Assembly (NCBI RefSeq): GCF_019331795.1
Contig: NZ_JAHPZL010000004.1
Location: 115,870 to 179,869, forward strand
DNA: 64,000 nucleotides
DNA from: Austwickia sp. TVS 96-490-7B
GTDB taxonomy: Bacteria; Actinomycetota; Actinomycetes; Actinomycetales; Dermatophilaceae
Direction: 5' to 3'
Shown here piece after piece: positions 1 to 64,000 of the stretch. Position 1 is the first letter of the stretch; every line of letters begins with the position of its first letter. The translations under genes were made by a program, and so were the position numbers. The notes under the pieces were generated by a model that searched no databases, was not told the DNA's origin, and saw nothing but the letters and a program-made list of their open reading frames with translations.

Positions 1-845
1 CGGACGGCTTCTTCCAGGGACGACCCTTGCGGTTGGGATAGGCCGCCTAAGAGGGCGCCAATCATGACGAGCGCGATACATGCGATCCGGGGGGTCATCG
101 TCACCCCAACCCACAGGGCTGGCAGCAGCATCAGCCAGGACAGTGGCAGCTCAGGGAAGCTCATCGCGAGGTGGATGCAGATCACTGACCCGACGAGGGC
201 GACGGGCTGCCAGGTGGGAAAACGGACCGTCGTGTAGGTCTCCACGGGGGAGAGCAGGACGAAGCCGAGGAGTCCGCCGTATTCCAACGGGAGCATCCAC
301 ACTGTCCCCCACCAGGCAAGGTCGGCGGTGGAGGCAGGCAACCATGCTGCGACGCCGGGCATGGCTCCGCCCAGCACTGCCGGGATCGATGAGACAAACA
401 CCAACCCGGTGAAGACGCAGACGTCGGCGGGTGTGTGCGGGAACCATCCGGGTTCGGCCCGCCACACCCGATATGCGAGGAGCAGCGCGAGGACACCGAA
501 CACATTCCAGCTCGCGACCCGGGCGACTTCGACTGGGTCGTGTCCGCAGATGAGCCCGGCGATGAGAACGATGAGCCAGGCCAGCGCGGAGATCCCGAGG
601 AGCGTGCTGGTCGGGTTGGTGGTGCGGGTCTGCGGTGAATCATCACGGCCATACCACGACGCTTGACCGGGCCACAGCACGGTGAAGAGAGCGGCCGTGG
701 CGACATGTGTGGGCCATGCCGCGGCCTGTCCCCCGTGGTGCTCGACGGTGAGGAAGCCGGCGACGACCACGAACCCGTAAGCGGTGTATGCGACAAGCGC
801 CTGCGGGGTAGGTGCAGCAGGCCGGTACGTGCGCTGGCCCGTCAT
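1..845 (-). CDS. MASE1-like integral membrane protein, 3' part cut by window edge
   Basis: This gene starts at an ATG at 845 that overlaps the stop of the upstream kinase-like gene in an ATGA, so the two are very probably translationally coupled. The 281 codons in the window encode about seven or eight hydrophobic segments and end in a stretch (LSWLMLLPALWVGV) resembling the last helices of MASE1-type sensor domains. The upstream protein has a related stretch (YPLDWLFVVPAVLAG), so the two look like paralogs in their membrane parts. A MASE1-like region normally precedes a PAS, GGDEF, kinase or phosphatase output domain, which here would lie beyond the left edge. The output function is therefore unknown. 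Confidence 0.8.
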   Translation of the reverse strand, partial: MTGQRTYRPAAPTPQALVAYTAYGFVVVAGFLTVEHHGGQAAAWPTHVATAALFTVLWPGQASWYGRDDSPQTRTTNPTSTLLGISALAWLIVLIAGLICGHDPVEVARVASWNVFGVLALLLAYRVWRAEPGWFPHTPADVCVFTGLVFVSSIPAVLGGAMPGVAAWLPASTADLAWWGTVWMLPLEYGGLLGFVLLSPVETYTTVRFPTWQPVALVGSVICIHLAMSFPELPLSWLMLLPALWVGVTMTPRIACIALVMIGALLGGLSQPQGSSLEEAV

Positions 846-2914
846 GGCACCTCCTGCGGAGCAGCGGGCAGGGTAAACCGGATGGAGGTGCTGCCCGCAG
901 TGGTGTGTGTGTCGAAGCTGCCGCCGTATCTGCTGACGATCGCTTCGCACAGCGACAGTCCTAGCCCACTGGTCACCGACGCAGCGTGCAGGACCCGGTC
1001 AGGAGGTGCACTGTCAGAGGCGACGGTGACGACGGACCAGCCGGGTTCGCCGTCGTCACTGCGCACCCGTACGGCGACGTCCTGCGGAGTGTCATGTCCA
1101 GCGACCACTTCGCCGATGGCATAGGCGATGAGCTGATGCGCGAGGTGGTCAGCGACTCGCAGGATGTGGTCGGCCTGTAGGTCTACGGCTGGAACGATCC
1201 CGCCGGTGGCGGCCATACCGTCGACAACATCTCGCACGACGTCGGCAACGGCCACGTTGTGGGCGGGCACGGGGTCAGTGGATCCGACTGCGCGGACCAG
1301 ATATTGCTGGATGGCGTCTTTCATTTCTTGGACGAATTCCACCCCGTGCGGCAGATCAGCGCTGAGGTCGGCCGTGGCGCTGGCCGTGGCGGTGGTGGCC
1401 TCAACAAGACGGCCATCCATCTGGTCAATCCAGGCATCCAACCGGTCCAGGGGGCTTTTCAGATCGACAGCCACTGACGCAGCGAACCATTCAAGTTCTC
1501 GTTGACGTCCGTGATCGTCGGTGACATCACGCAGCAGTAGCAACGTGGGTGCCCCCTCGGTGGAGTCAACTCGCCGGGCAGTGACGACCAGTCGTTTTCC
1601 GGTGAGTCCGGCGATCACGTCCACGGTGGGGCGTTGCCCGGGGGCAGGGTCGATGAGATCCATGAGCCGCGCCTCATCCCATCGTCCCTGGTCAGCGACC
1701 GGTCGCAGCTGCACAGCCCGGCACCATCCCACGTCAAGATGGTCGGATAGGGGCACACCGATCAGTCGGTGCACCGCAGCGTTACTGACCTGCACGACGC
1801 CCTCCCGATCGATGAGGACCACCGCATCGGTCATCGATTCCAAGACAGCGGTCAGCATCGCTTCACGGGCTGCTTCCCCGGCGGCACGCGCATCGGTGTG
1901 CGCCGTGGTCGCCGCTGATTGTTCCCGCAGGATCAGCAGCATCAACGTCACTGACGTCGTAAAAGCGATCAGTAAATCCACCACAGCCTGTGGCATCACC
2001 CATAGGTCAGCGCCGACGTCGGGATATTCGGCGTACGGCGTGACCGCCCAGATCACTGCCACGGCAAGGCCCCCGACAGCTGCCCACCGCACGGTGAGCA
2101 CAGCTCCGGCGAGCACCGCCGGCACCACAAAAAGCCAGTCCAAAGGGTACGTCGGCGCGACATCGGGAGCTTCGACGCAGAACACGGCAACCAGCACAAA
2201 CACCGGGATCCACAACGGATGCGGTCGCGGCAGGTCAGGAACATCCCGATGATGAATCAACGGCAAGACGCAGTGGCAGCCGACCGCGGACAGAGAAAAC
2301 ATCCAAAAGCCGTTCCACAGGTCAACTCTCAGGTCACCTGATCCGCCGAGCGGTGTGCCCGGATAGGCACCAGCGGCGGTAGCGACGCCCACCCCGACCG
2401 CGGTGCAGACCATCAGCCAGCTCACGTCGGCGAGAGTGCACGGCACCCATGGGCGGGCAGTGGTCCCAGGTGTGGTGCGTGCCGAGGTGTCATAGACATC
2501 GGTGTGGTCCGCCCGGTCGTGTCGAGGCGGGACACGTTGATATAGGTAGGCGCTGATCAAGGCGCCTACGACATTGGCCGCCGCTATCGGGACGACATCC
2601 CTCGCCTCCTGACCGACGGCGAGCGCGGCTGCGCCGAAGCCGGTGGCTGCGGCGATGGCTACGGCGGCGATGACCTGGTGAGGGGGCTGGCGGTCTTGCC
2701 ACACCACTGTCACTGTCGCAAAGATCATTGCGGTGAAGAGCCAGTACGTCGATTGGCCGTGATCGTCGAGGCCATAGAAGCCTAGGGGTGCGCTGGCGGC
2801 GCCGAGGATCATGCTGACCGGGATCATCCACCAGACGTGGGTGGTGGGCAGCGGGGATCGGCTCGTGCCGGTCCAGGTCGGTGCCGACACGGCGGGACCG
2901 GTGGGGTTTCGCAC
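842..2914 (-). CDS. Membrane PAS histidine-kinase-like protein, probably a pseudokinase
   Basis: 690 residues with a GTG start at 2914, chosen because a perfect GGAGGTGA lies just upstream. The first ~340 residues are a multi-helix membrane sensor of MASE1 type. A PAS domain follows (~355-470, around AVVLIDREGVVQVSN), then a HisKA-like helix and an HATPase-like C-terminus. The kinase signature is damaged: where the phospho-acceptor His belongs there is Val483 (FAASVAVDLKSPL). The N-box is LIAYAIGEVV in place of a pair of Asn residues, and the first glycine box reads SDSAPP. Only the last glycine box (GLGLSLCEAIVSRYGG) is intact. It probably senses something in the membrane but is unlikely to autophosphorylate. 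The next gene is coupled to it. No response regulator is adjacent. Confidence 0.85.
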   Translation of the reverse strand: MRNPTGPAVSAPTWTGTSRSPLPTTHVWWMIPVSMILGAASAPLGFYGLDDHGQSTYWLFTAMIFATVTVVWQDRQPPHQVIAAVAIAAATGFGAAALAVGQEARDVVPIAAANVVGALISAYLYQRVPPRHDRADHTDVYDTSARTTPGTTARPWVPCTLADVSWLMVCTAVGVGVATAAGAYPGTPLGGSGDLRVDLWNGFWMFSLSAVGCHCVLPLIHHRDVPDLPRPHPLWIPVFVLVAVFCVEAPDVAPTYPLDWLFVVPAVLAGAVLTVRWAAVGGLAVAVIWAVTPYAEYPDVGADLWVMPQAVVDLLIAFTTSVTLMLLILREQSAATTAHTDARAAGEAAREAMLTAVLESMTDAVVLIDREGVVQVSNAAVHRLIGVPLSDHLDVGWCRAVQLRPVADQGRWDEARLMDLIDPAPGQRPTVDVIAGLTGKRLVVTARRVDSTEGAPTLLLLRDVTDDHGRQRELEWFAASVAVDLKSPLDRLDAWIDQMDGRLVEATTATASATADLSADLPHGVEFVQEMKDAIQQYLVRAVGSTDPVPAHNVAVADVVRDVVDGMAATGGIVPAVDLQADHILRVADHLAHQLIAYAIGEVVAGHDTPQDVAVRVRSDDGEPGWSVVTVASDSAPPDRVLHAASVTSGLGLSLCEAIVSRYGGSFDTHTTAGSTSIRFTLPAAPQEVP

Positions 2915-3297
2915 GCGGGTCACCTCCCTCCCCGGCGCACCGGTTAACGGTAGACATCTGTGGTCCCTCGCGAGGTTGGCTGCGCGGGGGTCTGCGCTGC
3001 ACGGCATGATGATGTTGCCAATGACGCACCGTGCCAACAGGATCGCTCGGATGGAGTCGTTCTGCCGGTGTTTCGCTCGGTGATCCGGCAACTGTCTCTT
3101 GTGGCACTGTCCTGATCGACGGGGCGCGGCGCAGTCTGAGCGTGATGGGCGATGATGTGGGTCAGCCGTCCAGGACAACTGACCTGCCCCCTAGAGGCAG
3201 TGATCCACGATGCTCACCGTACTGTGGTGTGAGTCACGTCCTGTCGGCGCATGTCGACCTGGGACGACCTCGATCGCCACTGAGAGGAGTGCCGCCG

Positions 3298-4143
3298 ATG
3301 CAGGTCGAACGCCTCACCGACGTCGTCGCTTACCACATGGAGGGTCCCTGCTGGTGGCCCGGTTGGGGTGGGTTGCGTTTTGTGGACATGCTGGCCGGGG
3401 AGGTTCTACGGCTGGAGAAAGGCGGGCATGTGACCCGTCACAAAATGGGTCGGGTCGCTGCGTGTGTCCGTCCTCGGGTGAGCGGTGGCGCCGTCGTCGC
3501 GACCGAGCGGGGATTTGTCCTTGAGGACCCCAATGGCACCATCACGCCTCTCGCAGACGTGTGGCGCGACGAGTCGTTGCGGATGAACGAGGGTGGGTGC
3601 GCCCCTGACGGGAGTTTCTATGTCGGGCAGATGGCGTACGACAAAACACCTGGTGCCGCGTCGATGTACCGGTTGGCTCCGGACCACACGGTTCGTCCGG
3701 TGTGGCATGGGTTGACCATCAGCAACGGGTTTGATTTCTCTGCGGATGGGACTCTGGCCTATTACGTGGACACCGATACGCAACGGATCGATGTGTTCGA
3801 CTGGTCCGCTGAAGACGGGCTGACCGGACGTCGCCCGTGGGTGGAGATCCCTGACGGTGGTCGGCCGGATGGTCTGGTCGTCGACGCTGAGGGTGGGGTG
3901 TGGGTGGCTATCGCCAACGGTGGGCGGGTCGAGCATTACGACGCCTCCGGGACGTTAGCTGACGTGGTGGAGGTCCCGGCGACCAAGGTCACCGCGTGCA
4001 CTTTTGGCGGCGACGACCTGGACATGCTGTTTATCACCACCTCCCGGGAGAAGATCCCCGCCGGTGAAGACCCGCAGGCGGGGTCGCTGTTTGGGGTGCG
4101 TCCTGGTGTGCGCGGCCGTCCGGTTTTGCCCTTCGCTGGCTAA
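3298..4143 (+). CDS. SMP-30/gluconolactonase-like sugar lactone hydrolase
   Basis: 281 residues; ATG at 3298 follows GAGAGGAGT at good spacing. The family is a six-bladed beta-propeller that binds one divalent metal and hydrolyses sugar lactones or similar esters. Expected metal-site regions are visible: the early Glu in MEGPCWW, the Asn in ISNGFDFS, and the Asp in RPDGLVVDAEGGVWVA. No signal peptide is seen, so it should be cytoplasmic. It is monocistronic and ends in a strong hairpin. The substrate cannot be told from sequence; gluconolactone is only the family name. Confidence 0.88.
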   Translation: MQVERLTDVVAYHMEGPCWWPGWGGLRFVDMLAGEVLRLEKGGHVTRHKMGRVAACVRPRVSGGAVVATERGFVLEDPNGTITPLADVWRDESLRMNEGGCAPDGSFYVGQMAYDKTPGAASMYRLAPDHTVRPVWHGLTISNGFDFSADGTLAYYVDTDTQRIDVFDWSAEDGLTGRRPWVEIPDGGRPDGLVVDAEGGVWVAIANGGRVEHYDASGTLADVVEVPATKVTACTFGGDDLDMLFITTSREKIPAGEDPQAGSLFGVRPGVRGRPVLPFAG

Positions 4144-4162
4144 CCTCTGCGAGTGCATAGGT

Positions 4163-4197
4163 GCGGGACCCCGGTGCAGCCAACACCGGGGTCCCGC
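4163..4197 (+). terminator. Strong hairpin after the SMP-30 gene
   Basis: A perfect 14-bp GC-rich stem (4163-4176 with 4184-4197) around a 7-nt loop lies 20 nt after the stop. There is no clear T-tract, as is common for actinobacterial terminators. Confidence 0.75.
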
Positions 4198-4319
4198 AGC
4201 ACGTCGGGCTGCCACATGCCCGCCGTGCGTGGTCCACTACTACCGACGCCAGATCGGGAGCGGACCTGTGGGGACGCCGAATTCCCCCTACCTTGGATGT
4301 CGACGTCAACGAATGGGAG

Positions 4320-4349
4320 CCCCGGCCGAACGGTCGCTGTCGGCCGGGG
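4320..4349 (-). terminator. Hairpin downstream of the 80-residue gene
   Basis: A 10-bp perfect stem (CCCCGGCCGA at 4320-4329 pairing with 4340-4349) and 10-nt loop sit just beyond the stop of the minus-strand gene at 4377. It probably ends that transcript. Confidence 0.6.
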
Positions 4350-4376
4350 TGGCCTGTCCCGGAGCGGTCGACAGGC

Positions 4377-4619
4377 TCAGATCGACAAGATCTCCGCTTC
4401 CAACCGTGCCAGTCCGCGGAGTAGGACCGTCAACCGCACAGCTTCAGCTGAGAGGTCTTCGTCGATCCAGATACCGACGTCGTCATCGTCGCGCGGGCCC
4501 TCTCGGACGAGGACCAGATGACGACGTGACGCAACGCTCTCCGTGGGGGTGGGGAGGCTGGACGGGGCCCTGTCGCCGGTGGGCTCTTCGGCCCGTTCCG
4601 GGCAGGTGACAGCGGCCAT
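4377..4619 (-). CDS. Small hypothetical acidic protein, 80 aa
   Basis: ATG at 4619 follows GGGGAGG at 5-nt spacing, which supports a real gene. The product is 80 residues with an acidic middle (REGPRDDDDVGIWIDEDL) and a helical C-terminus (EAVRLTVLLRGLARLEAEILSI) that could pack or dimerise. There is no signal peptide and no recognised domain. It lies 153 bp downstream of the stop of the CYTH-CHAD gene on the same strand and may be cotranscribed with it. Function unknown. Confidence 0.6.
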   Translation of the reverse strand: MAAVTCPERAEEPTGDRAPSSLPTPTESVASRRHLVLVREGPRDDDDVGIWIDEDLSAEAVRLTVLLRGLARLEAEILSI

Positions 4620-4772
4620 CGTGTCCTCCCCGAGAGTGCTGCTGACTGGTACACCGTCAGTTTCGGCTGGTCGGAGGGCGTCCTGAGGAAAACAGGTCAG
4701 GTGCCCTACTCGATGGTGGAGGTGCTGTCCAAGACGGTTGTGCACCAAGGAGTCAGCGCGTCACGAGGGTGA

Positions 4773-6236
4773 TCACCGCTGGTGTCGCAGGTCCGTCCAT
4801 CGGGTGTCGATGTGGCGCTGTGCGTCTCGACGGGCCTGTTCTTGACCGGCGGTGAGCATCCCATACGTGAAGGTGTCCTCCCCGGCGGCTCGCGCTGCGA
4901 GGACCGTACGCCGGAGGAACGCTAAGGCAGTCACCGCATCTTGATGCTCTCCCAGGATGTCCTGCCACATGGTCCAGGTCTGCTCTGCTGGCTGATTCCC
5001 GGCCAGCTGGGCCAGTTCCGCGACGTACCGAGCGGTTTTGATGCGTCGACGTAATCGATGCAATGCCGCGTCGCGTTCGCCGTCGTGGCTGGTGACGACC
5101 CGATCTGCGGCCTGTGTCACCGCTGCCACGCTGTCTGCCACGGCCGTGTTGATCGTCACTGCGTCCGGGGGGACCGCCTCGCACTGCACTAAGGCCGTCC
5201 ACCGCCGTAATAGCCGGTCGCACCGGGCTCCGTCCAGCGCCCGGACCACCGCGCAGCGACCTGCTTCGTGCTCAGCCCGGGACATCTGCCGCACCCGACG
5301 TCCCACCGGACCGACCCGCCACGCCGCTGGTAACTCTGCCAACGCCTGTTCGACACGGCTCTGTGTGACATCGGCGTCACGCACGGGCGCCACTCGGTCG
5401 GCGAGCCATGCCACATCAGCTGCCACCGCGCTGACCTCGGCGGTGTCATACCAGTCCCCGAAGATCCGCAGCACAGCCCGTGTCCGCCGTAACGCCACCC
5501 GCATCCGGTGGATGGCGTCCTCCTCCCCCGCCCGGACTCCCGCCTCGACCTCCTGCATGGTCGCCAGCTGCCATCCCAGATAGGTGCCGACAGCGTCAAA
5601 CTGGGTCTGCTTCTCAGCTGCCGTACGACGAGCTAACGCCCCGGCCAACGCGCGACCCAACTTTGACGGCATGGCTGCCGCGACCAGCCCACTTCCCCGC
5701 AGCTGTGCCGTGAGTGCTTCCAAGTCAGCGACGTCGCCTGCCGATCCCAGCTCCAATTCAACCTCCCGCCAACGCCGCACTTCTCCGCCGTCGAGGAGCA
5801 CCGTGGCCTCGACCGTGTCGTCGACGACTTCCGCGACGAGGTCGCCGTGGGCGTTCAGGAGTTCCCGGCGGGTACGGCGGGTCTTCAGCAGCGTCACCGG
5901 CAGCAACGGATCCTTCCCGACGACATCAGCGACCCGAGCCCGCAGCTCGGCGGGGACCCGCGCCGCGGAGGAACCGAGCGGGGCGTGGACTTCGGTGCGG
6001 GAATCCCCCACCGGTGGCATTTTCAGATGCCATCCCGCGTCCAAGCCGCCCACCCGTCGCCGTAGCGTTCGCCGGGCCTGCAAGAGCGCCAGATCTGGGG
6101 TGTCGAGATAGGTGGCTGTCTGAGTGAACCGGCGTGCTGCACCGACAGCCGCGACCGCCCCCACTCCCGTGAAGGCCGGACAGGTCCATCCGTCAGGAAC
6201 GTCGAAAGTCCGTTCGATTTCCTGCACTTCGGTCAT
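4773..6236 (-). CDS. CYTH and CHAD domain protein (triphosphate/polyphosphate binding)
   Basis: 487 residues from an ATG at 6236 with GAGGAG upstream. The N-terminal ~200 residues form a CYTH domain (EIERTFDVP; LRRRVGG; WHLKMPP), a tunnel fold that binds triphosphates or organic phosphates. The C-terminal ~270 residues are a CHAD domain with the conserved HRMRVALRRTRAVLRIFGD, LHRLRRRIKTARYVAEL and related basic helices that bind polyphosphate. In the opening ExExK signature the last Lys appears as Thr (E-I-E-R-T), so catalysis may be altered. It probably acts in polyphosphate or triphosphate handling in the cytoplasm. The gene is divergent from the acyl-CoA dehydrogenase. Confidence 0.9.
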   Translation of the reverse strand: MTEVQEIERTFDVPDGWTCPAFTGVGAVAAVGAARRFTQTATYLDTPDLALLQARRTLRRRVGGLDAGWHLKMPPVGDSRTEVHAPLGSSAARVPAELRARVADVVGKDPLLPVTLLKTRRTRRELLNAHGDLVAEVVDDTVEATVLLDGGEVRRWREVELELGSAGDVADLEALTAQLRGSGLVAAAMPSKLGRALAGALARRTAAEKQTQFDAVGTYLGWQLATMQEVEAGVRAGEEDAIHRMRVALRRTRAVLRIFGDWYDTAEVSAVAADVAWLADRVAPVRDADVTQSRVEQALAELPAAWRVGPVGRRVRQMSRAEHEAGRCAVVRALDGARCDRLLRRWTALVQCEAVPPDAVTINTAVADSVAAVTQAADRVVTSHDGERDAALHRLRRRIKTARYVAELAQLAGNQPAEQTWTMWQDILGEHQDAVTALAFLRRTVLAARAAGEDTFTYGMLTAGQEQARRDAQRHIDTRWTDLRHQR

Positions 6237-6356
6237 CGGGGCTCCTCGGATCACGACGTGGGTGGCTGCCTCTGACTGATTCTCGCCGATCAGGGCCGGG
6301 GACGCCGGGCCGCACCGAGTGGGGCGGTGAGGTCCGTCACACCTCACTTAAGGGAG

Positions 6357-6415
6357 TCGCGCTTCGAGCGCGAAGGACAATGGTCCCGAACTACCCGCCA
6401 GTAACGTCTGGCGGG
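6357..6415. promoter_or_regulatory. Two inverted repeats in a divergent promoter region
   Basis: Between the CYTH-CHAD gene and the acyl-CoA dehydrogenase lie TCGCGC-TTCGA-GCGCGA (6357-6373) and CCCGCCAG-6 nt-CTGGCGGG (6394-6415). They may be operators or leader hairpins for the dehydrogenase. This is inference from symmetry and position only. Confidence 0.4.
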
Positions 6416-6503
6416 AGTAGCACCGCATCTCTCCTATCGGCCACCACACCCGCCCGGCCGGCACCACGACCCGCGACAACGACGACGAGGGGACAGCACA
6501 CTC

Positions 6504-8384
6504 ATGGGGCACTACAAGAGCAACCTGCGCGACCTGGAATTCACCCTCTTCGAGGTCTTCGCACGCCAGGAGCTCCTGGGCAGCGGACCCTACGAGGATG
6601 TGGACATCGACACCGCCCGAGAAATCCTCCACGAAGTCGCACGCCTCGCCGAAAACGAACTCGCTGACAGCTTCATCGACGCGGATCGCAATCCCCCCGT
6701 GTTCGACCCCGACACCCACAGCGTGACCATTCCAGAAAGCTTCAAAAAGTCCTACAAGGCCTACACCGAAGCTGGCTGGGGCATGCTGTCCGTTCCCGGC
6801 GAACTCGGCGGCACCGTCGTACCACCCTCCCTGACCTGGGCCGTCTCTGAACTGATCCTCGGCGCCAACCCCGCCGTCTATATGTACTCCGCTGGATACG
6901 GATTCGCCCGAGTCCTCTACGAACTCGGCAACGAGGCGCAACGCCGGATGGCCGCACACATGGTCGAACGGCAATGGGGATCAACGATGGTCCTCACCGA
7001 ACCCGACTCCGGCTCAGACTTCGGTGCTGGCCGCGCCAAAGCCATCCCACAACCCGACGGCACCTGGCATATCGAAGGCGTGAAACGGTTTATCACCTCC
7101 GCCGAACACGACATGAGTGAAAACATCGTGCATCTCGTCCTCGCCCGCCCCGAAGGCGCCGGACCCGGCACCAAAGGCCTCTCGCTTTTCGTCGTACCTA
7201 AATATCACGTCGATCTCGAAACCGGAAACCTCGGCGACCGCAACGGTGTTTATGTCACCAATGTCGAGCACAAAATGGGCCTTAAAGTCTCCACCACCTG
7301 CGAACTTCGCTTCGGCGAAAAAGAACCCGCGGTTGGCACCCTCGTCGGCGACATCCACGATGGCACTGCACAAATGTTCCGCATCATCGAATACGCCCGC
7401 ATGATGGTCGGCACCAAAGCGATCGCAACCCTGTCCACCGGCTATCTCAACGCCCTCGACTACGCCAAACAGCGGGTCCAAGGCGCCGACCTGACCCGCT
7501 CCGCCGACAAAACCGCCCCGCGCGTCACGATCATTCACCACCCTGATGTACGCCGATCTCTGATGTTGCAAAAGGCGTACGCCGAAGGGCTACGCGCCTT
7601 GGTGCTCTACACCGCGACCCACCAGGACACCATCGACACATACCGGCTCACCCACGACGGCGCCGACCCAGACAAAGGCACCCCAGAACACCTCGTCGCC
7701 CGCATCAACGACCTCCTGCTGCCCTTGGTCAAAGGCTGCGGATCAGAACGCGCCTGGGTGCTCCTCGGCACCGAATCACTCCAAACGTACGGCGGGTCAG
7801 GATTCCTCCAGGACTACGCCATCGAACAATACGTCCGCGACGCCAAAATCGACACCCTCTACGAAGGCACCACCGCCATCCAAGGGCAGGATTTCTTCTT
7901 CCGCAAAATCGTGCGCGACCAAGGCCAGGCATTGCAGGCAGTCGCCGCACAGATGATGACCACCGTCAACGGCGGAAATGCCGCCGACGACCGACTCGCC
8001 GACGAACGCGCTCTCCTAGGGAAAGCCGTCGAAGACCTCCAAGGCATCATCGCCGCCATGATCGGCGCCGCCATGGCCGCCGATCCACGCACCGGCGGAG
8101 AAAACGCCGACATCACCAACCTCTACAAAGTCGGACAAAACACCACCCGGCTACTCCTCGCCGCCGGTGACGTCCTCATCGGATGGCTGCTGCTGCGCCA
8201 AGCTGAAGTCGCCGACACCGCCCTCCACTCCGGCGCCAGCAGCGAAGACATCGACTTCTACACCGGCAAAGTCGCTGCCGCTAGATTCTTCGCTCACACC
8301 GTGCTGCCTCGGATCAGCGCCGAACGGGTCATCGCCGAAGGCATCGACAACACCCTGATGGAGGTCCCCGAGTCGGCATTCTGA
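6504..8384 (+). CDS. Acyl-CoA dehydrogenase, long form with extra C-terminal domain
   Basis: 626 residues starting at the ATG at 6504 ([19 protein letters not shown]). This is the long acyl-CoA dehydrogenase class typical of actinobacteria, with an N-terminal extension and a C-terminal helical domain of ~130 residues after the catalytic core. The FAD/substrate region shows [17 protein letters not shown], and the catalytic base is the Glu in [16 protein letters not shown] (about residue 454). It oxidises fatty acyl-CoA to trans-2-enoyl-CoA in beta-oxidation, passing electrons to ETF. No other beta-oxidation gene is adjacent, and two inverted repeats lie upstream. Chain-length preference cannot be read. 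Confidence 0.93.
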
Positions 8385-8462
8385 CAGGTGGCGACGCCGG
8401 GCGGACCCTGAATCGACTCCGCCCGGCGCCCGCCCTACCGTCCTGCCGCTCCGCCACTCTGC

Positions 8463-8590
8463 CGCCCACGGGCGGGTTTCCCACACACCTAGCCGCCCAC
8501 GGGCGAATCTCCCGAAACACGACCTGGCGTTTTACCCCCACAACCCCGCCCACGGGCGAGTTTCACGAAGCGGGACCCCGCCCACGGGCG
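8463..8590. repeat. Cluster of four identical 12-bp palindromes
   Basis: The self-complementary word CGCCCACGGGCG occurs at 8463-8474, 8494-8505, 8547-8558 and 8579-8590. Three of the copies are followed by similar (G/A)(G/A)T(T/C)T(C) sequence. Starts are 31, 53 and 32 bp apart. The cluster lies between the ends of the acyl-CoA dehydrogenase (+) and a small membrane gene (-). It may act as a bidirectional terminator or as a protein-binding array. Confidence 0.8.
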
Positions 8591-8610
8591 AGGTCAGGCT
8601 GGCTGAGTGT

Positions 8611-8901
8611 TCAGCTTCGGCCGTCGTCGCGGCCCCCTGCGACAGCGGCGGTGGTGGGGTTAGCAGCAGCGGCGGGGTCAACAGCAGCGGCGGCGTCAGG
8701 TCCGGGGCCGGTGACAGCTGTCGGGACGAGGTGGATGCGACGTCCCATGACGTGTCGGACGGTCACCGCCACCATGCAGGCCACTCCGACGCTCATCAGC
8801 ACGGTGCCAGGCACGTCGTAGGCACCGATCATCCCGGCGTACCGTCCCAGCACGAATCGGAGGAACGCTCCGGCGGTGAGCAGCAGCAGACCCAAACCCA
8901 T
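8611..8901 (-). CDS. Small two-helix membrane protein, 96 aa
   Basis: Starts at ATG 8901 and is divergent from the flavin oxidoreductase gene. The first ~55 residues carry two transmembrane helices (LLLLTAGAFLRFVL and VPGTVLMSVGVACMVAVTV). The rest is a cytoplasmic-looking tail rich in Ala, Pro and Thr ending in basic and acidic residues. No named family is recognised. Coding bias fits a real gene. Confidence 0.6.
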   Translation of the reverse strand: MGLGLLLLTAGAFLRFVLGRYAGMIGAYDVPGTVLMSVGVACMVAVTVRHVMGRRIHLVPTAVTGPGPDAAAAVDPAAAANPTTAAVAGGRDDGRS

Positions 8902-8927
8902 GGCGCCACCCTAGGACACTCGGTGGA

Positions 8928-9977
8928 ATGCCAACCCCCGCGACAGGTGTTACACCTTCTGTGACTGTGACTCATGTGCCTTTGTCGATCCTGGATCTGT
9001 CCCCCACCTCTACCGGCCGTAGCCGCCGGGATGCGCTGGAGGACACCACTCTCCTCGCGCAGGCCGCTGATCGCCTCGGCTACACCCGGTACTGGGTGGC
9101 GGAGCATCATGGCAGTGACACATTCATGGCGTCTGCGACGGCTCTGATCTTGGGGCATCTGGCTTCTCGGACCGATCGCATCCGGCTCGGCTCTGGTGGG
9201 GTGATGCTGCCCAATCATGCGCCGTTGATGGTCGCCGAATATTACGGAACCCTTGCCACCTTGTACGGCGACCGCTTCGATCTGGGGCTGGGACGCGCTC
9301 CCGGCACAGACCCGATGACCGCCGCTGCGCTGCGCCGTCACACTGGGGAGTTGGACGGCTTCGCCCAGGATGTCACCGAGCTCCATCACTATCTTGCTGC
9401 CCCGGATCCGGCTCGCCCGTCTCGGGTGCGCGCGGTCCCTGGTGAGGGGACCGCCGTACCGTTGTGGATGCTCGGGTCATCCCTAGGAGGTGCTGCGGTC
9501 GCCGCGCACTTGGGCTTGCCATTTGTATTTGCTTCCCATTTCGCTCCGGATGCGCTCACGGCAGCACTGCAGCACTACCGCGAGCATTTCAATCCGGCAG
9601 CTCCGACCGCGCAGATCACCGCGCCGTACGTCGTCGCTGGCGTCAACGCATTGGTCGCTCCGACCAGTGAGGAAGCGGCATTTTTGGCCACCACGGGTCA
9701 GCGTCTCGTGGCGCAGATCGCCACGGGGCGGCCTGGCCCTCTCGAACCTCCGCAGGCTGATCTGCTCGACACCCTTTCCCCGCAGGAGCGGGCCGTGGTG
9801 GGTGGTCACCGGTCGGTGCGGGCAATCGGGTCACCGCAGGAAGCGGTGGCGGCGTTGGAGGAGTTTGTCGCAGCACACCAGATCGACGAGATCATCACCA
9901 CGACCTACACTCACGACCCGCGACTGCGGTTGCGCAGTTATGACCTGCTCGCTGAGGCGTGGGGGCTCACGGCCTGA
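8928..9977 (+). CDS. LLM-class flavin-dependent oxidoreductase (luciferase-like)
   Basis: 349 residues of bacterial-luciferase-like TIM barrel. The family signature near the N-terminus (LSILDLSPTSTGRSRRDAL, YWVAEHHG, RIRLGSGGVMLPNHAPL) and the later DLGLGRAPGTDP match the 'MsnO8/alkane monooxygenase-like' LLM group that uses FMN or F420. The ATG at 8928 is used here, but GTG starts at VTVTHV or VTHV a few codons in are equally possible. The 3' end overlaps the CtaG/CopD gene by 11 bp in convergent orientation. Substrate unknown. Confidence 0.88.
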   Translation: MPTPATGVTPSVTVTHVPLSILDLSPTSTGRSRRDALEDTTLLAQAADRLGYTRYWVAEHHGSDTFMASATALILGHLASRTDRIRLGSGGVMLPNHAPLMVAEYYGTLATLYGDRFDLGLGRAPGTDPMTAAALRRHTGELDGFAQDVTELHHYLAAPDPARPSRVRAVPGEGTAVPLWMLGSSLGGAAVAAHLGLPFVFASHFAPDALTAALQHYREHFNPAAPTAQITAPYVVAGVNALVAPTSEEAAFLATTGQRLVAQIATGRPGPLEPPQADLLDTLSPQERAVVGGHRSVRAIGSPQEAVAALEEFVAAHQIDEIITTTYTHDPRLRLRSYDLLAEAWGLTA

Positions 9978-12030
9978 GTTCTTCGCGGCGGCGCGTCGCC
10001 TCGGCGCGGCGCGCCAATTGCGCGTTGTACGCCGCCAATTCGGCATCATGGTCTCGTTCTGCTTGTCGTTCGTAACGGCGTGCTTCGTTTTCGTCGGCGC
10101 GCATCCACATCGCCGCTGTCAACAAAGCCAACATCAACATGGGAAATTCACCGATGCCCCAGGTGATTCCACCGCCAGCTTGCTGATCGGCTAGCAGGTC
10201 CCCGACCCAGGGCAGCGACAAGGCGTGGAAGAAATCCGGGGCGAGCAGACTCGTCGCTGACATGATCGCCACCCCGAAGAACGCATGCACACTCATCGTC
10301 ACAAACAGCGCGACTAGCCGCAGCGAGGGCGCCCACCGTTTCGGGCCAGGGTCGATACCGATCAGCGACCAGCAGAAAACATATCCGGCGAGCATGAAGT
10401 GCACCACCATCGCCACATGTCCGGTGTGGGTGCGCAGCGCCAACTCAAACAGGCCAGTGAAATAGAAAACGTACAACGACCCGGCGAAGTTAATCGACGC
10501 CATCACCGGGTTGGCCCAGAAGTTTAACCATCGTGAATGCGCGGTCGCCAGCAGGATTTCTCGTGGCCCCATTGTCTTGTCTCGACGGGCTGGCAAGGCC
10601 CGTGAGATCAGACTCAATGGCGCCCCCAGCGACAAAAACACTGGGATCCCCATTGTCAACATCATGTGCATGAACATGTGCAACGAGAACTGCACCCGTC
10701 CGTATACCCCGGGCGCACCTGATGTCGTCCACACAAAGAGCACCCACCCGAATACCCACGGGATGGTCCGGTACCACGGCCAGCTATCCCCGCGATGCCG
10801 TAATCGCAGCACGGCCCAGCCATACAACCCCACTCCCAGTAGCGCCACCGCCAGCCACAGCCAGTCGATGCGCCAGACGGTGAACCATTCACTGGCGGAC
10901 AATCCGTGCCGCGGCGCCGGGTATCCCGTCAAGGCGATCGCCACGTCAGGATCAACCTGGGTGGACCGTGGCACCGGCGTGTGGCTGCGCGACAACCCCA
11001 CTCCGACGCCGATCGCACCAGCCATCACCAGCACTTCGACGGCCGCCAATCGGCGAAATAGCGCCGCCACCGGCCCGTGCGCCGTCACCCGAGCCACGAT
11101 TCCCGAACGCATCCGCCAGCCTGCCGCGCCCACCACGGCGAGTAGGGCGGTTTTGACTAACACCACCACGCCGTAGTCACTGGCGATCTGCGAAAACTCC
11201 CCGATACGCACTGCCGCATTCAGCACCCCGGAGACCGCCACCCCAGCCAAGCACCATCCCGCCAACACCGAATATCGCTGCACCACCACGGCGGTGGCAT
11301 CCCCTAGGACGGGCCACAGCACCAGGATCGCCACCAGGCCGCCGCACCACACATACGCCGCAGCCATATGCACTGCCAACGAGTTCACCGCCGTGTCATG
11401 CGCCAGGCTCCCCCCAGAATGTCCAGCCAGCGCCAACGGCAACAATGCTGCTAAGGACAGCACGGCCATCCACACCATCGCTGTTTTCGAACGCACCACC
11501 GCCGATCCGACCACCGCACTCACCGCGATCAACACGCTGATGAAATACACCCGAAACAGATCCATGGACCACAGGAACGACGTCAGCACCGACACATAAT
11601 TGGCGTCCCCCAGATGCACCCCGGTGACATTGCTCACCACCAACAACAACGTCACAAAACCAGCAGCGACCCATACCACTCCAGTTGCGGTAGCTGTCCG
11701 ACAGGCCGTTTCCCGGCGGGTGGTACGCGCCGTATCCGGCAGCATCGTGCCAGCCATCAGCAGCAAACCCACCGTGGCGGCACCAAATATGTCGTGAATC
11801 GTTCGGGCCACGGGCAACCCGAAGCGGGCCAGGTCGCCACCATCAGAAAAACCCACCAGCGGGATGAATGCGCCGCCGTACTGCCCGGACCCCAACGTCA
11901 ACAACACCGCCAACGCCGCCAGCGCGGCGACTACCGCCACCACCACTGGCCGGGACACCTCCCCCGAGGCACCGGACAACCGGTTGTTTCCGGAGGAACT
12001 CGCGTTAGGGGTAGCGGTCAAGGTCGCCAT
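9967..12030 (-). CDS. CopD-CtaG fusion: copper import / cytochrome oxidase assembly membrane protein
   Basis: 687 residues (ATG at 12030) with about 14-16 membrane helices. The N-terminal half is CopD-like (HMAAAYVWCGGLVAILVLWP). The C-terminal half is CtaG/caa3_CtaG-like (SLHMFMHMMLTMGIPVFLSLGAPLSL, HFMLAGYVFCWSLIGIDPGP, VHAFFGVAIMS). His and Met residues in membrane helices are likely copper ligands. This fusion is common in actinobacteria and supplies Cu to haem-copper oxidase. The tail is highly charged (ENEARRYERQAERDHDAEL). The gene is divergent, 27 bp from the next one. Confidence 0.9.
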   Translation of the reverse strand: MATLTATPNASSSGNNRLSGASGEVSRPVVVAVVAALAALAVLLTLGSGQYGGAFIPLVGFSDGGDLARFGLPVARTIHDIFGAATVGLLLMAGTMLPDTARTTRRETACRTATATGVVWVAAGFVTLLLVVSNVTGVHLGDANYVSVLTSFLWSMDLFRVYFISVLIAVSAVVGSAVVRSKTAMVWMAVLSLAALLPLALAGHSGGSLAHDTAVNSLAVHMAAAYVWCGGLVAILVLWPVLGDATAVVVQRYSVLAGWCLAGVAVSGVLNAAVRIGEFSQIASDYGVVVLVKTALLAVVGAAGWRMRSGIVARVTAHGPVAALFRRLAAVEVLVMAGAIGVGVGLSRSHTPVPRSTQVDPDVAIALTGYPAPRHGLSASEWFTVWRIDWLWLAVALLGVGLYGWAVLRLRHRGDSWPWYRTIPWVFGWVLFVWTTSGAPGVYGRVQFSLHMFMHMMLTMGIPVFLSLGAPLSLISRALPARRDKTMGPREILLATAHSRWLNFWANPVMASINFAGSLYVFYFTGLFELALRTHTGHVAMVVHFMLAGYVFCWSLIGIDPGPKRWAPSLRLVALFVTMSVHAFFGVAIMSATSLLAPDFFHALSLPWVGDLLADQQAGGGITWGIGEFPMLMLALLTAAMWMRADENEARRYERQAERDHDAELAAYNAQLARRAEATRRREELRP

Positions 12031-12057
12031 ATCCCCCAGCCTAGATAGGGTGGACCT

Positions 12058-12945
12058 ATGCCTATGCATCCAGCAGCCCCCGAAGATCTACACGGCTTGG
12101 TAGAAGCTTTCGCGGGGACCGCACAGGCCATCGTCGACCTCGCTTTTCCTTTGTCTGACGACGACGGTGCGAAAACCACAGCATGTCCCGGTTGGACGGT
12201 GAAGGACCAGGTTTCTCATGTGACCGCCATTGAGGCACACCTGTTGGGCCGGGCCGACCCGCCGGTGGAGCTACCCGACTATCCGCATCTGCGCAATGAC
12301 ATCGGACGGCTGATGGAACCCGGCGTGGAAGTCCGCCGCGCGCACCCGCTCAAGGACGTGGTCGCTGAACTTCAGCGTGTCCTCGCTGCCCGCCTCGGGC
12401 GCCTGCGCGACCCTGCATTGACCGATGACACCCCACTCCCCCACCCCTTCACCGGCGTTGATACGACGCTCGGGGCGCTTCTGCGCCAACGCATCCTTGA
12501 TGTGTGGAGCCACGAACAGGACATTCGGGAATCTCTCGGCCGTCCAGGGAATCTCGACACGCCCGCAGCCGCGGTGTCCGTGCAGCAGGTCCTCGACATG
12601 CTGCCGCACATTGTGGTGCGCCGGGTCGGTTTAGAACCGGGCAAAGTCCTCATGGTCGAGCTGACCGGCCCGGTGGTGGCCCGCTCGGGGGTTCGCGTTG
12701 ACCAGGGCGAACCAGGCGAGGATGGCAGTCCCGCTGAGCCGGTGGGTCGGCTCATGTTTGCTGGTGCCAGCGACGAGACCGGTCCGATCCCTGCCATTGG
12801 TCGTACGACGAGCCTGCACATGTCCACTGACGTTTTGATGCGCCGGGCAGCAGGTCGCCGGGCCACTGAGGACTGTGTCTACACGGTGCTCGGCGATGAC
12901 GACGTGGCGCGACGTTTTATGGATGCGCTGGCCATCACCCCGTGA
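12058..12945 (+). CDS. Mycothiol-dependent maleylpyruvate isomerase family protein
   Basis: 295 residues beginning MPMHPAAPEDL; the second Met at 12064 is an alternative start. It matches the DinB-like MDMPI fold: CPGWTVKDQVSHVTAIEAHLLG supplies the first metal His, and ILDVWSHEQDIRESLG supplies the Glu/His motif. A C-terminal sterol-carrier-like MDMPI_C region follows. Proteins of this family use mycothiol, the actinobacterial thiol, for isomerisation or detoxification. The substrate is not predictable because no aromatic-degradation genes are nearby. It ends before a very strong shared terminator. Confidence 0.85.
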   Translation: MPMHPAAPEDLHGLVEAFAGTAQAIVDLAFPLSDDDGAKTTACPGWTVKDQVSHVTAIEAHLLGRADPPVELPDYPHLRNDIGRLMEPGVEVRRAHPLKDVVAELQRVLAARLGRLRDPALTDDTPLPHPFTGVDTTLGALLRQRILDVWSHEQDIRESLGRPGNLDTPAAAVSVQQVLDMLPHIVVRRVGLEPGKVLMVELTGPVVARSGVRVDQGEPGEDGSPAEPVGRLMFAGASDETGPIPAIGRTTSLHMSTDVLMRRAAGRRATEDCVYTVLGDDDVARRFMDALAITP

Positions 12946-13004
12946 CCGATGCGGTTTCACCACTGTCCACGCAGGTGACCCTCGCCGGCACCGAGCTGAC
13001 CGAC

Positions 13005-13043
13005 GTGATGGGGACTGGTCGGTTTTCGACCAGTCCCCATCAC
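13005..13043. terminator. Bidirectional terminator hairpin, 17-bp perfect stem
   Basis: 13005-13021 pairs perfectly with 13027-13043 around a 5-nt GTTTT loop. It separates the convergent isomerase-like gene (+) and the E2 gene (-) and probably terminates both. Confidence 0.85.
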
Positions 13044-13056
13044 CTCATCGCTGGGG

Positions 13057-14835
13057 TTACCCCCAGACCAGGCCTTTCGTGGGGTCGGTGAGGATCGCAG
13101 CGACATCGGCGAGGAACCGGCTACCCAGGTCACCATCGATCAGACGATGGTCAAAGCTCAACGCGAGCTGAGTGACCCACCGTGGCACGACCATTTCCTG
13201 ACCGCCGTGGTCAATGACCCACGGCATCCGCCGTACCGCACCAAACGCAAGGATCGCGGACTCGCCCGGGTTGATGATGGGTGTGCCGTTGTCGACACCG
13301 AACACACCAACGTTGGTGATGGTGATGGTGCCTGCGCTCATCTCAGCTGGTGAGGTGCGTCCCGCACGGGCAGTGTCGACGAGGGCGCCCATTGCCACGG
13401 CAAGTTCCCGCAGGGTCATGGCGTCCGCGTCTTTGATGTTGGGGACGACCAGGCCTCGTGGAGTAGCTGCGGCGATGCCGAGGTTCACGTAGTGCTTGAC
13501 CACGATTTCCTGGGCATCCTCGTCCCAGACAGCGTTGACACCGGGGTTGCGACGGCACGCCAGCAACAAGGCCTTAGCGACGATGAGCAGCGGCGTGACC
13601 TTGACATCCCGGAATTCACGGTCGTTCTTCAATCGATCGACCAGGTCCATGGTGGCGGTGACGTCGATGGTGACAAATTCGGTCACATGCGGTGCAGTGA
13701 ACTTACTACGCACCATCGCGTCAGCCGTCATCTTGCGGACACCTTTGACGGGAATGCGGGTTTCGCGTTCCCCAGGGGCTCGTCGTCCGGCGGATGCGCC
13801 AGCAGTGGCGACCTCCGGGGTGGCGCCACCAGATTGAGGTCCGCACTGTCCAGCGAGGTACGCGTCAATGTCTCCCCGCGAGATGATGCCGCCCTCACCG
13901 GTGCCTGCCACCTGGGTCAGGTCGACACCTCGGTCCTTGGCGTAGCGACGCACTGGTGGTTTAGCCAGTGGGCGCGTCGTACCAGGTGCTCCGGTGGGCG
14001 TTGCCACTCTGCTAGGCGCCGCAGCCGGAGCAGCCGGAGCTGCCGGAGCTGCCGGAGCTGCCGGAGCTGCCGGAGCTGCCGGAGCTGCCGGTACGACGGT
14101 CGGTGTGGGCTTGACGATAGGTGTCGATGCCACGGTGGGTGCTGGGGCGACACCACCTTTTCGGGGTCGGCGCTTGGTGGATCCGGCAATGGCGCCGTAT
14201 CCGACCAGGTTGGGCTCTCGGGTGGGAGCAGCTGGTGGGGCATCGCTGCTCACTGGTGCGCTCCCAGCAACAGCGACACTAATGATCGGCGTACCGACCT
14301 CGACCGTCGTCCCCTCAGCCACCAACAGCTCCGCCACCGTGCCCTCCCACGGAATGGGAAGCTCCACCAACGACTTCGCCGTCTCAATCTCCACCACCAC
14401 CTGGTTGACCGTCACCGCGTCCCCAGGCGCCACCTTCCAACTAACAATCTCCGCCTCAGTCAACCCTTCACCCGGGTCGGGCAGGGTGAAGATCTTGCTC
14501 GTGGACCCAGCGGCCGCGGCGGGGGTCGCTGCTGCGCTGACATCTGCGCTGGGGCCCGGGGCAGGGGCGGCGTCGCTGCTCACTGGTGCGCTCCCAGCAA
14601 CAGCGACACTAATGATCGGCGTACCGACCTCGACCGTCGTCCCCTCAGCTACCAACAGCTCCGCCACCGTGCCCTCCCACGGAATGGGAAGCTCCACCAA
14701 CGACTTCGCTGTCTCAATCTCCACCACCACCTGGTTGACCGTCACCGCGTCCCCAGGCGCCACCTTCCAACTAACAATCTCCGCCTCAGTCAACCCTTCA
14801 CCCGGGTCGGGCAGGTGGAACACCTTTGTTGTCAT
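13057..14835 (-). CDS. Dihydrolipoamide acyltransferase E2 of a 2-oxoacid dehydrogenase, two lipoyl domains
   Basis: 592 residues. Order: lipoyl domain 1 (~1-80), linker, lipoyl domain 2 (~112-190), a long Ala/Pro linker, a peripheral-subunit-binding domain (VRRYAKDRGVDLTQVAG...RGDIDAYL), and the catalytic domain ending in SFDHRLIDGDLGSRFL with the active-site His and Asp. Each lipoyl domain has the lipoylated Lys in IETAKSLVEL. E2 transfers the acyl group from E1 to CoA. It is the third gene of the E1alpha-E1beta-E2 operon; no E3 is in the window. The lipoyl domains are nearly identical at DNA level. Confidence 0.95.
   Translation of the reverse strand: MTTKVFHLPDPGEGLTEAEIVSWKVAPGDAVTVNQVVVEIETAKSLVELPIPWEGTVAELLVAEGTTVEVGTPIISVAVAGSAPVSSDAAPAPGPSADVSAAATPAAAAGSTSKIFTLPDPGEGLTEAEIVSWKVAPGDAVTVNQVVVEIETAKSLVELPIPWEGTVAELLVAEGTTVEVGTPIISVAVAGSAPVSSDAPPAAPTREPNLVGYGAIAGSTKRRPRKGGVAPAPTVASTPIVKPTPTVVPAAPAAPAAPAAPAAPAAPAAPAAAPSRVATPTGAPGTTRPLAKPPVRRYAKDRGVDLTQVAGTGEGGIISRGDIDAYLAGQCGPQSGGATPEVATAGASAGRRAPGERETRIPVKGVRKMTADAMVRSKFTAPHVTEFVTIDVTATMDLVDRLKNDREFRDVKVTPLLIVAKALLLACRRNPGVNAVWDEDAQEIVVKHYVNLGIAAATPRGLVVPNIKDADAMTLRELAVAMGALVDTARAGRTSPAEMSAGTITITNVGVFGVDNGTPIINPGESAILAFGAVRRMPWVIDHGGQEMVVPRWVTQLALSFDHRLIDGDLGSRFLADVAAILTDPTKGLVWG
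14021..14090. repeat. 9-bp tandem repeat coding the E2 Ala/Pro linker
   Basis: About eight units related to GCCGGAGCT in plus-strand sense give the repeated Ala-Ala-Pro hinge of E2. The last six units are almost identical, so copy number may vary between strains. Confidence 0.85.
14243..14485. repeat. Lipoyl-domain duplication, copy encoding domain 2
   Basis: These 243 bp match 14573-14815 with only two differences seen by eye, both synonymous. The offset of 330 bp (110 codons) covers a lipoyl domain and the first part of its linker. Confidence 0.9.
14573..14815. repeat. Lipoyl-domain duplication, copy encoding domain 1
   Basis: Partner of 14243-14485. Near-identity at silent positions points to recent duplication or continuing gene conversion. 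Confidence 0.9.
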
Positions 14836-14865
14836 GTCTGCCTCTCCTTCTGCATCCGGGTGTGG

Positions 14866-15846
14866 TCAGTAGGCCAGGGCGCGGTCGACGCCGTCGAGTA
14901 CCCGGTCCAGGTCGGGCAGATGGAATTCTTCGAGTTTGCTCGCCGGGTAGGGGATGGAATAGCCGGTGACCCTGATGACGGGCGATTCGAGGTGGTAGAA
15001 GAGCCGTTCGGTGATGTGTGCTGAAATCTCAGCGCCCACCCCCATGAAACGGCTGGCTTCGTGGACGACAACGAGTCGGCCCGTCTTGGCCACGGACGCT
15101 TCCAGCGTGCTGTAGTCCAGCGGGTTCAGGCCGCGCAGGTCAATGACTTCGAGGTCCTGACCTTCGTCAGCTGCGGCGTCGGCAGCAGCCAGGCAGGTCT
15201 TGACCATCGGTCCGAAGCAGGCCAAGGTGGCGTGACTGCCCTGGCGGAGGACTCGGGCGTCGTACAAGCCGTAGGGTGCTGCGGTGGCGGTCTCGTCGAC
15301 CTCCATCTTGTCGTGGTAGCGACGTTTTGGTTCGAAGAAGACCACCGGGTCATTGCTGGCAATGGCCTGCTGGATCATCCAGTAAGAATCTTCAGCGTGA
15401 GAGCAGGCGACCACTCGCAATCCGGCACTGTGCAGGAAGTAAGCCTCGTTGGATTCACTGTGGTGTTCGACGGCTCCGATCCCGCCGCCACAGGGCATCC
15501 GGATCACCATGGGGAGTTCAATATGCCCTTGAGAGCGGTTGCGCATCTTCGCGACTTGGCTGGTGATGTGGTCGAACGCCGGATAGACAAAGCCGTCGAA
15601 TTGGATTTCGACGACAGGTCGATATCCGCGCATAGCGAGACCGATCGCGGTGCCCACAATTCCGGATTCGGCAAGGGGGGTATCGATGACTCGGCTTTCG
15701 CCGAATTCTCGTTGCAGGCCTTCAGTGACGCGGAAGACACCGCCGAGACGGCCGACGTCCTCGCCCATGACGAGGACTTTCGGGTCAGCGGCCATGGCGC
15801 GGCGCAATCCAGCAGTGATGCCCTTGGCCAGAGTCAGCTTGGTCAT
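14866..15846 (-). CDS. 2-oxoacid dehydrogenase E1 beta subunit
   Basis: 326 residues (MTKLTLAKGITAGLRRAMAADPKVLVMGEDVG...). It is the transketolase-like beta subunit of a branched-chain 2-oxoacid or pyruvate dehydrogenase E1. Conserved pieces include DTPLAESGIVGTAIGLAMRG and FDGFVYPAFDHITSQVAKMR, and the C-terminal transketolase domain is intact. The start overlaps the E1alpha stop by one base (TGATG), so the two subunits are coupled for equimolar synthesis. Similarity favours the branched-chain type, which in actinobacteria also supplies primers for iso/anteiso fatty acids; that assignment is inference. Confidence 0.94.
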   Translation of the reverse strand: MTKLTLAKGITAGLRRAMAADPKVLVMGEDVGRLGGVFRVTEGLQREFGESRVIDTPLAESGIVGTAIGLAMRGYRPVVEIQFDGFVYPAFDHITSQVAKMRNRSQGHIELPMVIRMPCGGGIGAVEHHSESNEAYFLHSAGLRVVACSHAEDSYWMIQQAIASNDPVVFFEPKRRYHDKMEVDETATAAPYGLYDARVLRQGSHATLACFGPMVKTCLAAADAAADEGQDLEVIDLRGLNPLDYSTLEASVAKTGRLVVVHEASRFMGVGAEISAHITERLFYHLESPVIRVTGYSIPYPASKLEEFHLPDLDRVLDGVDRALAY

Positions 15847-17054
15847 CAGGCGTCCTGCCCTTCGAATCCGGCCTGGTAAGCGAGGAATTCAGCACGTTCG
15901 GCCGCGAGACCTGGGTGCTCTTCGCCGTAGACATGATCAAACATGTCAGTAGATGGCGGATCAGGCAGAGCTTGTACGGCGCTGCGGATTGTCGCGGCGA
16001 ACGCGTCAGCTTCGTGATCGACCTCGTCAAAGAACGCGGGTTCTGTGTTGCCGCGAGCCACCAGATGGGTCCGAACCCGCTCGATAGGGTCGCGTTCGCG
16101 CCAGAGTTCTACCTCCGCGGGGTCGCGATATTTAGTGGGGTCATCACTCGTGGTGTGGGCCCCCATCCGGTAAGTGAAGGCCTCAATGAGGAAGGGTCCT
16201 TTGCCGGACCGGGCATGTTCAAGGGCCGCGGTGGCCACGGCGTACACCGCAACGACATCGTTCCCGTCGACTCGGACACCGGGGAATCCAAATCCGCGGG
16301 CACGCTGATACAGCGGGATGCGGGTGTGGGTTTCGTTAGGCTCAGAGATGGCCCACTGATTGTTCTGGCAAAAAAACACCACTGGGCATTGGTTGACGGC
16401 GGCGAAAACGAACGCCTCGTTGATATCGCCTTGAGCAGTGGCGCCATCACCGAAGAACGCGACAACGGCAGTGTCCCGTTCCGGATCGCCCGTGGCGACG
16501 TCACCGTCGCGTTGCACACCCATCGCATAACCCACCGCGTGGAGGGCTTGGTTGCCGATGACGATGGTGTACAGGTGGAAATTGTGATCATGGGGGTCCC
16601 AGCCACCAAGGCTAGTCCCGCGATACATCCCAAAAACAGCGAGCGGGTCGACACCGCGACAATAGGCCACGCCGTGCTCACGGTATCCAGGGAAGGCGTA
16701 ATCCTGCGCCGCCATCGCCCGGCCGATACCAATCTGGGCCGCTTCCTGCCCGAGCAACCCTGGCCACAAACCCAACTCACCCTGCCGCTGCAGAGCGGTC
16801 CCTTCTTGATCCATCCGCCGAATGAGCACCATGTCGCGGTACAGCGACTGGGCGTCCTCATCGGTCATGGCGTCCACGATCGGGTCATATGACAGATTGA
16901 CGTCGTTACGGATCCGCAGACCGTCTTGATCAATAAACCGAATCGTCTCCGGTCCACCGTCATGCATGAGATGGGGAGCACCGACAGTGGACTCGTGGTG
17001 GTCGACCCCGGAAAAGTCACCACCAAACGCCTGATGCACTTCAGATTCACTCAT
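15846..17054 (-). CDS. 2-oxoacid dehydrogenase E1 alpha subunit
   Basis: 402 residues. The ATG at 17054 (MSESEVHQ) is chosen because GGAG lies 6 nt upstream; a GTG two codons earlier also reads in frame. The thiamine-diphosphate motif runs from GDGATAQGDINEAF to CQNNQWAIS, with the GDG and NN typical of TPP/Mg binding. The phosphorylation-loop region (RMGAHTTSDDPTKYRDPAE) is conserved. It decarboxylates the 2-oxoacid and passes the acyl group to E2 lipoate. It is the first gene of the three-gene operon, preceded by ~280 bp without a gene. Confidence 0.94.
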   Translation of the reverse strand: MSESEVHQAFGGDFSGVDHHESTVGAPHLMHDGGPETIRFIDQDGLRIRNDVNLSYDPIVDAMTDEDAQSLYRDMVLIRRMDQEGTALQRQGELGLWPGLLGQEAAQIGIGRAMAAQDYAFPGYREHGVAYCRGVDPLAVFGMYRGTSLGGWDPHDHNFHLYTIVIGNQALHAVGYAMGVQRDGDVATGDPERDTAVVAFFGDGATAQGDINEAFVFAAVNQCPVVFFCQNNQWAISEPNETHTRIPLYQRARGFGFPGVRVDGNDVVAVYAVATAALEHARSGKGPFLIEAFTYRMGAHTTSDDPTKYRDPAEVELWRERDPIERVRTHLVARGNTEPAFFDEVDHEADAFAATIRSAVQALPDPPSTDMFDHVYGEEHPGLAAERAEFLAYQAGFEGQDA

Positions 17055-17334
17055 GGGCACTCCTTTGTACCTCGGGTGTCGGGCACCGGGGGTGACCAGG
17101 CCCGTCTGGGTCCTCAGACCACCAGGTGTGCAGTCTGGGACGGTCGCCCCCCCTGGGTGTGGGTGAGGGGCGTTTCCCGGTCACCGTACCGGACGCTTCA
17201 TCGTGGCACGAACCGCATCTCCACCTCCGGCCGCCCCCGCCGTATCGCCCGAATAGTCCTGTGCCCCCTCGCAGGTGACGACAGCCTCCTGGTCTGACGT
17301 TCAGGTCAGGAGCATCTCGGCCGATGGGAGGGGC

Positions 17335-17931
17335 ATGACAGCTGATCGGTTCGCGGGGGTGCACCGTCCGCGTCCGGTCGGCGCTCGTGGGACGTGGCGC
17401 CTGACGGCGTCGGCAGTGTGCACCGGCATGGCCCTGGTGCTCTGGTTAGCGGTGCTCTCCGCAGTGGGAGGCGCCGCCTCAATAGCAGATCGTCCCGGGT
17501 TCGATGCGCATGTGGTGTCATGTCCGCAGCCGGGGGGTACAGGCGGCAGATGTCTGGTCCGCGTCACCCGGGACGATCATCCAGTGATCGTCCCGGTGGA
17601 ATCCGTCGGTCTGTGGTCATTGCGGGTCGGCGATGACCTGACCGTGGTGATGCCCGACGACGACAGCGCCCGCATCGCTGGAGTCGCCCCCTGGATATAC
17701 GTCGGAGTGCTCTTAGCGTTAGCGGTGGCCATGACCGTGACATCGTTGCGATGGTGGCGCCGCCTCGTCGACTCGGATGCCGACGCTGCTCGAGATGACA
17801 TGGCCCGGCGACATGCCGAAGCGGTACAGCGGCGGATCATCAGGGCCGGACAGATGGCGCATCCATCTCAGCTGTCACCAGGCGCCACAGGACACCGGCC
17901 ACACCGAGGTGAGCAGCGCCGTACCGGGTAA
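17335..17931 (+). CDS. Two-helix membrane protein of unknown function
   Basis: 198 residues from ATG 17335, preceded by GGGAGGGG. There is one transmembrane helix near residues 25-48 (ASAVCTGMALVLWLAVLSAV) and a second near 122-140 (WIYVGVLLALAVAMTVTSL). Between them is an ~70-residue extracytoplasmic domain with two Cys (VVSCPQPGGTGGRCLVRV) that could form a disulfide. The C-terminal tail is basic. The layout resembles actinobacterial DUF3592-type proteins, but this is not certain. Confidence 0.65.
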   Translation: MTADRFAGVHRPRPVGARGTWRLTASAVCTGMALVLWLAVLSAVGGAASIADRPGFDAHVVSCPQPGGTGGRCLVRVTRDDHPVIVPVESVGLWSLRVGDDLTVVMPDDDSARIAGVAPWIYVGVLLALAVAMTVTSLRWWRRLVDSDADAARDDMARRHAEAVQRRIIRAGQMAHPSQLSPGATGHRPHRGEQRRTG

Positions 17932-17965
17932 GCCCACGACCGGCGAGGACGCTCGCCTCGTCGGA

Positions 17966-19087
17966 TCAGTGACGATACCCACGACGAGAGACATGCGGCT
18001 CAAGCGCCGCGATCAACGCGTCATTCGCCTCTGCCGAGTCAATAGAGCAGCGGATTCCTTCCCCGCTGAACGCCCGCACTGAAATGCCTTCTTGCCCCAG
18101 AGCGGCAGCAATAGCGTCGGTGCGCTCGCCGGTGGCGAGCCACACAAAGTTCCCTTGCGCGTCAGGCAGGTTCCATCCTTGGTCGGTGAGTGCAGTGACC
18201 ACTCGAGACCGTTCAGCCGTGAGATGACCCACCCGAATGTTCAGCGCATCAGCGGCGTCGAGGCTAGCCAGCGCTGCTTCGTGGGCGATGTGGTTGACCC
18301 CAAAGGGCACAGCGGTCTTGCGGATCGCGGTGGAGATCGGGGCGTGCGCGACGCCGTACCCGACCCGTAGGCCAGCCAATCCGTAGGCTTTGCTGAAGGT
18401 GCGCATCACCATGACGTTGGGGTGGTCGCGGTAGAGGTCGATGCCGTGCACCGCGTCAGGGTCGCGGACAAACTCGTGGTAGGCCTCGTCAACCACGACA
18501 AGGACGTCCTCGGGGACGGTGTCGAGGAAATCGACCATCGCGTCCCGGCTGACGGCGGGGCCGGTGGGGTTATTGGGTGTGCAGACGAGGATGACCCTGG
18601 TCCGGGGGCCGATGGCGGCAGCCATGGCGGCCAAGTCGTGGCGGGCGTGGTCATCGAGGGGGACCTGGACTGAGCGTGCCCCAGTCAGACCGACCATGAT
18701 CGGGTAGGCCTCGAAGCTGCGCCAGGCATAGACCACTTCGTCGTCGGCCTCACAGAGGGCGAGCAGGGTTTGTTGAAGGACCCCTGATGATCCGGTGCCG
18801 ATGATCACGTCGTCAGCGGGCACGCCACATTCCACGGCGAGTCGTTCGATCAAAGCGGTACTGAACATGTCGGGGTATCGGTTGGCTTGGGCGGCAGCAG
18901 CTTGCGCCCGATCAAGGACCCCGGGGAGCGGTGGGTAGGGGTTTTCGTTGCTGCTCATCTTGTACGCCGGGGCGCCTGGTCGGGCTTGCGGTGCTGATCC
19001 TGGTTTATAGGCAGGGATCGACTTCAGTGCCGCTCGGGTGGGGACGTTCACGGACATCGGGATGTCGACCTCGCTCATAGTGGCCAC
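17966..19087 (-). CDS. hisC: Histidinol-phosphate / aromatic aminotransferase (PLP fold type I)
   Basis: 373 residues of class I/II aminotransferase. [11 protein letters not shown] binds substrate and cofactor, [10 protein letters not shown] and [10 protein letters not shown] are the Asn and Asp/Tyr regions around PLP, and [15 protein letters not shown] holds the Schiff-base Lys. It should exchange amino groups between glutamate and imidazole-acetol phosphate or aromatic oxoacids. It stands alone and not in a his operon, so an aromatic (Pat-like) role is as likely as histidine synthesis. The start is either 19087 or the ATG three codons in (MSEVDIPM). It is divergent from the chemotaxis receptor. 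Confidence 0.85.
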
Positions 19088-19246
19088 TGTAGGCGTAGCT
19101 GGGGGCGCTATGTGGACCGGCTGGGATCCGATGGGTGGCAGGACTCTTCCGCTCGGCGCGAGCTGGGGGTGTGGGCTCAGGCAGGGCGCGGCTGGGTCGA
19201 TAGGCCACCGAATGCCCTGCCCCTTCTGCGGTTCACGAGGAGAAGC

Positions 19247-20887
19247 ATGCCCCTCTCACGTCTACGCCGCCCTGGTGAGTCTCGGATTGGTGTCCGGGGA
19301 AAGATCCTGTGTGTGGGTGCCATTGGTCTGTTGGGGGCCGGGGCGATGGGGGGCGCCGCCGTACTGAATGTCGCGGAGATGCGCGATGCCAACGACGAAC
19401 TGGGTCGGTTGCAGGCTCTGTCGTACGCCGTGGAAGAAGTACGTTTCGGGAACTCCGATACGAACGGTTGGCAAGGTTTCTACGCATGGCATACCCGGTT
19501 AGGTGACCAGGTGGAGGCGGTGACGGCCTCCCCCAAGTCGAACCGTGAGGGTTTTGAGCAGGCCGCGAAGGACACCCAAGCCAAATTTGATGCCATGGAC
19601 ACCTCAGCGATGACGGCGGGAGAACTGGCGTCGTTCCAGACGATGAAGAAGAACTGGTCGGAATTTTTAGCTGGTGACACCGCTGCGGTGAAAGCCTTCC
19701 GGACCGGCACCCCGGCTGGTTTGGAGGAGGGCACCAAGATCATCGACGACGGAGTGTGTGTCACTGCTTACGAGGCAGCTGACAAGGCGGGTCAAGAGTT
19801 GAACACCTCGGTGTTGCGCCGGGTCGAGGACCAGAAACGGGCGGCAACGGCGGTCGCCGACCGGGCGGTCCAGTTGACGGCCGCGGCACTGGCGGTGCTG
19901 GCACTGCTGATCGTGGCGGTGGCGATCCTGGTGTCACGGCGCATGCTGCACGGCATCCGGGCCGTGCAAGCCAGCGTCGATGCGTTGGGACGCGGCGACC
20001 TGACTGTGCCCAGCGTGGCGACGTCGTCCGACGAGATTGGCTTGATGGCGGAGGCGACGGAGCGGGCCCGGCTATCGGTGCGGGAGGTCATCAGCGCGGT
20101 ACAGGCTGCATCAAAGCATGTGGATCATGCCTCGACGGACTTGTCGCAGGTCTCGACCGGGCTGCATGAGTCGGCAGACACCACCAGGGTGCGCCTGGAG
20201 GAGGTCGCTGAGGTGGCAGGAATGGTCAACATGACGGTGGATACCGTAGCTGCGGGGACGGAAGAGATGACTGCATCGATCCGGGCGATCGCGGATAACG
20301 CCAACAGTGCAGCTCAGGTCGCGGGAAGCGCAGTCCAGGCGGCAGTGCACACTCATGAGACAGTCGGGAAGTTGGGGGTATCTAGCGCAGAGATCGGCGA
20401 CGTCATCAAGGTGATTGGGCAAATCGCTGGGCAGACCAACCTGCTGGCGCTGAATGCGACGATCGAGGCGGCTCGCGCCGGTGAATCTGGGAAGGGTTTC
20501 GCGGTGGTCGCGAACGAGGTCAAGGAGTTGGCGCAGGAGACCAGCACCGCCACCGAGGAGATCACCTCCAAGATTGCTGCGATTCAAGCCGACAGCTATA
20601 ACGCGGTGGCGGCGATCTCGCAGATTCAGGCGATTATCACCACCATCAATGACACCCAGACCATGATCGCTGCTGCGGTGGATGAGCAGACGTCCACGAC
20701 AAACGAAATGGGCAGCAATGCCGCTGCGGCAGCGCACCGCACTGGCGCGATCGCTGATCGGGTGCGTGACGCGGTGGAATCGGCGGCAGCGTCAGCCTCC
20801 GCCGCGGAACGCACGGCTGCGGCCTCTGCGGAGTTGTCCGAGAGCGCTGGTGAGTTGCGCACGTTGGTGGGGCGCTTCCAGCTCTGA
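19247..20887 (+). CDS. Methyl-accepting chemotaxis receptor
   Basis: 546 residues from ATG 19247 after CGAGGAGAAGC. TM1 lies at ~18-40 ([21 protein letters not shown]) and TM2 near 210-232 ([17 protein letters not shown]). Between them is a ~170-residue four-helix ligand-binding domain with [14 protein letters not shown] domain follows ([22 protein letters not shown]). The signalling tip is [34 protein letters not shown], which contacts CheA and CheW. Its presence implies a motile host. No che or flagellar genes are in the window, and the ligand is unknown. Confidence 0.94.
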
Positions 20888-20983
20888 TGCGGTGCGTGTG
20901 CCGGGGAGGAGGAGGGCGTCAATGTCCTCCCCGGCGCACTGTCAGACCGCCGCCCGCAGGTGTCCGGGCGAACCCAAGGATAG

Positions 20984-21022
20984 TATCGCGAATCTCTCGC
21001 AATAAGAAAGAGATTCGCGATA
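20984..21022. terminator. 14-bp stem-loop between convergent chemoreceptor and GlyRS genes
   Basis: TATCGCGAATCTCT at 20984-20997 pairs perfectly with 21009-21022 around an 11-nt loop. It is more AT-rich than its surroundings and sits between two gene ends, so it is probably a shared terminator. Confidence 0.7.
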
Positions 21023-21042
21023 GGTCACGGGCGATGCACGCG

Positions 21043-24000
21043 TCAGAACAGGGTGCCTAACGTGGTGTCCAACACCCGCCAGTCGATACCCGCCGGAGCC
21101 GTCGCCGCCACCGCAGCCAAAACACCCAGCCGGGATGCCTTCACCGCCGGATCCTTCGCCATCACCAAGATGTCCTCGAAGAACACATTCACCGGCTTCA
21201 CCACGGATTGAGCCGCCTGCGCATACAAAGCCACATCAGCGCCCGCGTCGGCTGGCATCGCCTCAAGGGCTTCCCGCAACGCCACCTCCGCTGGCTCGAC
21301 CAGCAACGCCGCATCGTACGTCGCCGACGTACCAGCAGGAACGATCCGGTCGATGCGCTGCAAAGCCGCCACCAACGCCCGGAACTCGGCATCCCCGGAC
21401 AAGCCATCCAGCGCCGCCAGCGTCCTCATCACGCCCCGAGGCGCCCCAGCCCCCGGCAGGATCGTCTGCACCATGCCAGCGCTGACACCCTCATCACGCA
21501 ACAACTGCGCGAACCGGGCCGTGGTGAACTCCTCAGCTGCGTCGATCGCCGTATCGGCCACCTCCACACCGTGCTCACGCAACCGCGTCGCGGCCGCAGA
21601 CAGCCCGTCGCGCACCGTCAACGCCGACAGGTCGTCGCGGTCCCGCATGATCCGCAACACCCCCAACGCCGCCCGCCGCAGGCCATACGGGTCAGAAGAT
21701 CCCGTCGGTTTAGCACCCAAGGCAAACATCGCCATCACCAGGTCAAACCGGTCAGCCAACGCGAGCAAGGCGCCCGGGAGGGAGCGCGGGAGTTCATCAG
21801 CCTGGGTGTGCGGCTGCTCCATCTCATAGAGAGCCGCAGCCACCTGTGGGGTCTCCCCCATCCGCACGGCATATTCCTGGGCGACAAAGCCAGCCAGCGA
21901 GCTCATCTCCACGACCATCTGCGTGGCCAGGTCAAACTTGGCGATCTGGCCCGCCCGGGACAACGTGGCCGCCTCAGCCTCATCCAGACCTGCGCCCCGC
22001 GAGGACACCACGTCAGCCAAGGCGTGCGCGACGTCCTTGATCCGCCGAGACCGCTCCCCAATCGAACCCAATCGATTCTCGAAGGTGAGTTTTTCCAGTC
22101 CAGGCACAAATGTCTCGACCGAGTCAGTCCGCAGATCCGCATTCCAGAAGAAGAGCGCATCCTCGTATCGAGCCCGCAGCACCGACTCGTTGCCCCGCCG
22201 TACGACGGCGTCATCACAGTCGCCATTGGCCATGGTCACGAAATACGGCATCAGCCGACCATCAGCAGCTCGCACCGGCAGATACCGCTGATGCTTCCGC
22301 ATCACGGTGACCAAGATGCGCTCCGGCAATTCCAGATAGCGCTCGTCAAACGAACCGATGATGCCGTGGGGCTGCTCCACAAGATGGGTGATCTCGTCAA
22401 TGACCGCGCTTTCTGCGGCAACGTCGATCCGCCCATTGACACCAGCTGCTAATGCCACAGCCTGGTCCACTACAGCGGCCCGACGGTCCTCACCAGACAG
22501 CACGATTCCAGCATCGCGCAGCACCCCGGTCAGCTCGTCAGCCGACGCGACCTGCGGGTGCGGCTCCGCAGCGCCACGCAGCACGTACGTCGTACGGCCA
22601 GCGGTGAGCGCAGACACACGCACCGGCACGACCACCGGACCCCACAGCGCGACCAGCCACCGGACGGCGCGCGAAAAACTCAACTCAGGGTCGGACCAGC
22701 GCATGTTTTTTTCGGCACGCAACCCGGCGACCACATCAGCGATCACCTCAGAGAGCACGTCCAACGCCGGACGACCGGCCTGGGCCACCTCGACGACAGC
22801 GTGCTCGTTGCCACCGATTTCTGCCTTGACGACCTGGTCCAAGGTGGCTTTCTGCCCACGCACAAACCCTTCAAGGGCCCGGGTGGGTGTGCCGTCAGCA
22901 GCAAAAGCTGCCTGCCATTTGGGTCCCTTGATCTGGCGAGTCGCGTCGGGCTCCTCCGCGGCCACCTCAGCGACGACCGCGACGATACGACGAGGCGTGC
23001 CATCGACGTGGATCGCCCCATGCGCCAGCCGGGTGGCAGCCAACTTGTCTGTCAACGCCACCCGGACCTGATCAATGGTGTCGAGGACGACATGCGGGGG
23101 CAACTCTTCCAAGCCGATCTCCACCGCGAGGGTCTGCGCGCTGGTCGGCAGCGACCCCTCATGATGCGGGGCAGCAGCGATCGTCGGAGCTTCCTCAGCC
23201 CGCATCAACGGCAGACCCAGCTCCTCACGTCGCTCGATCCACAACGTGGCGGTATCCCGCATCAGTCGGCGCATCGTCGCAAACGCTTTAGCCCGCTCCG
23301 TGGTAGAGATCGCTCCGCGGGAGTCGAGCACGTTGAAGGCATGGCTGCACTTGAGGATAAAACTGTGCGCAGGCAACGGCAGCCGGGCTTCGACCATCCG
23401 CGTCGCTTCGGCAACATACGCGGCAAACAAGTTACGGCTGGTCTCCACGTCGGCATCGTCGAGGTAATACCGACTCATCTCATATTCGTTCTGACCGAAC
23501 GCCTCGCCATAACTGATGACCGAACCATCCGCCTTCGTCGCATACGCGATGTCCGCGAAGTGGTTCACCCCCTGAACCGCCATCAGGATGCGTTCCATGC
23601 CGTAGGTCAATTCCACCGGGATCGGGTCCAAGTTGTGGCCGCCGACCTGCTGGAAGTAGGTGAACTGAGTGATCTCCATCCCGTCCAGCCAGACCTCCCA
23701 GCCCAAGCCCCATGCCCCGATGGCTGGCTGAGCCCAGTTGTCCTCGACGAATCGGACATCATGTGCGGCCAAGTCAATGCCGAGTGCTTCAAGACTTCCC
23801 AGATAGAGCTCTTGCGGATTTCCGGGCTCGGGCTTCAAGATGACCTGGAACTGGGTGTGCATCTGCAACCGGTTGGGGTTTTCCCCGTAGCGGCTGTCGT
23901 CCGGACGCACTGACGGCTCAACATAGGCGACGTCCCAGGGCTCGGGACCCAGCACCCGCAGCACAGTGGCAGGGTTCATGGTCCCCGCACCGACCTCGGT

Positions 24001-24120
24001 GTTGAATGGCTGCACCGTCAGGCAGCCCTTGTCGTTCCAGTAGTCGGCCAGTTTTCGCAGCGCGTCTTGCATCGTCAGCACGAGTTCAAGGCTACTGGGC
24101 GGACGTTGAGACAACGACAT
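21043..24120 (-). CDS. glyQS: Fused alpha-beta glycyl-tRNA synthetase
   Basis: 1025 residues from ATG 24120. Residues ~1-300 are the complete alpha (GlyQ) subunit: NDKGCLTVQPFNTEVGAGTMNPAT, VEPSVRPDDSRYGENPNRLQMHTQFQVILKP, and EITQFTYFQQVGG. Residues ~320-1025 are the beta (GlyS) subunit with its HD-like and anticodon-binding regions (KHQRYLPVR; FDLATQMVVEMSSLAGFVAQEYA; SDPYGLRRAALGVLRI). It charges tRNA-Gly. Most bacteria with this enzyme have two genes, and many actinobacteria use the unrelated alpha2 type instead. No T-box was found in the ~230 bp before the start. Confidence 0.95.
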   Translation of the reverse strand: MSLSQRPPSSLELVLTMQDALRKLADYWNDKGCLTVQPFNTEVGAGTMNPATVLRVLGPEPWDVAYVEPSVRPDDSRYGENPNRLQMHTQFQVILKPEPGNPQELYLGSLEALGIDLAAHDVRFVEDNWAQPAIGAWGLGWEVWLDGMEITQFTYFQQVGGHNLDPIPVELTYGMERILMAVQGVNHFADIAYATKADGSVISYGEAFGQNEYEMSRYYLDDADVETSRNLFAAYVAEATRMVEARLPLPAHSFILKCSHAFNVLDSRGAISTTERAKAFATMRRLMRDTATLWIERREELGLPLMRAEEAPTIAAAPHHEGSLPTSAQTLAVEIGLEELPPHVVLDTIDQVRVALTDKLAATRLAHGAIHVDGTPRRIVAVVAEVAAEEPDATRQIKGPKWQAAFAADGTPTRALEGFVRGQKATLDQVVKAEIGGNEHAVVEVAQAGRPALDVLSEVIADVVAGLRAEKNMRWSDPELSFSRAVRWLVALWGPVVVPVRVSALTAGRTTYVLRGAAEPHPQVASADELTGVLRDAGIVLSGEDRRAAVVDQAVALAAGVNGRIDVAAESAVIDEITHLVEQPHGIIGSFDERYLELPERILVTVMRKHQRYLPVRAADGRLMPYFVTMANGDCDDAVVRRGNESVLRARYEDALFFWNADLRTDSVETFVPGLEKLTFENRLGSIGERSRRIKDVAHALADVVSSRGAGLDEAEAATLSRAGQIAKFDLATQMVVEMSSLAGFVAQEYAVRMGETPQVAAALYEMEQPHTQADELPRSLPGALLALADRFDLVMAMFALGAKPTGSSDPYGLRRAALGVLRIMRDRDDLSALTVRDGLSAAATRLREHGVEVADTAIDAAEEFTTARFAQLLRDEGVSAGMVQTILPGAGAPRGVMRTLAALDGLSGDAEFRALVAALQRIDRIVPAGTSATYDAALLVEPAEVALREALEAMPADAGADVALYAQAAQSVVKPVNVFFEDILVMAKDPAVKASRLGVLAAVAATAPAGIDWRVLDTTLGTLF

Positions 24121-24358
24121 CTGTGTGCCCTCGGCCACCGAAGCAGCTACGAAGGCAGCGACACAGCAGCAGGGAGCGGTCTGCGGAGCACAGAGCAGGG
24201 GTGCCGAAGGGCGGACCGTCACGGACGAATCGCGGACACTATACGACTGACGACTGACCTCTCACCTACCCTGGTTGACGATTCACTCGAATGGACATTC
24301 TGCGACGAAAGCATCATTCATCACAGAGCGGACGTTCACTCAGATCGAGCAGGGGGCG

Positions 24359-25120
24359 ATGTACGGCGTGGCAGGCGTTCGACGGTCAGCGGCTCAGGCC
24401 GCTTCACTCATGGTGATTCTCAGTGCTGTGGCGGGATGCGGGCAGTCCTCAGTGACAGCCACACTTCCTTCGTCAGGTCCAGCATCAACCTCTGCGAGGA
24501 ACCCGGCATCATCGGCACCCAACGACGCGGAATCCACGGCAATCCTACTGACCGCTGCGATAGTCAACGCAGAGAAAGCTAGCTCAGTTCGATTCAAAGG
24601 GCATCTCAACATTGAGGGCCGGCGACTGGACGTCGATATGGCAAGCACCATGGATGGCTCCTCGCGGCACTACATCCTCCACGGCGCGCCTGAAGGACCA
24701 TTCGATCTCATTACTGCCTCTGGTAAGACCTGGATCAAGGGCCTGGACAGGGGGTTCCTCTCGAAGACCGGGTTGCCCGCAGACAGTTTCGGCAAATACG
24801 TCCTACTTGACGTCAAACCGGGCGGCGGCCCAGTACGTATCACTCCGGCAAAATTCTTCGAAGATTTCTCCTCATTGAAGCGACTCTCCTCCCGAGAGAA
24901 GGAGGCTTTGAGGAGCAAGTTGATAGTCAACGGCGATTCTATGTTCTGGGAAATTGATACCGCCTTCAGAAAGGGAATCAGCATTAGAATATCCGGTGAT
25001 GGTAAAAATCTCATCACCAAAATGGAAGGTGATGACTTCGGCAGCCTCACCTTCACTGACTGGAATGCAGTTCCACTGACATCCCCACCTCCTGCCTCTG
25101 AAATTTACCGAGAATCATAA
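24359..25120 (+). CDS. Lipoprotein, LppX/LprG-like (paralog 1)
   Basis: 253 residues from ATG 24359. The lipobox is in LMVILSAVAGC, so the mature protein is lipid-anchored outside the membrane. After a Ser/Thr/Pro linker the domain (LLTAAIVNAEKASSVRFKGH...SGKTWIKG...FFEDFSSLKRL...) has the half-barrel pattern of the LppX_LprAFG family, which holds lipids or acts as a sensor-like surface protein. The next gene is a tandem paralog. Its 3' half is clearly richer in A and T than neighbouring genes. Confidence 0.78.
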   Translation: MYGVAGVRRSAAQAASLMVILSAVAGCGQSSVTATLPSSGPASTSARNPASSAPNDAESTAILLTAAIVNAEKASSVRFKGHLNIEGRRLDVDMASTMDGSSRHYILHGAPEGPFDLITASGKTWIKGLDRGFLSKTGLPADSFGKYVLLDVKPGGGPVRITPAKFFEDFSSLKRLSSREKEALRSKLIVNGDSMFWEIDTAFRKGISIRISGDGKNLITKMEGDDFGSLTFTDWNAVPLTSPPPASEIYRES

Positions 25121-25124
25121 TTCT

Positions 25125-25167
25125 CATTCATCTCAGCGCCACCTTTTCATTCATCTCAGCACCACCT
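25125..25167 (+). repeat. Two-copy 23-bp tandem repeat between the lipoprotein genes
   Basis: CATTCATCTCAGC(G/A)CCACCT occurs at 25125-25144 and 25148-25167. It lies just before the second lipoprotein start and may be a by-product of the gene duplication. Confidence 0.8.
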
Positions 25168-25175
25168 GGGGAGCC

Positions 25176-25943
25176 ATGAAACACCGTCCACCTATCTTTG
25201 CCACCGCCGTCACAGCACTCTGCTTGGCCCTCACCGGCTGCAGCTCCACTGCCGAAGGAACACTCCCTGGCGCCGACTCCGCTGACACCGGGAAGTCATC
25301 GTCCACGAAGCCCTCAGCCGACAATACTGGGGCAGCGCAAAAGACCGGGAATCCCGCAAATCCTCGCGAACTTCTCGAAGCAGCAATATCTAATGCCAAA
25401 AAGGCTTCTTCCGTCAAAGTGTCGCAGTACGACAAAGACGGCTCCTATGCCACCGCCACAGGGAAGTTAGATTCAAGTAATTTTGAGACAACTGTTCGCA
25501 TCTCCGGATCTTATTCCTTTAAAATCATGAAGGTCGATGACACCACCTGGCTACAGCCGCGAGATGACAAAACGATCGATGAATTGGGACTCCCCAAGGC
25601 AGCTCTCTTCAAATACGTCGAACTCAAGAAATCAGCCGCCAATAAGTTCAACGAGAACAGCCCTCAAAATTTCTTAAATAAGAGCCTCGACATGCTCGAA
25701 AAGGCCAAGGATATCCCGATCGAGGATGCGACCAAAGTGGAAACCATGGGTGATCCATCAAAGTCCTACTGGCGCGTGATGATCAAATCAAATAGTAAGT
25801 ATGCCCTCGTTCGCATCTCGGCTGACGGAAAAAACAACTTGCTGGCAGTGTCTGGCTTTAGCGATAGCCAGTTTGACTTTGAGAAGTGGGACTCAATCAC
25901 ATCTATCTCCGGTCCTGAAGGCCAAGACAAGCTATCAGCCTGA
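25176..25943 (+). CDS. Lipoprotein, LppX/LprG-like (paralog 2)
   Basis: 255 residues with a type II signal peptide ending LCLALTGC. The body is colinear with the previous gene: LLEAAISNAKKASSVKV, DDTTWLQPRDDKTIDELGLPKAALFKYVELK, FLNKSLDMLEKAKDI, YWRVMIKSNSKYALVRISADGKNNLL. A single LppX_LprAFG-like domain is likely. Codon use is more A/T-rich and Lys-rich than the rest of the window, which suggests a different origin or relaxed bias. It is probably cotranscribed with the upstream paralog. Confidence 0.78.
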   Translation: MKHRPPIFATAVTALCLALTGCSSTAEGTLPGADSADTGKSSSTKPSADNTGAAQKTGNPANPRELLEAAISNAKKASSVKVSQYDKDGSYATATGKLDSSNFETTVRISGSYSFKIMKVDDTTWLQPRDDKTIDELGLPKAALFKYVELKKSAANKFNENSPQNFLNKSLDMLEKAKDIPIEDATKVETMGDPSKSYWRVMIKSNSKYALVRISADGKNNLLAVSGFSDSQFDFEKWDSITSISGPEGQDKLSA

Positions 25944-26045
25944 CCGATCATCCTCGCCGGGTGATGAGGCGCAGAGGGGCACCCCCGGCACAGGACACCG
26001 ATGCCAGTGACACCCCCGTCAGTCCACCTCGGCGATGATGGGGGC

Positions 26046-26792
26046 ATGGCTTCCACGCACGGTTCTTTCGGCTCCCTCGGTTCCTTCGGGCGCAGCATGC
26101 CCTCCACCACTGTGGCACCGCCTGATCGGCGGCCCCGGATCGACGGGATTCCCGTTGACCGGTTGCCCGATGTCATCGCAGAAATGCGCCGAGGACAACG
26201 GCGCCGTATCACCGTGGTGGGTGAGGATGTCCTGGCGAACCCGTGCCTGGATGTCACCGAATTCGGCACCCCGGAGCTGCGGGCCTTGATCGACGACATG
26301 TACGCAACCATGGCATGCGCCCATGGAGTCGGTTTGGCTGCCAACCAGATCGGCGTGAATCGTCGGATTTTTGTCTTTGACTGCGAAGACGCCTATGGCG
26401 TCCGGCACGTCGGGCATGTCGTCAACCCTGTGGTCGTCAGCAGCGACACACGCACCGGGAAGGACAGCGACGACGAAGGGTGCTTGTCCGTGCCAGGCCC
26501 CGTGGCAGCAGTCACCCGGACCAAAACCGCCGTCGTGCACGGCGTGGACATGTACGGCAAGCCGGTGGTCGTGGAAGGGACCGGCACCTTGGCGAGATGC
26601 CTGCAACACGAATGCGACCACTTAGACGGCAAGCTCTATATCGATCGGATCTCCGGCCGGGAACGCAAACGCGTATTGCGAGACATGGAGGAGCAGAAGG
26701 AGACCGCCTGGGCGCATTGGGATGAGCGGGCCACCCATCTGGGCAAGACTGATGTCACGCCAATCCCACCGCCGTACGGCCCCGACTGCTGA
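26046..26792 (+). CDS. def: Peptide deformylase
   Basis: 248 residues from ATG 26046. All three deformylase motifs are present: GVGLAANQIG (motif I), EGCLSVPG (motif II, Cys metal ligand) and QHECDHLDG (motif III, HExxH metal ligands and catalytic Glu). It removes the formyl group from nascent proteins using Fe or Zn. An extra ~50 residues at the N-terminus precede the usual domain and look disordered (STHGSFGSLGSFGRSMPSTT). The gene ends in a strong shared hairpin. Confidence 0.95.
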   Translation: MASTHGSFGSLGSFGRSMPSTTVAPPDRRPRIDGIPVDRLPDVIAEMRRGQRRRITVVGEDVLANPCLDVTEFGTPELRALIDDMYATMACAHGVGLAANQIGVNRRIFVFDCEDAYGVRHVGHVVNPVVVSSDTRTGKDSDDEGCLSVPGPVAAVTRTKTAVVHGVDMYGKPVVVEGTGTLARCLQHECDHLDGKLYIDRISGRERKRVLRDMEEQKETAWAHWDERATHLGKTDVTPIPPPYGPDC

Positions 26793-26812
26793 CCGGCCCT
26801 CCGCCGCCGCTA

Positions 26813-26849
26813 CAGCTCAGGTCTGAACTCGAGGATCAGACCTGAGCTG
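26813..26849. terminator. Bidirectional hairpin between def and the YciI-like gene
   Basis: CAGCTCAGGTCTGA at 26813-26826 pairs perfectly with 26836-26849 around a 9-nt loop. The stop codon of the convergent minus-strand gene is inside the stem. Confidence 0.8.
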
Positions 26850-27129
26850 CGAAGACCCCGAGGACTGGATTCCATTGAGTGATGGTGTGCGAAGCGACCA
26901 GCCCATCTTTCTGGAAGGGGTCACCAGCCAGGAACGCCGCAACGGCCTCCGCAGAGTCGGCGCTGAAGATCAGCAGCGCTTGATCAGGTGCAGTGTCGAC
27001 GTACGGGCCGGAAGCTAGCAGCGACCCTGCTTCAACGAGGCTGCCCAGGTAGGCACGATGGGCGGGGCGACCAGCGGCGATGGCGTCGGCGTTGTCGCAG
27101 TAGGTGTAGTGCACGGCGTAAATCGACAT
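26836..27129 (-). CDS. YciI family protein
   Basis: 97 residues, a full-length YciI-like ferredoxin-fold protein (SIYAVHYTY...RPAHRAYLGSLVEAGSLLASGPY...LLIFSADSAEAVAAFLAGDPFQKDGLV...W.PVLG). The conserved His in RPAHRAYL and the Asp in GDPF form the putative active site. These small proteins are thought to act as dehydrochlorinase-like or stress enzymes, mostly unproved. It is divergent from the MerB-like gene, with a palindrome in the shared promoter. Confidence 0.88.
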   Translation of the reverse strand: MSIYAVHYTYCDNADAIAAGRPAHRAYLGSLVEAGSLLASGPYVDTAPDQALLIFSADSAEAVAAFLAGDPFQKDGLVASHTITQWNPVLGVFAAQV

Positions 27130-27198
27130 GCCCCCACCTTAATGAGCTGTCGGCTCGCGGGTGTCGCACTCCGGAAGCATCCAGCCCACCACTGCATT

Positions 27199-27213
27199 CG
27201 AGAACGATTCTCA
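27199..27213. promoter_or_regulatory. Fur/Zur-like palindromic site
   Basis: GAGAA-CGA-TTCTC is a perfect 13-bp inverted repeat at 27200-27212, about 20 nt before the MerB-like start and ~70 nt from the YciI start. The core CGAGAACGATTCTCA resembles corynebacterial/actinobacterial Zur and Fur boxes (TGAxAACGATTxTCA form). Binding is inferred, not shown. Confidence 0.5.
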
Positions 27214-27233
27214 GATTCGGCTAACCTCAGGCC

Positions 27234-27833
27234 ATGTCTCTCCCCCACCTGCTCGCCGACCGCCTCGATCAGTCCTTCCGCTTCACCAGCCCTGGAGCCG
27301 CCCACGGATGGGTCGATATGGCCCGCCGCCTCGCCGCTGGAACCCCGGTCCCCGCCAGTGACCTCACCGCCGAAACCCTCGACCTATGCCGCCGCACCTC
27401 CAGCACCCAATGGGACGGTGAGACCGTCACCGGCAGCATCATCACCACCCAACCCACCGACCACCAGATCACCCACCCCGGTGGTCAAGCCTGGACATGG
27501 TGCATCTTCGACGCGATGCTCGCCGGGCTCATCCTGCCCGGACCAGTCCACATCACCACGACCTGCGCCACCACCGGACAGCCGTTATGGCTGACCATCA
27601 ACTCGGGACTCATCACCGGACAGCCCGACACCACCTGGGTCAGCCTGCCCAGCGAGTTCACCGCCGACGGTGACCTTCGCGCCGAATTCTGCTGTCGGGC
27701 CCGCATGTGGACCAGCCCCACCGACCGTGACGACGTCGCCTGGCTACGACCCGACGACGCCATGCATACCGTCGCCGTCACCGCCGTCCTCCTCGGGATG
27801 ATCGACGCCACCGAACTCCCCACCGCCGCCTAG
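27234..27833 (+). CDS. Alkylmercury-lyase (MerB)-like protein
   Basis: 199 residues. The pattern matches the MerB fold, with catalytic residues in register with plasmid R831b MerB: Cys90 and Asp93 in TWCIFDAM correspond to Cys96 and Asp99, Cys111 in TTTCATTGQP to Cys117, and Cys153 in EFCCRARMW to Cys159. True MerB breaks carbon-mercury bonds. No merR, merA or merT lies nearby, and the upstream palindrome looks Fur/Zur-like, so a metal-homeostasis role is possible. Activity on organomercurials is not certain. Confidence 0.8.
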   Translation: MSLPHLLADRLDQSFRFTSPGAAHGWVDMARRLAAGTPVPASDLTAETLDLCRRTSSTQWDGETVTGSIITTQPTDHQITHPGGQAWTWCIFDAMLAGLILPGPVHITTTCATTGQPLWLTINSGLITGQPDTTWVSLPSEFTADGDLRAEFCCRARMWTSPTDRDDVAWLRPDDAMHTVAVTAVLLGMIDATELPTAA

Positions 27834-27866
27834 TCCCAGCTAGGCATCACCAAGACGGCGCAGTAC

Positions 27867-28457
27867 TCACCCCACGGGGTAGGTGCCCCACACCTCATAT
27901 CGGGGACGACGGCCCGGCCCTTGGCCCAGATACGACACGATCAATGACACCTGTTTCGGTTGCCAGGACGGACCGTGATACCCGTCAAGCAATCGCACCC
28001 AGCGCGCCACACTCAACGGCCGAGATAGTCGCGCCAACGTCAGATGCGCCCGGAAGCGTTGCCCGTCAACGCGCACCCCGGACGTCGCGAACGCCGTACG
28101 ACATCGACGGGACAGTGCCGCCAATTCCTCAGCTGCACCCCCCAGCCCGCCCTCCGCACCCACCACGCCAGCCCACCACACGCGTGCCCGATCAGGATCT
28201 GGAAAAGCGCCACCACCGGTGACCCGCAACGAAGGCAAAATCGATCGACCAGCCGCATCAGCCAACCGCTCCCCGATATCGTCCAGCAAGAAATCCGGCA
28301 CCTCAGCAGCAAAAGCACACGTCACATGCCACTGATCCGGCACAGTCCAGCGCCACTCAGCAGGCGCCGCATCCCGACGTACCGCCAGAAAGTCCTCAAG
28401 ATCCTCCACGACTTCCAGCGGCGGAACCACCGCGGCAAACACTCGAAGTGACGACAT
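27867..28457 (-). CDS. thpR: RNA 2',3'-cyclic phosphodiesterase (ThpR, 2H family)
   Basis: 196 residues from ATG 28457; a GTG two codons earlier is also in frame. The two HxTx motifs that define the 2H phosphoesterase superfamily are present: HVTCAF and HLTLAR. It opens 2',3'-cyclic phosphates at RNA ends and may ligate tRNA halves in vitro. The stop of the DUF1648 gene lies just 3' of it on the other side, and the two may share a transcript. Expected family length. Confidence 0.9.
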   Translation of the reverse strand: MSSLRVFAAVVPPLEVVEDLEDFLAVRRDAAPAEWRWTVPDQWHVTCAFAAEVPDFLLDDIGERLADAAGRSILPSLRVTGGGAFPDPDRARVWWAGVVGAEGGLGGAAEELAALSRRCRTAFATSGVRVDGQRFRAHLTLARLSRPLSVARWVRLLDGYHGPSWQPKQVSLIVSYLGQGPGRRPRYEVWGTYPVG

Positions 28458-28469
28458 CACCACACGCCG

Positions 28470-29621
28470 TCATCCCGCCAGCAATGGCACCGCCACCGCG
28501 GCAGCCGTCACCACGAAAAGACCTCCGAGCAGCAGCATTCCCGCCGGATGACCCACGTTGATCGTGTATCCGATCCCGATGCGTTTCGCCACGAACAGCG
28601 CCGGATCATCCCGGTCGCAATAGATCACCCCCCAAATCCAGCTCGCATCATCGTCAACTGATTCCGACCCCGCCAGGGCAGGTACGTCGCCGTTCCGACT
28701 GTCCATCACCTCCGGGAGCAGCGGAGTCCTCTCACGCCGAATCTGAGAGACGACCAAGGCCACCACCAACACCACTGACCCCACCACCGGCACAGGCAAC
28801 AGCGCATCCCACTGCTCCCACATCACCACAGCAGTGCACCCCAGAATCCCGGCCACCGCGACGGACAGCACCCCAAGCACCCGCTGACTAGCGCGCCGAT
28901 CCCGCAGGTTCTTCGCCTGAGCCACAAGCGCATTGCCGTCGGGGAGCGTCCGAGACGCCCGCGCTGCCACGAAGACGCTCATCGTCAACGTAGTGATCAC
29001 CACGATCGCAGCCAACGCCGGAAGCATCCACATCGTGGCTGCGCTCTTCGGCTCCCACCTATCGAACTGCGTCAAACTGCTGTGCGTCGCCATCGGGTCC
29101 GGCAAATCGGGATAACGCCACACCCCATATCCGCCAGTCGCCGCCACCAGCAGCAGCCCCGCCGCATGCCACCGCCACGCCACCTGCACCGGTGCGGCCT
29201 CCCTCGCGACCTGCGACACCGCCGTCGCCGCCCCGTCGTACCACCGCCCCTCCTGCTTGGCCGCCCGCAACGGACACGAGGCCCACCACATCGCCACCAC
29301 CCCCAGCGCTGGAGTGAGCAGAGTCACCACCGGTACGACGATCAACTCAAGTCGCGCCGCAAGCGCAGGGCTGCCTGCAGTGTCAGCATGAGCGGAACCG
29401 GGACGGCTCAGTGACCAGCACGCTAGAAGCGCCAAGAGTTCCACCACAGCGATAACGACGATGATCAGTCGGTAGCGGGTGACTGCATCACGCACCACCG
29501 GGTCATCGACCCGGTCGCTGGGGACCCGCACCCCCAAAGGCACGGTGCGGGCGGACAGGTCTGGAACTGCCAGCATGAGTGCGCTCATCATCATGAGCAT
29601 GGCGGCGGCATACCACCACAT
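28470..29621 (-). CDS. DUF1648/DUF5808 membrane protein
   Basis: 383 residues; ATG 29621 lies 5 nt after the GntR stop, so the two are an operon. About eight membrane helices are seen. The DUF1648 signature is YPDLPDPMATHSSLTQFDRW. Near the C-terminus WIWGVIYCDRDDPALFVAKRIGIGYTINVGHP matches DUF5808, a motif seen in SdpI-like and GntR-linked membrane proteins. The family includes SdpI-like immunity and signalling proteins of Bacillus. Pairing with a YtrA-type GntR regulator suggests a cell-envelope stress response. Confidence 0.88.
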   Translation of the reverse strand: MWWYAAAMLMMMSALMLAVPDLSARTVPLGVRVPSDRVDDPVVRDAVTRYRLIIVVIAVVELLALLACWSLSRPGSAHADTAGSPALAARLELIVVPVVTLLTPALGVVAMWWASCPLRAAKQEGRWYDGAATAVSQVAREAAPVQVAWRWHAAGLLLVAATGGYGVWRYPDLPDPMATHSSLTQFDRWEPKSAATMWMLPALAAIVVITTLTMSVFVAARASRTLPDGNALVAQAKNLRDRRASQRVLGVLSVAVAGILGCTAVVMWEQWDALLPVPVVGSVVLVVALVVSQIRRERTPLLPEVMDSRNGDVPALAGSESVDDDASWIWGVIYCDRDDPALFVAKRIGIGYTINVGHPAGMLLLGGLFVVTAAAVAVPLLAG

Positions 29622-29626
29622 CGTTC

Positions 29627-30025
29627 TCAAGGCCTTTCGTCGAATGAATCGAGGATGTCCCGGCACATATCTTGAACCTGGTCAGCAGTCATTCCTTGGG
29701 CGCGGGCCTCAGCGAGGAGGACTCGAAGCCGAGGCCGCCAATCCGCCGCATACGTTTCCCCTGGTGGGCCTGAGTTTCGGTCCCGGATCACATAGGTGCC
29801 CGACTTAGCATTGGTGGCGACCAATCCTTCGCTACGCAGCAGGTCATAGCCTTTACTGATGGTGGCAGGATTGACCCCAAAAGCCACGCCAAGTCGTCGT
29901 ACCGAAGCCAGTCCTTCTCCTTGGGAGAATTGACCGGTAGCGATTCCCTCGACGATGCGGTCGCGCAACTGCTGATATAGCGGCACTGACGCGCAGGGAT
30001 CGAGAAAGACATCCACGCCAGTCAT
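29627..30025 (-). CDS. GntR family regulator, YtrA subfamily
   Basis: 132 residues from ATG 30025, the usual length for YtrA-type regulators that have a winged helix and only a short C-terminal dimerisation tail. The helix-turn-helix region is VPLYQQLRDRIVEGIATGQF...SVRRLGVAFGVNPATISKGYDLLRSEGLV. It is coupled to the downstream membrane gene and divergent from the secreted hydrolase. An AT-rich palindrome just before the start is a likely autoregulatory operator. The effector is unknown. Confidence 0.92.
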   Translation of the reverse strand: MTGVDVFLDPCASVPLYQQLRDRIVEGIATGQFSQGEGLASVRRLGVAFGVNPATISKGYDLLRSEGLVATNAKSGTYVIRDRNSGPPGETYAADWRPRLRVLLAEARAQGMTADQVQDMCRDILDSFDERP

Positions 30026-30027
30026 CT

Positions 30028-30044
30028 TAATTGTCTTAGAATTA
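30028..30044. promoter_or_regulatory. AT-rich palindrome before the GntR gene
   Basis: TAATT-GTCTTAG-AATTA at 30028-30044 lies 3-19 nt before the GntR start, in the divergent promoter region. It is a candidate operator for the regulator itself. Confidence 0.5.
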
Positions 30045-30097
30045 GTAGTACAGATGGCGTGTGATGCCGCCGCACCACACCCACCCAGGAGACCACC

Positions 30098-31525
30098 ATG
30101 GCCCGCAGGATCCGACCGCTGCTCGTCCCCCTCGCCGCCGCATGTCTTCTCGTCAGCAGCCCGTACGCCGTACCCGCCCAGGCCGCCGCCACCCAGTCCA
30201 TCGCGGCAGCCAAACCCTGCCTCGACACTCCCGTCCTCGCCCATACCTATCCCACCTGGCTGGACCGGCCACACCGGGAGCGGCTCTGCGCGCTCACCCT
30301 CCGCATCTCCGCTGACCTCGGACGAGGCGACACCCACTTGGCGTACGCCCAACTCACCCCCGAAGCCGCCGCACACACCAGCGAAAAAGACCTCACCGCA
30401 AGCTTCCACAGCGTCATCGCCCAGGCAGGCCCCTTGCACGACGTCAGTGGCCTCCGAGTCAGCATGTCCGGAGCGAATCCGATGGTCCACGCCACCATGC
30501 GCTACGCGCGCGCCACCTGGATCCTGACCGTTACGCCCAACCAGCAGGACCGCTACAACGGCATCTGGACCCGACCCGCCAACGCCGCCGAACCCATCCC
30601 CCTCCCCCCGGCACGCACCGGCCCACACGCTGTCGACCACCCTCGCCGCATCGGCCCCTACCGCCTACGCGCCACCCTGGCCACTCCCCTCCGCCAGCCC
30701 GCCCGGGCCGTCGCTCTCATCGTTCCCGGCAGCGGGCCTCACGACCTTGACTGCACCGTCGGCGCCGCCCACAACAAACCATTACGCGACATCGCCGACG
30801 GCCTCGCCGCCCAGGGCATCGCCACCCTCCGCGTCGACAAACGGTTCTCGACCTACCCCGACAGCGCCCTACCCACCCACACCATCCGCGACGAAATCCT
30901 CGACGACGTCAACGACGCCCTCACCCAGCTGCAGAACGACCCCCAGACTCGGCGCCTGCCGACCTATGTCATCGGACACAGCCTCGGCGGGATGCTGCTA
31001 CCCACCATCATGGCCACCCATCCCCAGCTCACCGGCGGCATCTCTCTCGCCGGGAGCCTGCGCAGCCTCTGGGACATCATCGCCGACCAAATCACCGCCG
31101 TCGTCGAAGCCGACCCCACCCTCACTCCATCCCAACGAGCTGCAAAGATAGCGGCCACCCGAGCCGACGCCGCCACAGCCAACTCCCTCGACGACCCCAC
31201 CGCCACCACCAAACTGTTCGGCACACAGGCGTCGTACATTGTCAGCCTCAACCGCTTACACCCCGCTGCCACCGCCGCCACGATCAACCGTCCCCTGCTG
31301 ATCACACAAGGCGGCAAAGACGTCCAGGTCAGCCGCAAAGACTTCGCGTCATGGAAAGACGCCCTCGCCAGGAAACCCCACGTCACCTACCGTGAATTTC
31401 CTCAGCTGAACCACTTGTTCATGACCTCACGAGGGCTCGGTGTCGGCGACTACGACCACCCCGGCACCGTCCACCCCGACGTCATTCGCGCCCTGTCGGA
31501 CTTCATCCACCCCAGCGACAGCTGA
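30098..31525 (+). CDS. Secreted alpha/beta hydrolase with DUF3887-like N-terminal domain
   Basis: 475 residues with a Sec signal peptide (RPLLVPLAAACLLVSSPYAVPAQA). Residues ~40-150 resemble a DUF3887-type domain. The hydrolase core has the nucleophile elbow GHSLGGML, an acid in QGGKDVQV and the base in LNHLFM, so the triad is complete. Oxyanion/substrate strand IVPGSGPHDLDCTVG is typical of the dienelactone-hydrolase-like peptidase_S9 subgroup. It is secreted and probably cleaves an ester or amide; the substrate is unknown. It faces the GntR operon across a short shared promoter. Confidence 0.88.
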   Translation: MARRIRPLLVPLAAACLLVSSPYAVPAQAAATQSIAAAKPCLDTPVLAHTYPTWLDRPHRERLCALTLRISADLGRGDTHLAYAQLTPEAAAHTSEKDLTASFHSVIAQAGPLHDVSGLRVSMSGANPMVHATMRYARATWILTVTPNQQDRYNGIWTRPANAAEPIPLPPARTGPHAVDHPRRIGPYRLRATLATPLRQPARAVALIVPGSGPHDLDCTVGAAHNKPLRDIADGLAAQGIATLRVDKRFSTYPDSALPTHTIRDEILDDVNDALTQLQNDPQTRRLPTYVIGHSLGGMLLPTIMATHPQLTGGISLAGSLRSLWDIIADQITAVVEADPTLTPSQRAAKIAATRADAATANSLDDPTATTKLFGTQASYIVSLNRLHPAATAATINRPLLITQGGKDVQVSRKDFASWKDALARKPHVTYREFPQLNHLFMTSRGLGVGDYDHPGTVHPDVIRALSDFIHPSDS

Positions 31526-31653
31526 CACCTCCACATAGCCGCACACTGCGCGGAGATATTCGGGCGATGCGGGCGGGAGGTCACCGTGGACAGTCCACCG
31601 TAGCTATCGTCACCAACCACCCTGTCCCGTCGGAGGTATACCGGTCGACGGCG

Positions 31654-31783
31654 CTCCGTCGGACCTACACAGGTGCCCTGGCGTGTCGCCGACAAACCAA
31701 GCGCACCTCTCTGACCTGCGATAACGCCGACGCCCCGATCGAAGAGATAACACGCCAGGGCACCTGTGTACGTCCAACGGGAC
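31654..31783. mobile_element. MITE-like element with ~33-bp terminal inverted repeats
   Basis: The left arm 31654-31686 and the right arm 31750-31783 are inverted copies: a perfect 20-bp core (31667-31686 with 31750-31769), then outer sequence with few mismatches. The outer end motif GTCCCGTYGGACGTACA recurs at 31624-31640 and at the ends of 56222-56329. There is no coding capacity in the ~63-bp centre. It may be a non-autonomous transposon or a long RNA stem; no target duplication was identified. Confidence 0.5.
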
Positions 31784-31932
31784 AACACTCGCCCGCCCAC
31801 AACGCCACACCACCGACGTCACCGATACCTGCGCCGCCACACCACGACTATCCGCGCAATGACTGTCACCCCCACCAGACGCACGCCAGGCACGACGCCG
31901 ACGCCATCCGCACCACGTCGCCGACGAATGGC

Positions 31933-31971
31933 GGGTCCGGTCCCCACAGAGGCCCCACGAGGACCGGACCC
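31933..31971 (-). terminator. Hairpin downstream of tyrosine phenol-lyase
   Basis: GGGTCCGGTCC (31933-31943) pairs perfectly with 31961-31971 around a 17-nt loop, ~80 nt past the lyase stop. Confidence 0.55.
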
Positions 31972-32051
31972 TCTCCACCACTCCGTCCCTGGCAGGTTCG
32001 TGCCCCTCACCTGCAGTGGTCGAAGTGGAGTTTGCGGGTATCGCTGCAGCG

Positions 32052-33855
<1,804 letters not shown>

Positions 33856-35514
33856 ATGAGTTCGGTCCCCAGAACTGTCCTCGCCGTGGCACTGGCAACG
33901 CCCCTCGCCGTGGCTACACCCCTGGCGACCACTCATGCTTCCACCCCTCACCACCCGGACATCCAGGTCAGCGCTCTCACCAAGACGCCACCAACGGACG
34001 ATCGGACGCTCACCCCGCAAACCCGATTCACCATGAACGCCGACGGGTCCTCCGGCCGTGCCCCTCACGGCGAAGACATCCCCAACATCGACATCGTCCG
34101 CAAAACCATCCGCACCTATTACGGCGCGACCGAGCAGGGCGTTGCCGACAAGAGCGCCTCCCCCTACATCAGCGAAATCACCTCGACCCTCGAGAAAGCC
34201 ACTCGCGCCCTACCTCAACAGGCAGCCCAGAACACCGCCGAAGACAAGAAGCCCGCCATCGTCCTTGACGTTGACGACACCATGCTGTGGACATACGACA
34301 TGCAGGACGCTGCGCTGCATTTTGTCTACCACAAAAACATTGTCGACTGGTGGGTCAAACAAGCCAGTTACCCTGCCGTCCCTGGAATGGTGTCTTTCGT
34401 CGCGAAGGCACGTGCTGCCGGATTCACGGTCTTTGCCCTGACCGGACGTCCTGCCGACCAGCGGTCTGCGACGCTGACCAACCTAGAACGCGCCGGTTAC
34501 AGCGGGTTCACCGAAAAAACACTCTTCACCAAATGGGGAAAAAACCCCAAACCGGCCTATGTCACCTGCGCCGCCGACCCCTGCACCACCGTGGAGTTCA
34601 AGGCAGGGACTCGACGCCACATCGAATCCCAGGGTTACCGCATCGCCATGTCTGTCGGCGACCAGTGGTCTGACCTGCAAGGCGGATCTACTGCGGGAAT
34701 CCTTAAACTGCCTAACCCGACGTACTATCTCCCCTCCCCCGACCTGCCAGGAAAGCCCGAGCCCAAGCTGCGGCCCCGCACCATTTTCACGATGAAAGCC
34801 GACGGCAGCAGCGGCCGCCACAGCAGCGGGGAAGACATTCCCAACATAGATGTCGTCAAAGAGACCATCCGCACCTATTACGGCGCCACCGATGACGGCA
34901 TCGCGGGCCCGGTGGCCTCGCCGTATCGCACTGAAATGGCTCAGCTGACAAAGAAGTGGCAGGACAAACTCAGCAAGGAATGCCGCGGCGGAGCCACCAA
35001 AGGCGGAGACCGTCCAGCGATCGTGGTCGACACTGATGACACCACTCTCATGACGTATGACATGCAGGACGACGCCATGCGCTTCCATTTTGACTCCAAG
35101 GTGCAGAACGCCTGGGTCGAACAGGGCTTGTTTCCTGCCACACCTGGGATGGTCGATGTCGTCAACACCGCTAAGAATGCGGGCTGCACCGTCTTAGGCA
35201 TCACCGGCCGCAAAGTCAACCAGGCTAATTGGTCATTGGCGAACCTCCGCCGCGTCGGCTATCCCGATTTTACCCCTGGCACCTACATCACCAAATATTT
35301 AGACACCCCAGATAGCCCGAAGCCGCCGTACATGAAATGCGCGAGTAAGGAATGCACCACGGTGGAGTTCAAATCTTCCACCCGGGCATGGTTTGAATCG
35401 CCTCGCGGGGGCCGATATCAGATCATCGCCAACTTCGGTGATCAATACAGCGACCTGATTGGCGGCCACGGCGCTCCGATGAAACTCCCCAACCCGACGT
35501 ACTACCTGCCCTGA
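33856..35514 (+). CDS. Secreted HAD acid phosphatase with two tandem catalytic domains
   Basis: 552 residues from ATG 33856 with a Sec signal peptide (VLAVALATPLAVATPLATTHA). Two class-B-acid-phosphatase-like HAD domains follow. Each begins with (F)TM(N/K)ADGSSGR, GEDIPNID and TIRTYYGAT, and carries motif I: LDVDDT (Asp138, Asp140) in the first and VDTDDT (Asp392, Asp394) in the second. Each ends with an FGDQYSDL-like motif IV (VGDQWSDLQGG, FGDQYSDLIGG) and LPNPTYYLP. Both halves keep the nucleophile, so both could be active on extracellular phosphomonoesters. The 3' end overlaps the MFS gene by 13 bp. Confidence 0.9.
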   Translation: MSSVPRTVLAVALATPLAVATPLATTHASTPHHPDIQVSALTKTPPTDDRTLTPQTRFTMNADGSSGRAPHGEDIPNIDIVRKTIRTYYGATEQGVADKSASPYISEITSTLEKATRALPQQAAQNTAEDKKPAIVLDVDDTMLWTYDMQDAALHFVYHKNIVDWWVKQASYPAVPGMVSFVAKARAAGFTVFALTGRPADQRSATLTNLERAGYSGFTEKTLFTKWGKNPKPAYVTCAADPCTTVEFKAGTRRHIESQGYRIAMSVGDQWSDLQGGSTAGILKLPNPTYYLPSPDLPGKPEPKLRPRTIFTMKADGSSGRHSSGEDIPNIDVVKETIRTYYGATDDGIAGPVASPYRTEMAQLTKKWQDKLSKECRGGATKGGDRPAIVVDTDDTTLMTYDMQDDAMRFHFDSKVQNAWVEQGLFPATPGMVDVVNTAKNAGCTVLGITGRKVNQANWSLANLRRVGYPDFTPGTYITKYLDTPDSPKPPYMKCASKECTTVEFKSSTRAWFESPRGGRYQIIANFGDQYSDLIGGHGAPMKLPNPTYYLP

Positions 35515-36764
35515 TCAGCCCTGCCCTGATCAGCCGGTGGATCGTCATACCTCCTGCTGCCGCGCTGCTCCTGCAAGACAGGTGTGATCGCGAGCGCGGC
35601 GGTCAGGAGCACGGGTACGACGAGCAGGGCATGGCGCATTCCGACGAGGTCGCCGAGGTGCCCTAGCGCGGGTGGGCCGATGAGGAATGCGCCGTACGCG
35701 ATGGTGGAAACGACGCTGACTCGGGCTGCGGCGTGGTGAGGGTCGTCAGCGGCGGCGCTCATCCCGACGGGGAAGCCGAGGGAGACCCCTATCCCCCATA
35801 GGCCAGCGCCGAGGGCAGCGAGCCATGGGGTGCCGGTGACGACGAGCAGTGACCCGGTGGCGGCGACGAGAAAAAAGACTCGCAGCAAGGGGACTCGTCC
35901 GTATCGGTCGAGCAGGTCGGCGCCGTACCAGCGTCCGGCGGTCATGCAGGTGAGGAAGAAGGCGAAGCCGAGTACTCCTGCTCCGCTGGGGAGTCCGTGT
36001 CCGTCGATCAGGGTGATCGACAGCCAGTCGTTGGCGGCGCCTTCGGTGAAGGCGGCGATGAGGGTGACTGCGCCGATCATCAGGGTGCGCGGTTCCTGCC
36101 AGGCGGTGGCGTGGCGGCGTGGGGTTGGTCCGTCGACGGTGGGGGTGTGCTGAGCGTCTGGTGGTGAGGTGTGGGAGTGCGGGAGGAATGCGGATACGGC
36201 GGCGGTGGCGAGCGCCATGACGATGGGGGCTCCGAGCCCGAAGTGCCAGGTGAGGGGGATGTGGGTGGCGGTCATGACGCTGGCGAGTGCTGCGGCGAGG
36301 ACTGTGCCGAGGCTGAATCCGGCGTGGTAGCGGGGCATGACGGTGCGATTGAGGCGGTGTTCGACGGCGGCGCCTTCGATGTTCATTGCGACGTCCCAGA
36401 GTCCGAGGCCGAGCATCGTGATGAAGAGTGGGGCCGCCGTCACCATCGGGTCGTGTCTGTGTTCGGCGCTGATGGCGACGGCGGCGAGGGCGAGTTGGGT
36501 GAGGATGGCGCCGCCCAGGACGGTGCGGGCGGCGCCGTATCGGGTGGCGAGTCGTCCGGCGCTGGGCAGGCCCACCAGGGAGCCTGCTGATCCGACGAGG
36601 AGGAGCAGCCCTAACTGGCCGGGGCTGAGGTGGAGGGTGGCTTTGAGGTCGGGGATGCGTCCTGCCCAGGTGGCGAAGGTCCATCCGTTGAGGACGAAGA
36701 CGATGCTGGTCGCGACGTGTGCCCGGTGGATCTGGCTGGGTGTGGGGTCGTGGCCTGGTGGCAT
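35502..36764 (-). CDS. MFS transporter
   Basis: 420 residues with 12 predicted helices. FATWAGRIPDLKATLHLSPGQLGLLLL at the start and GRLATRYGAARTVLGG (motif A region) are typical of the small Ydjk/YbjJ-like MFS proteins related to fucose-permease and unknown-substrate exporters. The ATG at 36764 has GAGGAC upstream. The C-terminus ends in a duplicated DQGRADQGR generated by a short direct repeat (CCTGATCAGCC) at the 3' end. Substrate unknown. It may be cotranscribed with the 106-residue gene just upstream. Confidence 0.9.
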   Translation of the reverse strand: MPPGHDPTPSQIHRAHVATSIVFVLNGWTFATWAGRIPDLKATLHLSPGQLGLLLLVGSAGSLVGLPSAGRLATRYGAARTVLGGAILTQLALAAVAISAEHRHDPMVTAAPLFITMLGLGLWDVAMNIEGAAVEHRLNRTVMPRYHAGFSLGTVLAAALASVMTATHIPLTWHFGLGAPIVMALATAAVSAFLPHSHTSPPDAQHTPTVDGPTPRRHATAWQEPRTLMIGAVTLIAAFTEGAANDWLSITLIDGHGLPSGAGVLGFAFFLTCMTAGRWYGADLLDRYGRVPLLRVFFLVAATGSLLVVTGTPWLAALGAGLWGIGVSLGFPVGMSAAADDPHHAAARVSVVSTIAYGAFLIGPPALGHLGDLVGMRHALLVVPVLLTAALAITPVLQEQRGSRRYDDPPADQGRADQGR

Positions 36765-36788
36765 CGTGGTGTCCTCGGGGTGGGTGGG

Positions 36789-37109
36789 TTAGGTGGTGGC
36801 GAGGGCTTTGCGAGCGAGGCTTTCCCATTGGGCGACGTCGTCGGCGGGCACGATGACCCATCCGTCGGCGTGTTGGGCGGTGACGAGTTCGTCGGCGTGG
36901 GCGAGCACGTCGTCGGCGGCATCGGCGGCGTCGGCGGGAGCGTCGGGGGCGGGGATGGCGCGGAAGGCCATCTGGTCGTCCAGGTCGAGCCGGGCGAAGG
37001 GGATGCCGTCGTGGGTGAGGATTGCGGCGCCGGTGTCGTCGTGGCCTTCTTCGACGCCGAGGTCGGCGAGGTCGGTGAGGAGTTTGTCGAAGAGTGCGCG
37101 CACGTTCAT
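36789..37109 (-). CDS. Small acidic hypothetical protein, 106 aa
   Basis: ATG at 37109 preceded by GGAAGG; an ATG three codons earlier is too close to that site. Acidic, soluble, with an Ala/Asp-rich middle (APADAADAADDV) and an aromatic tail (DGWVIVPADDVAQWESLARKA). It lies 24 bp before the MFS gene on the same strand, so it is probably in one operon. No family recognised. Confidence 0.6.
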   Translation of the reverse strand: MNVRALFDKLLTDLADLGVEEGHDDTGAAILTHDGIPFARLDLDDQMAFRAIPAPDAPADAADAADDVLAHADELVTAQHADGWVIVPADDVAQWESLARKALATT

Positions 37110-37259
37110 GGGGGTCATCCTTCCAGCAGGGGTGGTGGGGAGGGGCGGCGCGGGCTGGAGCGCGGAGGGGGCTACCGTGGGAGGCGGCGGTGACGCGCTG
37201 GCCTGCTGCGGCGTACGCCTTATGGTCCACCATCCTGCGTGATTGAGGAGAATCCTGCG

Positions 37260-38036
37260 TTGATTGAGCGACTGTCCCCCACTCAGATCGAACAGATGCG
37301 TCCGGCAGGGGAGTTCGTTGCGCAGGTCCTGGATGACTTGTGTTCGCGGGTCACGGTGGGCACGAATCTGTTGGAGATCGATGCGTGGGCGCATGAGGCG
37401 ATTCGGGCTCGGGGTGCGACGAGTTGTTATATCGACTATCACCCGTCGTTCGGGGCGTCGCCGTTCGGGCATGTCATTTGTACGTCGGTGAATGATGCCG
37501 TGTTGCACGGGTTGCCCCATGACTATGTCTTGGCGGATGGTGACCTGTTGTCCTTGGATTTTGCGGTGAGTGTGGATGGGTGGGTGAGCGATTCGGCGCG
37601 CAGCATCATCGTGGGGACGCCTCGGGCGGAGGATCGTCGGTTGATTACGACGACGGAGCATGCGTTGGAGGCGGCGATCTCGGTGGCGCGGGAGGGGCGC
37701 CGGTTGGGGGATATTTCAGCGACGATTGGGCAGGTGTGCCGGATGGCGGGATATTCGGTGAACACCCAGTTTGGGGGGCATGGGGTGGGTCGGGTGATGC
37801 ATGGGGACCCTCATGTGCCCAATGACGGCCGTCCGGGGCGGGGGTTGACCTTGAAGCGTGGTTTGGTCATTGCGATCGAACCGTGGCTGATGGCTTCGAC
37901 GGATCGGATTCGCACTGACCCTGACGGGTGGACGTTGCGCAGCGTGGACGGGTCGCGGGGAGCCCATTCGGAGCACACCATTGCGATTACTGCTGGGGCG
38001 CCGTTGGTGCTGACTGCTCGACCGGGGGGTCGGTGA
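37260..38036 (+). CDS. map: Methionine aminopeptidase, type I
   Basis: 258 residues if translation begins at the TTG at 37260 (GAGGAG 9 nt upstream), which gives the family-typical beginning (M)IERLSPTQIEQMRPAGEFV; a GTG at 37239 is the alternative. The five metal ligands are present: Asp pair in SLDFAVSVDGWVSDSA, His in GHGVGRVMH, Glu in AIEPWLM, Glu in HSEHTIAI. It removes N-terminal Met after deformylation, cooperating with peptide deformylase. Its 3' end runs 50 bp into the YdhR-like gene on the other strand. Confidence 0.93.
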   Translation: MIERLSPTQIEQMRPAGEFVAQVLDDLCSRVTVGTNLLEIDAWAHEAIRARGATSCYIDYHPSFGASPFGHVICTSVNDAVLHGLPHDYVLADGDLLSLDFAVSVDGWVSDSARSIIVGTPRAEDRRLITTTEHALEAAISVAREGRRLGDISATIGQVCRMAGYSVNTQFGGHGVGRVMHGDPHVPNDGRPGRGLTLKRGLVIAIEPWLMASTDRIRTDPDGWTLRSVDGSRGAHSEHTIAITAGAPLVLTARPGGR

Positions 38037-38352
38037 GCGTTCCGGCGTCCAATGGTCCGCCGTTGAGAGCAGTCAGGGTGGTGTTGGTGTCCAGGATCAG
38101 CGCGCGGATCCCGGTGAGTCCGTTGTCGATGAGTTCTCTGCGATGGTCGTCGAGGAATCGTCGGGCGTGGTCACGGTCGATGAAGAGGTAGATCCCGCCA
38201 GCGACGTTCTGGGTGGAGTTCTCGGTCCAGATCTTCCAGATCAGGCCGGGGGCTTCAGCGATCTGCGCGGCGGCCCTGCCATATTCCTGGGCGAGTTGGT
38301 CGCCCCAGGGTCCGTGGAACGGGAAGTCGATCTGGACGATGACAGGGGACAT
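37987..38352 (-). CDS. YdhR-family monooxygenase-like protein
   Basis: 121 residues from ATG 38352 with GAGGAG upstream. Core features of YdhR ferredoxin-like (antibiotic biosynthesis monooxygenase-type) proteins are visible: VQIDFPFHGPWGDQLA, GLIWKIWTENSTQNVAGGIYLF, and ARRFLDDHRREL. The last ~20 residues (TDPPVEQSAPTAPQQ) are an extra tail encoded antisense to the end of map. Function is unproved; the family is thought to oxidise aromatic metabolites without cofactor. Confidence 0.85.
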   Translation of the reverse strand: MSPVIVQIDFPFHGPWGDQLAQEYGRAAAQIAEAPGLIWKIWTENSTQNVAGGIYLFIDRDHARRFLDDHRRELIDNGLTGIRALILDTNTTLTALNGGPLDAGTLTDPPVEQSAPTAPQQ

Positions 38353-38434
38353 CGCGGTGAGCTCCTCGTGGTGACGGTGCGACGGCAGGACGCCTCAGCC
38401 TAGGCCGCGAGTTCTAGGAAATTCGCTGTGTGGG

Positions 38435-39160
38435 CTATGAACTGGCTGGATGGTGGGCGACATCGACGACAAGTCGAGTTTTCCCGCCGTCATCGACCAC
38501 CTGCACCGTGAACGGCAGCTTCTCCCGCACTCCGATCCCGAAGGTCGTCATTCCTTCAAAACTGCCAGCCCAGGCCACCTGTTTGAACGACGTATATCCG
38601 TTGACTGTCGCTGCTTCTGTCTTGTCCGCCGGGAGGTACGTCGGCTGCCCGGAGGCGTCGTACGACGGTGATCCCACCGATACTTGCAGGAACGCCGCCC
38701 CGCGCAAGGCGACTGGCTTCCCCGATCCGTCCATCAATACCGCTGGCACATAGCGCACCTGATAGCCCGGTTTTTTCCCCGAGTCACCGGCCAGGTCGAC
38801 CACGAACCGGTCTGCGCATTGCTGCTGCCCGACGCGCACCCCGGTGACTGTCATCTTGGACAGCGAGGTGTCTCCTGGCACTGTCATCGAACCCTCGAAG
38901 GTGCAGTCCGCCGTAGCGCTGCCACTCGGTGATCCGGTCCCTGACGTGTTCTCCGAGGTCGCTGACTGGTTGCTGACACTGGCCGCCGACGGGGATGAGG
39001 CGCTGCCAGAGGACGCCACCTGGAATGTCGGCGAATTCCCACATCCAGCCAACAGCAGCGGCACCACCATCGCACCGGCCAGGCTCCATCGGGCCCGAGC
39101 TGTGCGCGGGTATGCGCCTGCCGCCGTCCACTGAGTGCGACGCACGTGGCTGGTGGTCAT
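38435..39160 (-). CDS. Lipoprotein with AMIN-like domain
   Basis: 241 residues from ATG 39160 after GGAGGAG. The signal peptide has a lipobox at LLLAGC (about residue 40). A Ser-rich linker is followed by a compact domain: VRVGQQQCADRFVVDLAG...YQVRYVPAVLMDGSGKPVAL...GMTTFGIGVREKLPFTVQVVDDGGKTRLVVDV. This matches the 'AMIN-like' actinobacterial lipoprotein domain, related to peptidoglycan-binding AMIN. Two Cys in the domain could form a disulfide. It probably works in the cell envelope. A palindrome lies in its promoter. Confidence 0.82.
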   Translation of the reverse strand: MTTSHVRRTQWTAAGAYPRTARARWSLAGAMVVPLLLAGCGNSPTFQVASSGSASSPSAASVSNQSATSENTSGTGSPSGSATADCTFEGSMTVPGDTSLSKMTVTGVRVGQQQCADRFVVDLAGDSGKKPGYQVRYVPAVLMDGSGKPVALRGAAFLQVSVGSPSYDASGQPTYLPADKTEAATVNGYTSFKQVAWAGSFEGMTTFGIGVREKLPFTVQVVDDGGKTRLVVDVAHHPASS

Positions 39161-39461
39161 AGTCGGAGCTCCTCCGTGATCGTCGGACGTCCGATGTGGA
39201 ACCGCCCTTACTTACCAGAATCGACGTGAGCTGCAGCGATCCTCAACAGTGCCGACCAGATCGTGACGGCATGGTGACCTAGTTGTCAGCACGCCCGGTG
39301 ACCCCATACGCCCCACTCCGTCCAGTCGAGATCGCTGTCACCAGCACCGTCGTCGACGGAAACCGCAGGAACCCAGCGTGATTCCACCACGGAGCGCCTG
39401 CTCATCCACCATAACCCGACGACAGCTGTTCACCCCGGCAAGGCCGTGATGGCCTCCCCGG
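39161..39461. other. Intergenic region between the AMIN-like lipoprotein and the ABC exporter
   Basis: About 300 bp holding the lipoprotein promoter, the palindrome at 39183-39194, and an imperfect hairpin around 39436-39465 (CCGG...AGGCC-GTGAT-GGCCT...CCGG) that may end the ABC transcript. No gene seen. Confidence 0.6.
39183..39194. promoter_or_regulatory. 12-bp palindrome upstream of the AMIN-like lipoprotein
   Basis: TCGGACGTCCGA is self-complementary and begins 22 nt before the start codon. Possible operator. Confidence 0.35.
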
Positions 39462-40217
39462 TCACCGCAGCAGCATCATCGCGAGGCGACGGTGCGCGAA
39501 CCACATTCCCACCGCCCCCAGCGCCACCAAGTACACCACCGAACACCACGCTGACCAGCCTGGTTCACCGAGGCTCAGGTCACGACACAGCACCACGCCT
39601 CGATAGAGCGGGGTGACCTCCATGAGCCATCGCAACGGCCACGACAACGCCTCGACCGGGAAGAACGTGCCGCTGAACAACGTCATCGGCACGATGACCA
39701 CGTTGATGAACTCGAAATCTTGCCAACTCCGCAGATGCGTCGCTGCCCACATCCCCACCCCGGCAAAAGCCAGCCCGATCAGCAACGCCGCCAGCCACAC
39801 CGCGACCAACCACCACGACCGGGACACCCCCGCCACTGCCATGACCACCAAGAACACCGCGGAATAGCAGCCACTGCGCATCGTCGACCACAACGTCTCT
39901 CCCACCGCGACATCTCCGGTGGTCATGGGTGTCGCTAAGACCATGTCGTACAACTTCGCGTACTTCATCCGGAAAAACAGGTTGTACGTCGAATCCATCA
40001 CTGCGCCGTTCATCGCGGAGGTTGCCACCATCGCTGACGCCACGAACTCGGGATATCCCACGGTGCGACCGCCGACCTGAACACCGGGGACCATCGCTCC
40101 CACCCCGATTCCGATAGTGAACAGGTACAACACCGGCTCGACGAACCCTGACATCAGCACCAGCCAGTCCCGCCGATAGACCCGGGCATGCCGCTCCACC
40201 AGCCGCCAGGCGATCAT
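39462..40217 (-). CDS. ABC-2 type permease (second subunit)
   Basis: 251 residues; ATG 40217 overlaps the preceding permease stop in an ATGA, so the in-frame upstream extension to 40274 is rejected. Six helices with the NodJ/DrrB-like arrangement: VLYLFTIGIGVG, YPEFVASAMVATSAMNGAVMDSTYN, MVLATPMTTGDVAVGETLW, and PMTLFSGTFFPVEALSWPLRWL. The two permeases pair with the upstream ATPase to export a hydrophobic compound or a surface glycan precursor. Substrate unknown. Confidence 0.9.
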   Translation of the reverse strand: MIAWRLVERHARVYRRDWLVLMSGFVEPVLYLFTIGIGVGAMVPGVQVGGRTVGYPEFVASAMVATSAMNGAVMDSTYNLFFRMKYAKLYDMVLATPMTTGDVAVGETLWSTMRSGCYSAVFLVVMAVAGVSRSWWLVAVWLAALLIGLAFAGVGMWAATHLRSWQDFEFINVVIVPMTLFSGTFFPVEALSWPLRWLMEVTPLYRGVVLCRDLSLGEPGWSAWCSVVYLVALGAVGMWFAHRRLAMMLLR

Positions 40218-41071
40218 GCGATCAACCTGCGCTGCATCCGTCGTACCGACCACCACGACCCCACGAGCGCCCACACCGACAGGTAGCCCACATGCCCAGC
40301 CGCCATCAACCAGTCGACATCATTCAACGGGGTCAGCACTAACGCCCGTGTCACTTCCACCCCATGGAATAGCGGAGAACACCATGACAGCACCTGCAAG
40401 GGCACTGGCAGATTCGACACCGGGAAAAACACACCGGACAGCAGCATCAATGGCGCCACCACCAACCGTAAGACCAGCGTGAACAACGAATCCGAGGAGG
40501 CGCTGACCGCCATCGCGAAGAACGGTGCTGCGAATGCCAGGATGAGGAGCACCTGCACCCCGAACGCCACCATCGCGCCCCACGCCCCGACGTACACCCC
40601 ACACGGGATCAGCACCATCATGAACACCACCGCGGACACCCCCACCCGGCAGACGATGAACACCAGGTGCGCCGCAACGACGTCGACCACCCGTACCGGG
40701 GTTGCGATCATCGACTCATATACTCTGCTCCACTTGACTCGGCCGTACACCGGCCACAACGCATCCCCCGTCGCGCACTGCATCAGGTGCGCGCAGAGGA
40801 TCCCCGGTGCCACAAACGCCAGGTACGACGGCGCGCCCTGCAAGTCCGGTCGGCCAGCATCGACGTACCGGCCCAGCAGCGCACCCATCGCAATGAGGTT
40901 GAGCAGCGGAGACAGGAAACTGTTGACTACCGTCCCACGCCACGTACGCCGGTGCACCACCCACCAGTAATCCAGCAGACAGGACATGGCGCGGACGTGC
41001 CGGGTCACCCCTGCGGCAGCGGCCCCGAACCTCTCGACTCCACCGCGAACAGCACCTGCCGACCCGGCCAT
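40214..41071 (-). CDS. ABC-2 type permease (first subunit)
   Basis: 285 residues, NodJ/DrrB-like. Six helices with characteristic segments: LLDYWWVVHRRTWRGTVVNSFL, YLAFVAPGILCAHLMQCATGDALWPVYGRVKW, MIATPVRVVDVVAAHLVF, and VAPLMLLSGVFFPVSNLPVPLQVL. It begins one base past the ATPase stop and overlaps the second permease. Coupled expression implies a heterodimeric channel. Confidence 0.9.
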   Translation of the reverse strand: MAGSAGAVRGGVERFGAAAAGVTRHVRAMSCLLDYWWVVHRRTWRGTVVNSFLSPLLNLIAMGALLGRYVDAGRPDLQGAPSYLAFVAPGILCAHLMQCATGDALWPVYGRVKWSRVYESMIATPVRVVDVVAAHLVFIVCRVGVSAVVFMMVLIPCGVYVGAWGAMVAFGVQVLLILAFAAPFFAMAVSASSDSLFTLVLRLVVAPLMLLSGVFFPVSNLPVPLQVLSWCSPLFHGVEVTRALVLTPLNDVDWLMAAGHVGYLSVWALVGSWWSVRRMQRRLIA

Positions 41072-41072
41072 G

Positions 41073-42098
41073 TCAGTCCACCAGGGTACGGCCGGTGAGA
41101 TGCAGGAAAACGTCCTCCAATGTCGACCGACGCACCAGGACGGTATCCGGGGTCAGCCGTGCCTGGACCAACCCCACGGTGTGATCAGCATCATCGGTGT
41201 ACAACAAGATCCGCTCCGGTAGGACTTCGATCCGGTCAACGACGCCGTCCAAGGCCGCCGCGAAGTGAGCCATCTGCTCGGGAGGCGCCACCCCAAAACG
41301 CGCCTCCACCACTTCACGGGTCGTATGTCTCGCCATCAACTCCTGAGGTGAGCCCTGCGCGACGATCACTCCCCCGTCGATGACCACCAAGCGATCACAC
41401 AGTTGCTCCGCCTCATCCATGTAATGCGTGGTGAGAAGCTGAGTCACCCCGGAATGCTTCAACCGATACAGCTGGTTCCACAGCAGATGCCTGGCCTGCG
41501 GATCCAACCCAGTCGTCGGCTCGTCGAGGATCAATAACTGTGGATCGTTGATAAGCGCCCGCGCGACCGTCAGGCGACGTTTCATTCCCCCGGATAACGC
41601 GTCGATTTTGCTGGTGGCTTTATCTGTCAACGCCACAAATTCGAGAAGCTCCGCAGCCCGACGCCGCACCTGCGCCCGCGGCAACCCGAAATAGCGTCCG
41701 TAGACGATCAGGTTTTCCTGCACGGAGAGTTCCTCATCGAGGGAATCCTCTTGGGGACACACCCCCAATCCCGCCCGGATCTGCGCACCGTGCGTGTCCG
41801 GATCCATCCCCAACACCTGCAGATCCCCGCCGGAACGAGGGCTGACCGACGCGATCATCCGCATCGTCGTGGACTTCCCAGCGCCATTCGGTCCAAGAAA
41901 ACCAAACAGTTCGCCACGATGGATCTGCAGGTCCAGCCCCCGCACAGCCTCGACGTCGCCGTACCGTTTGCGCAGCCCCCGCGCCTTCACCAGGGTCGGG
42001 AGGCCGCTCTCCCCGGACGCTGCCGGGCAGAGCGACGCCTGCGGGGAGGGCGACGTCAGGTCAGCGGACACCACCCGAGCCGAACCTTGGGGACGCAT
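41073..42098 (-). CDS. ABC transporter ATPase, DrrA/NodI type
   Basis: 341 residues with Walker A GPNGAGKSTT, Q-loop PQEDSLDEELSV, signature LSGGMKRRL, Walker B LLILDEPTTGLDP and H-loop TTHYMDEAE. The daunorubicin-resistance-like C-terminal domain (VEARFG...LVRRSTLEDVFLHLTGRTL) is present. It energises export through the two permeases encoded downstream. A short N-terminal extension (MRPQGSARVVSADLTSP) precedes the domain, with GGAAGGCGAGG upstream of the ATG. Confidence 0.94.
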   Translation of the reverse strand: MRPQGSARVVSADLTSPSPQASLCPAASGESGLPTLVKARGLRKRYGDVEAVRGLDLQIHRGELFGFLGPNGAGKSTTMRMIASVSPRSGGDLQVLGMDPDTHGAQIRAGLGVCPQEDSLDEELSVQENLIVYGRYFGLPRAQVRRRAAELLEFVALTDKATSKIDALSGGMKRRLTVARALINDPQLLILDEPTTGLDPQARHLLWNQLYRLKHSGVTQLLTTHYMDEAEQLCDRLVVIDGGVIVAQGSPQELMARHTTREVVEARFGVAPPEQMAHFAAALDGVVDRIEVLPERILLYTDDADHTVGLVQARLTPDTVLVRRSTLEDVFLHLTGRTLVD

Positions 42099-42251
42099 CT
42101 GGCCTCGCCTTCCACCCTGGTCACCGGCGTACGACGGTGACTGATGCGCTCAACGTATCCAGTCAGAGCGATTTCGGACACCGATTTTTTCCGCCGGGCC
42201 GGTCACTGTCTGGTGGGGGTGATCGTCGGCGTGACGCCACCGGCACCGGCA

Positions 42252-44006
42252 TCACTCAGCGGCGGCCTCCAGGCATACTGCGGGCAGCTCAAACCAACGC
42301 AGATGCTCGAATTCCGCTGACGTCTCAGGCAATCCCCACGTCGCGGGGTCGTGGGTGTCGTCAGCGGACGCAGCAGCGAAGATGGCCTTGGCGTCGTCGA
42401 GATATCCGGGCAGCGCCCGCTCCGGCGCGGTGACATGCTGCTGCGGGTAGGTCAGGCGGCCTTCGTCCCAGTCGAGCATGGACAGCCGCAGCGGCGGCTC
42501 GACGGGGCCGTTGTGGTGGCGCCAGCGACCTGTGAGCGGATCAAAACGGTAGTCAGGAAGTAGCCGCCATCCGTCGTCAGCGATGAGTTCTACGGCGCGA
42601 ATGACATAGTCGACGACACGTTCGGAAACGAAGTAATTGAAGTTGACCCGAACCCAGCCCGGCTTGATACCTTCGCACCCGCCTGTGATTTCAACTTCGA
42701 ATTCTTTGCTGCGTTCCAGGTCAATACCAAGGAGGCGGTGTCCGTAGGGTCCAGCGCAGGAGCAGCCGCCACGGGATTGGATGCCGAAGAGGTCATTGAG
42801 GAGCGCCACCACATAGTTGTGGTGCAGATATTTCCCACTGGGCGTTTTCACCACAAACGACGTGATAGAGAGCCGTTCAGCGTCTAGATTTCCGAGAATC
42901 TCAATCGACGGATGCTGGGACCAGGAGGTCACCGCTCGGCGCAGATAGTGATCTTCGAAGGCGCGGATGACGTCAACTCCGACGGCGCGTTTAAGGTCGA
43001 AGACCAGTCCGGCACGGATGGATTCAACGATGGCGGGGGTGCCACCCTCTTCCCGGTGCACCACATCGGGCAGGTAAGCGTGGTCAACGTTGTTGACATA
43101 GGCGACAGTGCCGCCGCCGGGGACATCAGGGACCCGATTGGTGCACAGTGCTCGACGTACCACCAACACTCCGGGGGTGCTGGGGCCACCCACGAATTTG
43201 TGCGGCGACAGGAAGACGGCGTCTTTGGCATAGTCGTCGTCCGCTTCTGGTCCGTCCGGGTGCATCTCGATGTCGACGTACGGTCCGGCAGCAGCGAAGT
43301 CCCAGAAGGACAGCGCACCGTGCCGGTGCAGCAGGGCGGTGACAGCGCGGGTATCCGTCACAATGCCGGTGACATTGGACGCGGCCGAAAAAGAACCGAT
43401 TTTCAGCGGTCGGTCGGCGTACGCGGTGAGCTGTTCATCCAGCTCAGCTAGGTCAATGTGGCCGTCGCGGTCCTCACGAATCTCAATGACATCAGCGAGG
43501 GACTCTCGCCAGGGCAGCTCATTGGAATGGTGCTCATAGGGACCGATGAAAACCACGGGGCGCTGCTCCGGGGGCACCGACGCCGACAGGTGATGGGTGT
43601 CTTCTAGCTGGGAGGGGACGCGGATACCGAGGATGCCGACCAGTTTGTCGATGGCAGCGGTCGATCCGGATCCACAGAAGATCACTGCGTCGCCGTCGTC
43701 AGCGCCGACACATTCGGCGATGACCCGTCGAGCATCTTCACGAAGTCGAGTGGTCTGCAGGCCGGTCCCGGAGGATTCGGTGTGGGTGTTCGCGTAGGAC
43801 GGGAGGACCGCGTCAGTGATGAAGTCCTCAATGAACCGCAACGCCCGGCCGGAGGCGGTGTAGTCAGCGTAGGTGACCCGGCGCGGGCCATAGGGGCCGA
43901 CCATGACGAGATCGTCGCCGATCACTGATTCCCGCACCGTGCGCAGCAGCGGTGTTTCGACGGGAGCGGCGTCGTCTGCGGTGGTCGGTGATGCGGGAGT
44001 GGTCAT
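42252..44006 (-). CDS. Class V aminotransferase-fold PLP enzyme (cysteine-desulfurase-like), long form
   Basis: 584 residues from ATG 44006. The SufS-like fold has YADYTASGRALRFIEDF, cofactor regions VIFCGSGSTAAID and GPYEHHSNELPWRE, and the PLP Lys in FLSPHKFVGGPSTPG. A conserved Cys-rich loop GGCSCAGPYGHRLLG sits where desulfurases have the sulfur-accepting Cys. A ~130-residue C-terminal region after the normal domain (DGWRLLPDYRFDPLTGRWRHH...) is extra. It may be a cysteine lyase or another C-S lyase. No Fe-S or sulfur genes are adjacent. Confidence 0.85.
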   Translation of the reverse strand: MTTPASPTTADDAAPVETPLLRTVRESVIGDDLVMVGPYGPRRVTYADYTASGRALRFIEDFITDAVLPSYANTHTESSGTGLQTTRLREDARRVIAECVGADDGDAVIFCGSGSTAAIDKLVGILGIRVPSQLEDTHHLSASVPPEQRPVVFIGPYEHHSNELPWRESLADVIEIREDRDGHIDLAELDEQLTAYADRPLKIGSFSAASNVTGIVTDTRAVTALLHRHGALSFWDFAAAGPYVDIEMHPDGPEADDDYAKDAVFLSPHKFVGGPSTPGVLVVRRALCTNRVPDVPGGGTVAYVNNVDHAYLPDVVHREEGGTPAIVESIRAGLVFDLKRAVGVDVIRAFEDHYLRRAVTSWSQHPSIEILGNLDAERLSITSFVVKTPSGKYLHHNYVVALLNDLFGIQSRGGCSCAGPYGHRLLGIDLERSKEFEVEITGGCEGIKPGWVRVNFNYFVSERVVDYVIRAVELIADDGWRLLPDYRFDPLTGRWRHHNGPVEPPLRLSMLDWDEGRLTYPQQHVTAPERALPGYLDDAKAIFAAASADDTHDPATWGLPETSAEFEHLRWFELPAVCLEAAAE

Positions 44007-44194
44007 AGTCCTACGGTGCCGCTGTCGCCTGGCCCGGCACAAGAACAACTCACTTGCTCAACGCATAACTAACCGTTAAGAGTTGAGATTGTGAGGAAAC
44101 AAGGAATTACCAAAGACGGTCTCACACCGACACCTCACCCACCTGACCACGGGAGCAACCCGTGTCACCTCCTTCCCGCAGATAAGGTGAGCAC

Positions 44195-45574
44195 ATGAGT
44201 GCGAACGGACGTCACCTGGCACACCACAAGATGACCGATGCCGGCATCAGCCAGACGTCCATCGACGTCTTCCTCCACTACTACGACGAACTCGCCGCGG
44301 GCGCGACCGGACTGATCGCCGAAGCCGACATCACACCACTTCCAGCGCCCCTGCGTTGGGATGACATTGAGATCGACGACGCCACTGCCCGTGACGCACT
44401 CAGCCAGACCGTGGTCATCCGCCTCAACGGCGGACTGGGCACCTCTATGGGGATGGAGCGGGCCAAATCATTGGTCGAAGTCCGCGACGGCCAGACCTTC
44501 CTCGACCTCATCTGCACCCAGGTCCGGGATGTCCGCACCAAATACGACGTCACGCTGCCACTGCTCTTCATGGACAGTTTCCGCACCAGCGCCGACACCC
44601 TGGCTGCGATGACACAGCACCCTGACATCGCCGTACCAGGCCTTCCCCTGGACTTCACCCAAAGCAGGGAACCCAAAATCCACGCCGACGATCTCACCCC
44701 GGTCTCCTGGCCGGACGATCCCGACCTGGAATGGTGCCCCCCTGGCCACGGCGACCTCTACGCCTCGCTCCTGTCCAGCGGAGTCTTGGACCTCCTGATC
44801 GAGGCAGGGTATCGCTACGCCACCGTCGCCAACTCCGACAACCTCGGCGCCACTCCCGACCCGCGTCTCGCCGGGTGGTTCGCCACCTCCGGGGCGCCCT
44901 ACGCGGTGGAGGTGGCCCGCAGGACCGCCGCTGACCGCAAAGGCGGCCATCTTGCCGTACGACGTCACGATGGGCGACTCGTTCTGCGCGAATCCGCACA
45001 GACCGCCGAGGAAGACAAAGCAACGTTCGCCGACGAGAAGCGGCACGCTTTCTTCAACACCAACAACCTCTGGCTGGATCTGCACCAGGTGCGAGACACC
45101 CTGCAAGAACGCCACGGCATCCTCGGACTTCCCTTGATCCGCAATGTCAAGACCGTGGACCCCACCGATCCGAACTCTCCGCAGGTCTATCAGATCGAGA
45201 CAGCGATGGGCGCTGCCGTGGAGGTCTTCGACGGGGCTGTCGCGGTGGAGGTGCCTCGCACCCGATTCCTGCCGGTCAAGACCACTGACGATCTCCTGCT
45301 GATGCGTTCAGATGCTTACACCCTCACGGACGGCGGCCACCTGGAATGTGTCACCGAGGTCGCACCCTTGGTCGATCTGGACGAGCAGCATTACCGCAGG
45401 ATCGCCGACTTCGAGGAGCGCTTCCCCTGCGGAGCGCCATCACTGCGCCAAGCGACCTCGTTGACCATCCACGGCGACTGGACCTTCGGGGCCGACGTGG
45501 TTTGTGTCGGTGAGGTCTCTCTCGACGACGACGGCGAACCCCACGCCCTCGCCGACGGCACCGTGCTGCAGTAG
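44195..45574 (+). CDS. UTP-glucose-1-phosphate uridylyltransferase, eukaryotic-type family
   Basis: 459 residues from ATG 44195. The nucleotide-binding motif VVIRLNGGLGTSMGMERAKSLVEV and the Lys/His in CPPGHGDLYASLLSSG are typical of the UDPGP (eukaryotic UGPase) family and not of the bacterial GalU family. Further conserved parts: ATVANSDNLGATPDP, FFNTNNLWLDL and RTRFLPVKTTDDLLLM. It makes UDP-glucose for glycans. The next gene starts 6 bp later, so they are cotranscribed. Confidence 0.93.
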   Translation: MSANGRHLAHHKMTDAGISQTSIDVFLHYYDELAAGATGLIAEADITPLPAPLRWDDIEIDDATARDALSQTVVIRLNGGLGTSMGMERAKSLVEVRDGQTFLDLICTQVRDVRTKYDVTLPLLFMDSFRTSADTLAAMTQHPDIAVPGLPLDFTQSREPKIHADDLTPVSWPDDPDLEWCPPGHGDLYASLLSSGVLDLLIEAGYRYATVANSDNLGATPDPRLAGWFATSGAPYAVEVARRTAADRKGGHLAVRRHDGRLVLRESAQTAEEDKATFADEKRHAFFNTNNLWLDLHQVRDTLQERHGILGLPLIRNVKTVDPTDPNSPQVYQIETAMGAAVEVFDGAVAVEVPRTRFLPVKTTDDLLLMRSDAYTLTDGGHLECVTEVAPLVDLDEQHYRRIADFEERFPCGAPSLRQATSLTIHGDWTFGADVVCVGEVSLDDDGEPHALADGTVLQ

Positions 45575-45580
45575 GACCAC

Positions 45581-46291
45581 GTGCGACTTCTCCCCCAGTC
45601 CCGTTGGGGACGACGACTGATCTGGGCTGGCCTGAGCGCGGTGGTGGCCTTCACCTCCACCGTCGGCGGATGCTACTCCTGGGTGCACATCCGCTCCGCT
45701 GGCCGCCTCTATGACCAAGCGGGCGTAATCACCGGCGCCGACGGCACCCGCCGGGACGTGGCTTTGGTCTTAGGTGCTGGGCTACGCGGGGACGGCACCC
45801 CCACCCCCTATCTCGCGGCTCGACTCGACATCGCCTACGAGCTCTACAAAGCCGGGGTCGTCAGAGTCATCCTCGTCTCCGGCGACAATCGCACCCAGGA
45901 CTACAACGAACCCGCCGCGATGCGGCATTACCTCATCGACAAAGGCGTGCCCGAGATCTTCGTCGTCCAAGACTTCGCCGGATTGGACACCTACGACTCC
46001 TGCTATCGGGCTCGACACATTTTTGAGGTGACCTCTGCCGTCGTGATCAGCCAGAGCTACCACACCCCCCGAGCCGTGTCGTTATGCCGCAGCGTCGGCA
46101 TCGACGCGATCGGCGCCGGAGATGACAGCGTCAAGGTCAACGAACCCACGTGGGCAGCTGGGGAGCAGCGCGAAATCGCTGCGTCAGTCAAAGCAGTCTG
46201 GGATGTGGTCAGCCGACGTACGCCGATCTTGGGCGAGAAGGAGCGCAGCGTCCAAGACCTGCTCCGGTCAGTGCAGCCGACCCGGCGGTGA
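45581..46291 (+). CDS. SanA/YdcF-type (DUF218) membrane-anchored protein
   Basis: 236 residues from GTG 45581. One N-terminal helix (LIWAGLSAVVAFTSTVGG) anchors a DUF218 domain: DVALVLGAGLRGDGTPTPYLAARLD, VILVSGDNRTQDYNEPAAM, VPEIFVVQDFAGLDTYDSCYRA, VVISQSYHTPRA. The family includes SanA of E. coli, linked to envelope permeability and vancomycin exclusion. It shares a transcript with the UDP-glucose enzyme, which supports an envelope role. Confidence 0.9.
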   Translation: MRLLPQSRWGRRLIWAGLSAVVAFTSTVGGCYSWVHIRSAGRLYDQAGVITGADGTRRDVALVLGAGLRGDGTPTPYLAARLDIAYELYKAGVVRVILVSGDNRTQDYNEPAAMRHYLIDKGVPEIFVVQDFAGLDTYDSCYRARHIFEVTSAVVISQSYHTPRAVSLCRSVGIDAIGAGDDSVKVNEPTWAAGEQREIAASVKAVWDVVSRRTPILGEKERSVQDLLRSVQPTRR

Positions 46292-46542
46292 CCGCCCACG
46301 GGTCAGAACAGCTCCCCGGATTACCGGAATTTAACGGACCGGGGATATGTGTGCCTCAGGTCAAGAATGTGCCATGCGCAAGGTCATCCCGGGCAAGGGA
46401 AGACCACAGCATGACGCTTTGATTCAAGTGCAGGTCAAGGGCATTCCTGTTTCATGGAACCTTCATGACCATCCTCCTCAGGATTTCACGGACCGACGGT
46501 TCTCTAGATGACGACACAGCAACCACCGTCCAGGAGGACACC

Positions 46543-46860
46543 ATGAACGCCGTTCGTCGTACCGCCACCGTCGCCGCGCTCGCTCTCAGCCTCACCGGCG
46601 CACTGATCGGCACCGCCCACGCCAGCGAAGTCCCCGCGACCTACACCCAGTCTGGAAGCACCTACACCCAGTCCAAAGGAGGCACCTACACCCAGTCCGG
46701 TGGGACCTACACCCAGTCTCGAGACACCTACACCCAGTCTGGCGTCACCAGCGGCGGGACCTACACCCAGAGTCTCTTCGCCCCGGCCACCTACACCCAG
46801 TCGTTCACCTACACCCAAAGCAACCTGTCCGCGCTCGCACTCGCCGGTCTGCTCGGCTGA
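46543..46860 (+). CDS. Secreted TYTQS-repeat protein
   Basis: 105 residues from ATG 46543 after CCAGGAGGACACC. A Sec signal peptide (VAALALSLTGALIGTAHA, cleavage near residue 27) precedes ~58 residues in which TYTQS occurs eight times, at irregular spacing of about 6-12 residues (ATYTQS, STYTQS, GTYTQS, GTYTQS, DTYTQS, GTYTQS, ATYTQS, FTYTQS). A hydrophobic tail ends it (NLSALALAGLLG). The alternating small/aromatic/polar pattern suggests beta strands or an amyloid-like fibre. It is not a family recognised here. A terminator and an orphan response regulator follow. Confidence 0.8.
   Translation: MNAVRRTATVAALALSLTGALIGTAHASEVPATYTQSGSTYTQSKGGTYTQSGGTYTQSRDTYTQSGVTSGGTYTQSLFAPATYTQSFTYTQSNLSALALAGLLG
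46639..46821 (+). repeat. DNA repeats encoding TYTQS
   Basis: The word ACCTACACCCAG occurs eight times (last copy ends ...CAAAGC), mostly with the same codons. Identical codon choice implies expansion by slippage or recombination. Confidence 0.9.
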
Positions 46861-46870
46861 CCTGCGCATT

Positions 46871-46914
46871 TCCGGAAGCCCCGCTGGGAACTCACCCCCG
46901 CGGGGCTCCGGCGC
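46871..46914. terminator. Hairpin after the TYTQS gene
   Basis: CCGGAAGCCCCGC pairs with GCGGGGCTCCGG (one bulge) around a 14-nt loop. It overlaps the end of the convergent response-regulator gene and may end both. Confidence 0.65.
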
Positions 46915-47746
46915 GCACGGAGCCGGGCTGATGCGCCGCCCGAGCCGTCGCCCCGACCACCCGAGCCACCGACGCCGCTTGACGGGCATGAATGTCACCT
47001 CGTTGCGCTGACCCCATTTCTGGGCGGAGGAGGAATTTATACCCCACCCCGCGCACAGTGCCGATGATTCTCGGTCGAGAAGCCTGGTCCCTTAACGACC
47101 GCCGGATGTTGCGGACGTGGACGTCGACGACTCTCTCATCGCCAAAAAAGTCATAGCCCCATACCCGTTCCAAGAGTTGCACCCGGGTGAATACCCGCCC
47201 GGCGTCTCCCGCGAAGGTCCACAGGAGATTGAACTCCAACGTGGACAGCACCACTTCCTGCTCGTCGAGGTACACCTCGCGGCGGCGTCCGTCGACGACC
47301 AACCCGGGAAATACCCACCGGTCCACTGACTCCCCAGCCCCAAGGACATCCCAGGAGCTTCCGCGATGTCGGCGTAATACCGTGTTGACCCGAGCCACCA
47401 CCTCGCGCGGACTAAACGGCTTGGTGATGTAGTCGTCTGCGCCGACGGTCAAGCCCACTAGCTTGTCTAGTTCTTCATTGCGAGCGGTCACCAAGATCAC
47501 GAACACCTGGCTGTGCTCACGCAACTGACGCAGCACCTCCAAGCCGTCCACGTCCGGCAAGCCCACGTCCAGTAGCACCACCGCTGGCGCCGTCTGGGAG
47601 ACCGACTGCCACGCCTCCTCCCCGGTGCAGGCTTCGTCCACGACAAAACCATCGGCCTCCAAGTAGGTGCGCAACAGTCGACGGATGTGCGGGTCGTCGT
47701 CCACTACGAGGATCCTGCGCTGCCCCTGCTGTGCCCGATCACTCAT
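46892..47746 (-). CDS. OmpR/PhoB-family response regulator (orphan)
   Basis: 284 residues. The receiver has ILVVDDDPHIRRLL, phospho-acceptor Asp60 in VVLLDVGLPD, and the conserved Lys in YITKPFSPRE. The winged-helix DNA-binding domain includes LSTLEFNLLWTFAGDAGRVFTRVQLLERVWG and RRSLRD...IGTVRGVGYKF. After the domain there is an unusual ~45-residue basic/Ala-rich tail. No histidine kinase is adjacent. The 3' end and the TYTQS gene converge. Confidence 0.94.
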   Translation of the reverse strand: MSDRAQQGQRRILVVDDDPHIRRLLRTYLEADGFVVDEACTGEEAWQSVSQTAPAVVLLDVGLPDVDGLEVLRQLREHSQVFVILVTARNEELDKLVGLTVGADDYITKPFSPREVVARVNTVLRRHRGSSWDVLGAGESVDRWVFPGLVVDGRRREVYLDEQEVVLSTLEFNLLWTFAGDAGRVFTRVQLLERVWGYDFFGDERVVDVHVRNIRRSLRDQASRPRIIGTVRGVGYKFLLRPEMGSAQRGDIHARQAASVARVVGATARAAHQPGSVRAGAPRG

Positions 47747-47935
47747 CGTCGTCCATGAGGAGAAGTGGCGCCCCGCTCCCCACGCCTCCCGTCCGTGCCT
47801 AGGTTGTCCCGTTCCGACGCCGCGCCAGGCGCGTGATCACCTTCATCGGGTACGGCGATACGACCGTCCCGCCACAGACGTGCTCTGCGTGCCTGCCCCG
47901 CCTTGACGGGGGCGGTCACGACAGGGGCCGTCCGG

Positions 47936-49045
47936 TCAAGCCCGCGACCCCATAGCGGTGAGATGGGCGATCACCGCCAGCGCACACTGGCGGGTGTTCG
48001 CCGTACCGGCCAGGTCAGCGGTGCGTGACGACGGATCGGCCACGACTGCGGTCATGGCCGAGATGATCTCCGCGGCGGCGTCGTGCTCCCCGAGATGGTC
48101 AAGCATCATCGACGCAGCCCAGACCGTCCCCAACGGGTTAGCCACCCCGCGTCCCGCGATATCGGGCGCTGACCCGTGTACCGGTTCAAACATGCTCGGG
48201 AAGCGACGAGACGGGTTGATATTGCCTGCGGGAGCGATCCCAATCGACCCGGCGAGCGCGGCAGCAAGGTCGGACAGGATGTCGCCGAAGAGGTTTGACG
48301 CGACGATGACGTCGTAATCGCGCGGATTCAACACCAGTTTTGCGGCGAGCGCGTCGATGTGTTCGCTGTGCAGCTGGATCTGGGGTGGGGCGCTGGCTGA
48401 GGGGTGGGTGGCGTGCTGTTCGTTCCAGGTGGTGACGGTGTGGGTGACCACGTCGTCCCAGAAGGGCATGGTGTGGATGATGCCGTTGCTTTTGGTGGCG
48501 CTGGTGAGGTGGTGGCGACGGGTGGCGGCGGTGTCGAGGGCGTAGCGGGTGATGCGTTCGATGCCTTGGCGGGTGAACAGAGATTGTTGGGTGGCTTGTT
48601 CGTGGGGTGTGCCGGTGTGGGTGCGTTCTCCGACGGTGGAGTATTCGCCTTCGACGTTTTCGCGGACGATGACGATGTCGGTGCCGGTGGCGTCGCGGAG
48701 GGGTCCGGGTACGCCGTCGAAGACGGTGATGGGGCGGAGGTTGACGTATTGGTCGAAGGTGCGCCGGATGGGGATGAGGAGTCCCCACAGGCTGATGTGG
48801 TCGGGGACGCCGGGGTATCCGACGGCGCCGAGGAGGATCGCGTCGGCGGTGCTGAGTTGGTGGAGGCCGTCGTCGGGCATCATCGTGCCGGTCGCGGCGT
48901 AACGGGCGCATCCCCAGTCGTATTCGGTGTAGTCCAGCCGGAATCCGTGTCGTTGCCCGACGGTGTCGAGCACTGCACAGGCTGGGGGCACCACCTCCGT
49001 CCCGATGCCGTCCCCGGGGATCAACGCGATGCGATGGGACCTCAT
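47936..49045 (-). CDS. D-malate / tartrate dehydrogenase (IPMDH family)
   Basis: 369 residues closely colinear with E. coli DmlA/YeaU: ALIPGDGIGTEVVPPACAVLD, GAVGYPGVPDHISLWG, FDQYVNLRPITVFDGVPGPL, VRENVEGEYSTVGER, SATKSNG with the catalytic Lys, SNLFGDILSDLAAA and EPVHGSAPDI. PDHISLWG separates it from 3-isopropylmalate dehydrogenase. It oxidatively decarboxylates D-malate, or oxidises tartrate, with NAD+ and Mn/Mg. Monocistronic. Within it, the stretch near 48360-48960 has a heavier G/T bias on the plus strand than the ends. Confidence 0.88.
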   Translation of the reverse strand: MRSHRIALIPGDGIGTEVVPPACAVLDTVGQRHGFRLDYTEYDWGCARYAATGTMMPDDGLHQLSTADAILLGAVGYPGVPDHISLWGLLIPIRRTFDQYVNLRPITVFDGVPGPLRDATGTDIVIVRENVEGEYSTVGERTHTGTPHEQATQQSLFTRQGIERITRYALDTAATRRHHLTSATKSNGIIHTMPFWDDVVTHTVTTWNEQHATHPSASAPPQIQLHSEHIDALAAKLVLNPRDYDVIVASNLFGDILSDLAAALAGSIGIAPAGNINPSRRFPSMFEPVHGSAPDIAGRGVANPLGTVWAASMMLDHLGEHDAAAEIISAMTAVVADPSSRTADLAGTANTRQCALAVIAHLTAMGSRA

Positions 49046-49128
49046 GCGGCAAGTATGGCCGGGCCCGCTGAATGTGCTCAGCGGCTCGGGTAGATCTGGG
49101 GGTGCTTGGTGCTGTCACAGTGGGGGGC

Positions 49129-50184
49129 ATGGCTTCTCGTCTGGATGTGTCTGCTCTGCCGGTTCCGGTGATTGCTGCGCCAATGGCGGGTGGGCCGTCG
49201 ACGGTGGAGTTGGTCACGGCGGTGGGTGCGGCGGGTGGGTTGGGGTTTGTGGCTGGCGGGTATCGGTCTGCGGCGGAGATGGTGGCGCAGATTGAGGCAG
49301 TGCGACAGCACCGGGATCTGCGGTTTGGGGTGAATGTGTTTGTCCCTGGAAGCGGTGAGCCGTCGCCGGAGCTACGACGGCATGTCTGTGCCTATCGGGG
49401 GGCGTTAGCGCTGGACGGGCAGCGCTATGCGGTAGAAGTGCCGCAGCCAAGGTGGCGCGATGACGATGACTGGCTGGAGAAGATAGCAGCGTTGACGTCG
49501 TCGGCACCGGTGCCGGTGGTGTCGTTCACGTTTGGGACGCCGGGGGTGGCGGTGGTATCTGCTCTGCATGAAGTGGGGTCGGCGGTGTGGGTGACGGTGA
49601 CCTGCCGCGAGGAGGCGGTGGCTGCCGTGGCGGAGGGTGTTGATGCGTTGGTGGTGCAGGGTTTTGACGCTGGAGGTCATCGGGGGACGCATCAGGTGGG
49701 GGACGAACCCAACGCGTTGGATCATCTGGCGCTGGTGCCGATGATGTCGGACCTGGGGGTGCCGTTGATCGCGGCAGGTGGGGTGACCACGGCGGGCGAC
49801 GTACGGCGCGCGTTGCAGGCTGGGGCGGTGGCGGTGCAGGTGGGAACGGCGTTGTTGTTGACCCCGGAGGCTGGGACTTCTGCGGGGCACCGGTTGGCGT
49901 TGACGGATCCGGTGTTGTCGTCGACGGTGACGAGGGCGTTCACCGGGCGGGTGGCGCGGGGATTGCGGAATCGATTTGTGGTGGAGCATGACGAGCAGGC
50001 TCCGGCGGCATTCCCAGCGGTGGACGGGTTGACCCGGCCGTTGCGTGCAGCTGCGGCAGCATGTGCTGACCTGGGTGGGTTGGCGTTGTGGGCAGGGTCG
50101 GGGTGGCGGGCGGCCGCGGAAGAACCGGCTGCTGAGGTGATCTGTCGGTTAGGGGAAGGGGCGATCCCGACCGATCCTCGGTAG
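49129..50184 (+). CDS. Nitronate monooxygenase / 2-nitropropane dioxygenase family
   Basis: 351 residues from ATG 49129 after GGGGGG. FMN-dependent TIM barrel: VPVIAAPMAGGPSTVELVTAVGAAGGLGFVAGGY, FGTPGVAVVSALHEVG, VQGFDAGGHRGTH (the active-site His motif), PLIAAGGVTTAGDVRRALQAGAVAVQVGTALLLTPE. It oxidises nitronates such as propionate-3-nitronate to detoxify them. It converges on a TetR gene 9 bp later; these may be functionally linked. Confidence 0.9.
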   Translation: MASRLDVSALPVPVIAAPMAGGPSTVELVTAVGAAGGLGFVAGGYRSAAEMVAQIEAVRQHRDLRFGVNVFVPGSGEPSPELRRHVCAYRGALALDGQRYAVEVPQPRWRDDDDWLEKIAALTSSAPVPVVSFTFGTPGVAVVSALHEVGSAVWVTVTCREEAVAAVAEGVDALVVQGFDAGGHRGTHQVGDEPNALDHLALVPMMSDLGVPLIAAGGVTTAGDVRRALQAGAVAVQVGTALLLTPEAGTSAGHRLALTDPVLSSTVTRAFTGRVARGLRNRFVVEHDEQAPAAFPAVDGLTRPLRAAAAACADLGGLALWAGSGWRAAAEEPAAEVICRLGEGAIPTDPR

Positions 50185-50192
50185 CGCCCCGG

Positions 50193-50768
50193 TCAGGCCC
50201 TTGACAGGGCGCGTTGCAGGAAGAGCACCGTCTCGTCGGCGGTGTGTTCCAGGTCAGCGCCGTGTTCGACGAGGATGACAGCGCCGTTGATCACGCCTTG
50301 GGCGAGGGCAGTCGTGGTGTCCACATCGCTGGCTTCGGAGGCGATCACGATGTCGCGGAGCGGGCGGGACACTTCGTCGTGGAGTTCTTTGAGTCGGGCG
50401 CGGCAGGCGGCGGGGAGTTCGACGCCGACGAGTCGGGTCGGGTGGTGTCCGCGGCGCGCCGTTTCTAAGGTGGCGCGCACATAAGCAGCGATCCGGTCGT
50501 CGATGTCCCCGCCGGCGCCGTCGAGGGCAGCGGTCAGCCCTGCTTGGCTGGCGACAAACAGGTGTTCGATGGCGGCGCCGAGCAGGTCGCCGCCAGTGGG
50601 GAAGTACTGGTAAACGCTGGTGCGGGCTAGTCCGGTCATTTTGGCGACGGCGGCGGGTGTCAACGCGGCAGGGCCTTCAGCGACGAGGAGGGCCACAGCA
50701 TTGTCGACGACAGCCCGGCGCCGCATCGCACGATGTTCGGCCACGGTGGGCGCCTCGATCTTGGGCAC
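50193..50768 (-). CDS. TetR-family regulator
   Basis: 191 residues. The N-terminal helix-turn-helix is VVDNAVALLVAEGPAALTPAAVAKMTGLARTSVYQYF, and the rest is a helical effector/dimer domain. It lies 158 bp downstream of the 1469-residue gene on the same strand and converges with the nitronate monooxygenase gene. Which of these it regulates cannot be told; no clear operator lies in its own promoter. Confidence 0.9.
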   Translation of the reverse strand: MPKIEAPTVAEHRAMRRRAVVDNAVALLVAEGPAALTPAAVAKMTGLARTSVYQYFPTGGDLLGAAIEHLFVASQAGLTAALDGAGGDIDDRIAAYVRATLETARRGHHPTRLVGVELPAACRARLKELHDEVSRPLRDIVIASEASDVDTTTALAQGVINGAVILVEHGADLEHTADETVLFLQRALSRA

Positions 50769-50926
50769 GGTGACGCTCCTGCTCTACGCTGACTGTTGGC
50801 AACATCGTACGGCAGATGCGCTGGTCACCCCTAAGGTTTTGTGAAAATTGCCCCGAGGTGTCGGTAACCTGTGAGCCACCTGGGCAGAGCCTTCGAATGA
50901 CCCAGTGGAACTCAGTCCTGGGGCCA

Positions 50927-53900
50927 TCACTCACTAGCGAGCTGGAGGGGGCGGTCCACCTCCTCCGGGATCTCTTCGACCACCGGAGCCGCCACCCGGG
51001 ATATCGCCGTCGAGACCATCAAGGTGATCCGGTTCAACTGATTGACTTTGCTAGCTCCTGGGTCATAATCCACCGCAACGATATTGACCTGGGGATAGCG
51101 GCGCCGTAACGGTGCAAACATGCCTTTTCCAGTGACATGGTTGGGCAGACAAGCAAATGGTTGCACACACATGATGTTGGGCACCCCGCTCTCCACGAGA
51201 TGAATCATCTCCCCGACGAGATACCAGCCCTCACCGGCCTGATGTCCCAGCGAGACCACCTGCGAAGCTTTCTCCGCCAGCTCATCGATTGGTGCGGGGA
51301 CGTCGAATTTCCCCGCAGTACGGCGTAACGCCCGCACCGCTGGCAACTGATAGCGCTCCAACAGAAGCTTGACTCCTCGTTTGACATACCGAGCCCGAGG
51401 GTCCACGCCGTAATGGCGGTAATTCCATTGAGCGGTCGCCACTGAATTCAACACAAACCCGAGCAGCCCGGGCAGGACCGCCTCACAGCCCTGCGATTCC
51501 ACCACCCCAATCACATTGTCATTCGCATCGGGATGGAATTTCACTAGGATCTCCCCCACCACCCCAACCCGGGGGCGGCGAGGCTCCTCCCGCAACACCA
51601 GAGCGTCAAAATCCTTCACGATCCGATCGATCATCCACCGGTAACCGACCCGACGCCCTAACGTATCTGACCAGCCATGATCCATGAAATGCTCGCGGGC
51701 AACCTGGTCCCACAGTTGGTACAGTCGAGTCGCTGCCCCCGGCTGCAATTCATACGGGCGAGTCCGCAACAGGCAGGTTTGCAACAGGTCACCCACGACC
51801 ACCGCTTGGATGATCCGGTGCACCATCGGCACGGTAAAGGTGAACCCGGGCACTTCCTCCAAGCCGTACGCCGATAAAGGCACCACCGGCACCTGCGGAT
51901 AACCTGCATCCACCAAAGCCTGACGGAGCAGACCGGCATAATTTGTCGCCCGGCACATCCCCCCGGTCTGACTCATCAACACCGAACAATTATCAACGTC
52001 GAACTCCCCCGAGCCCAACGCATCCAGAAGCTGACCGATCACCACGATCGCTGGGAAACACGCGTCATTGTGGACATACTTCAAACCCAGTTCAGTGGAC
52101 TGGGGGCTGGCCTGTTCCAACAGCCGTACGTCGTACCCACTCCGACGGAACACCGCCTCAAACAGTCGCCAATGGATCGGTGACATCTGCGGCAACAACA
52201 AGGTATGCCGAGACCCCATCTCTTCGGTCAACACCGGCTGGGGCGACTCCACGGCCGAAGAGACCTGGCGGGGATGGCGAGCACGTTCCCGCAATGTCGC
52301 TTGCAGCGAACGCAACCGGATCCGCGCCGCCCCCAGGTTGGAGACCTCGTCGATCTTCAACACGGTGTGGACCTTGCCCTGTCGAGCCAGGATCTGGGCG
52401 ACCTGATCGGCGGAGATGGCATCGATCCCACACCCGAAACTGGTCAGTTGCACCAACTCCAGATCATCACGTTGCGCGACCACCGCAGCAGCCTCATACA
52501 GCCGAGAGTGGTATACCCACTGGTCACGGACTCGCAGCGGTCGGTCCAACACCGGATGCTCCGAGTCGATAATGCTGTCCTCCGTGAGCACCACCATCCC
52601 CAACGAGGTGATGAGGTCCGGGATTCCATGATGAATTTCCGGATCACAGTGGTAGGGCCGACCAGCCAAGACAATCCCTGGGACACCACGTCGCGCCGCC
52701 TCCGCCAACGCTGACCGTCCCATCTCCTGGATGTCAGCGCGCACGGCGTCGTCTTCGGCGTACCCCGCGGCCACCGCCGCCGCCATCTCCTGCCGAGTGA
52801 TATCCCGTCCCGCATCCAACGCACCAAAAATCTGCCACAACCGGTCCACAAGCAGCTCACGATCTGCGAGCGAAAGGAATGGTGCGATCAGTTTGACCTG
52901 ATGTTCCTGTAGGGAGGTGAGATTCGCGCCGATCACCTCGGGATAGCTCATCACCACCGGGCAGTTATAATGATTGTCCGCTTCCTGGAACTGCGCCTGC
53001 TCGTAAGCGATGCAGGGATAGAAAATCGTCCGAACTCCCCGGCGCACCAGCTCCTCAACATGACCATGCACCAATTTAGCGGGATAGCACACATTCTCCG
53101 AAGGGATCGAATCCATCCCCGCCTCGAACAGGGCATGATCACTGCGCCCCGACAACACCACCCGAAAACCCAAACTGGTCAACACTGTGAACCAGAACGG
53201 ATAGTTATCATACATATTCAGCGCCCGTGGAATCCCGATATCCCCCCGGGTCGCCTGCTCCTTAGTCAAACGCCGATAAGAAAACAGTCTCCGATACTTC
53301 TGCTCCATCACATTCGGCAATGCCGACCGCGGCCGACGCCGACCCCGCTGCGGATCCGGATCAGCACCCCGATCACACCGATTCCCCGAAACAAAACTAC
53401 TGCCGTCGGTAAACGTCGATGTCGTCAAGGGGCACGAGTTCTGGCACAACCGACAGGCTGACAAACTACTGCGATGCGCGAAGGAACCCAGCTCATCCAC
53501 CGACAACAAGCCAGCACCAACGGGTGCCATCGACCCCGCGAGCGCTGTGTCGACGTACCGTTCCTGTGCGATCAGCGCCGCCCCGTATGCACCCATCAAC
53601 CCGGCGATATCCGGGCGCACAACCTCACGCCCAGTCAACAATTCAAATGCGCGTAACACGGCGTCATTAAGGAATGTCCCACCCTGAACCACCACCAGAT
53701 CTCCCAGATCCTGGGGGTCCTTCAAAGCAATCACCTTGTATAAGGCATTACGCACCACCGAATAGGACAACCCTGCCGCGATCTCCCCGACCTCAGCACC
53801 CTCCTTCTGCGCCTGCTTCACCGCAGAATTCATGAACACTGTGCACCGGCTACCTAAATCCACTGGTGCGACAGCGGTCATTGCGACCGCCGAGAAATCA

Positions 53901-55336
53901 GTGACATCAAGACCCATCGTCGTGGCAAAACTCGACAGGAATGAACCACACCCAGAACTGCACGCCTCATTGACGCAGATTGAATCGACAGCACCATCCT
54001 TGACGCGCAGATATTTCATGTCTTGACCGCCGATGTCGACGATCGAACTCACCCCCGGCGCCAATCGAGACGCAGCCCGATAATGCGCCATTGTCTCGAT
54101 CTCTCCGTCCTCAGCCCGCAACGCCGCCTTGACCAGTCCCTCCCCATATCCCGTCACGCAGGTACGCGCAATCCTCGCCGCCGACGGCAGCTGCGAGTGC
54201 ACCGCAGCGAGGATCCCCACGGCGCCGGTCACCGGGTCCCCCTCGTTGGAGGCGTAATGGCTGAACAACAGCTGACCGTGCTCGTCGACCAAGGCGGCTT
54301 TGATCGTTGTCGATCCAGCGTCGATACCGAGGAAACACGCGCCACTAGCCAGGTCTAGATCAGCCCGAGGCACTTGATGTTGGCGGTGCCGCGCGTCAAA
54401 GTCGTCACGATCGCGTCGATGAGCAAACAACGGTGGCATCCGGTGGGTCGGGTCAGCGTGCTGGTCGGCCTCCGTCGAGCGGCAAATTACCTCGGCCAAC
54501 TCCACCGGCGGACCGGAGGCCGACAGTGCTGCACCGAGCGCGACGTATAGCTGCGCCCGAGGTGGTGAGGTGACGTGCCCTTTGCCGTCGAGTGCGCGTG
54601 CGAATGCCTCTCGCAACTGCGGGAGAAAAAACAGCGGGCCGCCGAGCAGGGCGACCTCGCCGCGGATGGGTCGGCCGCAGGCGAGGCCAGAGATGGTCTG
54701 GTTGACAACGGCGGTGAAGATTGACGCAGCAAGATCGGCGTGCGAGGCACCTTCGTTGAGCAGGGGTTGCAGGTCAGATTTAGCGAAGACCCCGCAGCGG
54801 GAAGCGATGGGGTAGAGCTGGGTAGCGGTGGCGGCCAACTCGTCCAGTCCGGTCGCATCGGTGTGGAGCAGCGTGGCCATCTGGTCGATGAAGGCACCGG
54901 TCCCGCCAGCGCAGCTGCCGTTCATCCGTTGTTCGAGGACGGGATGGAGGTAGGTGATCTTGGCGTCTTCACCGCCGAGCTCGATGATGACATCGGTGGT
55001 GGGTGCATACCGTCGGACCGCTTCGGTGCCAGCGACGACTTCCTGGACGAAGGGCACGCCGAGGCGTCCGGCGACAGACAGCCCTGCTGATCCGGTGACC
55101 GCGGGAATCACGGTGGTGCGCGGGAATTGTGCGGCGACATCAGCGAAGAGCGTGGCCAGTTCGCCAGCAACATCGGCGTGGTGACGCCGATAGGTCTGGA
55201 AGTGCAGTCGGTCGTGGGTTTCCCCCAGCTCCAGAAGCACCAGTTTGATGGTGGTGGATCCGATGTCCAGTCCCATCCGCAGCGGTGTCCGCGGATCGGG
55301 GGGAACCTCAGCAGTGGACAGGACATGGGCGCTCAT
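50927..55336 (-). CDS. Giant fused 2-hydroxyacyl-CoA dehydratase activase-like protein
   Basis: 1469 residues from ATG 55336 with GGAGG upstream. Domain 1 (~20-290) and domain 2 (~330-600) are both BadF/BcrA/HgdC-type ASKHA ATPases: LDIGSTTIKLV and IDAGSTTIKAA, and each keeps the Cys pair for a bridging [4Fe-4S] cluster (SCAGGTGAF/SRCGVF; ACSSGCGSF/SRCTVF). Next is a Cys motif CRLCQNSC (~627), then acyl-CoA-dehydratase-activase-related DUF2229-type region (~680-1050, VCYPAKLVHGH), and an HgdB-like end (NDACFPAIVVIGQ, CVQPFACLPNHVTGKG). Such proteins use ATP to push electrons at very low potential. They belong mostly to anaerobes. Divergent from a TetR gene. Confidence 0.9.
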   Translation of the reverse strand: MSAHVLSTAEVPPDPRTPLRMGLDIGSTTIKLVLLELGETHDRLHFQTYRRHHADVAGELATLFADVAAQFPRTTVIPAVTGSAGLSVAGRLGVPFVQEVVAGTEAVRRYAPTTDVIIELGGEDAKITYLHPVLEQRMNGSCAGGTGAFIDQMATLLHTDATGLDELAATATQLYPIASRCGVFAKSDLQPLLNEGASHADLAASIFTAVVNQTISGLACGRPIRGEVALLGGPLFFLPQLREAFARALDGKGHVTSPPRAQLYVALGAALSASGPPVELAEVICRSTEADQHADPTHRMPPLFAHRRDRDDFDARHRQHQVPRADLDLASGACFLGIDAGSTTIKAALVDEHGQLLFSHYASNEGDPVTGAVGILAAVHSQLPSAARIARTCVTGYGEGLVKAALRAEDGEIETMAHYRAASRLAPGVSSIVDIGGQDMKYLRVKDGAVDSICVNEACSSGCGSFLSSFATTMGLDVTDFSAVAMTAVAPVDLGSRCTVFMNSAVKQAQKEGAEVGEIAAGLSYSVVRNALYKVIALKDPQDLGDLVVVQGGTFLNDAVLRAFELLTGREVVRPDIAGLMGAYGAALIAQERYVDTALAGSMAPVGAGLLSVDELGSFAHRSSLSACRLCQNSCPLTTSTFTDGSSFVSGNRCDRGADPDPQRGRRRPRSALPNVMEQKYRRLFSYRRLTKEQATRGDIGIPRALNMYDNYPFWFTVLTSLGFRVVLSGRSDHALFEAGMDSIPSENVCYPAKLVHGHVEELVRRGVRTIFYPCIAYEQAQFQEADNHYNCPVVMSYPEVIGANLTSLQEHQVKLIAPFLSLADRELLVDRLWQIFGALDAGRDITRQEMAAAVAAGYAEDDAVRADIQEMGRSALAEAARRGVPGIVLAGRPYHCDPEIHHGIPDLITSLGMVVLTEDSIIDSEHPVLDRPLRVRDQWVYHSRLYEAAAVVAQRDDLELVQLTSFGCGIDAISADQVAQILARQGKVHTVLKIDEVSNLGAARIRLRSLQATLRERARHPRQVSSAVESPQPVLTEEMGSRHTLLLPQMSPIHWRLFEAVFRRSGYDVRLLEQASPQSTELGLKYVHNDACFPAIVVIGQLLDALGSGEFDVDNCSVLMSQTGGMCRATNYAGLLRQALVDAGYPQVPVVPLSAYGLEEVPGFTFTVPMVHRIIQAVVVGDLLQTCLLRTRPYELQPGAATRLYQLWDQVAREHFMDHGWSDTLGRRVGYRWMIDRIVKDFDALVLREEPRRPRVGVVGEILVKFHPDANDNVIGVVESQGCEAVLPGLLGFVLNSVATAQWNYRHYGVDPRARYVKRGVKLLLERYQLPAVRALRRTAGKFDVPAPIDELAEKASQVVSLGHQAGEGWYLVGEMIHLVESGVPNIMCVQPFACLPNHVTGKGMFAPLRRRYPQVNIVAVDYDPGASKVNQLNRITLMVSTAISRVAAPVVEEIPEEVDRPLQLASE

Positions 55337-55406
55337 CGGTGAACCTCCGACCCCAGAGGGGAATCCTCAGGCTGGTCCCGTCGACGCTAGTCCGGGTCAG
55401 GGCCCT

Positions 55407-55443
55407 TTTCAACGCGTTGAAATCATATATTTCATTGCGCAAT
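55407..55443. promoter_or_regulatory. Three overlapping palindromes in the activase/TetR promoter
   Basis: TTTCAACGCGTTGAAA (55407-55422, perfect), GAAAT-CATAT-ATTTC (55419-55433) and ATTGCGCAAT (55434-55443) lie 71-107 nt before the activase start. They are AT-rich in a GC-rich genome. They are likely promoter plus operators, perhaps for a redox or metabolite sensor. Confidence 0.6.
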
Positions 55444-55494
55444 AAAATGGTCCGCTGAGGGAGGAGTCGCACCCCGGGATATCCCTCCCCACAC

Positions 55495-55504
55495 AGACCG
55501 GTCT
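55495..55504. promoter_or_regulatory. Candidate TetR operator
   Basis: AGACCGGTCT is a 10-bp perfect palindrome (55495-55504), 11 nt before the TetR GTG start. This core is a recurring TetR/AcrR operator type in actinobacteria. Confidence 0.5.
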
Positions 55505-55515
55505 ATGGTGCGGAC

Positions 55516-56151
55516 GTGACCATTGGTCCACGGACCCGCCGCGGCCCCCGACATGCCGACGCCGAGAGCACCCGAGCCGCTATCCTGCGTGCCGCCCGGA
55601 GCTCCTTCAGCCACCACGGCTACGCCGGAACCTCCCTGCGAGCGATCGCCCGTGATGTTGGCGTCGACGCTTCTCTCCTCTCCTACTACTTTGGCTCCAA
55701 AGAAAACCTGTTCAACCAGGCCATGGAGCTGCCGCCCAGCCCACGTGACGTCGTGGCCGACGCGCTCACCCACCCCCCACATGCCCTGGGAGAAGCGCTC
55801 ACCCGCGGACTGCTGCGCGCCTGGGCCGAGGAAGATCACCGGGTCGCCGCTCAGGGCGTCCTGCAATCCCTCTCGACCCGTGACGACTTCGCCCACCATG
55901 TGCTCGACTACGCCATGCAACATGTGGTCGGTCCGCTCGCCGCAGCATTGGGAACTCCTGACGCGCTGGTACGCGCCAGTCTCGCCGTGACTCAACTCAC
56001 CGGATTGGCAATCGCTCGCCATGCCATTCCGGTGCCCTCGGTGTCCTCCCTGGATGAAGACACCCTGGTCGCCGCGGTGGCGCCGGTCGTCCAGCATTAC
56101 CTCACCGGGGATCTCACCTGCCATCCCATCGGTGAATGCTCCACTCGGTGA
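55516..56151 (+). CDS. TetR-family regulator, divergent from the activase gene
   Basis: 211 residues from GTG 55516. The HTH is RAAILRAARSSFSHHGYAGTSLRAIARDVGVDASLLSYYFGSKENLF, with a TetR_C-type (DUF) helical C-terminus (HVLDYAMQHVVGPLAAALG). A palindrome (55495-55504) just before the start supports autoregulation. Divergent arrangement with the giant activase, and the next gene on the same strand is the FAD/Fe-S oxidoreductase, so it may control both. Confidence 0.92.
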   Translation: MTIGPRTRRGPRHADAESTRAAILRAARSSFSHHGYAGTSLRAIARDVGVDASLLSYYFGSKENLFNQAMELPPSPRDVVADALTHPPHALGEALTRGLLRAWAEEDHRVAAQGVLQSLSTRDDFAHHVLDYAMQHVVGPLAAALGTPDALVRASLAVTQLTGLAIARHAIPVPSVSSLDEDTLVAAVAPVVQHYLTGDLTCHPIGECSTR

Positions 56152-56221
56152 TCCAGCTGGTGGGATCACCCGTGGGTTCCCCGTGAGGTGATCCGAGGGG
56201 CGGAGGGTGGCGCCGTCGGTG

Positions 56222-56329
56222 TTCCGTCGGACGCACAATAACGACAGCGACTCCTCGCAGATCCTGCGTCACCGCAGGTCAGCTGTGACAGTTGGGGTCA
56301 TAGCCGAGGCTATGTACGTCCGACGGGAC
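56222..56329. repeat. Inverted-repeat element that folds into a three-stem structure
   Basis: The outer stem CCGTCGGACG (56224-56233) pairs with CGTCCGACGG (56317-56326). Inside are CCTGCG-TCAC-CGCAGG (56263-56278) and CATAGCC-GA-GGCTATG (56299-56314). The right end, TGTACGTCCGACGGGAC (56313-56329), matches 31767-31783 in 16 of 17 positions. It may be a MITE-like element or a structured leader RNA 49 nt before the TTG start of the FAD/Fe-S gene. Confidence 0.55.
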
Positions 56330-56377
56330 GGTGCGGGGTCTCACCTGGGCAGCACACTGGCATGTCAGGAGGCAGCT

Positions 56378-59197
56378 TTGAACACCCACCCGCCGCAGGA
56401 CCAGACTGGACTGCTCCGTGCTGACATGACCACCCGTGCTGCCTACACCAGCGATGCCGGGCTCTACCGTCGCTTACCCGCTGCGGTCCTCGAACCCCGG
56501 GATGTCGCTGGGATCCGCGCCGGTCTGGAGCTGGCCCGGGAGCGGGGCTGGCCCGTGGTGGGCCGTGGCGGTGGCACCTCCGTTGCTGGCAATGCCGTGT
56601 CGACCGGCTTGGTGATCGACCTGTCTCGACATGTCGACCAGATCCTGGCGATCGAAGTGGCAACTCGCACCGCGCGAGTCGAACCGGGAGTGGTGTGTGA
56701 TGCCTTGCGGAATGCTGCCACGCCACACGGATTGACATATGGACCTGACCCGTCAACGCATTCCCGAGCGACGATCGGGGGGATGGTGGCCAACAACGCG
56801 TGCGGTTCGCATTCGGTGGCCTGGGGGACCTCCGCGGCGAATCTGCGTCAGGTACGGATGATGCTGGCCGATGCCCGGGTGATCGACGCCGGTCAAGGGT
56901 GGTGTTCAGATCCGGTCATTGAGGCAGCGCTGCGGGACCTTGTTGCTCAGAACGAGGAGCTGATCCGTGCCGAGTTGGGACGTTTTCCCCGGCAGGTGTC
57001 CGGGTATGGCCTGCATTATCTGCTGCCCGAGCATGGATTCGATGTGGCGAAGGCGTTGGCGGGCAGCGAGGGCACGCTGGGGATTTTCACCGAGTTGACG
57101 GTGGCTTTGGTGGAGCCCCCTGCGGCGACGGCACTGCTGGTGTTGGGTTTCGATGACGTATTTGCTGCTGCTGGCGTCGCGGCCGGGTTACGTCGTCCAG
57201 GGGTGTTGACCATTGAGGGCATGGGTGCGGACCTGGTGGCGGCGTTGCGGACTCGCCCCGGACGGGAACAGGCTGGTAGAGAGTTACCCCCAGGTGGGGC
57301 GTGGTTGTACTGCGACGTCGCGGGAGCCACGGTGGTGGAGGCGGCTGCGGCCGCGCAGGAGGTGGCGGATTCGGCGGGGGCACGGCATCGGCGCATCGTG
57401 ACTGATGATGCCCAGCGGCGCGCGCTGTGGCGGATCCGAGAGGAAGCGGCGGGGATCGCGACGCGTCGGGCTGACGGTGGCGAAGCGTGGCCTGGCTGGG
57501 AGGACTCTGCTGTGCCGGCAGAGCACCTGGCCGATTACTTGCGGGAGTTATACGCGTTGATGGCGTCCCGTGGGCTGCGGGGCATCCCGTTTGGGCATTT
57601 CGGGGAGGGCTGTGTGCATGTGCGCATCGATTTCCCGTTAGGGACCTCGCAGGGTGTCAGCGATTATCGGGAGTTCATCACTGCCGCTGCCGAGTTGGTC
57701 AGCAAGTATGGCGGTTCAGTGTCCGGGGAGCACGGTGATGGGCGAGCCCGCAGCGAGATGCTTGCCGTGATGTATTCGCCCCGAATGTTGGAGTTGTTTC
57801 GCCAGTTCAAGGCCATTTTCGATCCGGAGGGACTGTTCAATCCAGGAGTCTTGGTCGACCCTGAACCCCTCGACGACGGTCTACGTCCCGGGCCAGGCCT
57901 GACTCGCCATGACCGCGATATCGTCCACGCCCTGTCCAGGGATGGGGGGAGCTACGCCCGTGCGGTGACCCGCTGCGTCGGGGTGGGCTTGTGTCGGGAC
58001 TCCTCTGGGGCGATGTGTCCGTCGTACCAGGCCACCAAAGATGAGGTGGCATCCACTCGGGGGCGGGCCAGAGTGTTAGCGGAGATGATTCGCGGCGAAC
58101 ACCTTGACGGGTGGCGCAGCGACGAGGCGCGCCAGGCTCTTGACCTGTGCCTATCGTGCAAGGCATGCGCCAGTGAGTGCCCGGTCAACGTGGATATGGC
58201 GACATACAAGTCAGAGTTTCTGCATCACCATTACGCGGGGCGGCGCCGACCGATGGCGCACTACTCGATGGGGTGGTTGCCGGTGGCTAGTGCGGCAGTG
58301 TCGGCGGTGCCAGGCCTGGGGTCGGCGCTCAACCGGGCGGTGCGGGTGCGCTGGGTCGAACGGGGCGTGATGCGACTGGCAGGGGTGGAGACCCGCCGCC
58401 GGATGATCGCGTTTGCGCCGGTGTCGTTCGTGCGATGGTGGCGGGGCCGTCAGCGTGATCAAAGCACGCCAGGGGAAGCGGTACGGCGCCAGGTGGTGTT
58501 GTGGCCGGACACTTTCAGCAACCATCACCGTCCATCCGTGGCGATCGCCGCGACGGAGGTGTTGGAAGCGTGCGGGTATGACGTGATCGTCCCGACCACG
58601 CCAGTGTGTTGCGGTCTGACATGGCATTCGACCGGACAGTTGACGATGGCGCGGCGGGCACTGACCCGCACCGTGGAGGTGCTGTCGCCGTACGTGCATG
58701 ACGGCCTGCCGGTGGTTGTTTTGGAACCCAGCTGCGCGGCAATGCTCGCCGACGCTCCTGAGGTGGTGCCGCACGATCCGCGGGTGCGCGCGGTGGCAGA
58801 GGCAGTCACGTCCTTCGCGGAGCTGTTGGCCTCTCATGACGGGCCGTGGCCGTTCGGGACCTTAGATGTGTCGGCGGTCGCGCAGGTCCATTGTCACCAG
58901 CGAGCCACCCGCGGCTATGACGCGGATCGGGCGGTGCTGCAGCGTTTGGGTGTGGACCTGTCTGAAGTAGACGCTGGGTGTTGCGGATTGGCGGGCAACT
59001 GGGGTTTTGAGCCGGGACATTTTGAGGTCAGCCAGGCCTGCGCCGAGCGGGACCTCTTTCCCAAAATTCGGGAGCACGGCGGCGCGGACGCTGTCGTCAC
59101 CGCGGATGGGTTCAGTTGTCGCACCCAGATCGAGCAGGGCACCGGGGCGCACGGACGTCACCTCGCTGAGCTGGCACGGATGGCGTTACGTCGATGA
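56378..59197 (+). CDS. FAD-linked and Fe-S-binding 2-hydroxyacid dehydrogenase-like protein
   Basis: 939 residues. TTG at 56378 is chosen because AGGAGG lies 5-6 nt upstream and the next ATG is later. FAD-binding PCMH domain: VVGRGGGTSVAGNAVSTGLVIDL (~60), PSTHSRATIGGMVANNACGSHS; FAD-oxidase C-domain with HFGEGCVHVRIDFP and SGEHGDGRARSEML. A ferredoxin-type cluster (~590, LCLSCKACASECPVNVDM; C-x2-C-x2-C-x3-C) and two CCG motifs (CCGLTWHSTGQ, CCGLAGNWGF) follow. It resembles D-lactate or D-2-hydroxyglutarate dehydrogenases that pass electrons to the membrane. Substrate uncertain. Confidence 0.92.
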   Translation: MNTHPPQDQTGLLRADMTTRAAYTSDAGLYRRLPAAVLEPRDVAGIRAGLELARERGWPVVGRGGGTSVAGNAVSTGLVIDLSRHVDQILAIEVATRTARVEPGVVCDALRNAATPHGLTYGPDPSTHSRATIGGMVANNACGSHSVAWGTSAANLRQVRMMLADARVIDAGQGWCSDPVIEAALRDLVAQNEELIRAELGRFPRQVSGYGLHYLLPEHGFDVAKALAGSEGTLGIFTELTVALVEPPAATALLVLGFDDVFAAAGVAAGLRRPGVLTIEGMGADLVAALRTRPGREQAGRELPPGGAWLYCDVAGATVVEAAAAAQEVADSAGARHRRIVTDDAQRRALWRIREEAAGIATRRADGGEAWPGWEDSAVPAEHLADYLRELYALMASRGLRGIPFGHFGEGCVHVRIDFPLGTSQGVSDYREFITAAAELVSKYGGSVSGEHGDGRARSEMLAVMYSPRMLELFRQFKAIFDPEGLFNPGVLVDPEPLDDGLRPGPGLTRHDRDIVHALSRDGGSYARAVTRCVGVGLCRDSSGAMCPSYQATKDEVASTRGRARVLAEMIRGEHLDGWRSDEARQALDLCLSCKACASECPVNVDMATYKSEFLHHHYAGRRRPMAHYSMGWLPVASAAVSAVPGLGSALNRAVRVRWVERGVMRLAGVETRRRMIAFAPVSFVRWWRGRQRDQSTPGEAVRRQVVLWPDTFSNHHRPSVAIAATEVLEACGYDVIVPTTPVCCGLTWHSTGQLTMARRALTRTVEVLSPYVHDGLPVVVLEPSCAAMLADAPEVVPHDPRVRAVAEAVTSFAELLASHDGPWPFGTLDVSAVAQVHCHQRATRGYDADRAVLQRLGVDLSEVDAGCCGLAGNWGFEPGHFEVSQACAERDLFPKIREHGGADAVVTADGFSCRTQIEQGTGAHGRHLAELARMALRR

Positions 59198-59224
59198 GCA
59201 AAAAGCACTGGCTGTCAGGTCAGG

Positions 59225-60220
59225 TCACCGCGTAGGTCGATGGACTGGTCCAGCTGCGGTGAGTGGACCGGTGGAGATGTCCCACGCCATCCGAGCTGCA
59301 CCGACCAGTGCAGCGTCATGTCCGAGGGTTGCTCGACGAACGGGGAGTTCCCACAGTTCGGGGATGAGAGTGGCTCGGAAAGCGCTTTCCATCGGGGTCC
59401 ACCATGTCGCGCCAGCTTCCGGGATGGGGCCGCCCACGACGACGATCTCGCAGTCCAATGCGTTGGCCAGGTCACCGGCGGCGACCCCTAACGCGGCGGC
59501 GCAGTGGGAGACGACTGCGGTGGCCTGCGGATCGCCGCGTTCGGCGGCGAAGATGACAGCTTGCCCAGTGGGGAGCCGGTGTCCGCTGCGCCGTTCGTAT
59601 TCGTCGCGGATCCCCGGCCCGGAAGCGATGGCCTCAACATGGTTGGGTTTGCCGCAGGAACAGGTCAGTCCCAGAGCACCTGGAGAGGCAAGATGACCAA
59701 TTTGACCTGCGACATTATGCGCCCCATACCAGGGGCGACCCTGAGTGAGGACCGAACCGTAGACGCCGGAGCCGACACCGACAAAGATCGCGGTCTGTGC
59801 TCCGGCAGCTGCTCCTCGCCACGCCTCCCCCAAGGCGTAGGTGTGGACGTCGTTGCTGGCAGACACCGGGAGTCGAGTGTGCCGAGAGACCACATCGGCA
59901 AGATCGGTGCCGGCGTATCCGCTGTAGTGGGTGGGTGCGGACAAGACCCGACCACTCGGGGAGATCACCCCCTCACTGCCGATGCCAATACCGATGGGAA
60001 AGCGCCCGGCCGGTGCCTGGATCCGGGCGCGTTCGATGAGGTGGATGGTCTCAGTGAGGATGCCTTCTCCACCACGACGAGTCGGAGTGGGAGATTGCTG
60101 GACGGCTCCGCGGGCACGTTCGGCGACGAGTTCCCCGGAGCGGTCCACCAGCGCCACCGAGATGGAGATGCCGTCGATGTGGACCGCGATGACGAGTTCT
60201 CGTTTGCCTCCGACTGTCAT
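59225..60220 (-). CDS. ROK-family sugar-kinase-like protein with altered active site
   Basis: 331 residues, full ROK length. The catalytic Asp124 (SASNDVHTYALGE) is kept, but the phosphate-binding DxGGT loop reads HIDGISISVAL. The ROK ExGH motif reads GQIGH (Gln173, His176). The zinc site reads CSCGKPNHVEA, with His194 in place of the last Cys (Cys187, Cys189, His194, His176 could still bind Zn). It may be an active but divergent kinase, for example of an amino sugar, or a sensor. Convergent with the FAD/Fe-S gene (27 bp apart). Confidence 0.85.
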   Translation of the reverse strand: MTVGGKRELVIAVHIDGISISVALVDRSGELVAERARGAVQQSPTPTRRGGEGILTETIHLIERARIQAPAGRFPIGIGIGSEGVISPSGRVLSAPTHYSGYAGTDLADVVSRHTRLPVSASNDVHTYALGEAWRGAAAGAQTAIFVGVGSGVYGSVLTQGRPWYGAHNVAGQIGHLASPGALGLTCSCGKPNHVEAIASGPGIRDEYERRSGHRLPTGQAVIFAAERGDPQATAVVSHCAAALGVAAGDLANALDCEIVVVGGPIPEAGATWWTPMESAFRATLIPELWELPVRRATLGHDAALVGAARMAWDISTGPLTAAGPVHRPTR

Positions 60221-60295
60221 GACTTCAGGTTCGACCGGACGGCACGGCGTTGTAGCGGATAATCCCGCTGGTCTCGTCCAGGGGCGTTGCCGGGG

Positions 60296-61525
60296 TCAGC
60301 TGCGGCGAGTGTCGACGTGAAAACCCTGGGCCCGCAACCGGTCAGCCAGGACTGCGCCGATTCCTGTGGCTGGGGTCAGCACTCCAGCACGCTCAGGGAG
60401 CGCGTCCTGGTTCAGGACCAGGGCCAGCGCAGATTCGCCGAGCATGACGGCAGTGCCGCCGTACCCGGGGTCACGCAACGCCCCGACGCGAGTGATCCAG
60501 TGTGCACCACGCTCAGTGTCCGCGTGGACTTCCAGGAGGAACCGCCCGGAGGCCATCCGCCGCGGGGAGGGTCCTTCGCCAGGTTGGGGCAGCACTCGCG
60601 ACAGGATGGATCGGCCGGTGGGAGTGCCAAATCCAGCAGTCAAGGCTTCTTGCCCCACAGCGAAAGCAGCGGCTTTAACCGGTGCCAACAGGGACTTCTC
60701 AAGGTAGAGACCCTCTTGATAGCGCAGGCCCCGGCCGTAGGACCAGTCGGTGAGGGCGTTGCTTCGGCGCACCACTTGCCCGTTGTACGGCGAAAGCAGG
60801 TAGGGCGCTTCCCACCCGGGAAGGTCCCGGCTGCGTCCCACCCCGGAGTGGCTGTGGCTGGGGTCGTACGCCGGTTCGGCAGCCCGGTCAGGGCTCAATG
60901 CGTAAGGGTCGTCGCCGAGCCTGGCTTGGGCAGGGTCGCTACGGCGGATCCGGATGTCATGTTCGAGAGAAGCCAACGTGCCCCCAGAGGCACCGCCGCG
61001 CACGTGACGCCAATACCCCTGAGTGACGGAGAGGTCACCGTCACCAGCCTCGCGGGCAGCGAGTGCGGTCAGGAGCACGGCCAGGTCGGAGGGCAGGGCA
61101 TCCGCGCCACAGCTGTGAATGATGCGGGCGCCGCTGTCATGGGCGGCAGCGTCGTACCGGTCGATGCTGTCCCGCACGAAGAAGACTTCTCCAGTGAGGT
61201 CGACGTAATGGGTGCCTGCGGCAGCGCAAGCAGCGACCAGGGGCAGGCCATGTTCGGCGTAGGGCCCGACGGTGGTGACGACCACGGTGGCGCGGCGGGC
61301 CATCTCGTCGAGGGTGTCGTGCCGGGTGGAGTCGACCTCTAAGAGCGGCCAGTCTTGGGCGGTGTCGCCGAGTTCGCGTCGTACGGCGGTGAGTTTGTCC
61401 CGGGAGCGTCCGGCGAGTGCGACGGTGATGGTGCGGGGGGCATGCGCGGCGAGATGGCGGGCGGTGAGCCGGCCGACGAATCCGGTGGCGCCGAACAGGA
61501 CGATGTCGATCTCTCGCGTGCTCAT
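60296..61525 (-). CDS. Saccharopine-dehydrogenase-like / trans-acting enoyl reductase family protein
   Basis: 409 residues from ATG 61525. A Rossmann N-terminus IVLFGATGFVGRLTARHLA binds NAD(P). Further conserved pieces: ALAGRSRDKLTAVRRELG, VVTTVGPYAEHGLPLVAACAAAGTHYVDLTGE, and HSCGADALPSDLAV. This is the actinobacterial family of Rv2449c-like and trans-acting enoyl reductases (as in phthiocerol glycolipid synthesis). No lipid or PKS genes are nearby, so the role is unknown. ROK gene downstream, 75 bp away. Confidence 0.88.
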   Translation of the reverse strand: MSTREIDIVLFGATGFVGRLTARHLAAHAPRTITVALAGRSRDKLTAVRRELGDTAQDWPLLEVDSTRHDTLDEMARRATVVVTTVGPYAEHGLPLVAACAAAGTHYVDLTGEVFFVRDSIDRYDAAAHDSGARIIHSCGADALPSDLAVLLTALAAREAGDGDLSVTQGYWRHVRGGASGGTLASLEHDIRIRRSDPAQARLGDDPYALSPDRAAEPAYDPSHSHSGVGRSRDLPGWEAPYLLSPYNGQVVRRSNALTDWSYGRGLRYQEGLYLEKSLLAPVKAAAFAVGQEALTAGFGTPTGRSILSRVLPQPGEGPSPRRMASGRFLLEVHADTERGAHWITRVGALRDPGYGGTAVMLGESALALVLNQDALPERAGVLTPATGIGAVLADRLRAQGFHVDTRRS

Positions 61526-61739
61526 AGCCTGGACCTTACCGATCGGGGCAGACGAGACGGGTCGGGGAGTCGAAGTTTCGGTGGTCGGGGAGTCGCTGTC
61601 CACCGGACACGCCGAAGGTCCTTGCAAAAGTGATGCGGGAGAAGCCTTCAGCCGGGATGGTCGCCGCCGATGGGGTAGCCGACAACGCCGGAAGGTGACG
61701 GCGTGACCTATTCGTTGCGGAATCTGACGAGGGAGTCCC

Positions 61740-62240
61740 ATGGACGTCACGACGACCACCCGGCCGCCCCGGCACGCCCACCTGGCTGATCTTCCTGCGT
61801 TGGCGGAACGGGACATGTTGACGTTGTATGCGGCTCACCTGGACGTGCCGCCGCTGGCGCCGAAAGCGGTCCGGGTGGAGGGTGGCCAGTGCTTGCAGAT
61901 CGATGGGGTGTCGCTGGATGAGGATTTGTTTGTCATCCCGATCTCGCATCAGGGGATGATGCCGGATGACGCGAATGCGCATCTGGCTCGGGATGTCTTT
62001 TCGCTGTCGTTGGTGACGTCGTCACGCCCAGGTGCTCGGGCGGTGTTGTTGTTTGCGTCGTCGGCGGCGTTGGAGTCAGCGCGCGGCATGATTGGCGGCC
62101 TGGGCCGGGACAGCGGGATCACTTTGGATCTGGTGGATCTGGGTCAGGAGTGGACGGAGCGACTGGTGGAGGCGCACCGACCGGCGGGGCGGCATCGCGC
62201 GGTCACCGAGGAGGCCCAGACACGCCGTCGTCCAGTCTGA
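61740..62240 (+). CDS. Hypothetical soluble protein, 166 aa
   Basis: ATG 61740 is preceded by GAGGGAG. Middle section is alpha/beta-like (HAHLADLPALAERDMLTLYAAHL, AVRVEGGQCLQIDGVSLDEDLFVIPISHQG, DVFSLSLVTSSRPGARAVLLFASS). No signal peptide or membrane helix. The ending is basic (AGRHRAVTEEAQTRRRPV). No family recognised. Codon bias fits a real gene. Confidence 0.6.
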   Translation: MDVTTTTRPPRHAHLADLPALAERDMLTLYAAHLDVPPLAPKAVRVEGGQCLQIDGVSLDEDLFVIPISHQGMMPDDANAHLARDVFSLSLVTSSRPGARAVLLFASSAALESARGMIGGLGRDSGITLDLVDLGQEWTERLVEAHRPAGRHRAVTEEAQTRRRPV

Positions 62241-62325
62241 TCGGGTGCGGGGAACCCTGTCCACGCGTGCTGAGGCACAGCTGTTGACCGCGTGGCCTCA
62301 CTGATGACGATGCGCTGACGGGAAC

Positions 62326-62493
62326 TCAGTGACGCTCGTCGCGGGGGGTGGTGGGCCACCGACGACCGCCTCGACCGGACAAGCTACTGATGATCCGGGA
62401 GGTGTCGAGCCCTTGCAATTCGACGTGGTGCAGTTGACGGCGAGTCGTGCGGGTGACTTGGGCGCCACGCATACCGACAGGGTTGGCACTCAT
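62326..62493 (-). CDS. Candidate 55-residue peptide
   Basis: ATG 62493 has GGAGG 7 nt upstream (GGAGGCTCGATTATG). The product is basic (about 11 Arg in 55), with no signal peptide. It begins MSANPVGMRGAQVTRTTRR. It lies in the gap between the 166-residue gene and the TerC gene. No homolog recognised; it could be a non-functional ORF. Confidence 0.35.
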   Translation of the reverse strand: MSANPVGMRGAQVTRTTRRQLHHVELQGLDTSRIISSLSGRGGRRWPTTPRDERH

Positions 62494-62560
62494 AATCGAG
62501 CCTCCATGTTCTTCACCGCTCGGCAGCATCCATGCCACCGGCCGGCCCTCACCGGCCGGA

Positions 62561-62587
62561 TTAACTTTACCCAGTCTTTGAAGTTAA
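62561..62587. promoter_or_regulatory. AT-rich inverted repeat upstream of TerC
   Basis: TTAACTT at 62561-62567 pairs with AAGTTAA at 62581-62587. Probable promoter-region operator or stem-loop; regulator unknown. Confidence 0.35.
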
Positions 62588-62767
62588 TGCCAGCTTTTTT
62601 TCAGCTTAAACTGTCGATAGATGAACTGTTAAGCACGATGGCAGGCGAGATTAGCCATCACCTGCAAGCACAGCGGGACTGTTTGCAAAGACCTGGTGAA
62701 GTCTACTCGAGGCATCATCATGAAGCGACCCGCGAGATCGACCGGACAAGCCCCCTCACCAGCGGTT

Positions 62768-62782
62768 GTGGAAACGTTCCAC
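62768..62782. promoter_or_regulatory. LacI-like palindrome GTGGAAACGTTCCAC
   Basis: A perfect 6-3-6 inverted repeat with an AACGTT centre, ~230 bp before TerC. It resembles LacI/GalR-type operators but is one base shorter than usual. Confidence 0.35.
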
Positions 62783-62796
62783 GAGGGTTTCGCGGC

Positions 62797-62877
62797 TCAC
62801 TCTGAGCCTGCATGGTCGAGATCGTTGACGGCTCCATCCAGGCTGGTGAGCGTCACCCCATGCCGCCCCAGCATCAT
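62797..62877 (-). CDS. Candidate 26-residue micro-ORF
   Basis: ATG 62877 lies 4 nt after a perfect GGAGGTGA. The peptide reads MMLGRHGVTLTSLDGAVNDL then DHAGSE and stops. The strong ribosome site is the only support. It could be a leader peptide or chance. Confidence 0.25.
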   Translation of the reverse strand: MMLGRHGVTLTSLDGAVNDLDHAGSE

Positions 62878-63012
62878 CGGCTCACCTCCCGCACCTCGCC
62901 GGGACCAGCCTTCTCGCCGCAGCATCATCGCCATCAGGGAACACCACCAGCTCACCGTTCGTTGAAGCAGGTTCATGACCCTCCCCACTCACCCATAGGA
63001 AGGGCCTTATCG

Positions 63013-64000
63013 ATGAGCGTCCCACTGACTGCATGGATCGCCGCCTTAGCATTGATCGTCGGGCTACTGGTTTACGACTTCTTCTTCCACGTCCGGAAGG
63101 CACATACTCCGACACTGCGCGAAGCTGCAGTCTGGTCTGCCGCCTATGTCGGCATTGCCCTTCTTTTCGGGATCGCGGTACTGATCCTCGGCGGCCAGGA
63201 AATGGGCGCCGAATACTTTGCCGGGTATATCACCGAAAAAGCACTTTCGGTGGATAACCTATTTGTCTTCCTCATCATCATGACCAGCTTCCGCGTCCCC
63301 AGCGCCGACCAGCAGAAGGTCCTCCTGTTCGGGATTGTCTTCTCACTGTTCGCCCGCACCGCGTTCATCTTCGTGGGGGCAGCGCTGATCAACTCGTTCG
63401 CCTGGATGTTCTACATCTTCGGTCTCATCTTGCTCTTCACCGCAGGTCACATGATCGTCGGTCATGACGACGGCGACGATGGGGCGGACAACGTCATCAT
63501 CCGAGCGGCTCGCCGCTTCTTGCGCACCACCGAGCAGTACGACGGAGACCGGCTCTACACGGTCGTCGACGGCAAACGCATGCTCACTCCGATGCTGCTG
63601 GTGATGATCGCGATCGGCGGCACCGACATCCTCTTCGCCCTGGACTCGATCCCCGCGATCTTCGGGCTGACCCAGTCGACGTTCATCGTGTTCACGGCCA
63701 CCGCGTTCTCGCTGATGGGGTTGCGCCAGCTGTACTTCCTGCTCGACGGCCTGCTCGACCGGTTGATCTACCTGAAGTGGGGTCTTTCGGCGATCCTGGC
63801 GTTCATTGGCGTGAAGTTGGTGCTGCACGCCTTGCACGAAAACACAGTCCCCATCATTAACGACGGGCACCCGGTGACGGTGGTCGAAGTTTCCACGCAG
63901 GTGTCGTTGACAGTCATCGTCGGAGTGCTGGCACTGACCGTGGTGGCCTCTCTGCTGAGTCCCAAGGGCAAGGCGCTCACCGTGATCAACAACACCCGCC
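63013..64000 (+). CDS. TerC/Alx-family membrane protein, 3' end cut by window edge
   Basis: ATG 63013 follows AGGAAGG. The 329 codons in the window read open to the edge. About eight to nine helices. Family motifs: ITEKALSVDNLFVFLIIMT and IAIGGTDILFALDSIPAIFG, with the acidic residues that form the metal site. A cytoplasmic loop (GHDDGDDGADNVIIRAARRFL) lies between helices. TerC/Alx proteins export or handle Mn2+ or act in tellurite and redox stress. The stop lies past 64000. Confidence 0.92.
   Translation, partial: MSVPLTAWIAALALIVGLLVYDFFFHVRKAHTPTLREAAVWSAAYVGIALLFGIAVLILGGQEMGAEYFAGYITEKALSVDNLFVFLIIMTSFRVPSADQQKVLLFGIVFSLFARTAFIFVGAALINSFAWMFYIFGLILLFTAGHMIVGHDDGDDGADNVIIRAARRFLRTTEQYDGDRLYTVVDGKRMLTPMLLVMIAIGGTDILFALDSIPAIFGLTQSTFIVFTATAFSLMGLRQLYFLLDGLLDRLIYLKWGLSAILAFIGVKLVLHALHENTVPIINDGHPVTVVEVSTQVSLTVIVGVLALTVVASLLSPKGKALTVINNTR

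Follow-up and report, generated by a model that had tools for sequence, protein, structure and literature searches.

The gene at positions 46543–46860 of the window (the whole stretch of 64,000 nucleotides from Austwickia sp. TVS 96-490-7B that was analysed) is, judged from its sequence and genomic place, orthologous by synteny to genes for pentapeptide-repeat proteins, but by the tests applied its own product is not one of them. We consider its product to be a small Sec-exported repeat protein of the envelope or cell surface that would stand under the control of a two-component switch and belong to a family of the genus Austwickia, and we assign this reading a probability of roughly 0.45, slightly below even odds. 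The window copy has the appearance of a remodelled member of this small genus-specific family, and its form appears to be an unusual departure from a pentapeptide form of known kind.

Reading frame, export signal and C-terminal tail

The window is located on contig C35 of a genome of 3.63 Mb. The reading frame 46543–46860 on the plus strand is real and encodes 105 amino acids, with the stop codon at 46858–46860. Direct reading reveals the ribosome-binding sequence AGGAGG at 46532–46537 (plus strand), and GGAGG is conserved in all four orthologues. Residues 1–27 (46543–46623, plus strand) were assigned by direct reading as a signal peptide cleaved between AHA and S, and signal peptides ending in AxA are found in all orthologues and paralogues. 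An arginine-containing n-region, an 11-residue hydrophobic core (Kyte-Doolittle mean 2.1) and the AHA-S motif make the Sec signal peptide proposed in an earlier, sequence-only reading plausible, and the window protein is plausibly exported by this route.

The C-terminal tail NLSALALAGLLG (46822–46857, plus strand) comprises 12 residues and ends with the motif A-x-x-G-L-L-G (46837–46857), which closes all six known family members. It had been suggested that this hydrophobic tail could anchor the protein. Its hydrophobicity is real, but anchoring as proposed is unlikely since 12 residues are fewer than needed to span a membrane and the tail instead carries the conserved sequence A-x-x-G-L-[L/F]-G. 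A sortase anchor (LPXTG-like motif, hydrophobic span and basic tail) is not present at the C-terminus of the window protein, and cysteine occurs neither in this protein nor in its NFTQS orthologues.

The repeat tract

Between signal peptide and tail lies the repeat tract (residues 33–93; 46639–46821, plus strand), in which TYTQS occurs exactly eight times with spacers of 1–6 residues, the distances from unit to unit being 7, 8, 7, 7, 11, 10 and 6. The number of copies had thus been counted correctly, but the tract extends over 61 residues and not about 58. Among 20,000 shuffles of the composition of the window protein no 5-mer appeared more than three times, and three copies were reached in only two shuffles. 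The codons had been described as nearly constant, which holds for four of the five positions: ACC TAC ACC is found in all eight units and CAG in seven of them. The serine codon, on the other hand, is variable (TCT, TCC, TCG, AGT and AGC). The units therefore differ from one another only synonymously, even across the TCN/AGY division of serine codons. To get from TCN to AGY two bases have to be substituted, normally by way of another residue. This means that the TYTQS word is held by selection at the protein level. The tract is also a tandem repeat at the DNA level.

Two further repeats were seen in the window. A nine-base tandem repeat at 14024–14091 (7.6 copies) is read on the minus strand as a run of Pro and Ala (PAAPAAPAAP), within a long reading frame that by eye resembles a two-lipoyl-domain acyltransferase (E2) component. 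At 25124–25167 about two copies of a 23-bp unit are located just upstream of a lipoprotein-like reading frame (MKHRPPIFATAVTALCLALTGCSS).

Orthologues within the genus Austwickia

Four genomes of Austwickia in the GTDB sense were compared, namely the window genome, A. chelonae NBRC 105200, A. chelonae LK16-18 and the metagenome-assembled genome AUS1 (designated G000 to G003 in this order). All three other genomes contain an intact orthologue at the same locus, following a DUF218/SanA-like gene and convergent with a gene for an OmpR-family response regulator. In the window the SanA-like gene occupies 45581–46291 on the plus strand (Pfam PF02698, 86.6 bits, and synteny). The orthologues possess perfect arrays of a different word, namely (NFTQS)12 in NBRC 105200, (NFTQS)9 in LK16-18 and (NFTQS)14 in AUS1, and within each of them the contiguous units vary at synonymous sites only, including the two-step TCN/AGY serine switch. 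Outside the repeats the two A. chelonae orthologues show 16.0 synonymous differences per 38.7 sites against 9.0 non-synonymous differences per 108.3 sites.

The expectation that the copy number of the repeat varies between strains was borne out, with 8 copies in the window genome and 12, 9 and 14 in the others; even the two isolates named A. chelonae differ (12 and 9). Lack of conservation in relatives or a broken frame had been named beforehand as the outcome that would speak against the gene, and what was found are intact syntenic orthologues in all three relatives. On this comparative evidence the window gene is to be regarded as real, selected and conserved in its relatives.

Relation to pentapeptide-repeat proteins

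The published definition of pentapeptide-repeat proteins demands at least eight contiguous pentapeptides with the consensus (A/C/S/V/T/L/I)(D/N/S/K/E/I/R)(L/F)(S/T/R/E/Q/K/V/D)(G/D/E/N/R/Q/K) (PMC8145042). The orthologues contain 12, 9 and 14 contiguous units, and by direct comparison their SNFTQ fits the consensus at all five positions. In the window protein, on the contrary, the units follow each other at distances of 6–11 and not 5 residues, and two positions deviate from the consensus, position 2 being occupied by T and position 3, where L/F is required, by Y. Pfam PF00805 detects the two orthologues that were scanned with 64.9 bits (NBRC 105200) and 67.0 bits (AUS1) at a cut-off of 20.2, whereas the window protein gives no match to it up to an E-value of 10 and no Pfam match at all. 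A phmmer comparison of the AUS1 protein with solved pentapeptide solenoids yielded a best E-value of 3e-13, to a designed one; the window protein has no relative among PDB structures. The statement that no known family matches is thus true for the window copy but not for its orthologues, since both Pfam and the resemblance to solved structures place them among the pentapeptide-repeat proteins.

AlphaFold models calculated without alignment were of low confidence (pLDDT 47 for the window protein and 52 for the AUS1 protein) and Foldseek returned no significant PDB fold match; in the first half of the low-confidence AUS1 model short strands recur at intervals of about five residues. The NFTQS orthologues probably form a short β-helix of the pentapeptide type with 2 to 3.5 coils. 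For the TYTQS protein an open array of identical polar and aromatic motifs is more likely than a solenoid because its unit is TYTQS and its spacers break the five-residue register. Compared with the known family (PF00805, right-handed quadrilateral β-helix) the orthologues agree in having 9–14 contiguous SNFTQ units that fit the consensus, and the window copy differs in its TYTQS units, spacers of 1–6 residues, two off-consensus positions and missing Pfam match.

Among studied proteins the closest parallel in behaviour, by analogy, would be Caulobacter YjbI. This pentapeptide-repeat protein is secreted, acts at the envelope, is tied to two two-component systems and restrains envelope-stress pathways (PMC12864828). 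Both are exported (in our case by prediction), built of repeats and associated with two-component signalling. YjbI, however, resides on the Gram-negative outer-membrane surface and the family described here was recognised by sequence in a Gram-positive lineage. Moreover, cysteine pairs flank the helix of YjbI and are absent from the TYTQS/NFTQS proteins, and therefore we do not claim membership in the YjbI group. Rfr32-type lumenal proteins of cyanobacteria likewise begin with a signal peptide and continue with a tract of pentapeptide repeats (PMC8145042), but their repeats are longer, degenerate and helix-capped, in contrast with the perfect identical units and missing cap domain of the Austwickia family.

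VVHT paralogues and the common C-terminal motif

In the window genome an unlinked paralogue (contig C24, L121:8847–9230) combines a signal peptide with ten VVHT words, most of them spaced by seven residues, and terminates in FLALNGLLG. Its syntenic orthologue in AUS1 (L120:8012–8365) has 14 VVHT words in exact pentads and ends with TALAELGLLG; at the syntenic place of the two A. chelonae genomes no VVHT gene was found. The neighbours of the VVHT gene include genes for a sodium:solute symporter and a two-component pair of GHKL kinase and LytTR regulator. Both unlinked genes thus show the same difference between the two genomes in which they could be compared, namely arrays broken by spacers with mostly seven-residue spacing in the window genome and exact pentads in AUS1.

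All six members (four TYTQS/NFTQS and two VVHT proteins) have A-x-x-G-L-[L/F]-G as their exact C-terminus. Searching five genomes for this pattern gave ten matches, six of which are the family itself and four of which read as no exported protein, and eight matches in 15 other genomes of the taxonomic family included no exported repeat protein. The window protein bears the complete signature of the TYTQS/NFTQS/VVHT family, i.e., signal peptide, short repeats and this motif at the exact C-terminus. The motif probably serves retention or assembly.

In Pfam the VVHT protein of the window genome also resembles a small metal-binding protein, with 16.5 bits and thus below the cut-off of 29. VVHT-like matches in two further genomes (G086 and G087) come from many scattered places; in G087 (L040–L068) the VVHT protein has 27 of them, all weak, which may be dispersed repeats within coding sequence.

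Distribution outside the genus

Across 84,980 species, each represented by a single genome, the exact pattern NFTQSNFTQS retrieved arrays in two Austwickia-type records only, a scan that needs contiguous pairs and thus misses spaced or altered forms elsewhere. Single NFTQS pairs were noted in Xenorhabdus, in a Chitinophagaceae bin and once in a viral contig. A scan of the genome contig collection for the window protein led to 88 pattern matches, none of them confirmed. When 186 genomes of the taxonomic family were searched at the protein level, only weak matches appeared outside the genus, and those inspected held no such repeat reading frame. The corresponding SanA-like place of 26 loci from other genera contains no such repeat gene, and the response regulator is likewise missing within 1.5 kb. 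Contiguous VVHTx triples were absent from 396 genomes of the order, a sample that excludes AUS1 and a pattern that misses the spaced form of the window genome. A literature search that covered only a minority of subscription journals revealed no paper on a TYTQS, NFTQS or VVHT family. So far this repeat-protein family is known only from the genus Austwickia in the GTDB sense.

Upstream element and the adjacent regulator

At 46450–46466 (17 bp, plus strand) we find a putative operator, an 11-bp direct repeat TTTCATGGAACCTTCAT with the consensus YTTCAYNGAANCTTCAY. In each of the four orthologues this 17-bp direct-repeat element is located 92 to 100 bases upstream of the start codon, and in the alignment of the four upstream regions TTCA..GAA.CTTCA is invariant amid much variable sequence. 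The exact consensus occurs once in each of the four genomes, at this locus only (reversed-pattern control: 0), a uniqueness that is partly circular since these very four sites had served to define the consensus. Upstream of the VVHT genes the element is absent.

The convergent response regulator of the OmpR family (46892–47746, minus strand) has a receiver and a winged-helix domain (Pfam 109.3 and 93.5 bits) and adjoins the repeat gene in all four genomes. In AUS1 a histidine kinase gene (L037:8062–9396) lies between the repeat gene and the regulator, and the extracytoplasmic loop of its product looks very short by direct reading. In the window genome and both A. chelonae genomes no kinase gene is found at that place and the regulator stands without an adjacent kinase. 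Direct repeats with an 11-bp period are typical of regulators of the OmpR/PhoB type. From adjacency and site architecture we infer that this direct repeat is the binding site of the neighbouring regulator. The genus-restricted gene family likely has a dedicated regulator.

Proposed function and alternative interpretations

We propose that the OmpR-type regulator would bind the direct repeat and control the repeat gene upon an envelope signal, in line with AUS1 where a kinase gene is present at the locus. The exported protein may then work outside the membrane as a non-enzymatic, repeat-built component of envelope or surface. Going further, the TYTQS/NFTQS and VVHT proteins might represent a class of exported repeat proteins, peculiar to the genus and linked to two-component systems, that is marked by its common C-terminal signature and not by its repeats, with unit and spacing rewritten along whole arrays; this extension is put forward only tentatively.

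Other functions of an exported repeat chain have to be weighed. A functional amyloid or adhesive fibre, in which polar Thr/Ser/Gln/Asn residues with an aromatic residue every 5–7 positions stack as an extracellular cross-β polymer with the C-terminal motif aiding assembly, would agree with the repetitive polar-plus-aromatic composition, the signal peptide and the variable repeat number. Yet in the neighbourhood that was examined we recognised no known partner genes of amyloid secretion, Pfam assigns the orthologues to the pentapeptide solenoids and the low-confidence AlphaFold models gave no significant fold match, so that we consider a fibre unlikely. It is still less probable that the protein is a glycosylated spacer or mucin-like wall protein whose Thr/Ser-rich units are substrates of O-mannosylation: Thr and Ser make up about half of each TYTQS unit of this exported protein, but a VVHT unit offers one Thr only, and the strict conservation of Tyr/Phe and Gln would be left unexplained.

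An exported multi-copy precursor, cut into identical signal peptides of the TYTQS, NFTQS or VVHT type to which the adjacent two-component genes respond, could account for an invariant word between spacers free in length and sequence in the window species, and for the two-component genes adjoining both families. We regard it as very unlikely because processing sites were not recognised, the NFTQS arrays and the VVHTG array of AUS1 have no spacers at all, three of the four genomes lack a kinase next to the repeat gene and that of AUS1 seems to expose hardly any extracytoplasmic loop. That the tract is a mere DNA repeat in a chance reading frame without protein product can hardly be maintained: the repeat does exist at the DNA level, but it varies synonymously only, the frame is intact in three other genomes, and signal peptide, ribosome-binding site and C-terminus are conserved.

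Implications

If the wider reading as a genus-specific class with rewritten units and spacing is true, nature would here provide an example of a protein that crosses between the pentapeptide solenoid and a form that is no solenoid, its locus, upstream element and export signal being kept. At one locus of close species a recognised pentapeptide-repeat form stands beside a form outside that family, with the amino-acid word constant in each. The orthologues may thus offer a small and tractable natural series on how repeat folds change their unit and register. Expression can be tested by way of the operator-like site and the regulator next to the gene, and the common C-terminal motif may provide a handle on retention or assembly of these proteins.
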